A stretch of DNA of 64,000 nt. It comes from Sphingobacteriales bacterium. Its GTDB lineage: Bacteria; Bacteroidota; Bacteroidia; Chitinophagales; JADIYW01. Shown here in pieces: positions 1-64,000 of the stretch. Made by a program: the position numbers and the translations under genes. The notes under the pieces are model-generated. The model saw only the letters and a list, made by a program, of their open reading frames with translations, was not told the origin of the DNA and did no database searches. The DNA lies in contig CANHGL010000001.1 in assembly GCA_947460245.1 (NCBI GenBank), positions 62,001 through 126,000 of the forward strand. The letters are read 5' to 3'. The first letter of the stretch is position 1; every line of letters begins with the position of its first letter.

Positions 1-299
1 ATTTTACCATCTTCCACTTTTCTACCTACGCGTGTAGCGTTTCCGCCCACAGACAATTTAAGGTTTGAAATATGGATAGGTGCTTCTTTTTTAACTATTC
101 CACCCTTTTGCTCTTGAGCATTAGGTTTTGTATGACGTGAAACGATTCGAACTCCTTGCACGATCGCTTTGTTTTCTGCAGGCAAAACTTCTAGAACCAC
201 ACCGCTCTTACCACGATCTTCTCCAGCAATAACGATAACGGTATCCCCTTTCTTTATTTTTAGTTTTGGCGCAAAACGTTTTTCTGTTGGTCTGCTCAT
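1..299 (-). CDS. rplX: 50S ribosomal protein L24, C-terminal end cut off
   Basis: Large-subunit protein L24, an early assembly protein that binds 23S rRNA. Reading down from the ATG at 299 gives a start [19 protein letters not shown], followed by a KOW-type segment ([16 protein letters not shown]) and the basic HTKPN stretch usual for L24. About 99 codons are visible and the frame is open to base 1, so the last residues lie outside the window. The ATG lies one base after the rplN stop, as expected in this operon. Identification is secure; completeness is not. Confidence 0.93.
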
Positions 300-300
300 A

Positions 301-669
301 TTATAATACTTCTGGTGCTAATGAAATAATTTTCATAAAATCCTTATCCCGAAGCTCTCTTGCAACCGGGCCGAAGATACGCGTACCTCTAGGCTCATCC
401 TGATTATTTAACAACACAACTGCATTGTCATCAAAACGAATATATGTACCGTCCTTACGTTTGATTTCTTTCTTTACGCGAACAACTACCGCTTTAGATA
501 CCTGTTTCTTCTTTACGTTTCCACCTGGCATTGCCTCCTTAACAGATACCACAATTTTATCGCCAATAGACGCATATCTTGCTCTGGTACCTTTTAATAC
601 TCTGATGCAAAGTACTTCCTTAGCACCGCTGTTATCAGCTACTTTTAATCTTGATTCTTGTTGTACCAT
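301..669 (-). CDS. rplN: 50S ribosomal protein L14
   Basis: L14 of the large subunit, which sits at the subunit interface. The 122-residue product has the family's usual length and opening ([20 protein letters not shown]) and ends IISLAPEVL. It is separated from rpsQ by one base and from rplX by one base, so it is translated as part of the S10-spc block. Nothing unusual was seen. Confidence 0.98.
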
Positions 670-670
670 G

Positions 671-955
671 TTATTTAGCCTTTTCTACTATTTCTAATAA
701 TCTCCATCTCTTAGTTGCACTCAACGGACGTGTTTCCATGATCTTCACGGTATCGCCGATGTTACATTCATTCTTCTCATCATGTGCATGGAACTTCTTC
801 GTTTTCTTTAAGAACTTGCCATACTTTGGATGTTTTAACTTACGAACAACCGATACTGTGATGGTCTTCTCCATTTTATTAGAAGTTACCACACCAATTC
901 TGGTTTTCCTTAGTTTTCTGTCTGCTGTTAATTCTAACTCCGTTGTCATCTGCAC
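671..955 (-). CDS. rpsQ: 30S ribosomal protein S17
   Basis: S17, a primary 16S rRNA binding protein of the small subunit. The 94-residue protein carries the family core [20 protein letters not shown] and the later [22 protein letters not shown] segment. A short N-terminal extension ([17 protein letters not shown]) precedes the core. It lies four bases after rpmC and one base before rplN. Confidence 0.97.
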
Positions 956-959
956 TGAA

Positions 960-1169
960 TTATGCTTGTTTAGTTAATTGTCTTTTCTTCAATTCTGTCT
1001 GGATACGTGCAATGTGTCTTTTCGTTTCCTTTAATACATTGGTATTTTCCAGTGGTGTAACCGCGTGGTTGAAACGCAATTTAGTGAGTTTCATCTTAGT
1101 TGCTGACAATTCATTGTTCAGCTCTTCTGTACTCCATCCTGCTATTTCGCTATATACTATTGTTCCCAT
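960..1169 (-). CDS. rpmC: 50S ribosomal protein L29
   Basis: L29, a small helical protein near the peptide exit tunnel. The 69-residue product has the family pattern of two helices: [21 protein letters not shown] followed by the [17 protein letters not shown] segment. It follows rplP by ten bases and keeps the order rplP-rpmC-rpsQ. Length and context make the call firm. Confidence 0.95.
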
Positions 1170-1179
1170 TAGTTTTATT

Positions 1180-1605
1180 TTAAATCGTTGCGTCGTAATC
1201 TCTTCTGATAATAAATTTGGTAAGTACCGGTAATTTCTGAGCGGCTAACTTTAAAGACTCTTCAGCAATCTGCTTGGAAACGCCTTCAACCTCGAACAAG
1301 ATACGACCCGGCTTAACTACAGCTACCCAATGATCCAATGCACCTTTTCCTTTACCCATACGAACCTCAGCAGGCTTCTTGGTAATTGGCTTATCCGGGA
1401 AGATATTAATCCAAACCTTTCCTTCACGTTTCATATGTCTGGTTAAAGCAATACGTGCAGCTTCTATCTGACGATCCGTTACCCATGCTTCGTCTAATGA
1501 CTTCAATCCAAATGAACCAAATGATAGCTGCGAACCTCTGTGCGCAACGCCTTTCGACTTCATTTTATGGACTCTTCTAAATTTTACTCTTTTCGGTTGT
1601 AACAT
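1180..1605 (-). CDS. rplP: 50S ribosomal protein L16
   Basis: L16, placed near the peptidyl-transferase centre and the A-site tRNA elbow. The 141-residue protein begins [19 protein letters not shown] and contains the conserved [23 protein letters not shown] signature plus [17 protein letters not shown]. Its stop lies just upstream of rpmC, and it starts 23 bases after rpsC. Ordinary family member. Confidence 0.98.
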
Positions 1606-1628
1606 GACACCTTAATTATACTTGTTTA

Positions 1629-2426
1629 TTATTTTCTTTTAGTACCTCTAGCTTCAGTTCTTTCGCCTCTTGGTTTTCCCGCTCCTCCGCGTTTGTCACC
1701 TGGTCCACCACCTCTTCTGTCATCTCTTCTATCTCCGCGTCTTTCCTGTCCTCCCTTCTTGCTAGCTTCATCCATACCAATATTTGGAGATAAATCGCGT
1801 TTTGTGAATACTTCACCTTTACAGATCCATACCTTAACACCTATCTTACCGTAAATAGTTTCTGCTTCCTTCCAAGCGTAATCAATATCTGCACGGAAAG
1901 TATGCAATGGTGTACGTCCTTCTTTGTACTCCTCGCTTCGTGCCATTTCCGCTCCACCTAGACGACCTGAACATTTAATTTTAATCCCTTCAACTCCCAT
2001 ACGCATTGCTGATGCAATAGCCATCTTCACTGCACGTCTGAAATTCACACGCGCTTCCAATTGCTTACATACAGTCTCTCCTACTATAGCGGCATCTATT
2101 TCTGGTCTTCTAATTTCCACGATATTGATCTGAACATCTTTCTTAGTAAGCTTTTTTATTTCTTCCTTGATTCGATCTACTTCGTTTCCACCTTTACCTA
2201 TAATAATACCAGGGCGAGAAGTATTAATGGAGATAGTAATTCTATTTAGTGTTCTTTCGATAATTATCTTAGAGATACCACCTTTTTGAATACGTGCGTT
2301 CAGATATTTTCTGATCTTCTGATCTTCAATCAGTTTATCACTAAAATCTCTTCCGCCATACCAATTAGAATCCCATCCTCTGATGATTCCTAATCTGTTT
2401 ACTATCGGGTTAGCCTTTTGTCCCAT
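1629..2426 (-). CDS. rpsC: 30S ribosomal protein S3 with long Arg/Gly-rich tail
   Basis: S3, part of the mRNA entry tunnel of the small subunit. The KH domain shows [13 protein letters not shown] with the GKGG loop at residues 77-80, and the S3 C-terminal domain follows ([14 protein letters not shown], about residues 152-165). At 265 residues it is longer than the roughly 230 of Escherichia coli S3. The extra part, residues 220-265, is a low-complexity basic tail rich in Arg, Gly, Asp and Lys ([15 protein letters not shown] and onward), probably disordered and RNA-contacting. It lies between rplV and rplP. Confidence 0.97.
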
Positions 2427-2440
2427 TAATTATTTTTTAT

Positions 2441-2875
2441 TTAGTTTTCGTTATTTTCTTCTACTACTGTTTCTGCGTTAGCCACATTGCGACTTGCCAA
2501 TTGCACGGTAATGTGATTAGAACGCTTACGTATTCTATATGCTCTTCCTTGAGGAGCAGGCTGGAAACGTTTTAACATTCTTCCGCTGTCAATCGTAATT
2601 TGTTTGATAAACAACTCACTGTCTTCAGCTTTTGTATTAAATTTTTCTTCCCAGTTAGCTACCGCAGAACGAACCAATTTTTCTAATGTCTTAGAGGCAT
2701 GCTTTGTAGAAAATGTAAGTATATTCAATGCATCGAATACATCTTTCTCTCTAATTACGTCAGCCAATAATCTCATTTTACGAGGCGATGTAGGAACACC
2801 TGTATTCTTAACCTCACAAATAGTTTTCCTTGCTTCCTTACGCTTTTCAGCTACCAATCTTTTTCTTGCACCCAT
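2441..2875 (-). CDS. rplV: 50S ribosomal protein L22
   Basis: L22, whose long beta-hairpin lines the nascent-peptide tunnel. The 144-residue product contains the family core [18 protein letters not shown], the helical [21 protein letters not shown] stretch and the loop region [21 protein letters not shown] 20-residue basic N-terminus and an acidic C-terminal tail ([10 protein letters not shown]) extend the core. It lies eight bases after rpsS. Confidence 0.97.
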
Positions 2876-2883
2876 CGTTAATA

Positions 2884-3150
2884 TTATTTTCTGTTTCCTG
2901 AATGTCCTTTAAATTGTCTGGTAGGAGAAAATTCACCCAATTTATGTCCTACCATATTTTCTGTTACATATACCGGAATAAATTTATTTCCGTTGTGTAC
3001 TGCAAATGTATGTCCTACAAATTCCGGCGTAATCATAGAGGCTCTAGACCAAGTCTTGATTACCGTTTTTTTGCTGGAGGCGTTCATAGCATCTACCTTT
3101 GCTTGCAAATGGTAGGCTATATAAGGTCCCTTTTTTAAACTTCTTGCCAT
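2884..3150 (-). CDS. rpsS: 30S ribosomal protein S19
   Basis: S19 of the small-subunit head, which touches the ribosomal A-site finger. The 88-residue protein starts [16 protein letters not shown] and carries the conserved [18 protein letters not shown] and [18 protein letters not shown] motifs. It sits between rplB and rplV with short gaps. Ordinary. Confidence 0.98.
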
Positions 3151-3162
3151 TCTCTTATCCTA

Positions 3163-3987
3163 TTATTTTGATTTCCTTGAGATAATAAATTTATTGGATG
3201 CCTTCGTCTTGTTTCTTGTCTTCAAGCCCTTAGAAGGAATACCTTTTCTTGAACGTGGATGACCACCTGAAGCTCTACCTTCACCACCACCCATCGGGTG
3301 ATCTACAGGGTTCATCGCTACAGGACGCGTACGAGGCCTTCTGCCTTTCCAACGGGATGCACCCGCCTTTCCAGCAACTATCAAGTTGTGATCTGAGTTA
3401 GAAACAGTACCGATGGTTGCTAAGCAAGTACCTAACACCATTCTAGCTTCTCCTGAAGGCAATTTAATTGCCACATATTTTCCATCCTTACCAGTTAACT
3501 GAGCAAATGTTCCTGCACTTCTACAGATAGTTGCTCCTTTACCCGGTTGTAATTCAATATTATGAATCACAGAACCTAAAGGCATATTAGCAATAGGAAG
3601 TGTGTTTCCTACTTCAGGAGCTACAGCTTTTCCAGATACTATTTCCTGACCAACCTTCAAGCCTTCCGGAGAAATGATATAACGTTTCTCACCATCCTTG
3701 TATACCACTAATGCGATAAATGCAGAACGGTTTGGATCGTACTCAATAGTCTTTACGGTTGCAGGGATATCAAATTTATTTCGTTTAAAGTCGATGATAC
3801 GATATTGTCTTTTATGACCACCACCGATGTAACGCATCGTCATTTCACCCTTTTGGTTACGACCACCTGATCTCTTATTGGGAACTACCAATGATTTTTC
3901 AGGCTCTCTTGTTGTAACTTCAGCATACGAATTTGTTATTCTGTATCTCAAACTCGGCGTTATCGGACTGTATTTTTTAGTTGACAT
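3163..3987 (-). CDS. rplB: 50S ribosomal protein L2
   Basis: L2, essential for subunit association and for building the peptidyl-transferase centre. The 274-residue protein shows [20 protein letters not shown] near residue 40 and the highly conserved C-terminal [17 protein letters not shown] segment, which includes the histidine region known from L2 function. Length matches the family. It lies between rplW and rpsS. Confidence 0.98.
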
Positions 3988-4007
3988 TGCTTAAATTTCG
4001 TTGTTGC

Positions 4008-4298
4008 TTAAATTTCGTTATAGAAGTCGATGGTTTCTCCAGATGCTATTTTAATAACAGCCTTCTTGTAACTTCCTTTTCTACCGGAGATTACCGCTTT
4101 CTTTGTATTACGGTTCTTCGGTTTTGAAGGCATCACTAAAGTGTTTACCTCTTCTACGTTCACGCCATACATTTTCTCTACCGCTTTCTTAATCTCTACC
4201 TTATTAGCCTTTTTGTCTACCAAAAAAGTATACTTACCTGATTTCTCAGATAGCGCAGACGCTTTTTCGGTGATCAAAGGTTTTTTTAGAACTTCCAT
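4008..4298 (-). CDS. rplW: 50S ribosomal protein L23
   Basis: L23, the docking site for trigger factor and signal recognition particle at the tunnel exit. The 96-residue product begins MEVLKKPLITEKASAL and has the family segment YTFLVDKKANKVEIKKAVE followed by YGVNVEEVNTLVMPSKPKN. It sits between rplD and rplB. Confidence 0.97.
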   Translation of the reverse strand: MEVLKKPLITEKASALSEKSGKYTFLVDKKANKVEIKKAVEKMYGVNVEEVNTLVMPSKPKNRNTKKAVISGRKGSYKKAVIKIASGETIDFYNEI

Positions 4299-4311
4299 GC
4301 TCTTTTATTTT

Positions 4312-4932
4312 TTATGAATTTGCAATTGCTTCCAATGATTTCTCACTAATCAAAATCATGCTGTTGTTCATGATGTCATACGTATTCAAATGTTCTGCCA
4401 ATGCAACACCGGCCCCTTGAATATTTCTGCTAGATAGATAAACACTGTCTACCAATTCCGGCAACACCAGCAATGATTTCTTATTCTCTAATCCAAAAGC
4501 TTTTAAGAAGCTGATATATTGTTTAGTCTTTGCAGAATCGAATGAAAAATCCTCAACAATTTTAATGCTGTTTCCTGCTGCTTTTACAGACAAGGCCGAA
4601 CATTTTGCCAAAGACTTTACTTTCTTGTTTAATTTAAAATCATAAGTACGCGGGCGAGGTCCGAAAATACGTGCACCACCTTTAAACAATGGACTTTTGA
4701 TACTTCCTTTTCTAGAACCACCTGTACCTTTTTGCTTATGTAGCTTTCTTGTAGAACCTGATAACTCAGATTTTTCCAATGTCTTGTGTGTACCACTTCT
4801 TCTGCCAGCTAAATATTGCTTAACAGCAAGGTAAATAACATGCTCATTTGGCTCTATCCCAAAGATAGCATCTGACAACTCCACTGTTCTTCCAGTAGCT
4901 TGTCCGTTTACATTATATACTTCTGCTTTCAT
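4312..4932 (-). CDS. rplD: 50S ribosomal protein L4
   Basis: L4, whose extended loop reaches into the exit tunnel and which regulates its own operon in some bacteria. The 206-residue protein contains the loop signature KLHKQKGTGGSRKGSIKSP followed by FKGGARIFGPRPRTYDFKLN. Length is normal. It lies 13 bases before rplW and 11 bases after rplC. No sequence evidence bears on L4-mediated autoregulation here. Confidence 0.98.
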   Translation of the reverse strand: MKAEVYNVNGQATGRTVELSDAIFGIEPNEHVIYLAVKQYLAGRRSGTHKTLEKSELSGSTRKLHKQKGTGGSRKGSIKSPLFKGGARIFGPRPRTYDFKLNKKVKSLAKCSALSVKAAGNSIKIVEDFSFDSAKTKQYISFLKAFGLENKKSLLVLPELVDSVYLSSRNIQGAGVALAEHLNTYDIMNNSMILISEKSLEAIANS

Positions 4933-4943
4933 CTCTGATATGC

Positions 4944-5564
4944 TTATTTCTTCTTCTCAATAATTATATAAGAACCGTTGTGACCAGGAATTGAACCTCT
5001 TACTATAATAGTATTTTCTTCCGGCAACACTTTTATTACTTTAATATTTAATTCTTTCACTTGGTCTGTTCCCATTCTACCGCCCATCTTCATGCCTTTC
5101 ATTACACGAGCAGGTGTAGAACAAGCTCCCAAAGAACCTGGAGCACGTAAACGGTTATGCTGACCGTGTGTTTGACCACCAACTCCAGCAAATCCATGAC
5201 GCTTTACAACACCTTGAAATCCTTTTCCCTTAGACGTTCCGGTAATGGAAACGCTTTCTCCTTCTTTGATTAATTCTGAAGTTACGACATCACCTACATT
5301 CAGGTCGTCCATTCCTCTGAACTCTACCAATTTAGATTTTGGAGCCGCTCCAGACTTCTCAAAGTGTTTTTTCATCGGCTTGGTGGTATTCTTTTCTTTC
5401 TTATCACCAAAGCCTAATTGTACTGCATCGTAACCATCTTTGTCTTTAGACTTTTTCTGCGTTACTACGCAAGGACCAGCCTGAATAACTGTGCAAGGGA
5501 TAATTATACCACCTTCACCGAATATACTGGTCATACCTACTTTTGTTCCTATTAATCCTGCCAT
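4944..5564 (-). CDS. rplC: 50S ribosomal protein L3
   Basis: L3, an assembly initiator that reaches towards the peptidyl-transferase centre. The 206-residue protein starts [19 protein letters not shown] and carries [20 protein letters not shown] and [19 protein letters not shown], the central extension signature. The glutamine in GGQTHG is at the position methylated by PrmB in Escherichia coli. It lies six bases after rpsJ. Confidence 0.98.
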
Positions 5565-5570
5565 GACTTA

Positions 5571-5876
5571 TTACACTTTAATTTCTACATCAACACCACT
5601 TGGTAATTCTAATTTCATTAGGGCGTCTACAGTCTTTGGTGTTGCACTGTAGATATCCAATAATCTTTTATACGTACACAATTTGAATTGCTCTCTTGCT
5701 ACCTTGTTTACGTGTGGTGATTTCAACACCGTAAAGATTTTCTTGTTGGTAGGCAATGGAATTGGACCTGTTACGACCGCACCCGCACTGCGTACTGTTT
5801 TTACGATTTTCTCAGCAGACTTGTCTACCAAGTTGTGATCGTAAGATTTTAATTTTATTCTAATTTTTTGTGCCAT
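5571..5876 (-). CDS. rpsJ: 30S ribosomal protein S10
   Basis: S10 of the small-subunit head; it also pairs with NusB in antitermination. The 101-residue protein has [20 protein letters not shown] at its start and the conserved [21 protein letters not shown] loop region. It follows fusA after 14 bases, with no tuf gene between, so the classical str and S10 operons are joined here. Confidence 0.98.
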
Positions 5877-5890
5877 GATATATCTATCTA

Positions 5891-7996
5891 TTAGTCTGCT
5901 TTTACTTTAGATTTTGATTTTGATATTACCTGTTCAGTAATATTGTTTGGAGCTTGTGCATAGTGAGAAAATTCCATGATGGAAGTTGCTCTACCTGATG
6001 TTATTGTTCTCAAGTCTGTTACATAACCAAACATTTCAGACAATGGAACTTTAGCCTTGATGACATTTGCATTGTTTTTCATCTCCATGCCTTCCATCAT
6101 ACCACGACGACGATTCAAGTCACCAACTACATCTCCTGTATTTTCTTCTGGTGTAATTACTTCCAATTTCATGATAGGCTCCAATAGAATTGGATTTGCC
6201 TTTTTACATGCCTCACGGAAAGCAAACTTTGCAGCCTGCTCGAAAGAGAATGAATCAGAGTCTACTTGGTGGAAAGATCCATCATGTAAACGCACCTTCA
6301 TGCTTGGCACTTCGTAACCCGCTAAAACACCTGCTTTCATTGCTTCTCTGAAGCCTTTTTCTACAGATGGTATAAACTCACGCGGAATAGAACCACCAAA
6401 AATATCATTGACAAACTCTAATCCTTCCTTACCCTCATCTCCAGGTCCAATTTCTACCTGAATATCTGCAAACTTACCACGACCACCAGACTGTTTAGCA
6501 TATTTTTCTCTATGATCAATTCTTTGTGTAATCGTCTCTTTATAATTTACCTGAGGTGCACCTTGGTTACACTCTACCTTAAATTCACGCAATAAGCGGT
6601 CAACAATAATTTCCAAGTGTAACTCGCCCATTCCACTGATTACCGTCTGAGCAGTATCTTCATCATATCGCACTTTGAATGTTGGATCTTCTTCTGCAAG
6701 CTTACCTAATGCCATACCTAACTTATCGGCATCTTTTTGCGTCTTAGGTTCAATTGCCAAACCGATTACAGGATCTGGGAACTTCATTGACTCCAAGACA
6801 ATAGGTGAATTCTCTGCACACAATGTATCTCCTGTTCTGATATCCTTAAATCCTACAACCGCACCAATATCTCCCGCACCTAATTTATCGATTGGATTCT
6901 GTTTGTTGGCGTGCATCTGAAAAATACGAGATATACGCTCCTTATTCCCAGTTCTTGTATTTAACACATAAGAACCTGCATCCAGCATTCCTGCATAAAC
7001 ACGTGTAAATGCTAAACGTCCAACATAAGGATCTGTTGCAATTTTAAATGCTAATGCCGTGAAAGGCTCATCGTAGCTAGGCTTACGAATAACTTCAACG
7101 CCAGTATCCGGGTGTGTTCCAATGATATTTGGTCTATCTAAAGGACTTGGCATCAACTCCATTACTAAATCTAGCATGGTTTGAACACCCTTATCTTTGA
7201 AAGATGAACCACAAAGCATCGGAACTATTTTCATGTCCAGACATGCTGCACGGAGTGCATCTAAAATTTCTCTTTCCGTAATCGATGTAGGATCTTCAAA
7301 GAATTTCTCCATCAATTTATCATCGTACTCAGATACTGCTTCTAATAATTTTTCTCTCCACTCAGTTGCTTCCTCTACCATATCTGCAGGGATGTCAATA
7401 ACATCATAAGTCATCCCTCTATCTTGTTCGTTCCAAACAATACCACGGAAGTTAATCAAGTCAACTACACCCTTAAATGTATCTTCAGAGCCAATTGGCA
7501 ATTGAAGAGGAACTGCATTAGAACCCAACATTTTCTTAACCTGCTCTACCACCATAAGGAAGTCAGCACCAGCTCTATCCATCTTATTTACGAATCCTAA
7601 ACGAGCAACATTGTAGTTATTCGCTAATCGCCAGTTCGTTTCAGATTGTGGCTCTACACCGTCTACAGCGGAGAATAAGAAAACTAATCCATCTAATACT
7701 CTCAATGAACGATTCACCTCTACGGTGAAATCAACGTGTCCAGGAGTATCTATAATATTCACGTGATAGTCGCCACCTCTATATTTCCAAGCAACAGTAG
7801 TAGCAGCCGAAGTGATGGTAATACCACGCTCTGCCTCTTGCACCATCCAGTCCATAGTAGAAGCACCATCATGCACCTCTCCAATTTTATGGTTTACACC
7901 TGCATAGTAAAGGATACGCTCTGTAGTCGTAGTCTTACCTGCATCGATGTGTGCTGCAATACCAATGTTTCTTGTATATTTTAAATCGCGTGCCAT
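5891..7996 (-). CDS. fusA: Translation elongation factor G
   Basis: GTPase that drives translocation of tRNA and mRNA and, with RRF, recycles ribosomes. The 701-residue product has the G1 motif AHIDAGKT at residues 15-22, switch II DTPGH at 83-87 and NKMD at 137-140, followed by domains II to [13 protein letters not shown] and [14 protein letters not shown] mark domain IV. Length is standard for the main EF-G. It lies between rpsG and rpsJ in the str gene order, which supports the housekeeping copy. Confidence 0.98.
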
Positions 7997-8027
7997 TTCG
8001 TGTCTTACTTAATATTGTTTTTTCTGC

Positions 8028-8495
8028 TTAAACTTTGAAATGAGAGAATGCCTTATTAGCCTCTGCCATCTTGTGTGTATCTTCTTTTCTTTTTACTGCT
8101 GCACCTTCACCTTTAGAAGCTGCAAGTAATTCTGCTGCCAACTTATCGCCCATAGATTTCCCGTTTCTCTTACGAGCAAACTGAATCAACCAACGAATGG
8201 TCATAAATATCTTTCTATCTTCACGGATAGGGGTTGGAATCTGGAAAGTAGCACCACCAATTCTACGGCTCTTTACTTCTACCGCCGGCTGCGCATTTTC
8301 CATTGCTTTTCTCCAGATATCGTATCCTTCTTCGTTAGTAGATTTCTTGATACGCTCCATAGCTTCGTAAAATGAAGTATAGGCAGTGCTTTTCTTACCG
8401 CCAATCATTAAGTTGTTTACAAAGCGAGTAATCAAAGGATCACCGTAAACCGGATCTGGTGCTAGATATCTTTTCTTTGCTTTTTGCTTTCTCAT
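8028..8495 (-). CDS. rpsG: 30S ribosomal protein S7
   Basis: S7, the primary assembly protein of the small-subunit head. The 155-residue protein begins MRKQKAKKRYLAPDPVYGDP and contains the conserved NLMIGGKKSTAY and KSRRIGGATFQIPTPIREDR segments. It lies 41 bases after rpsL, a small gap that could hold a regulatory site of the kind S7 uses in Escherichia coli, although I see no clear structure in it. Confidence 0.98.
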   Translation of the reverse strand: MRKQKAKKRYLAPDPVYGDPLITRFVNNLMIGGKKSTAYTSFYEAMERIKKSTNEEGYDIWRKAMENAQPAVEVKSRRIGGATFQIPTPIREDRKIFMTIRWLIQFARKRNGKSMGDKLAAELLAASKGEGAAVKRKEDTHKMAEANKAFSHFKV

Positions 8496-8536
8496 TGTTA
8501 TTTATTTTGGATAGATGCTTTTAGGCATCTGCACAA

Positions 8537-8944
8537 TTATTTTTTACCTTTTCCTGCCGGTGCAGCTGCGCCAGCTTTTGCTTTCTTAGTTCCGTATTTT
8601 GAACGGCTTTTTTGCCTGTTATTCACCCCTGCTGTATCCAGTGCACCACGAACGATATGGTAACGTACACCCGGTAAATCTTTAACACGACCACCACGAA
8701 TCATTACGATAGAGTGCTCCTGAAGATTATGACCTTCCCCTGGAATGTAAGCAATTACCTCAAATTTGTTGGTTAAACGCACCTTTGCCACTTTACGCAA
8801 AGCCGAATTCGGTTTTTTAGGAGTTGTAGTATACACACGTGTACACACTCCTCTGCGTTGTGGACAGGAGTCTAAGGCCCTTGATTTTGAAGACCAGCTC
8901 AGCTCCTGTCTTCCTTTTCTTACTAACTGTTGAATTGTAGGCAT
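8537..8944 (-). CDS. rpsL: 30S ribosomal protein S12
   Basis: S12, part of the decoding centre. The 135-residue protein has [11 protein letters not shown] with lysines at residues 43 and 44 and [11 protein letters not shown] with lysine 88. These are the residues changed in classical streptomycin-resistant mutants, and here they are the sensitive form. The C-terminal tail ([16 protein letters not shown]) is Ala/Lys-rich. It is the first gene of the operon and follows a structured leader of about 160 nt. Confidence 0.98.
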
Positions 8945-9104
8945 TCTTTACTCTTTAATTTTTTTTGAACTGCTGTAGCAAGTTAGTATGTAAGAGTACC
9001 AAGTGAATGAGCCCGAAAGGGCTTATTTTTTGTAGTCTTACCTTCCCTGTGAAGGCAGTAACTACAGAAAGAAGCTTGAAAAAATCATAACTTCTCCTCT
9101 GAAG
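8945..9104 (-). promoter_or_regulatory. Structured leader RNA of the ribosomal operon (candidate)
   Basis: Untranslated stretch between the proposed transcription start and rpsL. It contains two clear inverted repeats. At 9031-9066 an outer 6-bp stem (TGTAGT at 9031-9036 with ACTACA at 9061-9066) encloses an inner 5-bp stem (CCTTC at 9041-9045 with GAAGG at 9051-9055). At 9008-9025 GCCC/GGGC arms enclose a GAAA loop (plus-strand reading). Such a leader could bind a ribosomal protein for feedback control; that is inference. I do not recognise it as a named RNA family. Confidence 0.45.
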
Positions 9105-9110
9105 TGGGCG

Positions 9111-9118
9111 CAAATATA
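9111..9118 (-). promoter_or_regulatory. -7 promoter box of the ribosomal operon
   Basis: The minus strand reads TATATTTG, a full match to the Bacteroidota -7 consensus TAnnTTTG. Transcription would begin about 9107-9104, leaving a leader of about 160 nt before rpsL. A TTG on the minus strand at 9133-9131 is only 12 bases upstream of the box, shorter than the usual 18-20, so the -33 element is uncertain. Confidence 0.6.
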
Positions 9119-9507
9119 GAAATTAATTCCCAATTGTGGAAAATTATTGCATGTTAATTTGGGATTAAAAATTAATTAAGTGGTAGAATGGCCTGAAAAA
9201 CGCACCTTATTCCATTTCAATAAATTGATAATCAACAAAATACAAATATTAATGAAGAGAAATGTGCTTCTTAATTATTTTATAAGCGATGAATAATTCT
9301 CGCTTCAACGACTTAAAAGAATTAAAATACTTACCGTTGGCTGAATTTTAGATAATTGAGGCCACAAATTACTAATCATTTGACTCAGTATTAAATAATA
9401 CAAACAAAGTGTCTGTCGGCTGTTTAAACAAGCTATTTGTTATCAATATCTTAAGGTAATCCGTTTTCAAGCGGGGCAGCAAACTAAATACTAATTTTAC
9501 AGCGTTA
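9119..9507. other. AT-rich intergenic region without a gene
   Basis: About 390 bases between the divergent ribosomal operon and the DUF5686 gene. I see no open frame of credible length, no tRNA-like T-loop motif, and no repeat. Its ends hold the two outward promoters. Confidence 0.6.
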
Positions 9508-9515
9508 TACCTTTA
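9508..9515 (+). promoter_or_regulatory. -7-like box placing the start at the GTG of 9518
   Basis: TACCTTTA, one base from the consensus TAnnTTTG. It ends two bases before the GTG at 9518, so the mRNA would begin at or next to the start codon. This supports the GTG as the real start and a leaderless message. Confidence 0.45.
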
Positions 9516-9517
9516 TC

Positions 9518-11998
9518 GTGCAAAAAAGCATTAGCCTCCTATTACTTTGCTGTGTTTCCTGCCTCTCCTTCAGTCAATACGATTTGAAGGGGGTGGTAAT
9601 TGATGCAAGAACTAAAGAACCATTGCCTTATGTAAATTATACGGTTAGTTCAGGCATAGGGGGCACCACAGACGACAGCGGGCGCTTTGCCTTCTCAGTA
9701 AATACAAAAACAGACTCTATTATTTTCTCCTATCTAGGCTACAGAGATATGGTACTGAAGAAGCGTTTTTTTAGAAGAGATTCTATAATTCTCAGAATGC
9801 ATCTGGAAAGTTATATGCTGGAAGAGTTTACCATCAAGGCAAAACGAAATAAGATACCAAAAGACACAGTAGCTATCAGAATTTTCAGAAATGTAGTAAA
9901 ACACAAAGATGAAAATAAGCCGAGAGCATATAACTCCTATCAATATGAAGAATATCAGAAAACTGTTGCATCGCTTTATAATATAAGTCCCAAGATTAGT
10001 TCACGCAAAATCTTAAAACCGTTTCGTTTCATACTGGAGAACCAGGATAGCACTAGTGAGGGAAAACGTTTCATACCGCTTATCCTGAAGGAAACACTGA
10101 CAGATATTTATTTTAATAAGGATCCTAAAAAAAACAAAGAAGTAATAAAAGCCAGTAAGGTATCCGGTATTGAGCAATTGCGTTTCTCTGAATTACTGGA
10201 TGTAGCATTTGATGACCTCGAAGTTTACGACAACCAAACTTTAGTCAGCGGTAAAACATTTTTACTACCCTTTGCCAACGGAGGATTATCGCTCTATAAT
10301 TATTACTTAATAGACAGTACAAAAGGTGCCGATAGCGCCTGGTTATACAACCTGGCATTTGTACCAAAAAGCAAGTCAGACCTCTTATTTAATGGAAGCG
10401 CCACTATCCACGATTCTTCATTCGCTATAACAAAAATTGATTTAAGTATAGACAACCGCTCTAACCTAAATTTTGTAAATGGGTTCTCCGTAAAGCAAAG
10501 TTTTGAAAACACCGGAAAGGGATGGTTTAAAAATGAAGAAACGCGTACTACCAATATCGCATTCACGAAGACTAAACGCGCAAAGAGCGTTCGCCTCGCA
10601 AGATATGTAGACAGGAAAAATATCTTAGTGGATCAGCCTATTGCTGATAGTATCCTTAAGCAAGACAATAAAATTCTTTTAAAAAATTATAGAAAACAAA
10701 GCGATAGTTTCTGGATTACAAACAGGCATGATACACTATCTGTACAGGAAGAAAAGGTATACTATTTAATTGATAGTCTGAAGCAAACTAAATTTTATAA
10801 AGCAGTTTCCACTATCGGCGGAATCTTTGCAAGTGGCTATTACAAAACAAAAACGCTGGACTACGGAAATCTTTATCAGATGGTAAGCTGGAATGACAAA
10901 GAAGGAGTACGCTTGCGTCTGAATCTACAAAGCAACTGGCGCATGAGCCAATGGGTATATTTTAAAGTCTTCGGAGCATATGGGATAAAAGATAAACGAT
11001 TTAAGTATGGCGCAGAATTAGGCTCTCATCTCCCCGATAAACATCAGCGAGAACATAATATAAATATTTCCTACCGGGATGACTACCAGCGGTTCGCTAT
11101 CAATGGGAACAAGATGGATTTTGACTTTATTTATTCCTCCTTATTCAGAAATAGGAATATTGCTGATTTAGTATACCTCAAAGATGTAAAGCTGAATTAT
11201 TTCAGAGAGTGGATGACCAATCTCTCTACAGATATCTCTTTCGATTACAGAATCTATAAAACCTTACCTGGTAAAATAGAATTTATAAAAACTACTACCA
11301 ATCTGGATGGAGCGTTCGATACTGCGCGCATTAGTAAATTTCAAGTCTTTTCTCCAAATTTTAATGTCACATATACCCCTGGGGCGAAGTTCTTGCAAAC
11401 CTCAAGAAAGAAACAGTTTTTAAAAGGTAAGTTTCCTCGTATCACCTTTAATTACTCGTTTAGCGTAAGAGGCATAACCAGTGATTTTAGTTTTAATAAA
11501 ATTGATCTATTAATAGAAGAAAGACTGCCTTCTCCGATCGGCCATACACTCTTTCAGCTTTCTGCCACCAAGTTCTTTGGCACCATTCCATATCCACTAT
11601 TAACCATACACCCAGGGAACCAAGCATTCTTATATGATTTTGAAAGATTTACCAATATGCGGGAAGGAGAATTTATCGCCGACCAACAGATAGCATTATA
11701 TATAGAGCATCATTTTGACGGATTCTTCTTTAATAAGATTCCTTTATGGAGAAAATTAGGGCTACGCGAGGTATTTGTCACTAAAATGGCCTTGAGTTCT
11801 CTCAACAAAGATAAAGTCTCTTTTGTTGACCTTCCGGCAGGACTGAATGGACTTAATGGCTTCTATGCAGAAGTAGGATTTGGCATTGAGAATATCCTTA
11901 AAATTATACGCGTTGATTTCAGTTGGCGATTGACTCAATTGGACAGGCCAGAGGTAAATAAATTCAGATGGTCTCTAAGTTTCTCCCCTGGATTTTAA
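9518..11998 (+). CDS. DUF5686-type outer-membrane protein with carboxypeptidase-regulatory-like domain
   Basis: A large predicted outer-membrane protein of 826 residues. A GTG start gives a signal peptide (KSISLLLLCCVSCLSFSQ). Residues of about 20-100 form a carboxypeptidase-regulatory-like beta domain (LKGVVIDARTKEPLPYVNYT, then GTTDDSGRFAFSV), which is common at the front of Bacteroidota outer-membrane proteins. The remainder is rich in alternating aromatic/polar strands and ends in a strand with a terminal Phe (RWSLSFSPGF), typical of a barrel inserted by BamA. The exact job of DUF5686 proteins is not known to me. The gene stands alone, divergent from the ribosomal operon. Confidence 0.75.
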   Translation: MQKSISLLLLCCVSCLSFSQYDLKGVVIDARTKEPLPYVNYTVSSGIGGTTDDSGRFAFSVNTKTDSIIFSYLGYRDMVLKKRFFRRDSIILRMHLESYMLEEFTIKAKRNKIPKDTVAIRIFRNVVKHKDENKPRAYNSYQYEEYQKTVASLYNISPKISSRKILKPFRFILENQDSTSEGKRFIPLILKETLTDIYFNKDPKKNKEVIKASKVSGIEQLRFSELLDVAFDDLEVYDNQTLVSGKTFLLPFANGGLSLYNYYLIDSTKGADSAWLYNLAFVPKSKSDLLFNGSATIHDSSFAITKIDLSIDNRSNLNFVNGFSVKQSFENTGKGWFKNEETRTTNIAFTKTKRAKSVRLARYVDRKNILVDQPIADSILKQDNKILLKNYRKQSDSFWITNRHDTLSVQEEKVYYLIDSLKQTKFYKAVSTIGGIFASGYYKTKTLDYGNLYQMVSWNDKEGVRLRLNLQSNWRMSQWVYFKVFGAYGIKDKRFKYGAELGSHLPDKHQREHNINISYRDDYQRFAINGNKMDFDFIYSSLFRNRNIADLVYLKDVKLNYFREWMTNLSTDISFDYRIYKTLPGKIEFIKTTTNLDGAFDTARISKFQVFSPNFNVTYTPGAKFLQTSRKKQFLKGKFPRITFNYSFSVRGITSDFSFNKIDLLIEERLPSPIGHTLFQLSATKFFGTIPYPLLTIHPGNQAFLYDFERFTNMREGEFIADQQIALYIEHHFDGFFFNKIPLWRKLGLREVFVTKMALSSLNKDKVSFVDLPAGLNGLNGFYAEVGFGIENILKIIRVDFSWRLTQLDRPEVNKFRWSLSFSPGF

Positions 11999-12049
11999 TT
12001 TAGGATTCGTTTCATTATCGATTTACGCTTGGTTCTTGGGAAAATACAT

Positions 12050-12057
12050 TATTTTTG
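12050..12057 (+). promoter_or_regulatory. -33/-7 promoter of the TPR gene
   Basis: TATTTTTG matches TAnnTTTG and is preceded, 18 bases upstream, by TTG at 12029-12031. Expected transcription start is near 12061, which excludes the TTG codon at 12055 as a start and favours ATG 12070 or 12076. Confidence 0.6.
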
Positions 12058-12069
12058 GTGTTCAACTTT

Positions 12070-12732
12070 ATGACTATGGATTTCGGAAGATTATTTGTTA
12101 AGTATAGGTTCTATGCTTCCTTTGTAGTGCTTGCTATTGGCATTCTATTACATATTTTTATTTACAAAGGATGGCAGTGGTCTATCATTTTATATATTAG
12201 TTCTATTTCAATTATTCTCTTCGATATTTTTATTGGCCCCATGCGTTACTTGCAAAAAAAAGTAGAATCAGGAGATATTGAGGGCGCGAAAGAAGTGATG
12301 TCATGGATAAAGTTTCCAAATCTGCTCATCAAACCAGTTCGCCAGGGATATTATATGTTACAGTCTAACTTCGACATGGCCAATCAGGATCTAAATGCTG
12401 CAGAAGCAAATATACGCAAGAGCCTTGCCAACAAAAGTGATATGCTAGGCACTTCCCAGGAAGGAATTTCCTATCTGCAGTTAGGAAGTATCGAATTACA
12501 AAAAGGGAATACCAAGGAAGCATTAAAAAATTTGAAGCTTGCTATACAGAAAGGTGTCCCGGACGATGACAATCTAGCTACTGCCTATTTGCAAATTTGC
12601 ACTATCTATGCCCAACGCAGAGAAATAAAAGTAGCCAAAGAATACTTACGACGGGCAAACGCATTGAAGGTGAAAAATGAAGAAGTAAAAAAACAGTTGA
12701 AAGAAATCAGTAAACAACTTGCAAGAGCATAA
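12070..12732 (+). CDS. Membrane-anchored TPR-repeat protein
   Basis: About 220 residues. Two hydrophobic segments near the N-terminus (FYASFVVLAIGILLHIFIY and WSIILYISSISIILFDIFI, about residues 14-55) are followed by a soluble part with helix pairs resembling tetratricopeptide repeats, for example SYLQLGSIELQKGNTKEALK and TAYLQICTIYAQRREIKVAK. TPR domains mediate protein contacts; the partner is unknown. The frame stays open further upstream, but the promoter box at 12050 makes ATG 12070 (or 12076) the likely start. It ends 12 bases before the aminopeptidase gene, suggesting cotranscription. Confidence 0.7.
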   Translation: MTMDFGRLFVKYRFYASFVVLAIGILLHIFIYKGWQWSIILYISSISIILFDIFIGPMRYLQKKVESGDIEGAKEVMSWIKFPNLLIKPVRQGYYMLQSNFDMANQDLNAAEANIRKSLANKSDMLGTSQEGISYLQLGSIELQKGNTKEALKNLKLAIQKGVPDDDNLATAYLQICTIYAQRREIKVAKEYLRRANALKVKNEEVKKQLKEISKQLARA

Positions 12733-12744
12733 CATATCAGACTT

Positions 12745-14037
12745 ATGAAATACAGCAGTATAAATCAGAAATTATTCATCTCCAATCGTAACAAATTTGT
12801 TGAGCAATTGGCTCCAAATTCCATGGCTATTCTATTTTCCAGCGATGAAATGCCAAGGAGTGCAGACCAATCATTTGTCTTCCGCCAAAATCCAGATTTA
12901 TTTTGGCTGAGTGGGATAGATCAGGAAAAAACTATACTTATAATTTATCCGGATTGCCCAAATCCTTTGTACCGTGAAGCATTATTTCTACGCAAAACAA
13001 ATGAACACATCGCAGTATGGGAGGGTCATAAGTACACACAAGCTGAAGCAAGAGAAGCTTCCGGCATTCAGCAAATCTATTGGGAAGATAGCTTTGAGCA
13101 TGCATTAAAGAGCTTGATGACGTATTGCGACAAGGTATATGTTAATATAAACGAAAATGACAGGGCGGATAATTCAGTGCCTTATAAGGATATTCGTTTT
13201 GCCAATGAATTAAAATACAACTATCCTGCTCATGAAATTAAGCGATTAGGTCCGATTATGTCGAAACTAAGAAGTATAAAAAACAATATTGAAATAGACC
13301 TGATCCGCAAAGCATGTGGCATTACACGAGATGCATTTGTTCGCGTTTTAAAATTCATGAAGCCAGGCGTAATGGAATTTGAGGTAGAGGCAGAAATTAT
13401 CCATGAGTTCATCCGTCAAGGTGCAACAGGCCATGCCTACACCCCAATTATTGCCAGTGGTTACAGCGCTTGCGTACTACATTATATTGAAAATAACAAG
13501 GCTTGCAAGGAAGGAGATATGGTATTAATGGACTTTGGATCTGAGTATGCCAACTATGCATCCGATTTAACGCGTACCATACCGGCAAATGGAAGATTTA
13601 CATCCAGGCAGAGGGACGTATACAATGCAGTGCTTCGTGTAATGAAAGAAGCTAAGGCTATGTTGCGACCAGGAAATATTATGGCAGAATATAATAAGGA
13701 AGTAGGAAAGATAATGGAAAGCGAACTTATTGGATTGGGCCTTTTGGATAGAACAGAAGTAAGTAAGCAAAATCCGGAAAGCCCACTTTATAAAAAATAC
13801 TTTATGCATGGCACCTCTCATTTTATGGGTATTGACGTTCATGATATTGGGGATCGCTACGCGCCTATGCAAGTGGGCAATGTATTTACCTGTGAACCCG
13901 GCATCTATATTCCGGAGGAGAAACTAGGTATACGCCTCGAGAACGATATATTAATAGCAGAAAACGGGGTAATAGATCTGATGGAAAATATACCATTAGA
14001 AGTTGAGGAAATAGAAGAAATTATGAATGCTAAGTAA
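12745..14037 (+). CDS. Xaa-Pro aminopeptidase (M24 family)
   Basis: Cytosolic metallopeptidase that removes an N-terminal residue followed by proline. The 430-residue protein has an N-terminal aminopeptidase-P domain (about 1-165) and a pita-bread catalytic domain. The five metal ligands are visible: Asp263 (LMDFGSEY), Asp274 (YASDLTRTIP), His359 (HGTSHFMG), Glu384 (CEPGIYIP) and Glu399 (GIRLENDIL). It probably shares a transcript with the TPR gene upstream. Confidence 0.92.
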   Translation: MKYSSINQKLFISNRNKFVEQLAPNSMAILFSSDEMPRSADQSFVFRQNPDLFWLSGIDQEKTILIIYPDCPNPLYREALFLRKTNEHIAVWEGHKYTQAEAREASGIQQIYWEDSFEHALKSLMTYCDKVYVNINENDRADNSVPYKDIRFANELKYNYPAHEIKRLGPIMSKLRSIKNNIEIDLIRKACGITRDAFVRVLKFMKPGVMEFEVEAEIIHEFIRQGATGHAYTPIIASGYSACVLHYIENNKACKEGDMVLMDFGSEYANYASDLTRTIPANGRFTSRQRDVYNAVLRVMKEAKAMLRPGNIMAEYNKEVGKIMESELIGLGLLDRTEVSKQNPESPLYKKYFMHGTSHFMGIDVHDIGDRYAPMQVGNVFTCEPGIYIPEEKLGIRLENDILIAENGVIDLMENIPLEVEEIEEIMNAK

Positions 14038-14049
14038 TTTTTTAACAGA

Positions 14050-14265
14050 TTATTTTAAAGAGCAGGCGTAACTCTGACCATTTAAATTATTCTGATTTTG
14101 GTAGCTTTCACAAACATTCTTGGCACCGAATTTACCCAAGTCGTCTATATTTGTAACCTCAGCAATGGCGCCATTAAAAGTCTTGCATTCACACTGATAT
14201 GTCTTTTTACAAGATGTTGCTACAATTAAAGTAGCCAGTATCAAGAAGGCCGAAAGCTTGTTCAT
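14050..14265 (-). CDS. Small cysteine-rich lipoprotein
   Basis: A 71-residue predicted lipoprotein. The signal peptide ends in a lipobox (VATSCKK) with the lipidated cysteine near residue 19. The mature part is only about 50 residues and holds four more cysteines (CECKT, NVCES, YACSLK), which could form two disulfides in the periplasm. It is convergent with the aminopeptidase gene, whose stop is 12 bases away. I do not recognise the family; function unknown. Confidence 0.6.
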   Translation of the reverse strand: MNKLSAFLILATLIVATSCKKTYQCECKTFNGAIAEVTNIDDLGKFGAKNVCESYQNQNNLNGQSYACSLK

Positions 14266-14389
14266 TCTCTAAATTTTGATGAAAATTACAAAAATAGTTT
14301 CTAAAAATATAATTTTCAGAGAATAAGCCTATAGGATAATCAATTCGAGAATTAGAATTGTAATTTAGAAAGCCACAAGAGATCTAATC

Positions 14390-15115
14390 ATGCTCGAAAA
14401 GACAGAAGGTATTATTTTAAAAACTACTAAGTATGCAGAGACTAGTTTGATTGCTAAGATATTTACCAAGAAATATGGAATGCTCAGCTTTATGGTTCAG
14501 GGCGTCAGAAGTTCCAAGGCCAAACAAAAAGGCAATATCTTACAGCCGCTAAACATCTTACAGCTTGATATATACCTAAAAGAACAAAGGAGCCTGAATC
14601 GGATTAGGGAATATTCTACTGCTTATATCTACAAACATTTACACTCAGATTTTACTAAGCAAAGCGTCGCTGTATTTTGCATCGAATTAATCTCCAAATG
14701 CATTAAAGAACAGGAGGTGAATGAACGGCTATACGACTATCTTAGTTTATTTCTTGTTGAGCTAGATCAACAAGATGGGAATGGAATGGAAAATAAACCA
14801 CTCTTCTTTATGCTGGAAATCGCCAGTATACTGGGATTTGAGCCGTCCATCCAAAATATTCTGATTGGAAATTATTTCAATTTGGAAAGTGGTCGTTTTG
14901 AAGCTCATTTCGCCTCCAGAGAGAATTCATTAGACGCACATGAAACATCCATATTCAAGAAAATGATTGCAGTATACTACGAAAAAAATGAGCTACGAAT
15001 CGATGCCAGTGAACGAAAATTATTATTAGAGAAAATGTTGCTGTACTTCCGTTGGCATGTTACAGATTTCAAGGAGTTGAGATCTCCTGCTATTTTACAT
15101 GACATACTGAGGTAA
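14390..15115 (+). CDS. recO: DNA repair protein RecO
   Basis: RecO works with RecF and RecR to load RecA on gapped single-stranded DNA. The 241-residue product has the N-terminal OB-fold pattern EGIILKTTKYAETSLIAKIF and GMLSFMVQGVRSSKAK, then the helical C-terminal domain. It lacks the four-cysteine zinc site found in some RecO proteins. recR lies at 25153-25776 in this window. Confidence 0.9.
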   Translation: MLEKTEGIILKTTKYAETSLIAKIFTKKYGMLSFMVQGVRSSKAKQKGNILQPLNILQLDIYLKEQRSLNRIREYSTAYIYKHLHSDFTKQSVAVFCIELISKCIKEQEVNERLYDYLSLFLVELDQQDGNGMENKPLFFMLEIASILGFEPSIQNILIGNYFNLESGRFEAHFASRENSLDAHETSIFKKMIAVYYEKNELRIDASERKLLLEKMLLYFRWHVTDFKELRSPAILHDILR

Positions 15116-15119
15116 TCAA

Positions 15120-16190
15120 TTATATGCCACCCAATTTGAGCTTCTCAGCATTCTCTTCAAAGTTCAGTTTATCAATAATCTCCTGTAAATCTCCATTCAT
15201 AATGTCTCCAAGATTATACAATGTAAGGTTGATACGATGATCAGTAACACGTCCCTGCGGATAATTATAGGTTCTAATTTTAGCACTTCTGTCACCTGTA
15301 GAAACAAGCGTTTTTCTTTGCTTAGCAATAGCGGCATTGTGCTCTGCCAAAGCTTTCTCATATAAACGAGTGCGTAATACTTTTAATGCAGACTCATAAT
15401 TTTTATGCTGTGAACGACCATCCTGACACTCAGCAACAGTTCCGGTAGGAAGGTGGGTCAGTCGAACAGCAGATTCTGTTTTATTAACGTGCTGACCTCC
15501 TGCACCGCTCGCACGGTATACATCTTTTTTAATATCCGTCATATTTAGTTCAACATCCACTTCATCAGCCTCAGGCAATATTGCCACAGAAGCTGCAGAG
15601 GTATGAACCCGGCCTTGCGATTCTGTTTCCGGAACACGCTGTACCCGATGCACGCCAGACTCATATTTTAAAACACCATATACTCCCTCACCAGCAACCT
15701 CTACAACTACTTCTTTAAATCCTCCTGCCGTTCCTGAGTTCTCATTCATAATTTCTGTCGACCAACCTCTATCTTCGCAATACTTTAAGTACATACGTAG
15801 AAGATCTCCAGCAAAAATACTGGCTTCGTCTCCACCAGTACCTGCACGTATTTCCAGTATGGCATTTTTGTCATCTTCCGGATCCTTGGGAATCAATAAA
15901 AATCTGATTCTATCTTCTAATGCAGGCAAAGCTGCCTGTTGTTCTTCTAGTTCCACCTTTGCCATTTCACGCATCTCCTCATCCTTTTCTTCATTCAGTA
16001 CCTGGCGATTAAAGGTAATATTAGACAGCAAGTTTTTATATTGCTCATAAGCCTCCACGATGGGCTCCAGGTCTTTATATTCTTTTGAAGTCTTCTTAAA
16101 TCGCTGCATATCACCCACAACACCTGGGTCACTCAACTGAGACTCCAGATCCTTATAACGAAAATATATTTGCTCTAATTTATCCAGCAT
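15120..16190 (-). CDS. prfA: Peptide chain release factor 1
   Basis: RF1 ends translation at UAA and UAG. The 356-residue protein has the peptidyl-tRNA hydrolysis motif GGQ at 231-233 (RASGAGGQHVNKTESAV) and EIRAGTGGDEA at about 113-123. The stop-codon recognition tripeptide, usually PxT in RF1, reads Pro-Glu-Thr at 187-189 (QRVPETESQGR); RF2 would show SPF. The gene is convergent with recO, four bases apart. A -7 box lies 18 bases upstream of the ATG. Confidence 0.97.
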   Translation of the reverse strand: MLDKLEQIYFRYKDLESQLSDPGVVGDMQRFKKTSKEYKDLEPIVEAYEQYKNLLSNITFNRQVLNEEKDEEMREMAKVELEEQQAALPALEDRIRFLLIPKDPEDDKNAILEIRAGTGGDEASIFAGDLLRMYLKYCEDRGWSTEIMNENSGTAGGFKEVVVEVAGEGVYGVLKYESGVHRVQRVPETESQGRVHTSAASVAILPEADEVDVELNMTDIKKDVYRASGAGGQHVNKTESAVRLTHLPTGTVAECQDGRSQHKNYESALKVLRTRLYEKALAEHNAAIAKQRKTLVSTGDRSAKIRTYNYPQGRVTDHRINLTLYNLGDIMNGDLQEIIDKLNFEENAEKLKLGGI

Positions 16191-16207
16191 AAAAAAACAT
16201 CGAAGTG

Positions 16208-16215
16208 CAAAAATA
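16208..16215 (-). promoter_or_regulatory. -7 promoter box of prfA
   Basis: The minus strand reads TATTTTTG, matching TAnnTTTG. Transcription would start near 16204, about 14 bases before the prfA ATG at 16190. No well-spaced TTG was found upstream. Confidence 0.5.
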
Positions 16216-16270
16216 AGGATTTGCGTGCAATTAAAATAATGGAGGTAATAAGTTCCTGTAAACTTAGACG

Positions 16271-17083
16271 TTATCTTGAATTATAATCAAATACCTTCTT
16301 AGCAATTGCAGTATAAGCAACCGGCATGGTTCTGGCCAATCTATCAATAATTTCAGCGTCCATACCGATAAGAATCTTCTCTTTTTTGCGTTCTATGCCC
16401 TTTAGAATAACCTTTGCCGCCTGCTCCGGAGATGTGCGCTCCAACATTTTCTGAAACTTTTCATCCACTAATGCACTTTTATCGTAATGGACAGCATTGC
16501 GGTAAATATTGGTATTAATACCCCCCGGATGCACACAATAAACTTCCACATTGGTATCCATCAATTCCATCCTCAGGGCTTCTGTAAATCCACGAACAGC
16601 AAACTTTGTAGTACAATAGGGCACCTGATCGGCTACGCCGATAATTCCAAACACACTAGATATATTAATAATAGCAGACTCCGGACGATGTAATAATACC
16701 TCCAGAAATGCTTTAGTGTGATTAATCACTCCCCATAAGTTTACATCAACCAACTTATGAAAATCTTCCATATGTAAATCTTTCAACGATATCTTACCCA
16801 ATGCAAAGCCAGCATTATTAAATAATAAATCTATATGACCTAACTGTTTAATAACCTCCTCACAAAAAGATTGTATAGCTAATTCATCTGCAACATCCAC
16901 AACATATGTATAACAATCTGCACCTAGTGATCGAACACTACTCTCTGTCTCCGATAGCGTCTCTGCATTTTTATCCGTTAACACCAACACAGCACCTTTT
17001 TTAGCCAATTCTTCAGCCAGAGCTGTTCCTATACCGGAACCAGCTCCAGTTACCACTGCTATTTTATCTTTGAAATTTTTCAT
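16271..17083 (-). CDS. Short-chain dehydrogenase/reductase
   Basis: NAD(P)-dependent oxidoreductase of the classical SDR fold, about 270 residues from the ATG at 17083. The cofactor motif is TGAGSGIG near residues 12-19, NNAG follows, and the catalytic set is Ser142 (NISSVFG), Tyr156 and Lys160 (PYCTTK). An in-frame ATG 39 bases further up would add a poorly conserved stretch; the inner start fits the family better. Substrate cannot be read from the sequence. No operon partner. Confidence 0.85.
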   Translation of the reverse strand: MKNFKDKIAVVTGAGSGIGTALAEELAKKGAVLVLTDKNAETLSETESSVRSLGADCYTYVVDVADELAIQSFCEEVIKQLGHIDLLFNNAGFALGKISLKDLHMEDFHKLVDVNLWGVINHTKAFLEVLLHRPESAIINISSVFGIIGVADQVPYCTTKFAVRGFTEALRMELMDTNVEVYCVHPGGINTNIYRNAVHYDKSALVDEKFQKMLERTSPEQAAKVILKGIERKKEKILIGMDAEIIDRLARTMPVAYTAIAKKVFDYNSR

Positions 17084-17122
17084 AATTTCTATTTTTAGAT
17101 GCAAGTTATTGCTTTGTGTCAA

Positions 17123-17379
17123 ATAATATACTTATCCAAAGTAAAAAATCCATCATTACAATACACCTTTACGCTTTTTAACGTTTCATGAATATCAATT
17201 GGCCCGTTTATTGATTAACCTTTAAAAGCACATGAAAAGGGGATATATTAGGTGGGGACGAATGTGCTTATTCTGCTGAACTCAGTTCATTGCCTTTTTG
17301 GCAATTGAGTTTTTTCATAGTTTTATGGTTTTGGTGGCATGTCCGGTCTATTAACCGGACATGTTGCTTTTTATCACAA
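17123..17379. other. Intergenic region with three inverted repeats
   Basis: Gap between the SDR and ABC-exporter genes. Repeats: CATGTCCGGT (17338-17347) with its complement at 17354-17363, a 10-bp perfect stem with a 6-base loop; ATTGCC (17289-17294) with GGCAAT (17300-17305), flanked by CTCA/TGAG and a T-run on the plus strand; and AAGCACAT (17226-17233) with ATGTGCTT (17262-17269). The first lies 17 bases past the ABC stop and may end that transcript, though the U-run is on the other strand. Confidence 0.5.
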
Positions 17380-19224
17380 TTACAATTGCTGTAAGTCAAC
17401 CAACTTCTTGTACTCGCCTTGCAAATAGATAAGTTCCTGATGCGTTCCCTGCTCCACAATGGTACCATCTTTAAGCACCACAATTTCATCGGCAAACTGC
17501 ACCGTAGATAGACGATGCGCGATAATAATAGCAGTTTTATTTTTAAGCAGATTCTGCAATGCATCCTGCACTAATTTTTCGGAATTACTATCCAAATGGG
17601 AAGTGGCTTCATCCAGAATTAAAATGGGCGCATCCTTAAAGATAGCACGGGCAATCGTAAGACGCTGTTGCTCACCCCCGCTCAACTTTATACCATTGTC
17701 GCCAATATTCGTATTATACCCTTCCGGCATTCTGGCAATAAACTCATCGGCATGCGCCAGCATAGCAGCCTCTATTATCTGCTCTTTATTTGCTGATTTA
17801 AAGAAAGCAATATTATTAGCAACAGTATCATTGAACAAAGTAGTCTGTTGCGTAACTAAAGCCATTAATTCTCGAAGATGCTGCTGTGATATATCTTTGA
17901 TGCTTTTGCCGTCTAGCAGGATATCCCCTTGCTGCACTTCGAAAAAACGCATAAGTAACTGAATCAGTGTAGACTTACCGGAACCTGACATCCCTACCAA
18001 TGCTACCTTCTTACCTTTTGGGATGGTTAAGGATATGTTACGCAATACAGGCGCATCCTGATAGGAAAAGGAAATAGCCTTCAATTCTATGGATTTCTCA
18101 AAAACATGCACAGGATCAATATTTGCTTTATCGCTGATCTTATTTTGAGCCTGCATTAATTCTTCAATCCTTCTTAGCGATGCGAGTCCCTTTTGTATAA
18201 AATAAAAGGCATTGGAAAATGCCTTTGCAGGCTGTATGATTTGAGAAAAGATGACAATAAAAGCAATAAAGGCTTCTGCGCTTAATGGCGAGGTATGATG
18301 AATAATCATCCTACCACCAATATAAAGCACTATTACTACCACTGTAATTCCTAAGAACTCAGATAAAGGTGTAGATAAATCTCTCTTGCGAATCATCCCT
18401 GTGCCGATCTTATTATGCTGCTGGTTGATAGCTTTAAACTTATTGGAGAGAGCCCCTTCTGCCGTGAATGACTTTATTACCCGAATACCAGATATTGTTT
18501 CATCCACCATTGAATTGATTAAGCCTTGCAAGTGTTGCGCTACAGTAGATGCCTGCTTTAAGGTCTTCCCTATTCTGCCAATGATATATCCGGAAACCGG
18601 CAAGATAACCAAAACGAAAACTGTCAACTTTGGACTAAGGATTAACATAGTTACCAAGGTGGCTAGAATAGTAACAGGCTCCTTAAACGCCACTTCCAGA
18701 AAATGAAGTATACCATATTCCACTTCCTGCACATCGTTTGTCAGACGCGTTAAAATATCTCCTTTTCTATTGTCAGAAAAATAGAGCACATGTAATTGAA
18801 GAACTTTATCATATAACTGCTGGCGTATATTACTGGCTACACCAGTACGCATAGGTGCCAGAAAATGTACAGCGAGATATCGAAATATATTTTTAATAAA
18901 AAAAACGACAACAGTAAAAATACAGATAAATAGCAGTGCTTTAGACTTACCGTATTCAACAGAGGAACTACCCTGAATGTAACGAATGATATTGTTATTG
19001 AAATTTACAGCAATAAACTCCTTTAGATTAAAGAGACTAAAAGGCACCGTCTGTAAGGATGATGCCATCATCTTTTCGGAATTGAAAATCAGATTCAGAA
19101 AAGGAATAAGCATCAAAAAAGAGAAAATAGAAAAGATAGTAGAAAAGAGGTTAAATACCATATTCAAAAGGATATTCCTTAGATAAGGTCGGCAGTAACT
19201 CAGTAAATTGCGTAAATCTTTCAA
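17380..19224 (-). CDS. MsbA-like ABC exporter (fused membrane and ATPase domains)
   Basis: A 614-residue half-transporter that would work as a homodimer. The N-terminal part holds six predicted membrane helices. The C-terminal ATPase domain shows Walker A GMSGSGKSTLIQLL, the Q-loop, signature LSGGEQQRLTIARA, Walker B ILILDEATSHLD and the H-loop IIAHRLSTV. Domain order and length match MsbA-type lipid or peptide exporters; no C39 peptidase domain is present. Substrate is unproven. The gene is divergent from rbfA, 97 bases away. Confidence 0.88.
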   Translation of the reverse strand: MKDLRNLLSYCRPYLRNILLNMVFNLFSTIFSIFSFLMLIPFLNLIFNSEKMMASSLQTVPFSLFNLKEFIAVNFNNNIIRYIQGSSSVEYGKSKALLFICIFTVVVFFIKNIFRYLAVHFLAPMRTGVASNIRQQLYDKVLQLHVLYFSDNRKGDILTRLTNDVQEVEYGILHFLEVAFKEPVTILATLVTMLILSPKLTVFVLVILPVSGYIIGRIGKTLKQASTVAQHLQGLINSMVDETISGIRVIKSFTAEGALSNKFKAINQQHNKIGTGMIRKRDLSTPLSEFLGITVVVIVLYIGGRMIIHHTSPLSAEAFIAFIVIFSQIIQPAKAFSNAFYFIQKGLASLRRIEELMQAQNKISDKANIDPVHVFEKSIELKAISFSYQDAPVLRNISLTIPKGKKVALVGMSGSGKSTLIQLLMRFFEVQQGDILLDGKSIKDISQQHLRELMALVTQQTTLFNDTVANNIAFFKSANKEQIIEAAMLAHADEFIARMPEGYNTNIGDNGIKLSGGEQQRLTIARAIFKDAPILILDEATSHLDSNSEKLVQDALQNLLKNKTAIIIAHRLSTVQFADEIVVLKDGTIVEQGTHQELIYLQGEYKKLVDLQQL

Positions 19225-19308
19225 CTGTTTAATTTGTCTTTCTATTCCTTTAAGATTACTTAAGAAATATGTTATCCGATTTTCATTGGATGCTGTAAAG
19301 ATATTATT

Positions 19309-19316
19309 TACTTTTG
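19309..19316 (+). promoter_or_regulatory. -33/-7 promoter of rbfA
   Basis: TACTTTTG matches TAnnTTTG, with TTG at 19286-19288 exactly 20 bases upstream. The predicted start of transcription (about 19320) is within two bases of the ATG at 19322. It decides the rbfA start and implies a leaderless mRNA. Confidence 0.65.
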
Positions 19317-19321
19317 TTTTT

Positions 19322-19711
19322 ATGGAATCTATCAGACAAAGACAAGTAGCGAAGGTTATACAGATAACAATGAGTGAGATAATGCAGCAGGAACTTACTC
19401 ATCTCTTAGATGGAGCTATGGTTACCATTTCTGGCGTTCGAATTACTCCTGATTTGTTTACAGCAAGGATTTATGTAAGCATATACAACCATAAGCAGCC
19501 ACAAACCATTTTGGATACTTTGGATAAAAACAATAAATATATTAGGGGTTTATTGGGCAAGAAAATCCGAAACAAGGTTAGATCCATTCCCCAGCTAGAA
19601 TTCTTCAAAGACGACACCTTGCAGGATGTTCAAAATTTAGAACAAATCTTCAGTGAGATAAAGAAGAAGGATGCAGAAATCGAAAAGTTAAGAGATGCAG
19701 ACGAAAATTAA
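19322..19711 (+). CDS. rbfA: Ribosome-binding factor A
   Basis: RbfA binds the small subunit late in assembly and helps mature the 5' end of 16S rRNA. From ATG 19322 the product is 129 residues, the family's usual size, starting MESIRQRQVAKVIQITMSEI and containing the KH-like segment VTISGVRITPDLFTARIYVS. The frame is open for another 38 codons upstream, but that part lacks family similarity and lies upstream of the promoter box. It is followed after 33 bases by the permease gene. Confidence 0.92.
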   Translation: MESIRQRQVAKVIQITMSEIMQQELTHLLDGAMVTISGVRITPDLFTARIYVSIYNHKQPQTILDTLDKNNKYIRGLLGKKIRNKVRSIPQLEFFKDDTLQDVQNLEQIFSEIKKKDAEIEKLRDADEN

Positions 19712-19744
19712 TTAGGATTCTTCTTTTAAGCTATATCTATTTTT

Positions 19745-20983
19745 ATGAATCTCGAACTCAGTATAGCAAAGCGTTACCTGTTCAGTAAAAAATCTACTAA
19801 TGCTATCAATATTATATCATTGGTTAGTGGACTGGCTATGCTGTTCGGTACACTATCTTTAATTTTAATACTATCCGTATTTAATGGTTTAGAAGATCTT
19901 GTGAAATCATTATACACTGTCTTCTACCCTGATATTGCTATTACCGCAACAAAAGGAAAAACCATTGAAATTACAGACAAGCTGAAACAACAACTGAATA
20001 ACATTGACTACATTGACGCTTATAGTTTTAGTTTGGAAGAAAATGCCTTATTAGAATATGGCGACCGACAACATTTATCATTAGTAAGAGGCGTAGATGA
20101 ACAATATTTTAAGGTTGTACAACCTTTTGACACCTTCATGATTGAAGGCAAACGCATACTAAAGTCCGACAGTATCAATTATTGTATATTAGGAATCGGA
20201 GTAGCCCAAAAATTAGGACTCAACACCGAACAGGCGTTCCAACCACTAGCTATTTATATGCCAAACAAAGGCAGTGCTTCCTTTGCAAGCATGGAAAATG
20301 CATTCAGGAAGAGCTATATCAATACAGCAGGTGCATTTGCCGTATCAGATGAATTTGACTCCCGCTTTACCTTTGTTCCCTTAGATTTCTTTCAGCAGCT
20401 TACGGGCAATCCTCATCAATCAACCCAAATTTCCATCCGGCTAACGGACAATAACCAAAGCGATGCAGTTATTAATACGCTAAAAGAAAAACTAGGAAAT
20501 ACTTATACTATAAAAAGCAGATATCAGCAGAATGAAGTACTATACAAAATTCTCAAAAGCGAAAAATGGATTACCTTTTCCATCCTGGTACTGATTATGA
20601 TAATTGCCTCTTTCAATATTATAGGCGCATTATCTATGCTGGTATTGGAAAAGAAGAAAGATATCGCTACGCTTACCGCTTTGGGAATCAGAAAAAATAG
20701 CATAGTTCGTATTTTTGTACTCGAAGGCATATTAATGAGTATGGCAGGCGCCACAATAGGTATGGTATTGGGGTTGTTACTCTGCTACCTGCAACAAACT
20801 ATTGGACTCGTAGCTATGCCAGGGAGTTCTTTTCTTGTTAAATATTATCCCGTTAAAGTATCCCTCTTCGACATTGCAGCAGTAACATTTGTTGTTCTTC
20901 TGATTAGTGTACTGGCAGCTTACCTGCCTGCAAAGAAAGCAGCGAATGCAGTTGAAAAGGAGTACCTGGATTACCTTTCCTAA
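19745..20983 (+). CDS. LolC/FtsX-family ABC permease
   Basis: Inner-membrane permease of the lipoprotein-release (LolC/E) type, 412 residues. It begins with the family motif ELSIAKRYLFSKKSTNAINII, then a first helix (GLAMLFGTLSLILILSVFNGLEDLV), a periplasmic domain (about 50-265) and three C-terminal helices. No partner ATPase (LolD) lies nearby, so it must be encoded elsewhere. Release of lipoproteins from the inner membrane is the known role for close relatives; here it is inferred. Confidence 0.85.
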   Translation: MNLELSIAKRYLFSKKSTNAINIISLVSGLAMLFGTLSLILILSVFNGLEDLVKSLYTVFYPDIAITATKGKTIEITDKLKQQLNNIDYIDAYSFSLEENALLEYGDRQHLSLVRGVDEQYFKVVQPFDTFMIEGKRILKSDSINYCILGIGVAQKLGLNTEQAFQPLAIYMPNKGSASFASMENAFRKSYINTAGAFAVSDEFDSRFTFVPLDFFQQLTGNPHQSTQISIRLTDNNQSDAVINTLKEKLGNTYTIKSRYQQNEVLYKILKSEKWITFSILVLIMIIASFNIIGALSMLVLEKKKDIATLTALGIRKNSIVRIFVLEGILMSMAGATIGMVLGLLLCYLQQTIGLVAMPGSSFLVKYYPVKVSLFDIAAVTFVVLLISVLAAYLPAKKAANAVEKEYLDYLS

Positions 20984-21018
20984 ATATTGATTTCCTATCT
21001 TAGACAACAGATTTAGTT

Positions 21019-21564
21019 ATGAAAAAAATCCTTATCGTACTGCTCCACCTTTTCTGTATCCTATCTGCCCATGCAGCAGCAGATACTATGAAAACAAAAA
21101 TAGAACAAGCCATAAATACCAAAGGCTCCCTGATTAAGCAAGAGGTGTTCTCTTTAGAAAACATAGCCGCATTCAGACTGGACCCTATTAAGATTACCAA
21201 TCTTGAGCAATTCAGTATTACCTCGGGCTTAAAAGTAGTTTATAAGGCGCAGGTAGGTAAAGAGCTTAGAACACTCAATAATTATATTGACATAGAAGAG
21301 ATAGATGGCATCCTAACGACGCTGGATTACATGAAAACAATACTTAGAAGCAAGGTAACTCCGGGTAGCTATTCCGAAATTAAATATATCACCAAGTCCG
21401 GATTTGAACTACTTCTGTTCACCGTACTTAATGACAAGAATAAACTCGATTGGAATTTTTCTATACAGCCAAATATTGAAAAAGAAGGTGTTTTTTTAGA
21501 ATTGCAACAGGAAGATATAGCCCGGCTAAAGAAGCTATTTTTACAAGCTAAAGAGAAACTCTGA
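21019..21564 (+). CDS. Exported protein of unknown function
   Basis: A 181-residue protein with a clear signal peptide (KKILIVLLHLFCILSAHAAA) and no lipobox. The mature part is mixed alpha/beta with no motif I recognise. It contains several charged helices (QQEDIARLKKLFLQAKEKL at the end). It follows the LolC-like permease by 35 bases and precedes guaB, so it could be cotranscribed with the permease. Function unknown. Confidence 0.6.
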   Translation: MKKILIVLLHLFCILSAHAAADTMKTKIEQAINTKGSLIKQEVFSLENIAAFRLDPIKITNLEQFSITSGLKVVYKAQVGKELRTLNNYIDIEEIDGILTTLDYMKTILRSKVTPGSYSEIKYITKSGFELLLFTVLNDKNKLDWNFSIQPNIEKEGVFLELQQEDIARLKKLFLQAKEKL

Positions 21565-21662
21565 AGACAATAAACTAATTTAATGTACTCTAGCTTAGTT
21601 TAAAAAATCCTTAAAAAGTTATAAAAACTGCCTATTACAAGACTTTACTTAGTAGTTTTTTC

Positions 21663-21670
21663 TACTTTTA
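21663..21670 (+). promoter_or_regulatory. -7-like box of guaB
   Basis: TACTTTTA, one base from TAnnTTTG. The expected start of transcription is about 21674, which is the first base of the guaB ATG. No TTG at the usual distance was found. Confidence 0.4.
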
Positions 21671-21673
21671 CAC

Positions 21674-23161
21674 ATGGAAACAAACGCTCACTTTTCATCG
21701 CAACACAAATTTGCAGGAGAAGGACTGACATTCGATGATGTCCTATTACTTCCTGCTTATTCACAAATTCTTCCCCGCGAAACAGATATACAAACCAAAG
21801 TAACCAGGAATATCAGCATCCAGATTCCTATCCTATCTGCCGCAATGGATACCGTTACTGAGGCCAACTTGGCGATTGCATTGGCACGCGAAGGAGGAAT
21901 AGGCGTCTTGCATAAGAATATGTCGATTGACGCACAAGCACAAGAAGTAAGGAAAGTAAAGCGTTCGGAAAGTGGATTGATTACAGATCCCATCACATTA
22001 CGACCTGAAGCCAGAGTTGCAGAAGCATTTGCAATGATGTCGGAGAATAGAATAGGCGGAATACCTATTACCGACGCGAATGGTTTATTAGTTGGGATAT
22101 TAACAAATAGAGATCTGCGTTTCTGCAAGGATAAAAATATGTTGATTAAGGATCTGATGACCAAAGACAGACTCATCACAGCACCTGAAAAGACTACTCT
22201 AAAGCAAGCAGAAGACATTCTACATGAATTTAGAATTGAGAAACTGCCTGTCGTAGACAAGAATGGAAAACTAGTAGGATTAATTACATACAAAGACATC
22301 ACAAAGGTCAGAAACTTCCCATTATCTTCCAAGGATGATGGTGGTAGATTACGTGTAGCAGCAGCCATTGGGGTAACTAAAGATATGATGGAGCGAATGG
22401 AAGCATTGGTTGCAGTAGGTGTAGATTTTGTATGCATAGATACAGCTCACGGACATTCTCAGGGCGTATTGGATTCCATCAAACTTGTAAGAAGAGCATT
22501 TAGACATATTGATATTGTTGGTGGTAATGTTGCTACCGGTGCAGCAGCCAAGGCGCTCGCAGAAGCCGGCGTAGATGGGGTAAAAGTGGGTGTTGGACCC
22601 GGATCTATCTGTACAACACGAGTGGTTGCAGGCGTAGGTGTTCCTCAACTGAGTGCTATCTATGATGCTGCATTGGCATTAAAGCAAACAGGCATCCCAA
22701 TTATTGGAGATGGTGGGATAAGGTATACAGGAGATATGGTAAAAGCATTAGCTGCCGGAGCAAATACGATTATGGCAGGATCATTCTTTGCAGGAACAGA
22801 AGAAAGCCCTGGAAAGACCGTCATATTTGAAGGTCGTAAATTCAAAACCTATAGAGGCATGGGTAGCATGGAGGCTATGCAAGAAGGATCTAAGGATCGA
22901 TATTTCCAGGATGTTGAAGAAGATATCAAAAAATTAGTACCCGAAGGTATCGTTGGACGAGTACCCTATAAAGGAACTCTTAGTGAAGTCATCTATCAGT
23001 TTATTGGCGGACTCAGAGCAGGAATGGGATATTGTGGTGCGAAAGATATTTCAACACTTCAGGACAAAGCACAGTTTGTAAAAATAACTGCAGCAGGCGT
23101 AAAGGAGAGTCATCCGCATGATGTAACCATCACGAACGAAGCACCCAACTATAGTAGATAG
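21674..23161 (+). CDS. guaB: IMP dehydrogenase
   Basis: Catalyses the NAD-dependent oxidation of IMP to XMP, the committed step to guanine nucleotides. The 495-residue protein has the TIM-barrel catalytic domain interrupted by two CBS domains (about 105-215). The active-site loop GPGSICTTR contains the catalytic Cys313, and the flap segment includes [10 protein letters not shown]. Length is standard. It converges on the glycosyltransferase gene 21 bases away. Confidence 0.97.
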
Positions 23162-23181
23162 AAAAAAGGCTCCCGCTGTTT

Positions 23182-25122
23182 TTAAAAGATATTCTTGTAG
23201 AGGATATTCAAATCTGTTACCGGACTGTATTCCTTTGCATACAATACATGGAGTTTATCTTTCATAGACCCTCCCTGAATTCTTCCTGAAACCATAAAAA
23301 CACATGGCTTTAGATCTGGTAGTTTTAATTGCTGTGCACTAACTACATCCGGATCATAACCAATCCAGGTCTTTTGATTAAATAAAACCGGAAAACAATT
23401 CGAAAAAAATAAAGCATTGCGTTTTATAAAGAAAACAAAAACTGGATATGTAATTATTCCTACCATCGCAATTAAGATATCCAGCAATCGTTTGATCCGC
23501 TTATACAACGGCTTATTTAAATTAAATCCTATATCAAAAGTATATAGGTCACCTGGCGCATCCTTAGAATTACTTCCTATAATGGCAACAGAATTTGCCG
23601 ATGCAATTTTATATTCAACACCGCTACCCATATTACTCATAGAGTCTATAATCGTCTGTGCACTAACTTCATCAGCACAAAAAATAAGTTCTTCTGCTTT
23701 AAACAATTGAACTATTTCTTCTAATTGAGGTGTTTGTCCGAGAAATTTATCTGTATTAATGTCATTGATATCATCACTTAAAAATCCTATATAATTTCTT
23801 TTCAGTCCTGTTAATTGAATAAAACTCCATACACTGTCCGCATTGCGCTTAGAGCCCACTATCATCATGTTTTTTACATCCGAAAAATAGGCACCTACAT
23901 TGCCACTCATCACCTTAAAAAAGAATCGGGATAAAAACAAAACGAAAAAATTCAATATAAAACCAAGCAAAATAATCCCCCTGGAGGTTCTCAGCGATAA
24001 AGGAAAAAAGGCATAAGCAAAAGAAATAATCAAGGTTCCAGAAACTAGTCCAACCAATAAGCGCTGCCATCTTGCATTCTTGTCATAGACTCCGCAAAGC
24101 CACATGGCGAAAAGCCAACTGCACACATAAATCGGGATATTGACATAAAAGAAAGTCTGCGGAATTTCTACACCCTCTTCAACTTTGACAACATTCTCCC
24201 ATAGATACTGCAAAAATAAAAGATTACCGACCATCATCAACCCATCAAATACAGAAGCTCCTACCTTGTCTAAAACACCTTGCAAGACAGCAACAAAAGC
24301 TCGTGCATAAATTGCCGCATTAAGGCTCGTCACCAATAACGTACCACGTGCACCGCTAACATGTTTTCGCGTGAAGATTAACATAGCATTATAGAACACC
24401 TTAACATAATTTAGACTTCCCTTTTTGGTGCTTTCACCTTTGAAGTGAATAATCGAAGTATCTGCAAAGTAATAGTTTTTATACCCTGCCTGTTTAATCC
24501 TGTAAGACATGTCGATATCCTCTCCGTACATAAAATACTCTTCATCCAATAGTCCTATCTTATCAAGAACTACCTTTCTCAGCAACATAAATGCCCCTGA
24601 AAGCACATCTACCTCATGATTCCTATTTTTATCCAAATAGGTAAGATGGTATTGTCCAAACGTTTTAGAAAACGGAAATAACTTAGCAAGCCCTATCATC
24701 TTAGAAAATGCAGCAAGTGGGGATGGAAAACCTCGTTTTGATTCTGGGAGGAAATTTCCTGCTCCGTCATACATTTTTACCCCCAGAGCGCCTGTGTCAT
24801 AATGCTGATCCATAAAGTCGACACATTTCATTAGCGTATCTTCACGAATAACTGTATCCGGATTCAACAACAGAATGTACTCTCCTGTTGAACATCTTAT
24901 AGCCTGATTATTGGCCTTAGAGAATCCTACATTCTCCTTATTAAGAATAACCTTAACCTCAGGAAACTTATGCGCCACCATCTCCATAGAATCATCTGAA
25001 GAGTTATTATCTACAACAAAAACTTCATATGCAAAATCTGCCCTTGACCTGTACACTGCATGCAGTGTCTGCTCCAGGAAGTAGCGCACATTATAATTAA
25101 CTATGATAATCGATAATTTGAT
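23182..25122 (-). CDS. GT2 glycosyltransferase fused to a degenerate sugar-phosphate transferase
   Basis: About 646 residues. The N-terminal GT2 domain shows the first strand LSIIIVNYNV, VDNNSSDD, LNPDT and the ED motif YGEDIDMSYRI. It is followed by several membrane helices (about residues 320-400), a Rossmann-like domain (MMIVGSKRNADSVW and on) and a C-terminal part like phosphoglycosyl transferases (RIKRLLDILIAMVG, QKTWIGY, DLNILYKNIF). The catalytic Asp-Glu motif region of those enzymes is missing. Only a GTG at 25089 is a usual start, but it would remove the first GT2 strand; homology reaches ATC at 25122-25120, where ATG is expected. Likely role: surface polysaccharide synthesis at the inner membrane. 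Confidence 0.75.
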   Translation of the reverse strand: MKLSIIIVNYNVRYFLEQTLHAVYRSRADFAYEVFVVDNNSSDDSMEMVAHKFPEVKVILNKENVGFSKANNQAIRCSTGEYILLLNPDTVIREDTLMKCVDFMDQHYDTGALGVKMYDGAGNFLPESKRGFPSPLAAFSKMIGLAKLFPFSKTFGQYHLTYLDKNRNHEVDVLSGAFMLLRKVVLDKIGLLDEEYFMYGEDIDMSYRIKQAGYKNYYFADTSIIHFKGESTKKGSLNYVKVFYNAMLIFTRKHVSGARGTLLVTSLNAAIYARAFVAVLQGVLDKVGASVFDGLMMVGNLLFLQYLWENVVKVEEGVEIPQTFFYVNIPIYVCSWLFAMWLCGVYDKNARWQRLLVGLVSGTLIISFAYAFFPLSLRTSRGIILLGFILNFFVLFLSRFFFKVMSGNVGAYFSDVKNMMIVGSKRNADSVWSFIQLTGLKRNYIGFLSDDINDINTDKFLGQTPQLEEIVQLFKAEELIFCADEVSAQTIIDSMSNMGSGVEYKIASANSVAIIGSNSKDAPGDLYTFDIGFNLNKPLYKRIKRLLDILIAMVGIITYPVFVFFIKRNALFFSNCFPVLFNQKTWIGYDPDVVSAQQLKLPDLKPCVFMVSGRIQGGSMKDKLHVLYAKEYSPVTDLNILYKNIF

Positions 25123-25152
25123 ATTCTGATTTTTTGTGGTAAAACAGTATGT

Positions 25153-25776
25153 CTAACTCTTGTTATTCAGGTAGCTCTCATAAGGCAGTCGGGCTTGTAT
25201 TGACCTTGCCAAGGTAATCTCATCTACATATTCTAACTCTCCACCAAAAGCAATTCCTCGTGCGATAGAAGTGATTTTTAAATCGTGCTTGGACAATAAT
25301 TTAGACAAATAAAAAATAGTAGTGTCCCCATCAATAGTAGGATTCAGGGCCATAATAATCTCCTTCACCGTACCAAGTTCTATCCTTTCTACTAAGCTCT
25401 TTACGTTAAGTTGCTCTGGCCCTACCCCATCCATCGGAGAGATTAGTCCTTCCAAGACATGGTATAACCCATTGTAATGGCGCGTATTCTCAATAGCGAT
25501 AATATCTCTGAAGTTCTCCACTACACAAACCACAGTTTTATCTTTATAAGGACTACTACAGATACCACAAATATCTTCATCAGAAACATTATGACAATGC
25601 TTGCAGAATTTTATTTCGCTTCGCATCCTGATGATAGCCTCTGAAATCTTCCTAGACTCCTCTTTATCACGCTGAAGAAGATGCATTACCAATCTCAATG
25701 CAGTCTTCTTTCCTATACCCGGCAAGGTAGCAAAAGCATTAACGGCATCTTCAATTAGCTTAGATGGAAATATCAT
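25153..25776 (-). CDS. recR: Recombination protein RecR
   Basis: RecR forms a ring clamp with RecO in gap repair. From ATG 25776 the product has 207 residues: the helix-hairpin-helix LPGIGKKTALRLVMHLL, a four-cysteine zinc finger (CKHCHNVSDEDICGIC) and a Toprim domain (VVCVVENFRDIIAIE). An upstream in-frame ATG would add a 22-residue hydrophobic stretch foreign to the family, so I reject it. A -7-like box at 25781-25788 lies just before the ATG. Its TAG stop is in the same frame as the downstream glycosyltransferase. Confidence 0.93.
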   Translation of the reverse strand: MIFPSKLIEDAVNAFATLPGIGKKTALRLVMHLLQRDKEESRKISEAIIRMRSEIKFCKHCHNVSDEDICGICSSPYKDKTVVCVVENFRDIIAIENTRHYNGLYHVLEGLISPMDGVGPEQLNVKSLVERIELGTVKEIIMALNPTIDGDTTIFYLSKLLSKHDLKITSIARGIAFGGELEYVDEITLARSIQARLPYESYLNNKS

Positions 25777-25780
25777 TTGG

Positions 25781-25788
25781 TAAAAATA
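25781..25788 (-). promoter_or_regulatory. -7-like box of recR
   Basis: The minus strand reads TATTTTTA, one base from TAnnTTTG. It ends four bases before ATG 25776, predicting a leaderless message and supporting this start over the upstream one. Confidence 0.4.
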
Positions 25789-25875
25789 GGCATTCAGAAT
25801 AAGTAGTAAAGCATAAGTTGAAATTATTTTACTTAACTTCATTTAAAATTATCGTTCCACTTACACCTGTAATAT

Positions 25876-27360
25876 ATGTCTTCTACTTGGATCGCCATTA
25901 GTATCTTTGCCTACTTTATTTTCCTATTTATAATCGCTTGGGCAACTTCCAGAAATGCCACCAACGATGCTTTCTTTAGAGGCAGCAAAGCATCTCCATG
26001 GTATATCGTTGCCTATGGAATGATTGGCACTTCACTATCCGGCATCACTTTTATATCTGTTCCTGGAAAAGTAGGCACTGCACATTTCGCCTATTTTCAG
26101 GTTGTAATCGGATACTTGATTGGCTATTTCATCATTGCATTTGTCTTATTGCCAGTTTACTATAAGCTTAATCTGACATCTATATATACCTATCTTCAGA
26201 AGAGATTCGGAAACTCCACCTATAAAACTGGTGCCAGCTTCTTTATCTTATCCAGAACGTTGGGTGCTACCCTCCGACTCTATCTGGTAATTAATATTCT
26301 ACAATACTTTCTGCTGCCACAAGGCATGAGCTATTACATATTAGCCTCATTTATCATACTCGTGATGATTTTATTATACACCTTCAAGGGTGGAGTTAAA
26401 TCTATTGTATGGACAGACATGCTGCAGACTACCTTTATGCTGATTGCTTTAATCACTTGTGTATGGTTTATAAAAAATGAACTCCAACTCTCTTTTGGAG
26501 GTCTTTTAGGCTCGCTTAAGGATAAAGGGTACACAGAAATCTTTATGACCGACTGGCTCAAAGGAAATTACTTTTTAAAACAGATATTAGGGGGGATGTT
26601 TATTACTATCTCGATGACGGGATTAGACCAAGAGATGATGCAAAAAAATATTAGTTGCAAGAATCTCGGAGAAGCACAGAAGAATATGATCACTTTTAGC
26701 TTTATTCTAATGCTCGTAAACCTCCTCTTTCTTGTATTGGGCGGAGTTTTATATCTGTATTGTCAGGCAAAAGGTATTAGTACACCTGAAATGACCGACA
26801 ATCTATTCCCAACTATCGCCATACAATATCTTCCCGGATTCATTACCATTATCTTTGTAATTGGTCTTATTTCGGCACTCTTTCCAAGTGCTGATGGCGC
26901 ACTAACTGCACTAACTTCCTCTATTTGCATAGATATTCTTGGAATCCACGACAATAAAAAAATTGATGAGGGACAACGCACCAGAATAAGACTTACGGTG
27001 CACTTTATGATGGCATTCGTATTCTTATTATTTGTTATTGGCTTTAAAATTCTCAATAAACAAGCCATTATAGACCTCTTGCTTAAAATTACCGGATATA
27101 CCTATGGACCACTACTAGGGTTATTCATGTTCGGTATCCTCACCAAGCGCAGCCTTACCGATAAGTTAGCCCCGTTGGTATGTGTATCTGTTCCGGCAAT
27201 CATCTACGTTCTAGATATAAATGCAAACCGGTTCATTCCCGGATTCAACTTTGGACCGGAGCTCATTCTTTGGAATGGCCTATTAACATTTATAGGACTT
27301 TTTATTATCAGTTCACCAACACCCAAGTTATCAACAGCTGACAGTGAGGTCTTTAAGTAA
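25876..27360 (+). CDS. Sodium:solute symporter
   Basis: Inner-membrane secondary transporter of the SSS family, 494 residues with about 13 hydrophobic segments. Family features include RGSKASPWYIVAYGMIGTSLSGITFIS in the first helices, a GG-containing segment TFKGGVKSIVWTDMLQ near residue 170 and GLISALFPSADGALTALTSS near residue 330. The solute is not readable from sequence (sugars, amino acids, vitamins and sialic acid are all known for the family). The gene diverges from recR. Confidence 0.85.
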   Translation: MSSTWIAISIFAYFIFLFIIAWATSRNATNDAFFRGSKASPWYIVAYGMIGTSLSGITFISVPGKVGTAHFAYFQVVIGYLIGYFIIAFVLLPVYYKLNLTSIYTYLQKRFGNSTYKTGASFFILSRTLGATLRLYLVINILQYFLLPQGMSYYILASFIILVMILLYTFKGGVKSIVWTDMLQTTFMLIALITCVWFIKNELQLSFGGLLGSLKDKGYTEIFMTDWLKGNYFLKQILGGMFITISMTGLDQEMMQKNISCKNLGEAQKNMITFSFILMLVNLLFLVLGGVLYLYCQAKGISTPEMTDNLFPTIAIQYLPGFITIIFVIGLISALFPSADGALTALTSSICIDILGIHDNKKIDEGQRTRIRLTVHFMMAFVFLLFVIGFKILNKQAIIDLLLKITGYTYGPLLGLFMFGILTKRSLTDKLAPLVCVSVPAIIYVLDINANRFIPGFNFGPELILWNGLLTFIGLFIISSPTPKLSTADSEVFK

Positions 27361-27376
27361 ATAGGCAATTTATTAT

Positions 27377-27384
27377 TACCTTTG
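27377..27384 (+). promoter_or_regulatory. -7 promoter box of the LOG gene
   Basis: TACCTTTG, a perfect match to TAnnTTTG. It lies 74 bases before the ATG, so unlike many genes here this one has a real 5' leader, about 70 nt long. Confidence 0.55.
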
Positions 27385-27402
27385 TTAGTCGGGTCAAAAA
27401 AA

Positions 27403-27426
27403 TCCGGCTGTTATCCGGACGATAAC
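27403..27426 (+). promoter_or_regulatory. Two mutually exclusive hairpins in the LOG leader
   Basis: TCCGG (27403-27407) pairs with CCGGA (27415-27419), and GTTATC (27410-27415) pairs with GATAAC (27421-27426). The two stems share bases, so only one can form at a time. Such an arrangement may be a switch, but the stems are short (5 and 6 bp) and chance is possible. Confidence 0.3.
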
Positions 27427-27458
27427 CTGAAAAAATATTACTCATTAAATGAAAGCAG

Positions 27459-28172
27459 ATGTCATTAGAAGACTTTAAAAAAAAGAGACCTTTTAAACAA
27501 AAAAATTGGACACAGGTCAATGCCTCCAATAGCTGGAGTATGTTTCGTATCATGAGCGAATTTGTAGATGCTTACGATAAGATGGATAAGATTGGACCTT
27601 GTATATCTATTTTTGGTTCTGCCAGGACGAAACCTGATAGCCCATACTACCAAATGGCGGTAAAAGTTGCCGAGCGATTAGCTGAAGAAGGATATGGCGT
27701 AATCACTGGAGGTGGCCCCGGAATTATGGAAGCAGGAAACCTTGGTGCACAAAATAAAGATGGCAAATCTGTCGGACTAAACATTGAACTTCCATTTGAG
27801 CAAGGACACAATCCACATATTGACAATGATAAACTCATCTCACATCATTACTTTTTCGTACGTAAAGTTGTTTTCGTAAAATACGCTCAGGGGTTTGTAT
27901 ATCTTCCAGGAGGGTTTGGGACTTTTGACGAGTTATTTGAGGTGATGACATTGGTTCAGACAAAAAAGATTGATCGCGTTCCGATTGTATTGATGGGTAA
28001 AGCATTCTGGGCCGGTATGATAGACTGGATAAAAACAGAGGTACTTCAAAACCAACGGAATATTAACGAAGCAGACATGGATCTTTTTCTGATTACCGAT
28101 GATACCGAAGAAGCCATAAAGCATATCAATTCGTTTTACGAAGAGCATGACCTGGCACCCAACTTCTCTTAA
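27459..28172 (+). CDS. LOG-family nucleotide hydrolase
   Basis: A 237-residue protein of the lysine-decarboxylase-like (LOG, TIGR00730) family. Family motifs are visible: ISIFGSARTKPDSPYY, GGGPGIMEAGNLGAQ and PGGFGTFDELFEVMT. Well-studied members hydrolyse nucleoside 5'-monophosphates at the N-glycosidic bond, releasing free base and ribose 5-phosphate. The substrate here is unknown. The N-terminal 50 residues (KKKRPFKQKNWTQVN) are a basic extension common in bacterial members. It is preceded by a leader with overlapping hairpins. Confidence 0.88.
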   Translation: MSLEDFKKKRPFKQKNWTQVNASNSWSMFRIMSEFVDAYDKMDKIGPCISIFGSARTKPDSPYYQMAVKVAERLAEEGYGVITGGGPGIMEAGNLGAQNKDGKSVGLNIELPFEQGHNPHIDNDKLISHHYFFVRKVVFVKYAQGFVYLPGGFGTFDELFEVMTLVQTKKIDRVPIVLMGKAFWAGMIDWIKTEVLQNQRNINEADMDLFLITDDTEEAIKHINSFYEEHDLAPNFS

Positions 28173-28236
28173 TTAGTTACGGCCATAGACTGAACGCAAT
28201 ATCCTATTCATTTCAGCAGGATTGTTACAAAGTTTA

Positions 28237-28244
28237 TACCTTTG
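28237..28244 (+). promoter_or_regulatory. -7 promoter box of the M23 peptidase gene
   Basis: TACCTTTG, a perfect match to TAnnTTTG. Predicted transcription start is about 28248, four bases from the ATG at 28252. Confidence 0.55.
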
Positions 28245-28251
28245 GTAGAAT

Positions 28252-29940
28252 ATGAGATTTGCAATAACATTCCTTGTGTGTTGTGCTATTAGCCAGATTT
28301 TACTGTCACAGCCATCATCATACAAGAGAATACCATTCTCTCAACCAATACATTTACCTTTTGATCTTGCAGGTTGTTTTGGAGAACCCAGAACAGCACA
28401 CTTCCACTCAGGGATAGATATCAAAACAGACGGAACAGAAGGCAAACCTGTATTCAGTATCTATGACGGGTATATTTCCAGAATAAAAGTATCTCCTTAT
28501 GGATATGGTAAATGTATTTATATCAAACACCCTAATGGCTTTACCAGTGTTTATGCACACCTAAGCGCATTTAATAGGAAAATTGAAAAGTATATTCATG
28601 AACAACATTATAAGAATAATCAATCTGAACTTGATGTATTCTTTGATTCCACCATCATGCCCATTAGACAAGATGACACCATAGCATTCTCGGGAAATAC
28701 AGGAGGTAGCGGAGGCCCACACCTGCATTTTGAAATCAGGGACTCCAAGAGTGAGCATAGTATAAATCCGCTACTGTTTAACTATTCATACATAGACACT
28801 ATTCCACCAAGTATCTCTTCCATTAAAATATATGAGATCTACGACAACTATTATAATGCAGCTAGCGAGAGCATTCAATTAATAAAGAAGGATAATACAC
28901 TAACAGTCAGCCAACCCGTTAAGGTATCTTCCAGTGCCAAAGCTATCGGTATAGGAGTTCAGGGGTACGACCAGCAATTTAACAATGAAAACAAGAATGG
29001 CATATATCGCATCATCGTAAAAAAAGGGTCTATAAATATTTTCCAATACACGCTGAACGAAATAGATTTTGATAAAACCAGAATGGTAAGTGCCTTTATG
29101 GACTATAAAGAACAACAACAGAATAAAAAAGATGAGTATCAATGTTTCAGGCTGCCGAATAACACCCTTAGTATTTATGACACCATCGTAAATAATGGAT
29201 TTTTAGAAACTCCAGATACTATAGAATACATAACCATAGAGTGTTATGACTTCAAGCTCAACAAAACGACAATACTTATTCCAATATCAGCAGCTAGCAA
29301 GAAAACGAAATCTACAGTAAAATCATCTTTAAACTTTAGGAAAAAGAATACCCTAAGAGATAAGGGATTCAGTATTACATTTTATGAAAATACATTTTAT
29401 GATGATGTGTCGCTAAACTTCAAAATGGACAGTAGTTACACTCCCCCTGTTTACACTATGGAAGAGAACCAATACATACCCTTAAACAAAGCTTGTACAG
29501 TAGAGTTAGAAAGTAAAATCCTTGGCACTGAACTAAAAAAGAATGCTGTAATTGTTGTAAAGAATCATGAAGATAAAGAAACTGCCTTAACTACAAACGT
29601 GAAAGATAAATGGGCATATGCAAATACAAAAGACATTGGTACCTTTTACCTAAGCTTTGATACTATCAAACCGTTTATACAGCTATTGAATTACACTGCC
29701 GAAGGTTCGAAATTTACCAGTAATACTATCCGTGTTAAAATTAGTGACAATCTATCAGGAATTAGCGAATATAATGGCTTTATAGACGGACATTGGGTTA
29801 ACTTTTACTATGATGCTAAAAATGATATGTTAGAATATAAATTTGATGAATACTGCCCCTCCGGTGAACATAAACTAATCCTACTTGTTACAGATAAAAA
29901 ACAAAATCAGGCTACGCTTGAGCAATATTTTAAAAACTAA
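28252..29940 (+). CDS. Secreted M23 (LytM) peptidase
   Basis: A 562-residue exported protein with a signal peptide (RFAITFLVCCAISQILLSQ). The M23 zinc peptidase domain occupies about residues 30-180. Metal ligands fit His52 and Asp56 (AHFHSGIDIKTD) and the HLH motif with His157 and His159 (GGPHLHFEIR), with His103 in VYAHLS. Such enzymes cut peptidoglycan cross-links. The large C-terminal region (about 190-562) is beta-rich, without a domain I can name, and may bind the wall or a partner. It ends 15 bases before bcp. Confidence 0.85.
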   Translation: MRFAITFLVCCAISQILLSQPSSYKRIPFSQPIHLPFDLAGCFGEPRTAHFHSGIDIKTDGTEGKPVFSIYDGYISRIKVSPYGYGKCIYIKHPNGFTSVYAHLSAFNRKIEKYIHEQHYKNNQSELDVFFDSTIMPIRQDDTIAFSGNTGGSGGPHLHFEIRDSKSEHSINPLLFNYSYIDTIPPSISSIKIYEIYDNYYNAASESIQLIKKDNTLTVSQPVKVSSSAKAIGIGVQGYDQQFNNENKNGIYRIIVKKGSINIFQYTLNEIDFDKTRMVSAFMDYKEQQQNKKDEYQCFRLPNNTLSIYDTIVNNGFLETPDTIEYITIECYDFKLNKTTILIPISAASKKTKSTVKSSLNFRKKNTLRDKGFSITFYENTFYDDVSLNFKMDSSYTPPVYTMEENQYIPLNKACTVELESKILGTELKKNAVIVVKNHEDKETALTTNVKDKWAYANTKDIGTFYLSFDTIKPFIQLLNYTAEGSKFTSNTIRVKISDNLSGISEYNGFIDGHWVNFYYDAKNDMLEYKFDEYCPSGEHKLILLVTDKKQNQATLEQYFKN

Positions 29941-29955
29941 CCAAAGAATCTTATT

Positions 29956-30384
29956 ATGTTAAAAGAAGGCACAAAAGCACCAAAAATTAATGGAGTATCC
30001 TTTAAGGAAAAAATAACAATACTTTACTTCTACCCAAAGGATGATACTCCTGGCTGCACTGCGGAAGCCTGTAGCTTTCGTGATAATTATTCCAAGCTTA
30101 CAAAAATGGGCCTACAGGTTATTGGCGTGAGCCCAGACAGTGAAAAATCACACGAAAAATTTAAGGTAAAATATGAATTACCCTTCACTTTGATTGCTGA
30201 CACAGATAAGACAATAGTTACCGACTATGAAGTTTGGGGGCAGAAGAAATTTATGGGAAGAGTATACGATGGCGTATTCCGCACCACCTTCATTATTAAT
30301 CAGAAAGGTATTATCGATAAAGTCATTGACAAGGTGGACACCAAAGATTCTACCAAACAAATTTTAGAACTATTGAATCAATAG
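29956..30384 (+). CDS. bcp: Thiol peroxidase of the Bcp/PrxQ type
   Basis: Cytosolic peroxiredoxin that reduces hydrogen and organic peroxides with thioredoxin. The 142-residue protein has the peroxidatic Cys34 in TPGCTAEAC and the second Cys39 five residues on, the arrangement of atypical two-cysteine PrxQ enzymes. It is likely cotranscribed with the M23 gene and is followed by a strong terminator. Confidence 0.92.
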   Translation: MLKEGTKAPKINGVSFKEKITILYFYPKDDTPGCTAEACSFRDNYSKLTKMGLQVIGVSPDSEKSHEKFKVKYELPFTLIADTDKTIVTDYEVWGQKKFMGRVYDGVFRTTFIINQKGIIDKVIDKVDTKDSTKQILELLNQ

Positions 30385-30412
30385 AGCATACGAAAATGGC
30401 ATATAAAAAAAT

Positions 30413-30440
30413 AGACCGCATTTTAGCGGTCTTTTTTTTT
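30413..30440 (+). terminator. Intrinsic terminator after bcp
   Basis: AGACCGC (30413-30419) pairs with GCGGTCT (30426-30432) around a six-base loop and is followed by an unbroken T-run to 30440. Confidence 0.85.
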
Positions 30441-30483
30441 GCATGAGCATGTAAAAATAATTTCTATTCAGAATTGTTTTTAG

Positions 30484-30491
30484 TACTTTTA
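30484..30491 (+). promoter_or_regulatory. -7-like box of the GAF-SpoIIE gene
   Basis: TACTTTTA, one base from TAnnTTTG. It predicts transcription from about 30495, two bases before the ATG at 30497. Confidence 0.4.
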
Positions 30492-30496
30492 AAGAG

Positions 30497-31735
30497 ATGA
30501 ATACTCCTGAAATAGAGAATGAGCTAATTGTAATTAAAGAACTGTTACAGGTAAAATCAAGCCAACTAAATGCTTTATCCGAAGCCACTAAAGCCATCAA
30601 TGATAATATATCAACTGAAAGATTATATGAGCTTTATAAACAAATCATCTATACCCAGATTCGTGTAAATAAAATTGCTCTATTTCGATATGATCAGGCA
30701 TGGAAGCCAGTCATTTGGGACAATAAATCATCAGAACACTATTATTATTTTCCAACCCAATCTCAGTTAGAGCAATACAAAACCATCAGACAATTAAATA
30801 AAGAAGAACAAGGAATATTTGCAGGCTTCAAATATATTATACCAGTATATCACAAACAAATGCCGCTAGCAATAGCATTGCTAGGAGACATTAATGAAGG
30901 CATTGCACATCAAGAAGAAGAGCTGCTGGATTTTGCGTTAACACTGACTAATGTGATTGCTGTAGCTGTAGAGAATAAACGACTATTTAAACAGGAAGTA
31001 GAAAAAAAACAATTCTATAAAGAATTAGACCTAGCCTCTAAGGTGCAAGGCATGCTAATACCCAAGAAGCTCCCAAAAAATAAGCTCTATGAATTTGCAG
31101 GGCTATACCTTCCTTACAAGGGTATCGGAGGCGATTATTATGATGTAATACACGTAAGCAAGGATGAGTTTGTATTCTGCATAGGAGATATTTCCGGAAA
31201 AGGAATTGCAGCAGCATTAGTGATGGCGAATCTGCAAGCCTATCTGAATGCAACACTTAACATACAGAATTTTGACAAAAGATTCATAGAAGACTTAAAT
31301 AGAAAGATATTCTCAATTACCAATGGTGAAAATTTTATTACACTATTCATGGGTAGATATAATATCCTTTCCAGAGAATTAATCTACGTAAATGCGGGTC
31401 ACGTTCCTCCTGTAATGATACAAGACAATAAGATTAGCAGAATGGAGGTTGGATGCACTTTACTTGGCATTTTTGATGAACTTCCTAAGATAGAGTTTGG
31501 GAAACTTGTATTGAAGTCGGATAGCACTATTGTATGCTTCACAGACGGACTTACAGAGCTCGAAAATGGGGAAGAAGACCCCTTGGGAATGGAAAGGATA
31601 GAACAATTTATTTACGACAATCATCGGCTGAGTCCAGAAATCTTCAATAAGATGCTATATAATTACATCAGTAAATTTAAAGGAAATGTACTTTTCAATG
31701 ACGACATCAGTATACTTATAGGTAAATTTCTTTAA
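30497..31735 (+). CDS. GAF domain-containing PP2C (SpoIIE-type) phosphatase
   Basis: A 412-residue signalling protein. A short N-terminal coiled coil precedes a GAF-like domain (about 25-165). The SpoIIE phosphatase domain follows, with a linker helix (LASKVQGMLIPKKLP) and metal-binding aspartates in GGDYYDV and CIGDISGKG, plus FTDGLTE and the final DDISILIG. Relatives dephosphorylate anti-anti-sigma proteins in partner-switching systems. No anti-sigma or STAS gene lies beside it, so the target is unknown. Its stop overlaps that of the convergent polymerase gene. Confidence 0.87.
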   Translation: MNTPEIENELIVIKELLQVKSSQLNALSEATKAINDNISTERLYELYKQIIYTQIRVNKIALFRYDQAWKPVIWDNKSSEHYYYFPTQSQLEQYKTIRQLNKEEQGIFAGFKYIIPVYHKQMPLAIALLGDINEGIAHQEEELLDFALTLTNVIAVAVENKRLFKQEVEKKQFYKELDLASKVQGMLIPKKLPKNKLYEFAGLYLPYKGIGGDYYDVIHVSKDEFVFCIGDISGKGIAAALVMANLQAYLNATLNIQNFDKRFIEDLNRKIFSITNGENFITLFMGRYNILSRELIYVNAGHVPPVMIQDNKISRMEVGCTLLGIFDELPKIEFGKLVLKSDSTIVCFTDGLTELENGEEDPLGMERIEQFIYDNHRLSPEIFNKMLYNYISKFKGNVLFNDDISILIGKFL

Positions 31736-33186
31736 TACTCAGATAGCTCAATTTCTCTACTACTAAATACTGCCAACAACCCCAAGCACATTAAAAAAAG
31801 AGAGCCCACTTTATTTGCTTCTACAAGATCGCTAAGCGTATTATTCAATAGAAAAACAATAATACATAAGGTAAGTGCGAGAATATATTTTCTCCTGTAG
31901 GCTGATGCGTTTGTGTATTCTTGCTGTGCAGTAAGAAGCGTTACTATAATCAAAAGCAGGAATAATAATAAAGCCGGAAAACCCTGCTCCGATAGCAACA
32001 AAAGAAAGTAATTATGTACAGTAGAGCGCTCATCATTATCACTTATATATGTTTCGAATGCTGTCACCGTGTGTTGCTTATAATTAGAAACAAAATTATT
32101 GGGACCAACTCCAACCACCGGATTTTCCTTAGAGAGCTTAATGGCGGCTATCCAACGATAGAATCGTTCAACTGTGCTCATATCTTCCATCTCAAAGGTA
32201 GAGCTTAGGTGATCTGCTAGCTCATCATGATAAATGGTGTGCTCATAATCAGGTGCATAATTTAAATAGTTATTATCATATAATATATAACTACAAAATC
32301 CTATGGCGCCTGCAAATGCAAAGGCCAAAACATATTTAGTGAGTTTGAAACGCAACACATAATAATAGATTAGCATAGTACCCACGGCTAACCACGCTCC
32401 TCTAGTGTAAGACAAATAGATAGCGCCTAGAAAAACAGGAATAGAATATTTCAGAAGTTTATATTTAAAAGAATACGCTGGGTACCATGATTTCGCAAGA
32501 AAAAGAAAAGGCAACATCATCGTAATAAAAACTGCATAGTTAACATGGTTCCTGTATATTGGATTTACAGCATACTGAATACTATCAAAATCAAACTGTC
32601 TTGTTGCATGTTTAATAAGCACAAATAATATAGAGAATAGCGTAGGTAAAAATAAACACCAAAAGAATCTACGAAACAGATACTCTTTCCTGATTAATAC
32701 TACCGGCAAGACAAGAAAACATAGCAAATACCATAATTTTGCTAACAAATATTTTACCGAAAAATATACATCTGAAGAAAAACAGGTTGCTATACAACTC
32801 CATACAAACTGCAAAGCAATAATAAAAAAAATAGGATGCCTATACGTTGATCTTCTTATCTCCTCTTTATTCCTAATAAAATAAAGAATAGAAAATCCAG
32901 AAAGAAGCATTACCAATGGCTCAGAAGGAAGATCAATTCCAAATTCGCCTATAAATGCCTCCGTAGAAAAAGGTAAGACAAAAAGCATTAAAAAAAAAAC
33001 TGTCCTGAAGTTTACAAACGTAATCAATAAAAAAAGTAGGGAAAAAGGAAGTAAATGCAACAATGGCATTTTCCAATAGACCGCTACTGTGCTTGTAATT
33101 AAAAAAAAAGAGACACTAACCCAAAAGATTAATTTAGCCTGTTTACTAGGCACATCAGGAGCGATTAAATCCGTATTTGTCTGCAT
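31732..33186 (-). CDS. O-antigen ligase/polymerase family membrane protein
   Basis: A 484-residue protein with about 12 membrane helices and one large periplasmic loop (about 310-385) before the helix VHNYFLLLLSEQGFPALLLF, the layout of Wzy polymerases and WaaL ligases. The loop holds GVGPNNFVSNYK, resembling the Wzy_C region. Whether it polymerises or ligates cannot be told from sequence. It is the last gene of a block with Wzz- and Wzx-like genes and overlaps the Wzz-like gene by 32 bases. Confidence 0.78.
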   Translation of the reverse strand: MQTNTDLIAPDVPSKQAKLIFWVSVSFFLITSTVAVYWKMPLLHLLPFSLLFLLITFVNFRTVFFLMLFVLPFSTEAFIGEFGIDLPSEPLVMLLSGFSILYFIRNKEEIRRSTYRHPIFFIIALQFVWSCIATCFSSDVYFSVKYLLAKLWYLLCFLVLPVVLIRKEYLFRRFFWCLFLPTLFSILFVLIKHATRQFDFDSIQYAVNPIYRNHVNYAVFITMMLPFLFLAKSWYPAYSFKYKLLKYSIPVFLGAIYLSYTRGAWLAVGTMLIYYYVLRFKLTKYVLAFAFAGAIGFCSYILYDNNYLNYAPDYEHTIYHDELADHLSSTFEMEDMSTVERFYRWIAAIKLSKENPVVGVGPNNFVSNYKQHTVTAFETYISDNDERSTVHNYFLLLLSEQGFPALLLFLLLIIVTLLTAQQEYTNASAYRRKYILALTLCIIVFLLNNTLSDLVEANKVGSLFLMCLGLLAVFSSREIELSEY

Positions 33187-33976
33187 TTTTATACAATTCT
33201 ATAGCCATAGCAGTTAAAGAGGCCAGTACAAATGAGAAAACCATGGAAAGCAATACAATTAACCACCGTACAGGGCTGGATTTTTTGGCAGCAGGCTTTG
33301 GCTCTTCCACTACATAAATTGTTTTGAAATTAGCAGAAGCAGAAACCTCATACTGATCTCTTATCGTATTCAGTCTTGCTAATTCATCTGAAAGAGCAGA
33401 AGAAGCACTCTTTTGTTTTTCTGAATCCTTAAGGACAATCTGTTTATCCAGTAATGCCAATACTGCAGATTTATTTTCTACTAGCATAGCTCTGTAAACA
33501 GAGTCAGCTTGCATAACAATATCTGAAGCCATAGAAGCAGCAAGGCTTGGATCTATATCTTCTATACTTACTTCGATGGCCCCTAAATCATTCTTAATGG
33601 CTTTAAAATTTCCAAAAAACTCTTTCTGTGTATAGTATAAAGAAAGCTCCTTGTCATCATCAGGAATATTATAATGTGCTTTAAGTTTATATTTCTGTAT
33701 AATGTGTAAACTTACAGGCGCTGAATTTAATATAGAAAGAAACCTATTTATGTCTTCCTTTCCTCCAAATATACTAACGCCTCCCCCCTCTTTCTCATTG
33801 AAAAGAGCTGCTCTGTCTGTACTTATTGGATTAGATAGATAGAAAGCCATCTTGGATTTGTAGTACGGCGGCATGATAAATGGAGCAGTAATAACTGAGG
33901 CTATAAGCACTGACAATAAAGTAAAAAATAAAACTTGCTTACGCCACTTCATTATAATTTCTAAGAGCTGAATCAT
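33155..33976 (-). CDS. Wzz-like polysaccharide chain-length protein
   Basis: A 273-residue protein with an N-terminal membrane helix (VLFFTLLSVLIASVITAPFI), a long periplasmic part with predicted coiled coil (about 170-215), and a C-terminal helix (WLIVLLSMVFSFVLASLTAM). This two-helix layout is that of Wzz/PCP proteins that set polysaccharide length. There is no attached tyrosine kinase domain. It overlaps the downstream polymerase gene, which suggests translational coupling. Confidence 0.8.
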   Translation of the reverse strand: MIQLLEIIMKWRKQVLFFTLLSVLIASVITAPFIMPPYYKSKMAFYLSNPISTDRAALFNEKEGGGVSIFGGKEDINRFLSILNSAPVSLHIIQKYKLKAHYNIPDDDKELSLYYTQKEFFGNFKAIKNDLGAIEVSIEDIDPSLAASMASDIVMQADSVYRAMLVENKSAVLALLDKQIVLKDSEKQKSASSALSDELARLNTIRDQYEVSASANFKTIYVVEEPKPAAKKSSPVRWLIVLLSMVFSFVLASLTAMAIELYKNADKYGFNRS

Positions 33977-33995
33977 TGGAGTGATTTATTCTGAT

Positions 33996-34003
33996 CAAAA
34001 GTA
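33996..34003 (-). promoter_or_regulatory. -7 promoter box before the Wzz-like gene
   Basis: The minus strand reads TACTTTTG, matching TAnnTTTG, in the gap between the flippase and Wzz-like genes. It would give a separate transcript of the Wzz and polymerase genes. No TTG at the usual distance was found. Confidence 0.45.
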
Positions 34004-34018
34004 AGAAAACTATTACAT

Positions 34019-35479
34019 TTATTTATTTTGCCCCACCTTAAGCTGAAAGGTTTTTTCATCTATCAAGCCTGAAATGTAAGCAAACAAAGGAATAGCTACA
34101 AAATAAGCAGCAAAGTGCATCAAGAGATCCTGGCTCCCATTCCCAAAGAAGGCAAACCTAGAAACTAATAACAGCATTAAATAGCATAACGCAGAAAATA
34201 ACAGAACTCTAAGCAGGAAAGTAACTTGTAAAGAAATTTTAAAAATATATACCACATAGATAGAATAAGCAATCAACATAAATAGCTGAGTAACCAAAGT
34301 GGCCAAACCAGCACCTTTTGCACCTAAAACAGGAATAAGGTAATAGTTAAGCAGAACATTAATTAAAACGGCAATAGACAATGTATAAATCATCAACTTA
34401 AAATTTCGATTGGCGGTAAGCAAAGTGCCTATAACATATAAGATAGCTACTGGGAAAAAATTCAACAAAAGATATCCAAATACTTCCCCGGAATAGTACG
34501 CATCTGAAGAGCTATATAACAAATGCATTAATTCAAATCTATAACTAAATAGACAGATAATAATTGAGACCGCCACACAGAACATAATGGATATTCCAGA
34601 TTTAAGCAATGATTTTATCTCTTCCTGCTTAGATATTCTGAATGCAAATAAGGGTAGTAGAATAGTAGCTAGGAGATAACCAATATTATTAAGTGATTCC
34701 ATAATCCGGTAACCCTGAGCATAAATTCCAGATTCTTCTGCACCCTTGACGCCTTGCAGTTGCTCGAGCATAACCCCATCAATCCTATAATAAACAGTCA
34801 TAAGAAAATGAATGACTGCATACGGCAATGTCTCACGGGCGATACCCCACATTTGCTTTAAATCAAAACTAAAATAAATCTTATGTGTAAGCTTTAATGA
34901 GAAAATCAAACAAACGAAAAAGGTAAATAAATATGCAGCAAGCTGAACCAAAGCAAAGTTAAAAACGCTGAGTTGAAAACCCGGAAGATTTCCCCAGATT
35001 AAAATCGCTGCAAAAATAATCATCAATAATTTATCCAAAACAGATAATAAAGCATCTTTTACAAATAACTGATGTGCAGAGATATTGGTACGCAAATAAA
35101 TATTAAAGGAAAGCAGTATCTGATTGGCTAGTATCACCCAAATAAAAGGTTTTGATAGATATCCTAAAGGATAGGCAACACATACACACAATGCAAGGTA
35201 AAGAATAAAAAGTATGGTCTTAAAAGTAAGAATAGCAGGCAATAACTGGTTAATCCTGCTATTATCCGAAGCTACTTCCCTGTTATTATAATTTTGCAGA
35301 CCAAAATCTAAAACAATCTGAAACAGATAAGTAAAATTAAAAATAGCAAAATATAAACCATAGTCACTCCCACCAAGGCTATTTTGAACAGTTCTGTCAA
35401 TCCCAAAAACCCAGAAGGGTTTTATTAATAGGTTGACAAAAACCATGAAGAGAACATTAAAAATAAATGATTTTTTCAA
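34019..35479 (-). CDS. Wzx-like polysaccharide flippase
   Basis: A 486-residue integral membrane protein with about 14 hydrophobic segments, matching the MOP-superfamily polysaccharide exporters. Family features include GGSDYGLYFAIFNFTYLFQIVLDFGLQNYNNRE at the first helices and ESGIYAQGYRIMESLNNIGYL near the middle. It would flip lipid-linked repeat units across the inner membrane. It lies between a small exported protein and the Wzz-like gene. Confidence 0.82.
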   Translation of the reverse strand: MKKSFIFNVLFMVFVNLLIKPFWVFGIDRTVQNSLGGSDYGLYFAIFNFTYLFQIVLDFGLQNYNNREVASDNSRINQLLPAILTFKTILFILYLALCVCVAYPLGYLSKPFIWVILANQILLSFNIYLRTNISAHQLFVKDALLSVLDKLLMIIFAAILIWGNLPGFQLSVFNFALVQLAAYLFTFFVCLIFSLKLTHKIYFSFDLKQMWGIARETLPYAVIHFLMTVYYRIDGVMLEQLQGVKGAEESGIYAQGYRIMESLNNIGYLLATILLPLFAFRISKQEEIKSLLKSGISIMFCVAVSIIICLFSYRFELMHLLYSSSDAYYSGEVFGYLLLNFFPVAILYVIGTLLTANRNFKLMIYTLSIAVLINVLLNYYLIPVLGAKGAGLATLVTQLFMLIAYSIYVVYIFKISLQVTFLLRVLLFSALCYLMLLLVSRFAFFGNGSQDLLMHFAAYFVAIPLFAYISGLIDEKTFQLKVGQNK

Positions 35480-35481
35480 CG

Positions 35482-35937
35482 CTAAAATTTAAAAAGTTTC
35501 TTTAACTGCTCCACTCCGTCTCTGCTAAAATAATTAATATACTTTCTGTCATCTGCAGAGAAAATAATATAACTTTTGGTGTCATTCCAATAAATATCTC
35601 CGTTTAATATTTGCCCATCCTGCAGCGTATAAGCATAGTACACCTTTGTCTTCAGTCCTTCTACATTAGAGACTGCTGAATCTTTGATATAGCTGTTAAA
35701 ATTAGCAATAAGGCGACTAGGCAAGTCGACGTGTCTAAATGCTGTAGCATCATTAATCACCATAGTGCTCACAGAATCTATAATTTTAATAAAAACATGC
35801 TTAGGTAATTTTTTACTAATGGAAGCAGAAGAAGCCTGAGCATAAGTACCATAGGCAAAACAAGAGACAACTATTATGAGAAGCGTTTTCAGCCTCTGCT
35901 TTAGACAATCAATGATATATTTATTATCTATTGCCAT
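35482..35937 (-). CDS. Small exported protein in the polysaccharide block
   Basis: About 151 residues from ATG 35937, with a signal peptide (LKTLLIIVVSCFAYGTYAQ) and no lipobox. The mature part shows repeated aromatic strands (TKVYYAYTLQDGQILNGDIYW, YINYFSRDG) but no motif I recognise. It overlaps the end of the aminotransferase gene by 14 bases and stops two bases before the flippase gene, so coupling with both is likely. An upstream ATG at 35958 is also possible. Function unknown. Confidence 0.6.
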   Translation of the reverse strand: MAIDNKYIIDCLKQRLKTLLIIVVSCFAYGTYAQASSASISKKLPKHVFIKIIDSVSTMVINDATAFRHVDLPSRLIANFNSYIKDSAVSNVEGLKTKVYYAYTLQDGQILNGDIYWNDTKSYIIFSADDRKYINYFSRDGVEQLKKLFKF

Positions 35938-37120
35938 AAACAATATCCAATGCCTCACGTATAATTGAACAAGATTCTATAATCTGGTCTTCTGAAATAA
36001 TTAATGGCGGTGCTATTCGCATGCAGTTATCGGCAAATAAGAACCAGTCTGTAACCAATCCCTTTTCCAGACATACCTCTATCACTGCCTTCAAGTGATT
36101 AAAGTTATCCAGATATACTGCCATCATCAACCCGCAGTTGGTTATTTTATGTATAGCAGGATGTTGCAAATGCTCCCTAAATAATTTTGCTTTTTCTACT
36201 ACAGCACTATACAATTGCTGTTCCTTAATTACCCGAAGCGAAGCCAGGGCTGCTGAACAACAAAGTGCATTCCCTCCAAAAGTGGTAATATGCCCCAATA
36301 CCGGATTCTGCTGAATTACCCCCATTACCTCCTTACGCGCAATAAAACATGCGAGTGGTAGCCCTCCACCGAATGATTTACCCAAGAGTAAAATATCCGG
36401 CACTACGCCAACTGTCTCCAGCCTAAACATTGCTCCTGTTCTTCCACAACCTGTTTGAATCTCATCAAAAACCAACAGCGTTCCTGTTTCATTACATCGC
36501 GCTCTTACTGCTTTGAGATAAGCATCATCTGGCACAATAACACCAGCCTCTGCCTGAACAAGCTCCATAAATACTGCAGCTGTATTCGAGCTTATATGAG
36601 AGAGATCTTCCAGTGTATTATAGCGAATATGCCGAACACCCGGCAACAAGGGCCTGTAATTAGATTTGAAATACTCATCCCCCAAAAGACTCAGTGCGCC
36701 TTGTGTACTGCCATGATATGAATGCGTAAAAGAAATAAAATCTGTTCTTCCGGTAAACCGTTTAGCTATCTTCATCGCACCCTCTGTTGCCTCTGTACCG
36801 GAATTTGTAAAATAGACCGTATTCAATGGTTCAGGTAGCAATGCAGTTACATATTTAGCAAGCTCAACTTGTGGCGTTTGAATAAACTCTCCATAAACCA
36901 TAGTATGCATATACAGAGCAGCCTGTTGTTGAACAGCCTCCACTATTGACGGATGGCAATGGCCAAGACTACTAACATTTATTCCGGAAATTAAATCGAT
37001 ATAACGCTTTCCTGCATTGTCGTACAAATAGACCCCTTCGGCTCTACTGATCTCCAGCCCCATAGGGGAATTGCTCGTCTGGGCTACATGCTGCAAAAAA
37101 AGACTCCTTTGAGAAAGCAT
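35924..37120 (-). CDS. Class III (ornithine-type) aminotransferase
   Basis: PLP enzyme of 398 residues. It shows NSGTEATEGAMKIAKRFTGR for cofactor phosphate binding, SYHGSTQGALS, LVFDEIQTGCGRTG with the conserved Asp219, and the PLP lysine Lys248 in LLGKSFGGGLP. The closest well-known enzymes act on acetylornithine, ornithine or 4-aminobutyrate. The substrate is not settled, and the location at the head of a polysaccharide block could also mean a sugar or lipid amine donor. A -7-like box lies just before the ATG. Confidence 0.85.
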   Translation of the reverse strand: MLSQRSLFLQHVAQTSNSPMGLEISRAEGVYLYDNAGKRYIDLISGINVSSLGHCHPSIVEAVQQQAALYMHTMVYGEFIQTPQVELAKYVTALLPEPLNTVYFTNSGTEATEGAMKIAKRFTGRTDFISFTHSYHGSTQGALSLLGDEYFKSNYRPLLPGVRHIRYNTLEDLSHISSNTAAVFMELVQAEAGVIVPDDAYLKAVRARCNETGTLLVFDEIQTGCGRTGAMFRLETVGVVPDILLLGKSFGGGLPLACFIARKEVMGVIQQNPVLGHITTFGGNALCCSAALASLRVIKEQQLYSAVVEKAKLFREHLQHPAIHKITNCGLMMAVYLDNFNHLKAVIEVCLEKGLVTDWFLFADNCMRIAPPLIISEDQIIESCSIIREALDIVYGNR

Positions 37121-37124
37121 GGTG

Positions 37125-37132
37125 TAAAGTTA
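37125..37132 (-). promoter_or_regulatory. -7-like box of the aminotransferase gene
   Basis: The minus strand reads TAACTTTA, one base from TAnnTTTG, ending four bases before the ATG at 37120. A similar TAACTTTA lies on the plus strand at 37205-37212 before the divergent monooxygenase. Confidence 0.4.
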
Positions 37133-37147
37133 TTAATTAATAGTTAC

Positions 37148-37167
37148 TTATCATTTCTGAATGATAA
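37148..37167. promoter_or_regulatory. Palindrome between divergent genes
   Basis: TTATCATT (37148-37155) and AATGATAA (37160-37167) form a perfect 8-bp inverted repeat with a four-base centre. It lies between the aminotransferase and monooxygenase promoters, where a dimeric regulator could act on both. No regulator gene is adjacent. Confidence 0.35.
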
Positions 37168-37229
37168 ATTAGCTTTTGCATAGACGCAGATTGTCATTAT
37201 GTACTAACTTTACCCTACAATTCAATTTC

Positions 37230-38738
37230 ATGGCTATACAAGGCAAGGCATCCAAAGATTTTTCTGTCATAATAACGGGTACCGGCTTCTCCGGAATAAG
37301 TGTAGGGATTCAGCTTAAAAAAGCTGGGTTTCATAATTTTAAAATATTAGAGAAAGCACCTGAGGTGGGAGGCACCTGGAGAGATAATACATATCCTGGG
37401 GCAGCTTGTGACGTTAAATCCAATCTTTATTCCTTTTCCTTTGAGCCCAATCCCAACTGGAGCAGAGAATATTCAGCGCAACCAGAGATCCTGTCTTATA
37501 TCAAGCATTGCGTTAAGAAATATAATCTGGAAGAGCATATCGTTTATAATTGGGAAGTAAAAACATCGATATATCATGAAGATACCGCCACCTGGGAAAT
37601 CATTAACACCAAGAAGGAGCAGCTCTTCTGTAATGTAGTTGTATTCGGTAATGGGCCACTGCATATCCCTAGCCTACCCAACATACCTGGTATACATGAT
37701 TTTCAAGGAGCAATTTTTCACTCAGCAAGATGGAACCATGACTATGATTTAAAGGGAAAGAATGTATGCGTTATCGGCACGGGCGCAAGTGCAATTCAGT
37801 TTGTTCCCGAAATACAACCCAAAGTTAAACAGCTTTACCTGATGCAGAGGACAGCCCCTTGGGTGCTCCCTAAGCCAGATAGTGAATTTACGCCTACTCA
37901 GCATACGTTATTTGAGAAACTCCCAATAATACAACAACTGAATCGTGATTTCATTTATTACCTAAATGAAGCACAGGTACTTGGCTTTATGTATGAAGAA
38001 CGCATTCTAAAATTGGGAGAGCGCATTGGATTAAGACATCTAAAAAAATATATTAAAGATGAAACACTTAGAAAAAAATTAACACCAACTTACAGATTGG
38101 GTTGTAAGCGTGTGTTACTCTCTAACAACTACTATCCTGCACTCGCTCAAAGCAATGTAGATGTAGTAACGGAAGGTATAGAAAAATTCACTGAAACAAC
38201 CGTAGTTAGTAAAGATGGAAAACAGAGAGCAATAGATGCAATTATTTTAGGCACAGGATTCCATGTGGCTGATAGCTTTCAGTATTTCGATGTTCATGGA
38301 AGAGGCGGCATTCAAATGAAAGATGCTTTTATGAATGGACCAGAGGCCTATTATGGTGCTTCTATTCATCACTTCCCAAATATGTTTATGATGCTTGGCC
38401 CTAATACAGGCTTGGGACATAATTCTATGATTTATATGATAGAATCTCAGACTAACTTCGTCATAGATGGTATACAAAAGATGATAGCTCAAGATTTACG
38501 ATCTGTTGAAGTTAAGAAAGAGGTTCAAGATGATTTTAATATAAGTATCCAACAAAAGCTAAAGAATACTATTTGGGATTCTGGATGTAAAAGCTGGTAT
38601 ATTAGTGAAAATGGCAAAAACCACACCGTATGGCCTGGTTTCACAACAGAATTCAGAAGAAGAACTAAAACAATCAATCTGAATGATTTTATTTTAGAGA
38701 AGAATAGCATCAAAAAAGGTGAAGCAGAATGGGCATAA
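37230..38738 (+). CDS. Baeyer-Villiger-type flavin monooxygenase
   Basis: A 502-residue FAD- and NADPH-dependent oxygenase. From ATG 37230 the first dinucleotide motif GTGFSG is at 17-22, the second (VCVIGTGASAIQF) near 180, and between them lies a fingerprint FQGAIFHSARWN at 158-169. It fits the Baeyer-Villiger pattern FxGxxxHxxxW(P/D) except for Asn at the last place. Known relatives turn ketones into esters or lactones or oxidise N and S atoms; the substrate here is unknown. An in-frame ATG at 37176 is rejected because the extension lacks family similarity. Confidence 0.85.
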   Translation: MAIQGKASKDFSVIITGTGFSGISVGIQLKKAGFHNFKILEKAPEVGGTWRDNTYPGAACDVKSNLYSFSFEPNPNWSREYSAQPEILSYIKHCVKKYNLEEHIVYNWEVKTSIYHEDTATWEIINTKKEQLFCNVVVFGNGPLHIPSLPNIPGIHDFQGAIFHSARWNHDYDLKGKNVCVIGTGASAIQFVPEIQPKVKQLYLMQRTAPWVLPKPDSEFTPTQHTLFEKLPIIQQLNRDFIYYLNEAQVLGFMYEERILKLGERIGLRHLKKYIKDETLRKKLTPTYRLGCKRVLLSNNYYPALAQSNVDVVTEGIEKFTETTVVSKDGKQRAIDAIILGTGFHVADSFQYFDVHGRGGIQMKDAFMNGPEAYYGASIHHFPNMFMMLGPNTGLGHNSMIYMIESQTNFVIDGIQKMIAQDLRSVEVKKEVQDDFNISIQQKLKNTIWDSGCKSWYISENGKNHTVWPGFTTEFRRRTKTINLNDFILEKNSIKKGEAEWA

Positions 38739-38859
38739 GTCTCACTATGTACTCTAAAATCGATTCCTAAGAAATAACACCTATCATTTTAAGGCTTATA
38801 TTTTATATTCTTAACCCAGTGTTAGTGCTTTATGCTATTGTGCAATGGAGACATATTTT

Positions 38860-38867
38860 TATCTTTG
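38860..38867 (+). promoter_or_regulatory. -33/-7 promoter of glyS
   Basis: TATCTTTG matches TAnnTTTG, with TTG at 38838-38840 exactly 19 bases upstream. Predicted start is about 38871, three bases from the ATG at 38874. Confidence 0.65.
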
Positions 38868-38873
38868 TTCATT

Positions 38874-40400
38874 ATGGCCGAAATAGAAAGTTTACAAAAG
38901 ATTGTTTCACATTGCAAAGAGTATGGATTCATCTTCCCATCCAGCGAAATTTATGATAACCTTGGAGCCGTTTACGACTATGGTCCTTTTGGCGTAGAAC
39001 TAAAGAACCATATCAAAGAATATTGGTGGAAGAGTATGGTTCAGATGCACGAGAATATCGTTGGCCTTGATGCAGCAATTTTTATGCATCCTACAACCTG
39101 GAAAGCATCCGGACACTTAGACAGTTTCTCTGATCCGCTAATTGATAATAAGGATTCCAAAAAAAGATATCGCGCTGATGTATTATTAGAAGAAAAGATT
39201 GATAAGCTAAAGGAGAAGGGAGAAAAAGAACTCACTAAAAAAGGCATCGAATTATCTTCCTCTGAAGAAGAGAAAGCTAAGGCAAGTCGCGATTATGCAA
39301 AGGCACTACAACTCGAAACAGCCTATACAAAAGCTGCTGAAGCCTCTGATTTTAAACGCTACAAAGAACTTATTGAGGAATATGAGATTGCCTGCGAAGT
39401 ATCTGGCTCCAGAAACTGGACGGATGTACGTCAGTTTAATTTAATGTTTGGCACCAAAATGGGCGCAGTAGATGAAATGGCTACAGAATTATACCTTCGA
39501 CCAGAAACGGCACAAGGTATTTTTGTGAACTTCCTTAATGTGCAGAAGTCGGCCAGAATGAAAATACCATTTGGTATTGCTCAGATAGGTAAAGCATTCC
39601 GTAATGAAATCGTAGCGCGACAGTTTATCTTCCGGATGCGAGAATTTGAACAGATGGAAATGCAATTCTTTGTTCGTCCTGGTTCAGAATTGGAATGGTT
39701 TAAGACCTGGAAAGAGACACGTATGAAATGGCACCTTGCCCTTGGTTCATCCCAGGACAGCCTGCGTTTCCACGTACACGAAAAGCTGGCACACTATGCC
39801 AATGCAGCCGAAGATATACAATTTAAGTTTCCAATCGGATTTAAAGAGCTTGAAGGTATTCATTCAAGAACTGACTTTGACCTTACTGAACATCAGAAAT
39901 TCTCTGGAAAGAAATTACAGTACTTTGATGCAGAACTCAACCAGAACTATGTTCCCTATGTTATCGAAACATCCATAGGCCTTGATCGTATGTTCCTGAG
40001 AATAATGAGCGAGTGCCTGAAGGAAGAAACATTGGAATCCGGAGAGACAAGAATCGTACTAAATCTACCTCCTGCATTGGCTCCGATTAAAGTAGCTGTC
40101 TTGCCTTTAGTAAAGAAAGATGGACTGCCAGAAAAAGCCAGAGAGATCTTGAATGTATTAAAATTTGTTGGACGCACCTTCTATGAAGAAAAAGATGCCA
40201 TAGGTAAACGATACAGAAGAATGGATGCCATAGGTACTCCTTACTGCATAACAGTAGACCACCAGACGCTGGAAGATAATACTGTTACGCTGCGTGTTCG
40301 CGATACTATGGAGCAAGAACGTATTAATATCTCTGAGGTAGCCAGAATCGTAGGTGAAAAAGTAGATATGAATAACTTGCTTCGTAAAGCAATAGCATAA
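38874..40400 (+). CDS. glyS: Glycyl-tRNA synthetase (dimeric, single-chain type)
   Basis: Class II enzyme that charges tRNA-Gly. From ATG 38874 the 508-residue product has GFIFPSSEIYDNLGAVYDYGP at the start, motif 2 AQIGKAFRNEIVARQFIFRMREFEQ and motif 3 YVIETSIGLDRM, then an anticodon-binding domain from about 415. A charged insertion (about 95-160, LEEKIDKLKEKGEKELTKKG and onward) sits where several relatives have a zinc-binding cysteine cluster, which is absent here. The stop overlaps the next gene's ATG by one base. Confidence 0.95.
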   Translation: MAEIESLQKIVSHCKEYGFIFPSSEIYDNLGAVYDYGPFGVELKNHIKEYWWKSMVQMHENIVGLDAAIFMHPTTWKASGHLDSFSDPLIDNKDSKKRYRADVLLEEKIDKLKEKGEKELTKKGIELSSSEEEKAKASRDYAKALQLETAYTKAAEASDFKRYKELIEEYEIACEVSGSRNWTDVRQFNLMFGTKMGAVDEMATELYLRPETAQGIFVNFLNVQKSARMKIPFGIAQIGKAFRNEIVARQFIFRMREFEQMEMQFFVRPGSELEWFKTWKETRMKWHLALGSSQDSLRFHVHEKLAHYANAAEDIQFKFPIGFKELEGIHSRTDFDLTEHQKFSGKKLQYFDAELNQNYVPYVIETSIGLDRMFLRIMSECLKEETLESGETRIVLNLPPALAPIKVAVLPLVKKDGLPEKAREILNVLKFVGRTFYEEKDAIGKRYRRMDAIGTPYCITVDHQTLEDNTVTLRVRDTMEQERINISEVARIVGEKVDMNNLLRKAIA

Positions 40401-40858
40401 TGCCGCACAGGTTACTATATATTGTAATTATCCTTCTGCTTACTGTATCTTGTTTCGCAGGCAATCCTCTTTTACGGGGAACCTGGAAAGGGTACATTAC
40501 CTCCAAGAGCTTAGACAAGGATAATAAAGATGGCCTGCCCACAACGCTAACTATCATTGACGACAATAATGCCGGACAAGTAGTAGGAGAAATGACAGTT
40601 CAATACAGGTACCAGACTGATATATACAAGGCTAAATATGCCATACAAGGAGAATTGAATTATCAGAAATTCAGCATCAGCTTTACTCAGACTCGACTCA
40701 TCTACAGCGATTTATTACCCAAAGGACTAAACTGGTGCTTCGGATCAGCTACCTTAAAAATCTTTAGAAGTACCTACAAGAAAAAAATCTATATGGATGG
40801 ATATATGAACTCCAACTGTGGAAAAGAGAAGATGCGCGTAATATTAGTACGCCAATAA
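40400..40858 (+). CDS. Exported protein of unknown function downstream of glyS
   Basis: A 152-residue protein with a signal peptide (RLLYIVIILLLTVSCFA). The mature part reads as beta-rich: LLRGTWKGYITSKSL, VVGEMTVQYRYQTDIYKAKY and GSATLKIFRSTYKKKIYMDGYM suggest a small lipocalin-like or barrel fold. It shares a base with the glyS stop (TAATG) and so is translationally coupled to it. The cysteine at the end of the hydrophobic stretch could be a lipidation site (TVSCFA), but the motif is weak. Function unknown. Confidence 0.6.
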   Translation: MPHRLLYIVIILLLTVSCFAGNPLLRGTWKGYITSKSLDKDNKDGLPTTLTIIDDNNAGQVVGEMTVQYRYQTDIYKAKYAIQGELNYQKFSISFTQTRLIYSDLLPKGLNWCFGSATLKIFRSTYKKKIYMDGYMNSNCGKEKMRVILVRQ

Positions 40859-40909
40859 ATAGCCTTTAGGTTTTTTATTGTTTACCATAAAAATCAATAT
40901 CTTAATAAC

Positions 40910-41791
40910 ATGAAAAAAGTTATCTATTATTTCCTATTACTAAGCATTTCTTTTATTGCTGGATGTAAAAAGGAAAGCGATGAATCCAAACAAGGTGTAT
41001 TTACTGTTGTAACCTATAATATTGCAGGACTTCCTGAGCCCGCTTCAGGATCTCATCCATTCACCAATACTCCACTAATCAGCAGTCGTCTAAATAAGTA
41101 CGATTTAGTAAATGTTCAGGAAGACTTCAGCTATCATGATCTTCTGCTTAGCAATGACTATCACAAATACCGAAGCACATATGTAGCTAACAGCTCATTG
41201 GGAGATGGACTCAATATGTTATCTCAATTTGTGTTCTTGAATTTTATGCGAACTCAATGGGAAGACTGCAATGGAACTGACTGCTTTACACCAAAGGGAT
41301 TTACTTACAGCAGACTAAAGTTAAATACTAAGGCATATATAGACATATACAATGTTCACTGCAATGCAGGAAGCGATGTTTTGGATCTCACAGCACGCAG
41401 AAAAAATATTCTGCAGCTCTGCAAATACATAGAATTCCGCTCTGCAGGCAATGCCGTTATTATCATGGGCGACACCAATTGCAGATATACGAGAACAGGC
41501 GATAATATCCGAGAAATACTGAGCAGAGGATTTAAAGACTCCTGGATAGAAATGGAAAGAAATGGTGTTTTACCTAATCAGGATGGAATAGCTTTAACCG
41601 ATTGCGACCCATCTTCACCTTACGCAAATTGCGAAGTAGTAGATAAGATATTCTACAGAAGTAACGATATGATAAAATTAACACCCTTGGAATACTCTAT
41701 ACCAGGAGATGCGTTTCTGGATAGCAACAATGAGTGGCTTTCTGACCACAGACCAGTATATACTAAATTCCAGTTCGAGGTATTAAAATAA
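40910..41791 (+). CDS. Endonuclease/exonuclease/phosphatase-family lipoprotein
   Basis: A 293-residue predicted lipoprotein; the signal peptide ends in a lipobox (SFIAGCKKE). The fold residues of the family are visible: TYNIAGLPEP, the metal-binding Glu in NVQEDFSYHD, VHCNAGS, GDTNCRY and the terminal SDHRPVYTKF. Family members include DNases and phospholipases such as sphingomyelinase. Export to the envelope and the family split suggest a phosphodiesterase acting on lipid or extracellular nucleic acid; which one is unknown. It is followed by a convergent gene. Confidence 0.78.
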   Translation: MKKVIYYFLLLSISFIAGCKKESDESKQGVFTVVTYNIAGLPEPASGSHPFTNTPLISSRLNKYDLVNVQEDFSYHDLLLSNDYHKYRSTYVANSSLGDGLNMLSQFVFLNFMRTQWEDCNGTDCFTPKGFTYSRLKLNTKAYIDIYNVHCNAGSDVLDLTARRKNILQLCKYIEFRSAGNAVIIMGDTNCRYTRTGDNIREILSRGFKDSWIEMERNGVLPNQDGIALTDCDPSSPYANCEVVDKIFYRSNDMIKLTPLEYSIPGDAFLDSNNEWLSDHRPVYTKFQFEVLK

Positions 41792-41803
41792 GCTAAAGTC
41801 TAA

Positions 41804-42562
41804 TTATTCTAAAAAGGATTTAACCACTTCATTAGCCCTCTCGAGTTCATCCTGTGATCCAATATCAATCCAGATATCATCGTCATGATGATACGCCTTT
41901 ATTCGTTGAGTATTACAAATATCGAGATACCAGTCTACCATAGAGAACTTTCCTTTACGCTGGTTATACTTAAAAATTTCAGGCGATAGTATGTGATAAC
42001 CGCTAAATGCAAATTCATGCAAAGGATATTCTGCAGTAGTTTGCTCCGCGGAAAGATTCGTTTTTCTAGGAATAACAATACGTTCCTCCTTTACGTGCTC
42101 CCAACCAAAGAGGACATCCTCATCATCGAATAAAAAATATCGGGAAGAAGATCGATTACGCACTGCTAAAGTTGCCATGGCATCATTCTGCAGATGCTGC
42201 TGATAAAAATTTATAAGATTAATATTTGTCAGGATATCTGCATTACACAATAAAAAAGGTAGACCGTCATCAAAAAAATGACGTGCCTTCCAGAGCCCAC
42301 CACCTGTTTCCAGGATTTCATCTGATTCATCTGAAATTTCAATACGCATTCCAAAATTTTCTTGTTGTTGTAGAAAATCTGTTACCTGATGAGCCAGATA
42401 ATGTACATTTATAATCACCTCATTGAAACCATATTTTTTAAGTTGCTCCATCACTATCTGCAGCATCGGTTTACCTCCCACTTCTATCAATGCCTTCGGA
42501 CAATTATCCGTTAGGGGCCTAAGTCTAGTACCCAATCCAGCGGCAAAGATCATTGCTTTCAT
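41804..42562 (-). CDS. Sugar-1-phosphate nucleotidyltransferase (MurU-like)
   Basis: A 252-residue enzyme with the nucleotidyltransferase signature FAAGLGTRLRPLTDNCPKAL at the N-terminus and the metal-binding LLCNADILTNINL near 110. Size and pattern fit MurU/HddC-type enzymes that join a nucleotide to a sugar 1-phosphate. It starts five bases after the kinase-RapZ fusion gene. In Pseudomonas putida MurU works with the kinase AmgK in cell-wall sugar recycling; the pairing here suggests a similar route but does not prove the sugar. Confidence 0.8.
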   Translation of the reverse strand: MKAMIFAAGLGTRLRPLTDNCPKALIEVGGKPMLQIVMEQLKKYGFNEVIINVHYLAHQVTDFLQQQENFGMRIEISDESDEILETGGGLWKARHFFDDGLPFLLCNADILTNINLINFYQQHLQNDAMATLAVRNRSSSRYFLFDDEDVLFGWEHVKEERIVIPRKTNLSAEQTTAEYPLHEFAFSGYHILSPEIFKYNQRKGKFSMVDWYLDICNTQRIKAYHHDDDIWIDIGSQDELERANEVVKSFLE

Positions 42563-42567
42563 CTTAC

Positions 42568-44022
42568 TTAAATATTTTGGCCTTGTAATTCGCGTTCAAT
42601 ATGCTTTACCTCAACCGGAAGCTTATATTTATCACGAATATATTTAGCAGTTTGTTCTGCGCAATATACGCTGCGGTGTTGCCCACCCGTACAACCGAAG
42701 TTAACTTGAAGGAATTCAAAATCTCGCTCCAGATAATCCTGTATGTTAATGTCTATGACTTTGTAAACGCTGTCTAAAAACTCCTTCACTTTACTCTTCG
42801 TTTCCAGGAACTCTATTACTGCCTTATCTTTCCCATGAAATTCCTTGTAAGGCTCATACCTGCCTGGATTGTGTATACCCCGACAATCGAATACAAAACC
42901 TCCGCCATTGCCGGAAGCATCTGCAGGAATCCCCCGCCTGTAGGAAAAACTATTAACGGTCACCTTTAATCGCTTGTGCTCAGATGATGGCAAGGTCATC
43001 GCCATATTATCACCTTTTAACAACTGCTCATAATCAACTCTACAGAGTTGTTGCAAAACACTGTTTAACTCAGGTAATTCAATATCCAATTTAATATTCT
43101 CGAGATACCAACGTATATTTTCAATGGCTGGAATAATACTCTCGATAAAGTGACTACGCCTTTCGATTAGCCCTCTGAAACCATAAGCACCTAAAACCTG
43201 TAACATACGAATAAGTACAAATCCGTAATACCTCTTTTTAAAATCTTCTTTATCTATGCTTATGTGCTCTGCAACCTGAATTGCGTAATAATCAAATAGC
43301 TCTTCTCTTATAGCATATGGTATTTTTGCTCCTGCCTGCCATAAAAGAGAAGCTGCATCATACTGCAACGGGCCTTTTCTACCGCCCTGATAATCGATAA
43401 AGAAAATTTTATTATTGTGTACCATGACGTTGCGCGACTGACAATCTCTAAACATAAAATAGAGGTTCTTTTCCTCCAATAGATAATCGCAAAGCCAATG
43501 GAAGTCCTTATTCAGTTTTACTTCACTAAAATGAACTCGAGCAATTCTAGCAAAATAATATTTAAAACTGTTGAGATCCCAAAACATCGAACTTCTATTA
43601 AAGCGCTGAATAGGGTAACAGGATGCATAATCAAATCCTTCTGCCCCCTTTATTTGAAGAACAGACAGCTGCTTTAGCACCTCTTTCAGATAAACTACAA
43701 CCTCATTATCTATACCTTTTTCTTTGATAATAGAATATAATGATACGTCTCCCAGATCCTCTTGAAGATAGTAGTGCCTATCCTCAGTTACAGCAAAAAC
43801 CTGAGGGACAGCAATATGTTTCTTGTGAAAGTGCCGCGTATGATGAATGAATACTTCGTTCTCTCTTATATCGTCACCATAGGTTCCCACTGCCACATGA
43901 GATGCACTGCTTAGCCGGAAATAAATCCGATCAGAACCCGCCTGAGGAAGCCGAACAACAGAAGAACACTCCTCTTGAAAATGCAATTGAAATAATTGGC
44001 CCAGTATTTCTTCGTGCGTCAT
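42568..44022 (-). CDS. Phosphotransferase (AmgK-like) fused to a RapZ C-terminal domain
   Basis: A 484-residue fusion. Residues 1-345 form an aminoglycoside-phosphotransferase-like kinase with FRDCQSRN at 191-198 (Phe in place of the usual His) and IDYQGG at 209-214. Residues 351-484 match the C-terminal domain of RapZ: NSFSYRRGIPADASGNGGG, FVFDCRGIHNPG and GCTGGQHRS at 443-451. The RapZ ATP-binding half is absent. In Escherichia coli this domain senses glucosamine 6-phosphate. With the MurU-like gene next door, a sensor-linked amino-sugar kinase is a reasonable inference. Confidence 0.8.
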   Translation of the reverse strand: MTHEEILGQLFQLHFQEECSSVVRLPQAGSDRIYFRLSSASHVAVGTYGDDIRENEVFIHHTRHFHKKHIAVPQVFAVTEDRHYYLQEDLGDVSLYSIIKEKGIDNEVVVYLKEVLKQLSVLQIKGAEGFDYASCYPIQRFNRSSMFWDLNSFKYYFARIARVHFSEVKLNKDFHWLCDYLLEEKNLYFMFRDCQSRNVMVHNNKIFFIDYQGGRKGPLQYDAASLLWQAGAKIPYAIREELFDYYAIQVAEHISIDKEDFKKRYYGFVLIRMLQVLGAYGFRGLIERRSHFIESIIPAIENIRWYLENIKLDIELPELNSVLQQLCRVDYEQLLKGDNMAMTLPSSEHKRLKVTVNSFSYRRGIPADASGNGGGFVFDCRGIHNPGRYEPYKEFHGKDKAVIEFLETKSKVKEFLDSVYKVIDINIQDYLERDFEFLQVNFGCTGGQHRSVYCAEQTAKYIRDKYKLPVEVKHIERELQGQNI

Positions 44023-44026
44023 ACAG

Positions 44027-44034
44027 TAAAGATA
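44027..44034 (-). promoter_or_regulatory. -7-like box of the kinase-RapZ gene
   Basis: The minus strand reads TATCTTTA, one base from TAnnTTTG, ending four bases before ATG 44022. It gives the kinase and MurU-like genes their own promoter, separate from the upstream dehydrogenase gene. Confidence 0.4.
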
Positions 44035-44050
44035 CTATGAAAATTCATTT

Positions 44051-45040
44051 TTATATTTCTACAACTATCTTGCCAAATTGCTCGTTGCCCTTCATTCTAT
44101 CAAAAGCGGCAACAGCATCATCTAAATTGTAAACCCTGTCCAAGATAGGATGTATCTTGTGCTCTCTGCAAAAATCAAGCATCTTAAAGAAATCCTCATC
44201 ACTCCCCATCGTACTTCCCAATAATTGAAGGTGATTCCAGAAGATGAGCCTCATATTAAGATCCTTTGGCAAACCTCTTGTTGCACCATAAAATACAAAC
44301 TTACCTGCGGGTTTTAGAGCTGCTAATAATTCATTCATTCCATCTCCGCAGGCAGAATCGATGATTAAATCAAAATTGCCTATCGATTTTGCCAGATCCT
44401 TTACCGCATTAGTTTGTGTATAATTTATACCACCCTTTGCACCTAATCCAATACAATGTTGTATTACCGAATCCTTACTGGAAGTAATGTAAGTATTTGC
44501 ACCAACCGCTATAGAGAAGAGAAAGGCAAATTGAGCGACACCCCCACCTACTCCGGAGATTAGCACATTCATTCCTTTCTGCACTTTACCTTTGTTGAAT
44601 AGAGCATTATAGGCTGTTAATCCAGCTAAAGGAAGAGCTGCGGCCTCCTCCATAGGAAGATAGTCAGGCTGCTCGTATAAACGATCCATATCCACCACAA
44701 TATATTCTGCTAACGTACCAAAAGAAGGCATTCCAAGTATCTGATACTCCTTAGCCTGAAACCTATTGTCTCTACCCCAATCTATGTTGGGATTAATAAT
44801 TACAGCCTTACCAAGCCACTTTTCCTCTGCTTTATTCCCTACCTCTTCTACTATTCCGACACCATCGGACCCTAAAACAGCAGGCAACTGAATCTTGGCA
44901 TATTGCCCCTCACGAATCCACTGATCACGATGGTTCAACGCCGCATAATGCACCTTTACCAGACACTGTGAAGGACCCATTGACGGTCTGTCTATCTCTT
45001 CTATTCTAAAAGAATCTTGTTTTAATACTAATGCTCTCAT
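44051..45040 (-). CDS. Zinc-type alcohol dehydrogenase/quinone reductase-like protein
   Basis: Medium-chain dehydrogenase/reductase of 329 residues. N-terminal GroES-like domain: QCLVKVHYAALNHRDQWIREG and LGSDGVGIVEEVG. The NAD(P)-binding domain has NVLISGVGGGVAQFA. The catalytic-zinc cysteine of true alcohol dehydrogenases is replaced (ALNHRD), so it resembles zinc-independent quinone reductases. Substrate unknown. It diverges from the TetR-efflux operon and has its own promoter at 45086-45093. Confidence 0.83.
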   Translation of the reverse strand: MRALVLKQDSFRIEEIDRPSMGPSQCLVKVHYAALNHRDQWIREGQYAKIQLPAVLGSDGVGIVEEVGNKAEEKWLGKAVIINPNIDWGRDNRFQAKEYQILGMPSFGTLAEYIVVDMDRLYEQPDYLPMEEAAALPLAGLTAYNALFNKGKVQKGMNVLISGVGGGVAQFAFLFSIAVGANTYITSSKDSVIQHCIGLGAKGGINYTQTNAVKDLAKSIGNFDLIIDSACGDGMNELLAALKPAGKFVFYGATRGLPKDLNMRLIFWNHLQLLGSTMGSDEDFFKMLDFCREHKIHPILDRVYNLDDAVAAFDRMKGNEQFGKIVVEI

Positions 45041-45085
45041 ATACCTATACTTAAACCTTTATCAATAGTAAAGCTATTCGTATAT

Positions 45086-45093
45086 CAAATCTA
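45086..45093 (-). promoter_or_regulatory. -33/-7 promoter of the dehydrogenase gene
   Basis: The minus strand reads TAGATTTG, matching TAnnTTTG, with TTG (plus-strand CAA at 45112-45114) 18 bases upstream. Start of transcription is expected near 45082, about 40 bases before the ATG at 45040. Confidence 0.6.
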
Positions 45094-45177
45094 ATAAATA
45101 CTTACGCCTTTCAATAGACTTAAGCCTAACGCCACCTTAAGAATTCCTGCTTAATGATAACTTAATGAAATAACCTT

Positions 45178-45205
45178 GGAAACTTTAGAACCTTTTAAAG
45201 TTTCC
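45178..45205. promoter_or_regulatory. Palindromic operator for the TetR-family regulator
   Basis: GGAAACTTTA (45178-45187) and TAAAGTTTCC (45196-45205) are a perfect 10-bp inverted repeat with an eight-base centre. It overlaps the -33 region of the promoter whose -7 box is at 45221-45228. This is where a TetR dimer would block transcription of its own gene and the efflux genes behind it. Confidence 0.7.
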
Positions 45206-45220
45206 TCAGTTTATTACGTA

Positions 45221-45228
45221 TACCTTTG
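45221..45228 (+). promoter_or_regulatory. -7 promoter box of the efflux operon
   Basis: TACCTTTG, a perfect match to TAnnTTTG. It predicts a start of transcription at about 45232, next to the ATG at 45233, so the mRNA should be leaderless. The -33 position falls inside the palindrome. Confidence 0.65.
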
Positions 45229-45232
45229 TAGT

Positions 45233-45871
45233 ATGGCAAAAAAGATAATAGCTAACGAGTCTTCTTCAACAGCAGTGTCCCTTAAGATACTAGAGAAAGC
45301 ACGTCAACTATTCAACACAATGGGTATCAGGAATACTACTATGGACGATTTGGCGAAGGCATTAGGTATATCTAAGAAAACACTTTATAAAGAATTTGCG
45401 AATAAGTCTGAATTAGTCTACTTTTTTGTAAAAAGTGACTTAAGTGCTTTAGAAGATAAAATTAAAACTATCTCCACTAATTGCGAGGATGCGATTGAAG
45501 AACTCTTACAGATTGCCGTTCTTACTTCATCTAATCTGCAGCTCTATCATCCCTATATACTTCGCGATATATCTAAATTCTATCCTGAAACGCTAGCACT
45601 GATTGAAGCGCACAAACAAAATTTTGGATACCAAAGCACCTTGCATAACCTAAGAAAAGGCATCAATCAAGGATTATATAGAAAAGACTTGAACCTTGAA
45701 TTGGCAACGTCTATTCGTCTCCACTTAAGTCTATTGCCATTTGAGTTAAACAATAGAGAACTAAATACAAACACTATATACAAGGAAATACTGGCTTATA
45801 ACCTTCATGCCATTTGCACAGAAAAAGGCATCGTCAACTATCAGAAATTACTAAAAAAAATAACACTTTAA
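45233..45871 (+). CDS. TetR-family transcriptional regulator
   Basis: A 212-residue repressor from ATG 45233. The N-terminal helix-turn-helix reads MDDLAKALGISKKTLYKEFA with NKSELVYFF after it (about residues 38-65). The C-terminal ligand domain is helical and unassigned. It is directly followed by the outer-membrane efflux gene, with the stop and ATG touching. A 28-bp palindrome lies just upstream, so it probably represses its own operon. An upstream ATG at 45176 is rejected because it lies before the promoter. Confidence 0.9.
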   Translation: MAKKIIANESSSTAVSLKILEKARQLFNTMGIRNTTMDDLAKALGISKKTLYKEFANKSELVYFFVKSDLSALEDKIKTISTNCEDAIEELLQIAVLTSSNLQLYHPYILRDISKFYPETLALIEAHKQNFGYQSTLHNLRKGINQGLYRKDLNLELATSIRLHLSLLPFELNNRELNTNTIYKEILAYNLHAICTEKGIVNYQKLLKKITL

Positions 45872-47200
45872 ATGAAAAGAATACCCCTCTTACTTTTCTC
45901 CTTATTCCTACAATATCTTGGAATTAGCCAGACTACTCTTTCTTTGCAACAATGCGTAGACTATTCGCTTAACAACCATAGAAGTATAAAGGTGGCCAAA
46001 AATGATGTTGGTGTTGCGTATGCCAGAAAGAAAGAAGGACAAGCCGCCTATCTTCCTCAAGTTAATGGACAAGTAAAATGGGAAGACAACCTACAACTAC
46101 AGAAAACAGTTATCCCTCCAATAAGCCTTGGCACTTTTTTGACTCCGGCACAGGAAGTACAATTCGGACAGAAATATAATACATTAATCGGTGTGCAAGT
46201 GGATCAAATGATCTACAATAAATCTTATATAGATGGAATAAGAGCTATAAAACCAAGCTACGAAATTGCTGAGCTAAAGAAGATCAAAACCGAGGAGGAT
46301 GTAATCTACAACACGGTTATATCCTATTACCAGCTTTTACTTATACATGAGCAAGAGCAGCTACTAATGGCTAACAAGGATAGGCTGGATAAACTGATGC
46401 CCGTTCTTCAGATACAATATGAAAAAGGAGTAGCTAAAAAGATTGACCAGGAGCGAGTTAAAGTGAATCTAAACAACGTTATCTCCCAGCAAGAAATTCT
46501 AACAACTAAAAAAGAGTTAGCACTAAACAATCTTAAATTCAGCATGGCAATGCCATTAGATTCTTCTATCGCTATAGATTATAATTATACCAAAGAAATT
46601 GTAGCTATCAATTCTTTCTCAGACACCTCTAATATTAAAAATAAAATAGAGTTAAAAATTCTACGGAAGAATCTTCAGTTGCAAAATGTGCTACTAAAAA
46701 GAACTATAGGTTCTTATTTCCCAGTATTGTCTGTAAGTGCAAAGTATATTGGCCAGAGTTTTGGTAATGACTTCAGAACTTCCTTCAATAAATGGTCGCC
46801 CATAGCTGCTGTATACATGCGATTAGATATACCCATCTTTGATGGGCTAAGAACAGCGAGCGCTGTAAAACAATCTAAACTAAACATACAATCTTTAAAA
46901 GAAGATATAGCTGCATCTGAAGAAGGACTGAAGCTTCAGATGAAAAATGCAAATACGCGTTATACCAATGCCATAAGTTCAATTGAGATTAACAAATCAA
47001 ATATGGAATTGGCCAAGAATACTTTAGATGTCGTAACTCTCCAGTTTCAGAAAGGAACTATAGCCTATTCGGAATTAGTGTCCTCTGAATCCGCCTATCA
47101 AGAAGCAGAGATAAACTATATGAGCTCCTATATTGATCTGCTCAACTCTAAATTAGAGATAGATAAAGCAAATGGAAACCTTAACAATTATAAAAAATAA
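45872..47200 (+). CDS. TolC-family outer-membrane efflux protein
   Basis: A 442-residue outer-membrane channel of the TolC/OprM type. Signal peptide: RIPLLLFSLFLQYLGISQ. The mature part has the repeated helical segments of the family (LSLQQCVDYSLNNHRSIKVAKNDVG near 25-50, and YQKA-like KGTIAYSELVSSESAYQEAEI near 395-415). It begins immediately after the TetR stop and is followed by adaptor and pump genes. Confidence 0.9.
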   Translation: MKRIPLLLFSLFLQYLGISQTTLSLQQCVDYSLNNHRSIKVAKNDVGVAYARKKEGQAAYLPQVNGQVKWEDNLQLQKTVIPPISLGTFLTPAQEVQFGQKYNTLIGVQVDQMIYNKSYIDGIRAIKPSYEIAELKKIKTEEDVIYNTVISYYQLLLIHEQEQLLMANKDRLDKLMPVLQIQYEKGVAKKIDQERVKVNLNNVISQQEILTTKKELALNNLKFSMAMPLDSSIAIDYNYTKEIVAINSFSDTSNIKNKIELKILRKNLQLQNVLLKRTIGSYFPVLSVSAKYIGQSFGNDFRTSFNKWSPIAAVYMRLDIPIFDGLRTASAVKQSKLNIQSLKEDIAASEEGLKLQMKNANTRYTNAISSIEINKSNMELAKNTLDVVTLQFQKGTIAYSELVSSESAYQEAEINYMSSYIDLLNSKLEIDKANGNLNNYKK

Positions 47201-47217
47201 TAAATACCAATAACAAT

Positions 47218-48276
47218 ATGAAGAATAAAGTAATAATCGGGATAGTAGCACTTCTTCTAACAGGAGGAATGATCTACAAACTAACACAAAATAAAAAAAT
47301 TATTGAGCAGAATGAAATGCCGGTAGACAGGAGTAATATTCCGGTTGCAGTTAGCACCTTTGATGTCAGCTACTTCCCCGTTTCAACTGATTATGCTTTA
47401 CCGGCAGTACTTGACGTAAACAACTCCGGCAATATCAATGCTACTAATCCAGGAAAAATTGTTTCCTTATCTATAGAGCTTGGTTCACGTGTAACCAAAG
47501 GACAATTAGTAGGAAAGATAGATGCCAAACTCAAAGAAATAGCTGTTAAATCAACACAACTTACCATCAGCAAACTGGAGAAAGACGTTGAACGAACAGA
47601 GGATTTAATAAAAGGAAATGCAGCGCCGGCAACCAGTATTCTAGATTTGAACTATAATCTTCAGGCGAATAAAATTCAGGAAGAAAATCTAAAGCAACAG
47701 ATCGCAGATAATAATATCTACGCTCCCATAAGCGGCATTATCACACAAAAAAATATGAATGCCGGTGAGTTTGTGAATCCGGGCAATCCCATCGCAACCA
47801 TTATGGATGTTTCTGTTTTAAAAGCCATCGTATTTGTTAGTGAGAATAATGTATATGATTTACGTGAAGGACAATCCGTGCAGGTTACATCTTCTATATA
47901 TCCAGATAAAATTACCAAAGGTATTATAAAGTATATTTCTCCTAAGGGTGATGAAAACCATAATTATCGTGTTGAAGTTGAGATTCCTAACAGTGGCTAC
48001 AAAGCCGGCACTTATGTCTCTGTAAAGTTTGCATTCAAGAAAGCAGCCGAAGCCATACAAATACCAAAAATTGCTTTGGTAGAAGGCGTTAAAAACCCCT
48101 ATGTATTCGTTGTTAGCGGCAATACTGTAGCAATAAGAAAAATAGAACTAGGAGAAGAAGTTGGACAAAATGTTGTTATACGAACCGGATTACTACCAGG
48201 GGAAAAGATAGTAACATCAGGACAAATCAATCTTATATCAGGAAGCAAAATACAAATCATAAATTCTAAAAACTAA
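47218..48276 (+). CDS. RND efflux periplasmic adaptor
   Basis: A 352-residue membrane fusion protein. It has an N-terminal anchor helix (VIIGIVALLLTGGMIYKL) rather than a lipobox, a barrel-sandwich domain (PGKIVSLSIELGSRVTKGQLVGKID, and APISGIITQKNMNAGEFVNPG later), a short helical hairpin between them, and a beta-barrel region (LREGQSVQVTSSIYP). It links the TolC-like channel to the pump and sits between their genes. Confidence 0.92.
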   Translation: MKNKVIIGIVALLLTGGMIYKLTQNKKIIEQNEMPVDRSNIPVAVSTFDVSYFPVSTDYALPAVLDVNNSGNINATNPGKIVSLSIELGSRVTKGQLVGKIDAKLKEIAVKSTQLTISKLEKDVERTEDLIKGNAAPATSILDLNYNLQANKIQEENLKQQIADNNIYAPISGIITQKNMNAGEFVNPGNPIATIMDVSVLKAIVFVSENNVYDLREGQSVQVTSSIYPDKITKGIIKYISPKGDENHNYRVEVEIPNSGYKAGTYVSVKFAFKKAAEAIQIPKIALVEGVKNPYVFVVSGNTVAIRKIELGEEVGQNVVIRTGLLPGEKIVTSGQINLISGSKIQIINSKN

Positions 48277-48277
48277 G

Positions 48278-51200
48278 TTGATGTCCATTACCGAAATTGC
48301 TATAAAGCGCCCCTTACTCATCACCGTAATTTTCTTTACATTAATAGTCTTTGGACTAATAGGCTATAATGGGCTCAATTATAACTTACTCCCAAAATTT
48401 GAAGCTCCTATTATGTCTATACAGACTATCTACAAAGGAGCGTCTTCTGAAGAAGTTCAGAATAATGTTACCAAGAAGATTGAAGATGCTGTTTCCACTA
48501 TTGAAGGAGTAGATGTAATTTCTTCCTCCTCTCAGGAAAATGTATCTATGGTAATAGTACAGTTAAAACAAAAAGTGAATGTCACCACCGCACAACAGGA
48601 TGCAGAACGTAAAATTAATCAGGTAAAAAATGATCTTCCGGAAGGAGTAGATGAGCCTGTAATCAGTAAGTTTAGCTCCAGTGAAATTCCCGTACTAAAA
48701 ATGTCTGCATTCGCGAATATAAGCGAATCCGAATTATACGACTTAGTAGACCAGCGTATTAAACCTATTTTATTGAATATATCGGGAGTTGGCCAAGTTA
48801 GACTAATTGGAGGAAGCAAAAGAGAAATAGCTGTAAAACTGGATAATGAAAAACTTCAGGCTTACAAACTATCTACTGCACAAGTTAGCCAAATGATTGC
48901 TGCCGGAAATATGTCATACCCTGCCGGAAATATTGAAAATCCAGACAACAGATATACTATTCGTTTAGATGCAAAACTAACTACCGTAGATCAACTCAGA
49001 AACTTAATTATCCGTGAAAACAAGAACGGCAGTAAAATCTTATTACAGGATATTGCTACTGTCACTGATGCTACTATTGATCCACTCACTATTAACAGAA
49101 TCAATGGAAGAATTGGCTTAGGTATTGAGGTCTCCAAACAGAATGATGCAAATGCCGTGGAAGTAAGCACACTGGTGAAAGAGAAATTAGACACGCTAGT
49201 TAATGAATATAAATCCAAGGGCTTCCGATATGAAGTAGCTGCAGACCAATCTATATACACTATGGAGGCTGCAAAATCAGTTACTCATGATCTATTTCTT
49301 GCAGTAATTATCGTTGCCTTTGTTATGCTTATCTTTTTGCATAGCTTCCGAAATTCTCTATTTATTTTAATCTCTCTTCCATCGGCAATGATACCAACAT
49401 TTCTAATGATGTACCTGATGGGATTCTCCTTAAACTTGATGACATTACTTGCCTTATCTCTGGTAGTAGGTATTCTTGTTGATGATAGTATCGTGATCAT
49501 GGAGAATATATTCCGTCATATGGAAATGGGTAAAGATCGGGTAACTGCATCCCTGGTTGGACGAACTGAAATTGGCTTCACTGCTGTTGCAATCACCTTA
49601 GTTGACATAGTAGTGTTTGTTCCGTTGGCACTTGCAGGTGGTCTTATTGGAAATATCTTACGCGAGTTTTCTTTAGTGGTGGTCTTCTCTACCCTAATGA
49701 GTTTATTCGTATCCTTCACACTTACCCCATTATTGATATCGAAATGGGGAAAATTGGAAAAGTTAAACAAGAATACATTATGGGGTAGAATAAATATTAC
49801 AGTAGAAAACTTCATTCATAAAATGACCCAAGGATACGGAAGTATTTTGGAATGGTCTCTGAGCCATAAAAGATATGTTCTGATTAGTGTAGTACTATTA
49901 TTTGTTGGAGCAGGTAGTCTTGGAGCATTTGGATTTATTGGGAGTTCTTTTGCTGGAAGCGGAGACAGAGGGGAGTTCAATTTAATTGTAGAATTAGATC
50001 CACAGGCAACATTATCTCAGACCAATAAAACCGCTAAAAAAATTGAAGATATCCTTTTAAAATACCCTGAAGTGGTAAGAGTATTTACCAATGTGGGCTC
50101 CGTTGGAACACAATTAGGCGGCAGCATCTCCACCCCTAACACCGCAGATATGACTGTCACTTTAGTGAGCAAACTAAAGAGAACTATTTCTACTGAAAAA
50201 TTTTGTGCAAAAGTTCGGGAAGAAATAGATCATATCCCAGGTATAAAATTTTCTATGAAACCTACTCAAGTAACCGGTAATAATATGTCTCCAATTCAAG
50301 TAGTGATTATGGGTGCAGATATGGATGACATGTGGGCTGCTGCAAACGTAGTAAAAAATATTATTAAAAAAACACCCGGTACAGACTATGTAGACTTCAG
50401 TTCAAAATCACCAAAAACAGAGATACAAATTATTCTGGACAGAGATAAAATTGCAAAGATGGGCCTCTCTATTCCTACTGTAGGAACAGCTATCCAGCTG
50501 GCATTCAGAGGAAATGATCAATCAAAGTTTAAGGATAAAGGCGAAGAGTATGCTATAAATATTATGTATGATAAAAGCGATAAGAGAAGCCTGGAAAGTG
50601 TAGCCAATACCGCTATACAAACACCACAAGGTGCCATTATCCGATTAAGCGATATCGCACGAATTGAAGAAACACAAGGCCAGGTAATATTGGAAAGATA
50701 CAATCGATTAAATTCTATACAAGTATTGGCATCTACGGTAGGGAGACCTACAGGATCCGTAACTGCAGATATTAAAGCCGAAATCAAGAAAGCAAAACTT
50801 CCTGCCGGAATTAGTATTGACTATCTAGGAGAAGAAAAAAACCAAAAGGATTCTTTTGGTAGCTTAGGTTATGCTATGTTGTTAGGTGTATTACTAGTGT
50901 ACTTAATTATGGTTGCATTGTACGAAAGCGCTCTATATCCATTTGTGGTATTATTCTCCATTCCCGTTGCTTTAATTGGGGCTATTCTTGCCTTATCCCT
51001 CACTATGGAGAGCCTTAGTATTTTTGGTATCATAGGATTTATTATGTTGATGGGCCTGGTAGCTAAAAATGGTATCCTATTAGTCGACTTCACCAATCAT
51101 TTAAAGAGCGAAGGTTTAGCATTAAAGGAAGCATTAGTGGAAGCAGGAAAAGAGCGCCTTCGTCCTATCTTAATGACAACTGTTGCTATGATCTTTGGAA

Positions 51201-51391
51201 TGATGCCAATCGCATTATCTAATGGGCCTGGTTCAGAATTTAAAAAATCTATGGCTTGGGTAATTATTGGCGGACTTACAAGTTCCTTAATGCTAACCCT
51301 AGTTGTAGTACCTACTGTTTACTATATCTTTGATAAACTAAAAGATAAAATTATAGGGAAGGAAAAAGCATCAAAAGCGCTTGAATCGTAA
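48278..51391 (+). CDS. RND-family efflux pump permease
   Basis: A 1037-residue inner-membrane pump of the AcrB/MexB family, about twelve membrane helices with two large periplasmic loops. It opens ITEIAIKRPLLITVIFFTLI, and proton-relay aspartates fit the segment LVVGILVDDSIVIMENI near residues 400-415. The second half repeats the pattern (IIGFIMLMGLVAKNGILLVDF). Hydrophobe/amphiphile export is the family role. It starts two bases after the adaptor gene and ends the operon before a terminator. Confidence 0.93.
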   Translation: MMSITEIAIKRPLLITVIFFTLIVFGLIGYNGLNYNLLPKFEAPIMSIQTIYKGASSEEVQNNVTKKIEDAVSTIEGVDVISSSSQENVSMVIVQLKQKVNVTTAQQDAERKINQVKNDLPEGVDEPVISKFSSSEIPVLKMSAFANISESELYDLVDQRIKPILLNISGVGQVRLIGGSKREIAVKLDNEKLQAYKLSTAQVSQMIAAGNMSYPAGNIENPDNRYTIRLDAKLTTVDQLRNLIIRENKNGSKILLQDIATVTDATIDPLTINRINGRIGLGIEVSKQNDANAVEVSTLVKEKLDTLVNEYKSKGFRYEVAADQSIYTMEAAKSVTHDLFLAVIIVAFVMLIFLHSFRNSLFILISLPSAMIPTFLMMYLMGFSLNLMTLLALSLVVGILVDDSIVIMENIFRHMEMGKDRVTASLVGRTEIGFTAVAITLVDIVVFVPLALAGGLIGNILREFSLVVVFSTLMSLFVSFTLTPLLISKWGKLEKLNKNTLWGRINITVENFIHKMTQGYGSILEWSLSHKRYVLISVVLLFVGAGSLGAFGFIGSSFAGSGDRGEFNLIVELDPQATLSQTNKTAKKIEDILLKYPEVVRVFTNVGSVGTQLGGSISTPNTADMTVTLVSKLKRTISTEKFCAKVREEIDHIPGIKFSMKPTQVTGNNMSPIQVVIMGADMDDMWAAANVVKNIIKKTPGTDYVDFSSKSPKTEIQIILDRDKIAKMGLSIPTVGTAIQLAFRGNDQSKFKDKGEEYAINIMYDKSDKRSLESVANTAIQTPQGAIIRLSDIARIEETQGQVILERYNRLNSIQVLASTVGRPTGSVTADIKAEIKKAKLPAGISIDYLGEEKNQKDSFGSLGYAMLLGVLLVYLIMVALYESALYPFVVLFSIPVALIGAILALSLTMESLSIFGIIGFIMLMGLVAKNGILLVDFTNHLKSEGLALKEALVEAGKERLRPILMTTVAMIFGMMPIALSNGPGSEFKKSMAWVIIGGLTSSLMLTLVVVPTVYYIFDKLKDKIIGKEKASKALES

Positions 51392-51422
51392 ATAAGAAGT
51401 TAAGTAAACAATTTAACCAACT

Positions 51423-51448
51423 GCCACGACCATGTCGTGGCTTTTTTA
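51423..51448 (+). terminator. Intrinsic terminator after the efflux operon
   Basis: GCCACGAC (51423-51430) and GTCGTGGC (51434-51441) form an 8-bp stem around CAT, followed by a T-run. It overlaps the stop of the convergent FKBP gene. For that gene the U-run is poor, so it mainly serves the efflux operon. Confidence 0.85.
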
Positions 51449-52276
51449 TTGCAGTATCTCTATTTCAAAAATTAAAACAGAATTGGGTGGAATTTTTCCT
51501 GCCTCTTTATCTCCGTATGCATTTATGCTAGGAATTAAAAGTGTGCCTTTATCACCAAAGGAAAAGTTCCGAATACCTTTATCCAATCCATCTATTACCT
51601 GTCTTTTACCAACTACAAAAGAGAATGGCTGTTTACGTTCATAAGAATTATCAAACTGCCTATTGTTTAATAATTTTCCTACATAATGAATAACTACAGA
51701 GTCTGACTCAATTATTTTTTTGCCCAACCCGAGGCTCTTCCTAAAATACCAATTTCCGTTTTCATCTGCAAGAAACCCCTTAATATCACTCTTAGATAAA
51801 AAATCAGCTATAGCAGATGAATCTGTCTTTATCTGATTTTCTATTTGAGTCGCTTTATATTTAATATGATCTTCCCTGCGCTGGAAATCCATTAACACCA
51901 ATCTGAACATATAATATTTATTTCTACTACCGTTACTATCTGCAATACTTGCTGGTATCATTACAACAGCAGAATCACCCTTACCCATGAACTGAAAAAT
52001 CTCTGTAATATCTGATGGCTTATCTGCTTTCCTAAAATCCATTTCTACGCCACTTCTGGTATCAAAAATCATCGTGTTAAACAGCTCTTTCTTATTCCAT
52101 CCGTATTTTCTTAGATGCATCCAGATATGATCTCCATACTCAGGTTTAGGTTTTGATGTATCTGAGGTATATACCTTGTAATACAGACCAGAAGGGGTCT
52201 GCCTCCACTTTTTAAATGGGGCAGAAAGACCATGTACAAACAACAAGAGCAATAATAGGAAAAGTTTGTTTTTCAT
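51446..52276 (-). CDS. Exported protein with two FKBP-type isomerase domains
   Basis: A 276-residue periplasmic protein. Signal peptide: KNKLFLLLLLLFVHGLSA. The first FKBP-like domain (about 20-135) is degenerate: the usual active-site aromatic pattern is not visible. The second (about 165-276) is well kept: DSVVIHYVGKLLNNRQFDNSY, VIDGLDKGIRNFSFGDKG and INAYGDKEAGKIPPNS. Peptidyl-prolyl isomerase or chaperone activity in envelope protein folding is likely, from the second domain. It is convergent with the efflux operon. Confidence 0.82.
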   Translation of the reverse strand: MKNKLFLLLLLLFVHGLSAPFKKWRQTPSGLYYKVYTSDTSKPKPEYGDHIWMHLRKYGWNKKELFNTMIFDTRSGVEMDFRKADKPSDITEIFQFMGKGDSAVVMIPASIADSNGSRNKYYMFRLVLMDFQRREDHIKYKATQIENQIKTDSSAIADFLSKSDIKGFLADENGNWYFRKSLGLGKKIIESDSVVIHYVGKLLNNRQFDNSYERKQPFSFVVGKRQVIDGLDKGIRNFSFGDKGTLLIPSINAYGDKEAGKIPPNSVLIFEIEILQ

Positions 52277-52387
52277 AGAATGTATGCAGAAACTTACAAA
52301 GCCCGCATACGAATTTATTAATTATTTTGTATTTACAAATTAAAAGCTCCAATTTCGTATTCAATAATCAACAAACACTAAGATCTT

Positions 52388-52843
52388 ATGAAAATACTGA
52401 TGGTATGTTTGGGTAATATTTGTCGCTCACCACTTGCGGAAGGAATTCTAAGACATAAATGCAAACAAAAGAAATTAGAATGGCATATTGACAGCGCAGG
52501 AACCGGGAACTGGCACTCAGGCAGCTTGCCAGATGACAGATCTATAAAAATTGCGTTAAAGTATGGAATAGATATTACCGATCAGCGTGCACGAACAATA
52601 AACAGCAGTGATTTCGAAGTATTCGATCTTATTTTCGCCATGGACTCCTCCAATTATAATAATCTGAAAAGATGGGCACTAAATAAAGACGAAGAAGATA
52701 AGATAAAACTGATTATGGAAGAAGTACACCCGGAAGAGACCCTAAGTGTTCCAGACCCCTATTTTGATGATAATGGATTCCAGATAGTATATGAAATGTT
52801 AGATAAAGCCTGTGATAAAATCATTGAAAAATACACAACATAA
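52388..52843 (+). CDS. Low-molecular-weight protein tyrosine phosphatase
   Basis: A 151-residue phosphatase with the C(X)5R loop at residues 7-13 (CLGNICR) and the general acid Asp in VPDPYFDDNG near 118. In other bacteria such enzymes act on tyrosine-kinase-controlled capsule systems, or on arginine phosphate. Here the Wzz-like protein lacks a kinase, so the target is open. The stop codon touches the stop of the convergent histidine kinase. Confidence 0.9.
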   Translation: MKILMVCLGNICRSPLAEGILRHKCKQKKLEWHIDSAGTGNWHSGSLPDDRSIKIALKYGIDITDQRARTINSSDFEVFDLIFAMDSSNYNNLKRWALNKDEEDKIKLIMEEVHPEETLSVPDPYFDDNGFQIVYEMLDKACDKIIEKYTT

Positions 52844-53890
52844 CTATTCAGGAATATACTTCTGAATAGTGAAGCTAAAAGTAGTACCCTTATCCAATTC
52901 ACTCCTTACATTTATGGTCTGGTGGTGAGCTTCTACAATATTCTTAACTATAGACAATCCCAATCCAGTGCCCCCAATTTTTCTGTTGCGGCTTTTATCT
53001 GCACGATAGAAACGCTCAAACAGACGAGAGAGATGCTCTTCTCCTATACCGGGTCCATCATCTGAAATCTCTACGAGAAATTGCTCTTCTAAGTCGTAGA
53101 AATAAATATCCGTATTGCCTCCATCTTTGCCGTATTTGATAGAATTTGAAAGCAGATTTTCTAACACCTGTATTATTCTTTTAGGATCTGCGAATACAAA
53201 GACCTTATTTTCTTCGCTATGAATGGTAACAGAAACCTGATGTTGCTCTACAAGATGTTGGAATTGAAAAACCACTTTTTTTATCAACTTCACCAAATCA
53301 AATGCTTCCATTTCCAATTGAATTCTGCCCGTTTCAAATTTTGATATTTCAAGTAAATCATTAACAATAGACTCCAGACGTTCGATATTTCCGTTAGCCT
53401 TCTCCAGATACTGTCGGATAAAGTCTTTATCCTCGAGATCACTATCTAATATAGATTCAATATATCCCTGTGCATTAAAGATGGGCGTTTTTAATTCATG
53501 TGAAACATTGCCAACAAACTCCTTGCGGTACTGCTCCATCTTCCTGAGCTCCCTAATCTGCTTATTCTTATTGATTGCCCATTCCGCTACATCCCGTTCT
53601 ACAGTTTTCATCACATTATTACTTCCCTTTTTTAAATAACTCTGAAACTTCTGCTGACTACCTATGGTTTTATAGATAATCTTAATCTTATTATAAATAA
53701 AACGAACTAGGGCATAACGGTATAAAAAAAAAGAAACTACCAATACAATCGAAGAATAGATAATATAATCTTCGGTGGGAAGCCTTACCCCAAAAAGGAA
53801 CCCAATAGACACAAAGATGGCAGTAGAAAAAAATGCTACTGCCATGCTACTATAAAGTGATATTATGTTTGGAGAAGGCGTTCTTCTCAT
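52844..53890 (-). CDS. PhoR-like sensor histidine kinase
   Basis: A 348-residue membrane kinase. Two N-terminal helices (about 12-33 and 43-62) are followed by the HisKA domain with phospho-accepting His131 (VGNVSHELKTPIF), N box (LLSNSIKYGKDG), G1 (DDGPGIGEEH) and G2 (GTGLGLSIV). There is little periplasmic sequence between the helices, so it likely senses through the membrane or a partner, as PhoR does. It overlaps the regulator gene by four bases. Confidence 0.9.
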   Translation of the reverse strand: MRRTPSPNIISLYSSMAVAFFSTAIFVSIGFLFGVRLPTEDYIIYSSIVLVVSFFLYRYALVRFIYNKIKIIYKTIGSQQKFQSYLKKGSNNVMKTVERDVAEWAINKNKQIRELRKMEQYRKEFVGNVSHELKTPIFNAQGYIESILDSDLEDKDFIRQYLEKANGNIERLESIVNDLLEISKFETGRIQLEMEAFDLVKLIKKVVFQFQHLVEQHQVSVTIHSEENKVFVFADPKRIIQVLENLLSNSIKYGKDGGNTDIYFYDLEEQFLVEISDDGPGIGEEHLSRLFERFYRADKSRNRKIGGTGLGLSIVKNIVEAHHQTINVRSELDKGTTFSFTIQKYIPE

Positions 53891-54573
53891 TGCTCTTCAA
53901 ATTTGTAGCCTATCCCTTTAACGGTTTTGATAAGCTCTTCGCCTAATTTCTCACGTAACTTTCTGATGTGAACATCTATGGTTCTATCACCTACAATGAT
54001 ATCTCTTCCCCATATTTCATTAAGGATTTCATCGCGTTTAAATACCTTACCTGGTTTTGACGCCAAAAGATAAATCAATTCAAACTCTTTACGAGGAACA
54101 GCCATCTCCCTGCCATTAAAGATAATGAGATAACGTTCGCGATCTATCTGGATATTACCTACCTCTAAAAAAGTAGACTTTGTCTCTTTAGCCTCGTATC
54201 TTCTCAGCAATGCCTTTAGCCTGCTCACTAATACTCTTGGTTTGATGGGCTTGCTGATATAATCATCAGCGCCAGTATCAAAACCTGCAATTTGAGAATA
54301 ATCTTCTGTTCTGGCAGTTAGAAAAGCAATAATAGTATTTTCAAACTGTGGCATCTCTCGCATCGTTCTGCAAGTTTCAATACCATCCATCTCGGGCATC
54401 ATCACATCCAAAAGCACTACATCAGGCTGATTCTTCTTAGCCTTCTCTAATGCCTGCTTTCCATTTTCAGCGGTCTCTACGATAAATCCTTCTTTCTCCA
54501 GATTATAACTTAAGAACTCAAGGATATCTGGTTCATCATCTACAACTAAAACTTTGAATACTTTTTCGGCCAT
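53887..54573 (-). CDS. PhoB-like response regulator
   Basis: A 228-residue OmpR/PhoB-family regulator. The receiver domain has the acidic pair near 12-13, the phosphorylation site Asp56 (LLDVMMPEMDG) and the lysine in ISKPIKPR near 106. The winged-helix DNA-binding domain (about 130-228) includes RDEILNEIWGRDIIVGDRT. It is cotranscribed with the kinase through an ATGA overlap. TTAA-rich repeats upstream (54591-54618) could be its own binding site. Confidence 0.92.
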   Translation of the reverse strand: MAEKVFKVLVVDDEPDILEFLSYNLEKEGFIVETAENGKQALEKAKKNQPDVVLLDVMMPEMDGIETCRTMREMPQFENTIIAFLTARTEDYSQIAGFDTGADDYISKPIKPRVLVSRLKALLRRYEAKETKSTFLEVGNIQIDRERYLIIFNGREMAVPRKEFELIYLLASKPGKVFKRDEILNEIWGRDIIVGDRTIDVHIRKLREKLGEELIKTVKGIGYKFEEQ

Positions 54574-54590
54574 TTTGAGATATATTTACC

Positions 54591-54618
54591 TGTTAATGCT
54601 AAATTAACACAATTAATT
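54591..54618. promoter_or_regulatory. TTAA repeat cluster before the two-component genes
   Basis: TGTTAAT (54591-54597) and ATTAACA (54103-offset equivalent, 54603-54609) form an inverted repeat with a five-base centre. Read on the plus strand, TTAATG at 54593 and TTAACA at 54604 are 11 bases apart, the spacing of direct repeats bound by PhoP/PhoB-type regulators. The region is AT-rich, so this is tentative. Confidence 0.3.
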
Positions 54619-54736
54619 TAATGTTCAAATTTATAAATGCAAACTTATTCATTTTATAGCTGCCAAGTGCTTATTTTTATACGTAATTACTAACAAAATA
54701 ACTCTAATTTTCAGAGCTTTATATTAAATCCAACCG

Positions 54737-55597
54737 ATGAAAGGAATTATACTTGCAGGGGGCTCAGGCACAAGATTGTATCCTATCACCTACGCAATAA
54801 GTAAACAGATTATGCCTGTCTATGATAAGCCGATGATCTATTACCCACTGTCTGTTCTGATGCAAGCAGGTATTAGCGAAATATTGATTATCTCCACGCC
54901 ACAGGACATGCCTAATTTCCAGCGACTGCTTGGAGATGGAAAGACATATGGCTGTAGTTTTCAGTATGCCATACAGGAAGTGCCCAACGGCTTAGCACAA
55001 GCGTTTGTTATTGGTAAAGAATTTATCGGAAACGATAAGGTTGCACTCATTTTAGGAGACAATATTTTTTACGGATCCGGACTAATGGAATTACTTACGA
55101 GCAATAATAATCCTGATGGGGGCATAATCTATGCCTATCATGTTTCTGATCCGGAACGTTATGGCGTAGTTGAATTTGATAAAGATTTAAATGCAGTATC
55201 CATTGAAGAAAAACCGGAACAACCAAAATCCAACTATGCAGTACCCGGACTCTACTTCTATGACAACGAGGTCGTACAAATTGCAGAAAATCTAAAACCT
55301 AGTCCGAGAGGAGAATATGAGATTACAGATGTTAATAGAGAATATCTAAAACGAGGAAAATTGAAAGTTGGCATACTGGACAGAGGAACCGCCTGGTTAG
55401 ACACCGGCACCTTCGACTCTCTAATGCAGGCCTCTCAATTTGTTCAGGTAATTGAACAGCGACAAGGACTGAAAGTGGGTTGTATAGAAGAAGTGGCCTA
55501 TCGCAAAGGATTCATCTCTGCTGCACAATTAAATGATATAGCTCAACCATTGCTAAAGAGTGGATACGGCAAGTATTTACTAGACATACTCAACTAA
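54737..55597 (+). CDS. rfbA: Glucose-1-phosphate thymidylyltransferase
   Basis: RmlA/RfbA makes dTDP-glucose, the first step to dTDP-rhamnose and related sugars. The 286-residue protein starts [20 protein letters not shown], with [20 protein letters not shown] after it and [10 protein letters not shown] near 110, all typical. The rest of the rhamnose set (rfbB, rfbC, rfbD) is not in this window. galE follows after 39 bases. Confidence 0.94.
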
Positions 55598-55636
55598 ACA
55601 CCTGACGGAATTTTAATCTTCAACTCAACCAAGCAC

Positions 55637-56659
55637 ATGAAGGTAATTGTAACAGGAGGCACAGGATATATTGGCTCACATACCATAGTTGATTTACAGG
55701 AAAACGGATTTGAAGTAGTTTGCATCGACAACTTATCCAGATCTAAAATATATGCTTTAGAAGGCATAGAAAAAATTACCGGCAAACGTCCTAAATTCTA
55801 CGAAATAGATTTATGCGACAAAGATGCAACACTAGAAGTGATTAGTGAACATAGCGATGCTATCGGAATCATACATTTTGCTGCATTGAAATCTGTATAT
55901 GAATCCGTAGGGAACCCCTTACTGTATTATGCTAATAATCTGGAATCGTTATTAAATGTTCTATCTGCAATTGCCATTACAGGCATACCAAACTTTGTAT
56001 TTTCATCTTCTTGTTCGGTATACGGCAACACAGAACAACTACCTGTTACTGAGTCCACGCCGACTAGCAAGGCAGAAAGCCCCTATGCACACACCAAACA
56101 GATGGGCGAAGAAATTATCCAGAATATTCAAAAAATAGCTTCCAGTAAAAGTATTCTGTTGCGGTACTTCAACCCAATAGGTGCACATCCATCCGCAGAG
56201 ATTGGAGAAATACCGATTGGAAAACCTGATAATCTTGTACCTTATATAACACAAAGTGCCATCGGTAAATTAGGTCCGATTACTGTGTATGGCAATGATT
56301 ATCCAACCCGCGATGGAAGTTGCATAAGAGACTATATCCATGTGAGCGATATCGCCCATGCACATACACTTGCTTTACAGTATCTTCTGGAAGGACGGAA
56401 TGAAAGTAATTGCCCTGTTTTTAATTTAGGAACCGGCAATGGGGTGAGTGTATTGGAAGTTATAGCAGCCTTTGAGAAAACAGCTCAGAAAAAACTGGAT
56501 TATAAAATTGGCGACAGGCGCCCCGGCGATGTTGTAGCTATATATGCAGACAACCAAAAAGCGAAGAGCGAGCTTAACTGGAACTGCAAGTATACACTGG
56601 ACGATTCAATGCTTAGTGCCTGGAAATGGGAGTTGAAGATGCAGCAGTTAAATTTGTAG
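55637..56659 (+). CDS. galE: UDP-glucose 4-epimerase
   Basis: NAD-bound SDR-type epimerase interconverting UDP-glucose and UDP-galactose (and often the N-acetyl forms). The 340-residue protein has GGTGYIGSHTIVDL at the N-terminus, FSSSCSVYG near 117-125 and the catalytic YxxxK in SPYAHTKQMGEE. Length is standard. With rfbA it supplies activated sugars for surface polysaccharides. It is convergent with the ABC-2 permease gene. Confidence 0.93.
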   Translation: MKVIVTGGTGYIGSHTIVDLQENGFEVVCIDNLSRSKIYALEGIEKITGKRPKFYEIDLCDKDATLEVISEHSDAIGIIHFAALKSVYESVGNPLLYYANNLESLLNVLSAIAITGIPNFVFSSSCSVYGNTEQLPVTESTPTSKAESPYAHTKQMGEEIIQNIQKIASSKSILLRYFNPIGAHPSAEIGEIPIGKPDNLVPYITQSAIGKLGPITVYGNDYPTRDGSCIRDYIHVSDIAHAHTLALQYLLEGRNESNCPVFNLGTGNGVSVLEVIAAFEKTAQKKLDYKIGDRRPGDVVAIYADNQKAKSELNWNCKYTLDDSMLSAWKWELKMQQLNL

Positions 56660-56676
56660 ATACGCCCTAATTATAC

Positions 56677-57975
56677 CTAATAAAAAATCCACTTGCCAAT
56701 CTCTTTGAAGGTCACCTTCTTTCCCTGAATCAATATCCCTACTCTGTAAATCTTTGCGGCTACATACACCATTGCCAACGAAGATATCAGTAATATCGCC
56801 ATAGACAATAACTGCTGCCACCAAGGTACATGAAATGGAATTCTGGCTATCATTATAATAGGCGAAGAAAAGGGAAGCATCGAACCCCATATGGCTGCTG
56901 AAGAAAAGGGCTGCTGCAAGGTTACACTCAGCAGCACCATAGAAACTATAATCGGAATAGTAACCGGAAAGGTGAACGACTGCGCATCGCTATCATCCGT
57001 CATGGCTGCCCCGATAGCTGCAAACTGAGATGCATAGAACAGATACCCAAAAATAAAATAAAATAAAAAACTCAACAGGATACGCAGGATATCCAACTCC
57101 TGAAAAGCAGCTGTAATACTCATCAGTAACTGTGCGCTCTCGCCAGAAGGCATATCTCCACGCTGCATGCTTTGCATCGCCAGCATCTGATCGCTGAAAA
57201 ATAATCCTATTATAAACTGTACGGCTGAGGTGAGCACACCCCACAAAACAAACTGCGTAAGTCCAACAGCACCAATGCCAATAATCTTTCCCATCATCAA
57301 CTGAAACGGGCGAACGGTAGTGACTAATACCTCCACAATCCGATTAGTTTTTTCTTCTGTAATGCTGCGCATCACCATCGCACCATACACTATCAGAAAA
57401 ATATAAATCAGAATACCACAGGCATACCCAAAACCCGCTGCCAACTCAGCACCGCCCTTTCTCTTCTGTTCGTTTATTATCTTTTCTACTTCAATATTCT
57501 TATCCAGCTGATCGATGATGTCCATATTATAATGCTCAGCCTCCAGTACTCTCTTCCTGATTTCCTGAGAAAGACTTTTTTCAATATGCTGCTCGGTAAC
57601 CGGACCTAACTCCTTATCAGAATAGTAAGCGATACCTAATGGCTTGTGTATATCAATATTGGGAATATACAATAAGCCATCATAATCACTATCCTTATAA
57701 CGACTTAATAAGGTATCTAAAGACTGAGGATTATTCGTAAGGTATTTGAAACGCAGACTCTCTCCGATATCCATACCTCTAAACTTATCTTCAAACAACC
57801 CACTCTCATCTTTTACAGCAATGGTGAGTTGCTCCTGAGCATGAACAGCAATTTCAATAATTGCAATCAGCATTACACCTACCAGCACAGGAATAAACAA
57901 TGTTAGCAGCAAGAAGGATTTTTTTCTAACTCTGCTGGTGTATTCCCGTTTGATAATCTGCCAGACCTTATTCAT
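56677..57975 (-). CDS. NatB-like ABC-2 permease
   Basis: A 432-residue inner-membrane protein. A first helix (SFLLLTLFIPVLVGVMLIAI) is followed by an extracytoplasmic domain (about 45-175) and then five or six helices. Family features include GAMVMRSITEEKTNRIVEVLVTTVRPFQLMMGK. NatB proteins export sodium or other cations with NatA; the substrate here is inferred from similarity only. It overlaps the ATPase gene by eight bases. Confidence 0.82.
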   Translation of the reverse strand: MNKVWQIIKREYTSRVRKKSFLLLTLFIPVLVGVMLIAIIEIAVHAQEQLTIAVKDESGLFEDKFRGMDIGESLRFKYLTNNPQSLDTLLSRYKDSDYDGLLYIPNIDIHKPLGIAYYSDKELGPVTEQHIEKSLSQEIRKRVLEAEHYNMDIIDQLDKNIEVEKIINEQKRKGGAELAAGFGYACGILIYIFLIVYGAMVMRSITEEKTNRIVEVLVTTVRPFQLMMGKIIGIGAVGLTQFVLWGVLTSAVQFIIGLFFSDQMLAMQSMQRGDMPSGESAQLLMSITAAFQELDILRILLSFLFYFIFGYLFYASQFAAIGAAMTDDSDAQSFTFPVTIPIIVSMVLLSVTLQQPFSSAAIWGSMLPFSSPIIMIARIPFHVPWWQQLLSMAILLISSLAMVYVAAKIYRVGILIQGKKVTFKEIGKWIFY

Positions 57976-58876
57976 GCTTTGGATTTACGGTATGAATAAA
58001 AATCTCTTGTATACTTGGGAGCACCTCTTTCATTGCCACTATCTCTACCTGCTCCTGAAGCAATAACCTGAGAATATCATTTGCATGTTGCGCATCTTTC
58101 AACTTAAATAGTATATATCCCTGCTGTTCTTCTACTATATCAGTCTTCGCTCGAATAGCTTCATTAATAGCAACACCACTTCCAATATCTACCCGGATAA
58201 GATTCTTTTTGTACTGCTGTTTGATGGCCTTCACATTGCCCTCCAAAACAATTCGACCTTTATTGATAAGAAAGATATCCTCACAAATTTCTTCTACATT
58301 CTCCATACGGTGTGTAGAAAAAATAATAGTTACTCCTTTTTTCTGTAATTCAAAGATCTCATTTTTAATAATCTCTGCATTAACGGGGTCCAATCCGGAA
58401 AATGGCTCATCTAAAATTAACAGCTCTGGATCATGCAAGATGGTAGCAATAAACTGGACTTTCTGTTGCATGCCTTTAGACAATTCCTCAATGGCCTTAT
58501 TTCGCCATCCTTCAATTTCAAATCGCTGTAACCAATAATTAATTTTTAGATTAGCTTCTTGTTCTGAGAAACCTCTGAGTCTGGCCAGATATAACAAATG
58601 TTCACCTACCTTCATCTGTTTATACATACCCCGTTCTTCGGGCATATATCCCATCTTATTCTGATGGCTATAATTCAGTTGTTCGCCGCTATAAAAGATG
58701 GATCCTTTATCGGGATAAAAGATTTGAAGAATATTTCTGATAAGGGTTGTTTTGCCGGCTCCATTTGGCCCCAATAATCCATAGATTTTATTCGGCAATA
58801 ATTTTAGGCTCACATCCTCCAATGCAATGGTATCCTGAAAGGATTTGGAAATATGATCTACATGGAGGAGAAACAT
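57968..58876 (-). CDS. NatA-like ABC transporter ATPase
   Basis: A 302-residue ATPase partner of the permease. Walker A is GPNGAGKTTLIRN near 35-47, the signature ELSKGMQQKVQFIATIL near 132-148, Walker B LLILDEPFSGLDP and the H-loop FSTHRMEN. The C-terminal 80 residues are the extension common in NatA and related exporters. It ends inside the permease gene, so both are coupled. Confidence 0.88.
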   Translation of the reverse strand: MFLLHVDHISKSFQDTIALEDVSLKLLPNKIYGLLGPNGAGKTTLIRNILQIFYPDKGSIFYSGEQLNYSHQNKMGYMPEERGMYKQMKVGEHLLYLARLRGFSEQEANLKINYWLQRFEIEGWRNKAIEELSKGMQQKVQFIATILHDPELLILDEPFSGLDPVNAEIIKNEIFELQKKGVTIIFSTHRMENVEEICEDIFLINKGRIVLEGNVKAIKQQYKKNLIRVDIGSGVAINEAIRAKTDIVEEQQGYILFKLKDAQHANDILRLLLQEQVEIVAMKEVLPSIQEIFIHTVNPKHE

Positions 58877-58900
58877 AAAACTGGGACAATCTATGCTGCG

Positions 58901-60052
58901 TTAATGAAAGAATTTATCAAAAAAACTTTTATTTTTTTCCTTTTGCGCTGCAGGGCTAAAGTTTTTGGATGCCTTAAGTTTTTCCAGTAGTTCCGCTTCC
59001 TCTGTGGTAAGATCTTGTGGCGTAAATACCTGAACTTCTACTATCTGATCGCCCTTTCCATATCCATTTAGGCTCGGTATTCCTTTACCCTGCAAACGGA
59101 AGAGTTTGCCACTTTGTGTGCCTTTCGGTATTTTTATTTTAGCACTGCCACCTATAGTAGGAACCTCTACCTGCGTTCCCAATGCTACTTCTGCAAAATT
59201 CATGTATAAGGTGTAAATCACATTTGTGTCTTCCCGTTTTAAATCTGGATGTGGCGTTTCTTCGATACTTATGAGCAAATCTCCGGGATAACCTCCACGA
59301 ACACCGGCATTCCCTTTTCCATTCATGGATAACTGTATTCCCTCGCTAACACCGGCAGGAATATCTATACTTACCACTTCTTCTCCATATACCCTACCTT
59401 CTCCACGGCACTTAGTACACTTATTTGTAATCACCTTGCCCTCTCCTTCACATATAGAACAAGTTGCTGTTGTCGCCATCTGGCCCAAGAATGTCTGGGT
59501 AACTTTACGTACCACACCACTTCCATTACAAGTGTTACAAGTCTGATAAGATGAATTGTCTTTTGCACCAATACCGGAGCAAGTATCGCACACTACATGT
59601 TTTTTTACCTTTATTTTCTTTTGTGCTCCTTTAGCTACCTCCTCAAGATCCATCTTTACCTTCACACGCAGGTTACTGCCTCTTTGCCCGCGCCCCTTAT
59701 CTCTTCTTCTTCCTCCTCCGCCACCTCCGCCAAAGAAGGACTCAAAAGGATTTCCATCGCCACCGAATATATCTCCAAACTGCGAGAAGATATCTTCCAT
59801 ATTCATGTTTCCTCCTTGTCCTCCGCCATAGGCTGCGCCCTGATGACCGAAACGATCATAACGCGCTTTCTTTTCTTCATTGCTCAGTACATCATAAGCC
59901 TCAGCAGCTTCCTTAAATTTTTCTTCTGCCTCTTTATTGTCAGGATTCCTATCCGGATGGAATTGTAAGGCTAATTTCCTATACGCCTTCTTTATGTCAT
60001 CAGCAGATGCACCTTTGGGAACCCCAAGAATTTCGTAATAATCTCTTTTCAT
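58901..60052 (-). CDS. dnaJ: Chaperone DnaJ
   Basis: Hsp40 co-chaperone that hands clients to DnaK. The 383-residue protein has a J domain with the HPD motif ([13 protein letters not shown], about residues 28-40), a Gly/Phe-rich region, four zinc-finger repeats ([32 protein letters not shown]) and two client-binding beta domains. It follows grpE by 59 bases. dnaK is not in this window. Confidence 0.97.
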
Positions 60053-60111
60053 ATACTATAACATACAGGTGAAGGTGCTAAAACAATAAAAACTCCACCA
60101 TCTTATAACTT

Positions 60112-60681
60112 TTATTTACCTACAACCACTTTTGCATAACGGATAACCGTATCATTCAACAGATAGCCACTTTCCACCTCATCTACAATCTTCCCCTTCA
60201 ACTCTTCTGTAGCAGCTGGCACTTCAGCAATAGCCTCATGATATTCCACATTAAAATCCTTGCCTACACTCTCTACTGCCCTCAATCCTTTATTCTGGAG
60301 TGTTTTCTGTAGTTTCTCGAAAATCAATCGTGCACCATTAGCATAATTTTCTGTATTGCTATCCTGATTAAATGCTTTTTCTGCACGTTGAAAATCATCT
60401 AATATGGGTAATAGATCCCTTAATACATCCTGACCAGCGAGTTTTAAAAAGTCAAGCCGCTCCTTCGCATTTCTCTTCTTGTAATTTTCGAACTCCGCGT
60501 AAAGTCGTAGATATTTATCCTTATGCTCTTCCACCTGTTTTTGCAAGGAAGCTGCCTCGTCCTCAATACCATCAGCTGTATCATTAAGATCGGAAGACTG
60601 ACTTTCTGACTGAGACTGAGGCTGTTCCGCCTGACTACCCTGCTTCTTTTCCTGTCCGTCTAAATCATTATTATCTAACAT
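60112..60681 (-). CDS. grpE: Nucleotide exchange factor GrpE
   Basis: GrpE releases ADP from DnaK. The 189-residue protein has a polar, Gln/Ser/Glu-rich N-terminus (GSQAEQPQSQSESQS), a long coiled coil (about 45-90, LQKQVEEHKDKYLRLYAEFE) and the family signature FENYKKRNAKERLDFLK with the terminal VESGYLLNDTVIRYAKVVV. It forms an operon with dnaJ. I looked for an HrcA-type CIRCE element upstream and saw none. Confidence 0.96.
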   Translation of the reverse strand: MLDNNDLDGQEKKQGSQAEQPQSQSESQSSDLNDTADGIEDEAASLQKQVEEHKDKYLRLYAEFENYKKRNAKERLDFLKLAGQDVLRDLLPILDDFQRAEKAFNQDSNTENYANGARLIFEKLQKTLQNKGLRAVESVGKDFNVEYHEAIAEVPAATEELKGKIVDEVESGYLLNDTVIRYAKVVVGK

Positions 60682-60751
60682 AACTATAGTTTTAAATCAT
60701 CAGACAAATAATTTGCCAAAAGGCATATCCGACAATTTGACATTTAGGCTT

Positions 60752-61285
60752 CTATCTCTTTGATTTCTTAGCGCCTGCTAATTTATTATTCAATAACTGT
60801 TCTATTAGCTCGTGGGAAGGATTAATAGCAATCACAAAACCTGACTCATCTATGAGTACTGTTTGTGGAATATAACGAATACCATATTTAGCACCCGGCT
60901 CAGAACTCCATCCTTTTAGGTCGGATACATGGCTATCCCACACCAAGCCATCTTGTTTAATCGCAGCTTTCCATGCATCTGCATTCTGATCCAAAGAAAC
61001 ACTATATACTGTAAACCCCTTAACCGGCTTTGCCCATTTCTTACCTTGATATTTATTATACAATGCTACTAAGGAAGGATTATTTCTTCGACATGGCCCA
61101 CACCAAGATGCCCAAAAATCCAGGAGTACCATGTTCCCTTTTAGGGAAGACAAGGCAATAGGATTTCCTGAAGGATTGTTGTAACTTAATTCTGTAGCCT
61201 TTTGGCCCACGGATGGAATTTGAGCATTAGCATGAAATACAGCTAAAAACACCAATAATATAGGAATTAGGATTCTCCTTTTCAT
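60752..61285 (-). CDS. TlpA-like periplasmic thioredoxin
   Basis: A 177-residue exported thioredoxin-fold protein. Signal peptide: RRILIPILLVFLAVFHANA. The redox motif is WCGPC in LDFWASWCGPCRRN near residues 54-67, and the cis-proline loop is IRYIPQTVLI. Relatives reduce disulfides in the periplasm, for example in cytochrome c maturation. It stands alone on the minus strand. Confidence 0.9.
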   Translation of the reverse strand: MKRRILIPILLVFLAVFHANAQIPSVGQKATELSYNNPSGNPIALSSLKGNMVLLDFWASWCGPCRRNNPSLVALYNKYQGKKWAKPVKGFTVYSVSLDQNADAWKAAIKQDGLVWDSHVSDLKGWSSEPGAKYGIRYIPQTVLIDESGFVIAINPSHELIEQLLNNKLAGAKKSKR

Positions 61286-61400
61286 AATTCAAATTTTGAT
61301 GGATAAAGATAGACAAATTTTGTGCCTAATAACAATGCTTATAGACATTACACTTACGCAACAATAGACAATTTTTAAGAAAGGAAAATAAATACCCTCG

Positions 61401-62510
61401 CTATTCTCCAGCGAGAACAGGTTCTAAGCTGCTCCTATAGTCATCTGTAACAGCGGCATTATGTAACTCTACCAAAGGATTCATAACCCTGAACCAGAGT
61501 GGCGGAAAAAGGGCAAGCAACATCATTCCCGGGTATCCTGATGGCATCTGAGGAGCCTTTTCAAAGTGCCGCAGTATCTGATATTTTCTTCCAGAATTAT
61601 AATGATGGTCGCTATGTCTGGTAAGTTCAAATAATAATATCCTTCCAAGCTCGTGATTGGAATTCCAGGAGTGATGCGGTTTAACTTTCTCAAATCTGCC
61701 TGGAGAAATCTCTCTGCGCAACAGGCCATAGTGTTCAATATAATTAACGGTTTCTAATAATAAAAATCCCCCTATGGCAGACAGTACAAAACCTAACAAT
61801 CCCAGCCAACCAAATCCAACAAAAATTAAAACGCAGAAAGTCAATTGTATCAACTGAAAACGTAGCATCTGATTGTGTAAGGGATTCCAAAAATTTTGGT
61901 TTGTTTTTTGCAACCTGTGGCTTTCCAAATACCAGGCACTCATCCATCCATCCTTTACACTTCTGAAAAAGAAACTATAGACAGGCTCATTTAACCTGGA
62001 GGTTGCAGGATCCAAAGGTGTTGCAATATTCTTATGATGGCCTCTGTTGTGCTCAATAAAGAAATGCATGTACAGGGAGGTAAGAAGTAATGACTTCGAT
62101 AAAAATTGTTCAAATGGCTTGGAGCGATGCCCCAACTCATGAGCTACATTAATACCCAAAACACCACAACCCAAAGACATGGCCCAGGTTAACCCAATAA
62201 ATTCATACCACGTAATTGGAAATTGGGTAATCCTCCAAAGATAGATTCCCAACAAAGCATATTGAATGGGAACGAGAATATACAACAACAAGTCATAATA
62301 AAACTGCTTACGCACTACCTTCTCTTCGTCTTCAGTCAAATTTACAGTATTACCTTTCAAAAAAAACTCCAAGCTCGGGATAAGCCCAAATGCAAAAACA
62401 CCGGCAAAGAAAGACCAGTATCCCAAAAAATAAAAAGATATCAAAGCTATACCAGGTAAAACAAAAACCGGTAACAGATATTTTGATTCTCTCCAAACTT
62501 TATATAACAT
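61401..62510 (-). CDS. AlkB-type alkane 1-monooxygenase
   Basis: Membrane di-iron hydroxylase of 369 residues. All four histidine motifs are present: HELGHR at 124-129, EHNRGHH at 153-159, NYIEHYG at 256-262 and RHSDHH at 298-303, between six or so membrane helices. Such enzymes oxidise medium-chain alkanes to alcohols with a rubredoxin partner. No rubredoxin or rubredoxin reductase gene lies next to it. The substrate could also be a different aliphatic chain. Confidence 0.87.
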   Translation of the reverse strand: MLYKVWRESKYLLPVFVLPGIALISFYFLGYWSFFAGVFAFGLIPSLEFFLKGNTVNLTEDEEKVVRKQFYYDLLLYILVPIQYALLGIYLWRITQFPITWYEFIGLTWAMSLGCGVLGINVAHELGHRSKPFEQFLSKSLLLTSLYMHFFIEHNRGHHKNIATPLDPATSRLNEPVYSFFFRSVKDGWMSAWYLESHRLQKTNQNFWNPLHNQMLRFQLIQLTFCVLIFVGFGWLGLLGFVLSAIGGFLLLETVNYIEHYGLLRREISPGRFEKVKPHHSWNSNHELGRILLFELTRHSDHHYNSGRKYQILRHFEKAPQMPSGYPGMMLLALFPPLWFRVMNPLVELHNAAVTDDYRSSLEPVLAGE

Positions 62511-62634
62511 AGCAACCTATTGATACTTAAAAATACATGAAATCAACCACAAATAATAGCCCATCTTTTAGAATCAGACTCTTTGAAATGAAGAAATTAT
62601 CCCATGTTTAGGGAAGCAATACTAAAGTAAGCCT

Positions 62635-63591
62635 CTACAAAGCCATAAATTTAAATGTAGCAGAATAGTACCCCTTGGGAAGAATGTACTTGCAGCTAGC
62701 AGTATTCATACCATTGGCAGGAGCACTCATTGGTTCAATACAGACATATGGTTTATCCTTATGATTCGGTGCGTATACCTGAACATAAGGATAATTTATA
62801 TCCATCAAAATACTCAGATCATTCAACTGAAGAATAGAATAGCCCGTGTCGTGACTCAGGTCGGTAAAACAATCATCAAAGACCTCCCCCTGCAAACCAA
62901 TTTCATCCTCCTTGAAATTCCATCTTTCTTCTTTTGGGAGCAATACTCCATTAGGAATCTGCAGTTGATTAGTTTCTATAACAACCTTAGCAGGCATGTG
63001 CAATCGGGAGTGCTCCCTGTTTTGCTGATCTACAAGAAGGTAAGGATGGAATCCAAAACTTACAGGCATAGAATTTGTATCCTCATTAATGACCTTCGTC
63101 TCAACAGTGAGCACATTATTACACAACAGATGTCTCATCTGTATACGATGCCTAAAGGGGAATATCGCCAGCCATGAAGGATGATTAAACTCCAACTCTG
63201 CCAAATGCATACAAGTTCCTTCCTCTTCCAATAATGCTATGGTCTTCCAATGATTGCTCTTTAAAAGCAACCCATGCAAGGGTAGGTGATTTACGTCTCT
63301 ATATAAAAGATGACTGAGTGTAGATGGAAAGGGATGTAATTGTTCTGGTAATGTTATATAATCACCTTCGAGTCGGTTTGCCCAAGGGTACATAAAAGGA
63401 TTCCCGGCAAGCTTTGTATTAATAGCATACTCCTTCAAAGAAAAAGGAAAGTATAACATCTGATTTCCTTCAGACTCCAATCCAAAGAGCGTATTCCCAA
63501 TATTTACTGCAATACGAGCAGTTAAATAACTATTCTTTAGCTCTATAACTTCAAAGCCATCTTCGATATATTTCCTTACTAAATGTTTCAA
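62635..63591 (-). CDS. Aldose 1-epimerase-family protein
   Basis: About 318 residues if translation starts at TTG 63591, directly after the TAG of the upstream gene. The mutarotase-type fold is suggested by NPFMYPWANRLEGD near 68-80, the histidine in LPLHGLLLKSNHW and the FGFHPYLLVDQ segment. Such enzymes interconvert alpha and beta sugars or phosphosugars. An ATG at 63684 inside the upstream gene is in frame but would add an unrelated 31-residue segment. Confidence 0.72.
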   Translation of the reverse strand: MKHLVRKYIEDGFEVIELKNSYLTARIAVNIGNTLFGLESEGNQMLYFPFSLKEYAINTKLAGNPFMYPWANRLEGDYITLPEQLHPFPSTLSHLLYRDVNHLPLHGLLLKSNHWKTIALLEEEGTCMHLAELEFNHPSWLAIFPFRHRIQMRHLLCNNVLTVETKVINEDTNSMPVSFGFHPYLLVDQQNREHSRLHMPAKVVIETNQLQIPNGVLLPKEERWNFKEDEIGLQGEVFDDCFTDLSHDTGYSILQLNDLSILMDINYPYVQVYAPNHKDKPYVCIEPMSAPANGMNTASCKYILPKGYYSATFKFMAL

Positions 63592-63592
63592 G

Positions 63593-64000
63593 CTAAACCT
63601 CCACGTTAACAAGTTGCATATCCTCCAAATATATAAGATATGAAATGATTTTCTGTGTATAAAAAGAAGAATAAGCCTTTGCATATTCCTTCATCTGATG
63701 AATATGCTCCGGTTTTTCAACACCTGTCTTATAGTCTATAATAATACAGATGTCCGAACTCAATATAACTTTATCAGGCCTGAGTTCTTTGCCTTCATAC
63801 CAGATACTGCGTTCATTTATATGCTTCCACTGGGCATCAAACCATTTATTCAATTCAAAGAGCTGTACTATCTTCTGCGCCGCTGAGGCATATATATCTC
63901 TACTTTTCTGCTCAGCAATTGTTGTTTGAATGGCTTTCTGTAGATGTCCTGCACGATACACTTTTGATAGCACTGAATGCATTAGATTCCCCTTTACCTG
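63593..64000 (-). CDS. C-terminal part of a helicase/nuclease of the AddA-UvrD type, 5' end cut off
   Basis: The frame is open to base 64000, so this is the end of a longer gene. About 135 residues are visible. They carry the RecB-family nuclease pattern: KGNLMHSVL (GxxxH), Asp in ILSSDICIIIDYKTG, Asp-x-Lys just after it and QMKEYAKAYSSF. This domain usually closes ATP-dependent helicase-nuclease proteins (AddA/RecB or a UvrD fusion) in double-strand-break repair. The helicase part is outside the window. The stop is two bases from the epimerase start. Confidence 0.75.
   Translation of the reverse strand, partial: QVKGNLMHSVLSKVYRAGHLQKAIQTTIAEQKSRDIYASAAQKIVQLFELNKWFDAQWKHINERSIWYEGKELRPDKVILSSDICIIIDYKTGVEKPEHIHQMKEYAKAYSSFYTQKIISYLIYLEDMQLVNVEV

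Follow-up and report, generated by a model that had tools for sequence, protein, structure and literature searches.

RESULTS

The ribosomal gene cluster and its leader

The window, by which we mean the whole stretch of 64,000 nucleotides analysed here, belongs to an assembly of 85 contigs (2.2 Mb) and holds on its minus strand the first part of a long ribosomal gene cluster headed by rpsL (Table 1). The closest matches to its rpsL come from records such as Hydrotalea and Chitinophaga, in agreement with an assignment to Bacteroidota. Past base 1 of the window, the cluster continues through rplX, rplE, rpsN and rpsH (uS8) to rpoA and rplQ, some of these names having been assigned from translations and gene order. 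From the rpsL start to rpsH, which belongs to the same gene run, the distance is 9.9 kb; the rpsH product is an ordinary uS8 protein that retains the STSKG stretch. Judging from the shared strand and the short gaps, rpsL and rpsH would be co-transcribed over these 9.9 kb. The gap between rpsL and rpsG measures 41 nt (8496-8536). On the other side of rpsL, the divergent neighbour (9518-11998, plus strand) encodes a DUF5686 protein with a CarboxypepD_reg-like domain; the upstream genes differ in the relatives G011 and G012.

The gene rpsL starts at 8944 and is preceded on the minus strand by a leader of about 160 nt, counted from the promoter P1, whose -7 box is of the Bacteroidota type TAnnTTTG. 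In all of the 11 leaders compared (eight from the genus, this one included, and three from a second genus of the same family) the leader sequence starts 3 nt past the P1 box. The available text of PMC9723704 places the -7 box at -12 to -5, so transcription from P1 would start near 9106. The predicted fold of 9106-8930 beats 198 of 200 dinucleotide shuffles (z -2.97), and three hairpins, H1, H2 (9066-9031) and H3 (9023-9010), follow one another along the leader.

An earlier reading of the window, made from the sequence alone (hereafter, the sequence-only reading), had described much of this layout. Its strong -7 box at 9118-9111 is found there as TATATTTG, its estimate of about 160 nt of leader agrees with the rpsL start at 8944 (TIGR00981), its two-tier stem-loop at 9031-9066 is paired in related genomes too, and its GCCC/GGGC hairpin can be given more exactly as AGCCC-TTTC-GGGCT at 9023-9010. 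It was also correct in recognising no named RNA family: Rfam gave no match at gathering score across the window, and the matches in the leader were at chance level only. The 6S-Flavo RNA was considered and discarded, as no match was obtained, a weak negative because the control genomes gave no match either; a small SRP RNA is encoded elsewhere (C9).

Upstream of P1, a nearly conserved inverted repeat, TTTTCCACAATTGGGAA (9127-9143, minus strand), overlaps the -33 region of the promoter. It is found at this place in 8 genomes of the genus, some relatives differing at one or two positions, and conservation extends further upstream of it. The repeat is possibly an operator for some regulator.

Table 1. 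Features of the rpsL leader and of the ribosomal gene cluster (window positions unless another contig or locus is given)
Feature	Position	Strand	Basis or remark
P1 -7 box TATATTTG, Bacteroidota type TAnnTTTG	9111..9118	-	6/6 fixed positions, here and in all 11 leaders
5' segment ACUUCAG, copy of the H2 3' arm ACUACA with one fixed mismatch	9099..9105	-	pairing in 11/11 leaders
H1 hairpin	9061..9105	-	one both-sides change inside the genus; state energies
H2, candidate uS8-binding hairpin (two-tier stem)	9031..9066	-	covariation and descriptor match
S8 core strand U-A-C-U, corresponding to 16S 641-644 (9059 = A642)	9057..9060	-	WACU in 11/11
S8 core strand A-A-G, corresponding to 16S 595-597	9037..9039	-	AAG in 11/11
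H3 hairpin AGCCC-TTTC-GGGCT	9010..9023	-	better than shuffles in 7/11 genomes
Degraded P2	8967..8985	-	by alignment; relatives TACCTTTGCAGTCC or close, here CTACAGCAGTTC (8978-8967)
rpsL (uS12), first gene of the cluster	8537..8944	-	PF00164, TIGR00981
rpsG, fusA, rpsJ ... rplN, start of rplX (from 299)	1..8495	-	some names from translations and order
rpsH (uS8)	G000:C1:60644-61042 = L147:8645-9043	-	NF001109; outside the window
Second S8 core AACU/AAG	within C1:61063-61111 = L147:9064-9112	-	97-nt gap before rpsH

Structure and covariation of hairpin H2

Hairpin H2 is formed by an outer stem (TGTAGT/ACTACA), an internal loop and an inner stem (TGCCTTC/GAAGGTA) that contains one G.U pair, and by itself it folds better than 299 of 300 shuffles. 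Its conservation was evaluated on an alignment (A6) from which 8 antisense-strand matches of 19 had been excluded. Across the 11 sequences all 143 cells of the H2 pairing are paired, and four pairs are altered on both sides. These both-sides changes amount to 9 cells, compared with a shuffled mean of 2.2, and the paired fraction falls to 41-52% in slid controls. The sequence-only reading had proposed a search for covarying base pairs in related genomes and had stated that their absence would refute its proposal: H2 does covary. The independent covariation events are few, because all of them trace back to the divergence of the two genera and to changes within the second one. The helices of H2 vary between the genera; the internal loop stays fixed.

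The internal loop of H2 matches the S8 core of 16S rRNA

In all 11 leaders the internal loop reads WAC-UGC on its 5' side and GUA-AG on its 3' side, that is, a seven-nucleotide loop AAG/NACU flanked by 6-7 inner and 6-8 outer pairs. The available part of PMC4176348 describes the S8 site on helix 21 of 16S rRNA as a helix interrupted by seven conserved nucleotides, with the triples A595-(A596-U644) and (G597-C643)-U641 and the invariant A642. The A matching A642 is present in 11/11 leaders, as well as in the five sites found before rpsH (see below), and the bases for A-(A-U) and G-C are present in 11/11 leaders, so that they could form the corresponding triples. The position equivalent to 641 is A in eight leaders and U in three (this genome and two others). 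For the E. coli spc mRNA, the same source gives the triple A+80-(A+81-U+11), which means that in the spc operator, too, the ACUG strand comes first; K-12 rplE has the expected bases at these positions (AAACUGC and GCAAGU).

The core was searched for with a descriptor made of a helix, NACU/AAG and a second helix, in which settings such as 4/4 or 5/4 give the minimum flanking pairs. In the E. coli 16S record the descriptor finds one place, position 595, which is the S8 site, and on the forward strand of the 16S region of G011 it finds helix 21 only (16S is absent from the assembly under study and was found in one of four relatives). In a 7-kb E. coli S10-spc region the only place with the spc topology is the rplE operator, recovered only when the requirement is relaxed to two outer pairs (4/2); the strict 3/3 descriptor misses it. 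Another likeness to 16S, around AACUGC and located in what we take to be helix 40, was dropped, its structure being different.

Applied to both strands of the window (128 kb), the descriptor finds H2 only, and 60 shuffled windows of 128 kb contained a single place of H2 strength. The sense strand of the 19.1-kb cluster holds two places, one at H2 and one in the gap between rpsN and rpsH, each with six pairs on both sides; 400 shuffles of the cluster gave none with six plus six pairs, and 148 in all at the looser 4/4 setting. Furthermore, when all 4096 cores of this shape were compared within the cluster, AAG/NACU was the only one with two places of this strength, 17 cores having one and 4078 none. 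It could be argued that the S8 likeness is a coincidence and that H2 is a structured RNA with another ligand, as the likeness was spotted after the fact and the core amounts to six fixed bases plus helices. The shuffled windows and the comparison of cores speak against a coincidence, all the more as the two cluster places both fall in non-coding gaps, one of them before rpsH, and we regard this explanation as quite improbable.

A second S8 core before rpsH

The core and the outer helix of the second site are present in all five genomes of the genus in which the gap before rpsH was read, this one included (the count omits G003, G004 and G005, where rpsL is near a contig end). Three of the five sites pass the 4/4 descriptor; in G001 and G007 the inner helix is interrupted by a C.A mismatch. 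Covariation at this site does not rise above the shuffled level. At the 4/4 setting, the cluster under study has places before rpsL and before rpsH only, and none at the rplE start.

In the second genus the gap before rpsH measures 27 nt and the site is absent in all three genomes; AGGAG stands there directly at the rpsH ATG (L155-L157), which is unusual for Bacteroidota. Among 15 stretches from other genomes of the order, six without an S8 gene were left uncounted, and the nine counted have no site in the 130 nt before rpsH; three of these nine have weak descriptor places elsewhere in 5 kb.

The sequence-only reading had suggested that the leader may bind S12, S7 or another ribosomal protein for feedback. 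Ribosomal-protein feedback is supported as the best reading; S12 and S7 are not favoured as the ligand, because the conserved loop is the uS8 core and its second copy lies right before rpsH. An operator for a ribosomal protein other than S8 (e.g., S7, S12, L4 or S10) would have a precedent in the E. coli str operon, regulated by S7 according to PMC10931766, and rpsG is the second gene here. However, the invariant loop is that of S8, the second core precedes rpsH and not rpsG, and the S7 target of E. coli lies between rpsL and rpsG, where only the 41-nt gap is available here, which makes such an operator highly improbable.

Distribution of the element among relatives

The element is located directly before rpsL in 8/8 genomes of the genus, this one included, and in 3/3 genomes examined of the second genus. 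A covariance model obtained from the eight genus sequences detected two divergent copies in the second genus (E 7.8e-6 and 2.4e-5), and the third genome of that genus (G010), missed by the order-wide search, scored 27.5 bits with the same model. In total, the element was found in 11 of 13 family genomes (two genera), with a model built from the same 11. In G008, which belongs to a third genus of the family, the region upstream of rpsL has no S8 core, and the contig ends after rpsL; in G009 no rpsL was found. The G008 locus (L133) presents a P1-like promoter and a hairpin pairing GGAGGAA with UUUUCUU upstream of rpsL.

On a wider scale, the exact H2 pattern occurs in 8 of 396 order genomes, all in one genus. 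The covariance model R1 gave E <=0.001 in 10 of 149 order genomes, all within the family, and E between 0.03 and 0.54 in 7 further ones; its negatives are soft, because the R1 search missed G010, which carries the element. Among 395 genomes of the phylum, model R2 (11 sequences) retrieved only the genome under study at 0.001, with two others at 0.047 and 0.094. A match of R2 in contig 10 of G011 (E 4.9e-4, locus L116), presumably at the end of panC, was taken as chance. The 5/4 descriptor was negative in all 80 rpsL upstream regions of named genomes (mostly Bacteroidota, with some other phyla) and positive in 3 of 26 order loci, all three from the second genus, the 23 loci without a place including G008.

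Two competing folds at the 5' end of the leader

The first nucleotides of the leader can pair in a different way. In the long form of H1, 9105-9099 pairs with 9067-9061 (CUGUAGU), and the outer stem of H2 is excluded. The 5' end repeats one arm of H2 and pairs with the same strand, so that long H1 and H2 are mutually exclusive. In all 11 leaders six of the seven positions between the 5' segment and CUGUAGU pair; the central one pairs in none. Two of these pairs switch on both sides with the genus, and the three segments co-vary in the second genus (GCUUAAG, GCUAAA and CUUUAGC in G011). When the two folds are forced, their energies differ by 0.1 to 2.7 kcal/mol, H2 being the lower in 11/11 leaders. 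Such near-equal predicted energies would suit a switch. An additional pairing, between the 3' half of H2 and GGUANUCUUAC past H3, was rejected: it is the best duplex there in only three of eight same-genus leaders tested, in which 13, 20 and 15 of 300 shuffles were as good.

Inside H1, an 8-codon ORF (MIFSSFFL; 9088-9062, minus strand) follows the sequence AGGAG. A leader-peptide attenuator could be imagined from this ORF with its Shine-Dalgarno-like AGGAG in the window, yet the other 10 leaders have no similar ATG ORF at the matching place (a TTG start would give LNNFFL in G006 and LNDFFL in G004), and the Shine-Dalgarno-like sequence is absent in the second genus. This explanation is scarcely credible.

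Hairpin H3 and a second promoter

In the seven genomes where H3 exceeds the shuffles, at most 9 of 300 were as good; it fails in G006, G010, G011 and G012. Here no U run follows it. In G010-G012, H3 is an AT hairpin with a U-rich run after it, and it is possibly a terminator in some relatives. As a clear terminator H3 was rejected, since the sense-strand terminator scan is negative here and, in four of the 11 genomes, the hairpin does not exceed the shuffles. On the plus strand (9005-9028), H3 and a T run score as an intrinsic terminator; no plus-strand gene was seen to end there. The 3' arm of H3 and the next bases spell another TAnnTTTG box (TATGTTTG or TATATTTG) in G004, G007, G001, G005 and G002, thus part of the conservation of H3 may be that of promoter sequence.

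Between H3 and rpsL, a second -7 box (P2), TACCTTTG or close to it, is present in 10 of 11 leaders, in G004 with one mismatch, and its location resembles that of the rpsL promoter boxes of several other genomes. In the genome under study its best match has 4/6 fixed positions (TAACTTGC, 8985-8978), compared with 5 or 6/6 in the other ten leaders. On the minus strand, at the place where P2 was lost, TAACTTGC fits a TAnnTTGY box, a promoter class (SM5) described for Flavobacterium psychrophilum in the available text of PMC9723704; the fit is probably due to chance. With the P2 box lost and H3 devoid of a U run, P1 is the only good promoter seen for rpsL here. For the sequence-only reading, a transcription start downstream of the stems would have refuted its proposal: a -7 box suited to such a start is found in 10 of 11 leaders, and it is gone in the one that had been read.

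The same promoter raises the possibility that the transcript from P1 is a separate small RNA of about 100 nt that ends at H3, with rpsL driven by P2 and the S8 hairpin acting in trans, e.g., as an S8 sponge or sensor. The presence of P2 between H3 and rpsL in 10 of 11 leaders would agree with this, as would the U-rich run in G010-G012. Conversely, the element stays with rpsL in 11/11 genomes while the upstream genes differ among the genome under study, G011 and G012; in the genome under study the P2 box was lost, H3 has no U run and P1 is left for rpsL; in four of the 11 genomes H3 lacks significance; and rpsH belongs to the same gene run. On balance, we consider a separate small RNA unlikely.

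DISCUSSION

A candidate S8 operator and its possible mechanism

The leader transcribed from P1 is, in our view, quite probably an autogenous uS8 operator, with H2 as the binding site, for the cluster headed by rpsL. This reading is built on what the sequences show directly: conserved and covarying hairpins, a loop that matches the S8 core, another such core further on, and an rpsH gene located in the same gene run. Several points weigh against it: the promoter found past the stems in 10 of 11 leaders would bypass the operator, the idea of S8 arose after the motif was seen, the covariation of H2 stems from few events, the site is lacking upstream of rpsL in G008 and in 102 other loci at the 5/4 setting, the site before rpsH is imperfect in two genomes and absent from the second genus, and the strict descriptor misses the E. 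coli operator.

Our inference on S8 binding to H2, its effect and the step through which it acts is as follows. S8 in excess of free 16S rRNA would bind H2, trapping this fold against long H1, and the bound protein would lower the expression of the rpsL-headed cluster, rpsH included. The second core before rpsH could add local control in the genus under study. As the most likely output step, we propose that fewer P1 transcripts would read past H3, or that the transcript would become less stable in that region. In Bacteroidota, which naturally lack Shine-Dalgarno sequences according to the available text of PMC6847099, we consider an effect on the transcript near H3 more likely than a direct block of translation about 87 nt away. 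In relatives with P2, the operator would act on the P1 share of the transcripts only, or on a separate short RNA.

In its widest form, the proposal is that one uS8-controlled strand-exchange switch, placed in front of a fused str-S10-spc(-alpha) cluster, sets the output of some 30 genes, the second S8 site before rpsH providing fine control; we put this forward tentatively, at slightly less than an even chance. If it is true, the two folds of near-equal energy would constitute an attenuator that senses a protein, in which respect the leader would differ from the S8 operator of E. coli, which acts on translation. It would also, as far as our literature search shows, extend S8 leaders beyond Gammaproteobacteria for the first time. 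The balancing of ribosomal protein synthesis is poorly known in bacteria outside a few well-studied groups, and H2 is a small RNA that can be tested directly.

Comparison with known systems

The literature search, whose coverage left out most subscription journals, returned no Bacteroidota S8 leader, and no rpsL leader except the SAR11 rpsL motif. As far as found there, the position of the candidate operator and its switch-like fold have not been described before. The rpsL motif of Candidatus Pelagibacter ubique (PMC2704228, in the part available) is likewise a structured leader and, as here, opens a merged str-S10-spc gene series. It is a three-stem junction, unlike H2, and in that part its authors report it from this organism and marine metagenomes only, describe it as unlike the S7, S8 and L4 motifs, and assign no ligand to it. 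The Bacteroidota r-leaders described by Eckert and Weinberg in 2020 (PMC7247131) are lineage-restricted too, and concern L13, S4, S15 and S16; the passages of their Table 1 that were consulted include no S8 leader, and none located before rpsL. Feedback on an operon beginning with rpsL is also exerted through the S7 str operator of E. coli (PMC10931766, available text). That operator is placed between rpsL and rpsG, and both the protein and the site differ from those proposed here.

The closest likeness is to the S8 operator of the E. coli spc operon, at the rplE start, which has the same core and the same strand order (AAACUGC...GCAAGU there, WACUGC...GUAAGR here) and, as here, is followed by the S8 gene in the same gene run. 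The available text of PMC10931766 describes that operator as overlapping the third spc gene and blocking translation. The element described here stands instead ahead of rpsL, with rpsH 9.9 kb further downstream, and belongs to a non-coding leader that can also adopt a rival fold. With 16S helix 21, H2 shares the AAG/NACU loop, including the match to A642, and in the genome under study position 641 is U, as in 16S. The 594-645 pair is U.G both in the 16S of G011 and in H2. The strand order is swapped between the two, and the hairpin loop closes the opposite end of the site. The occurrence in Bacteroidota of the same S8 core both ahead of the merged cluster and before the S8 gene suggests that rRNA mimicry has been reused repeatedly.
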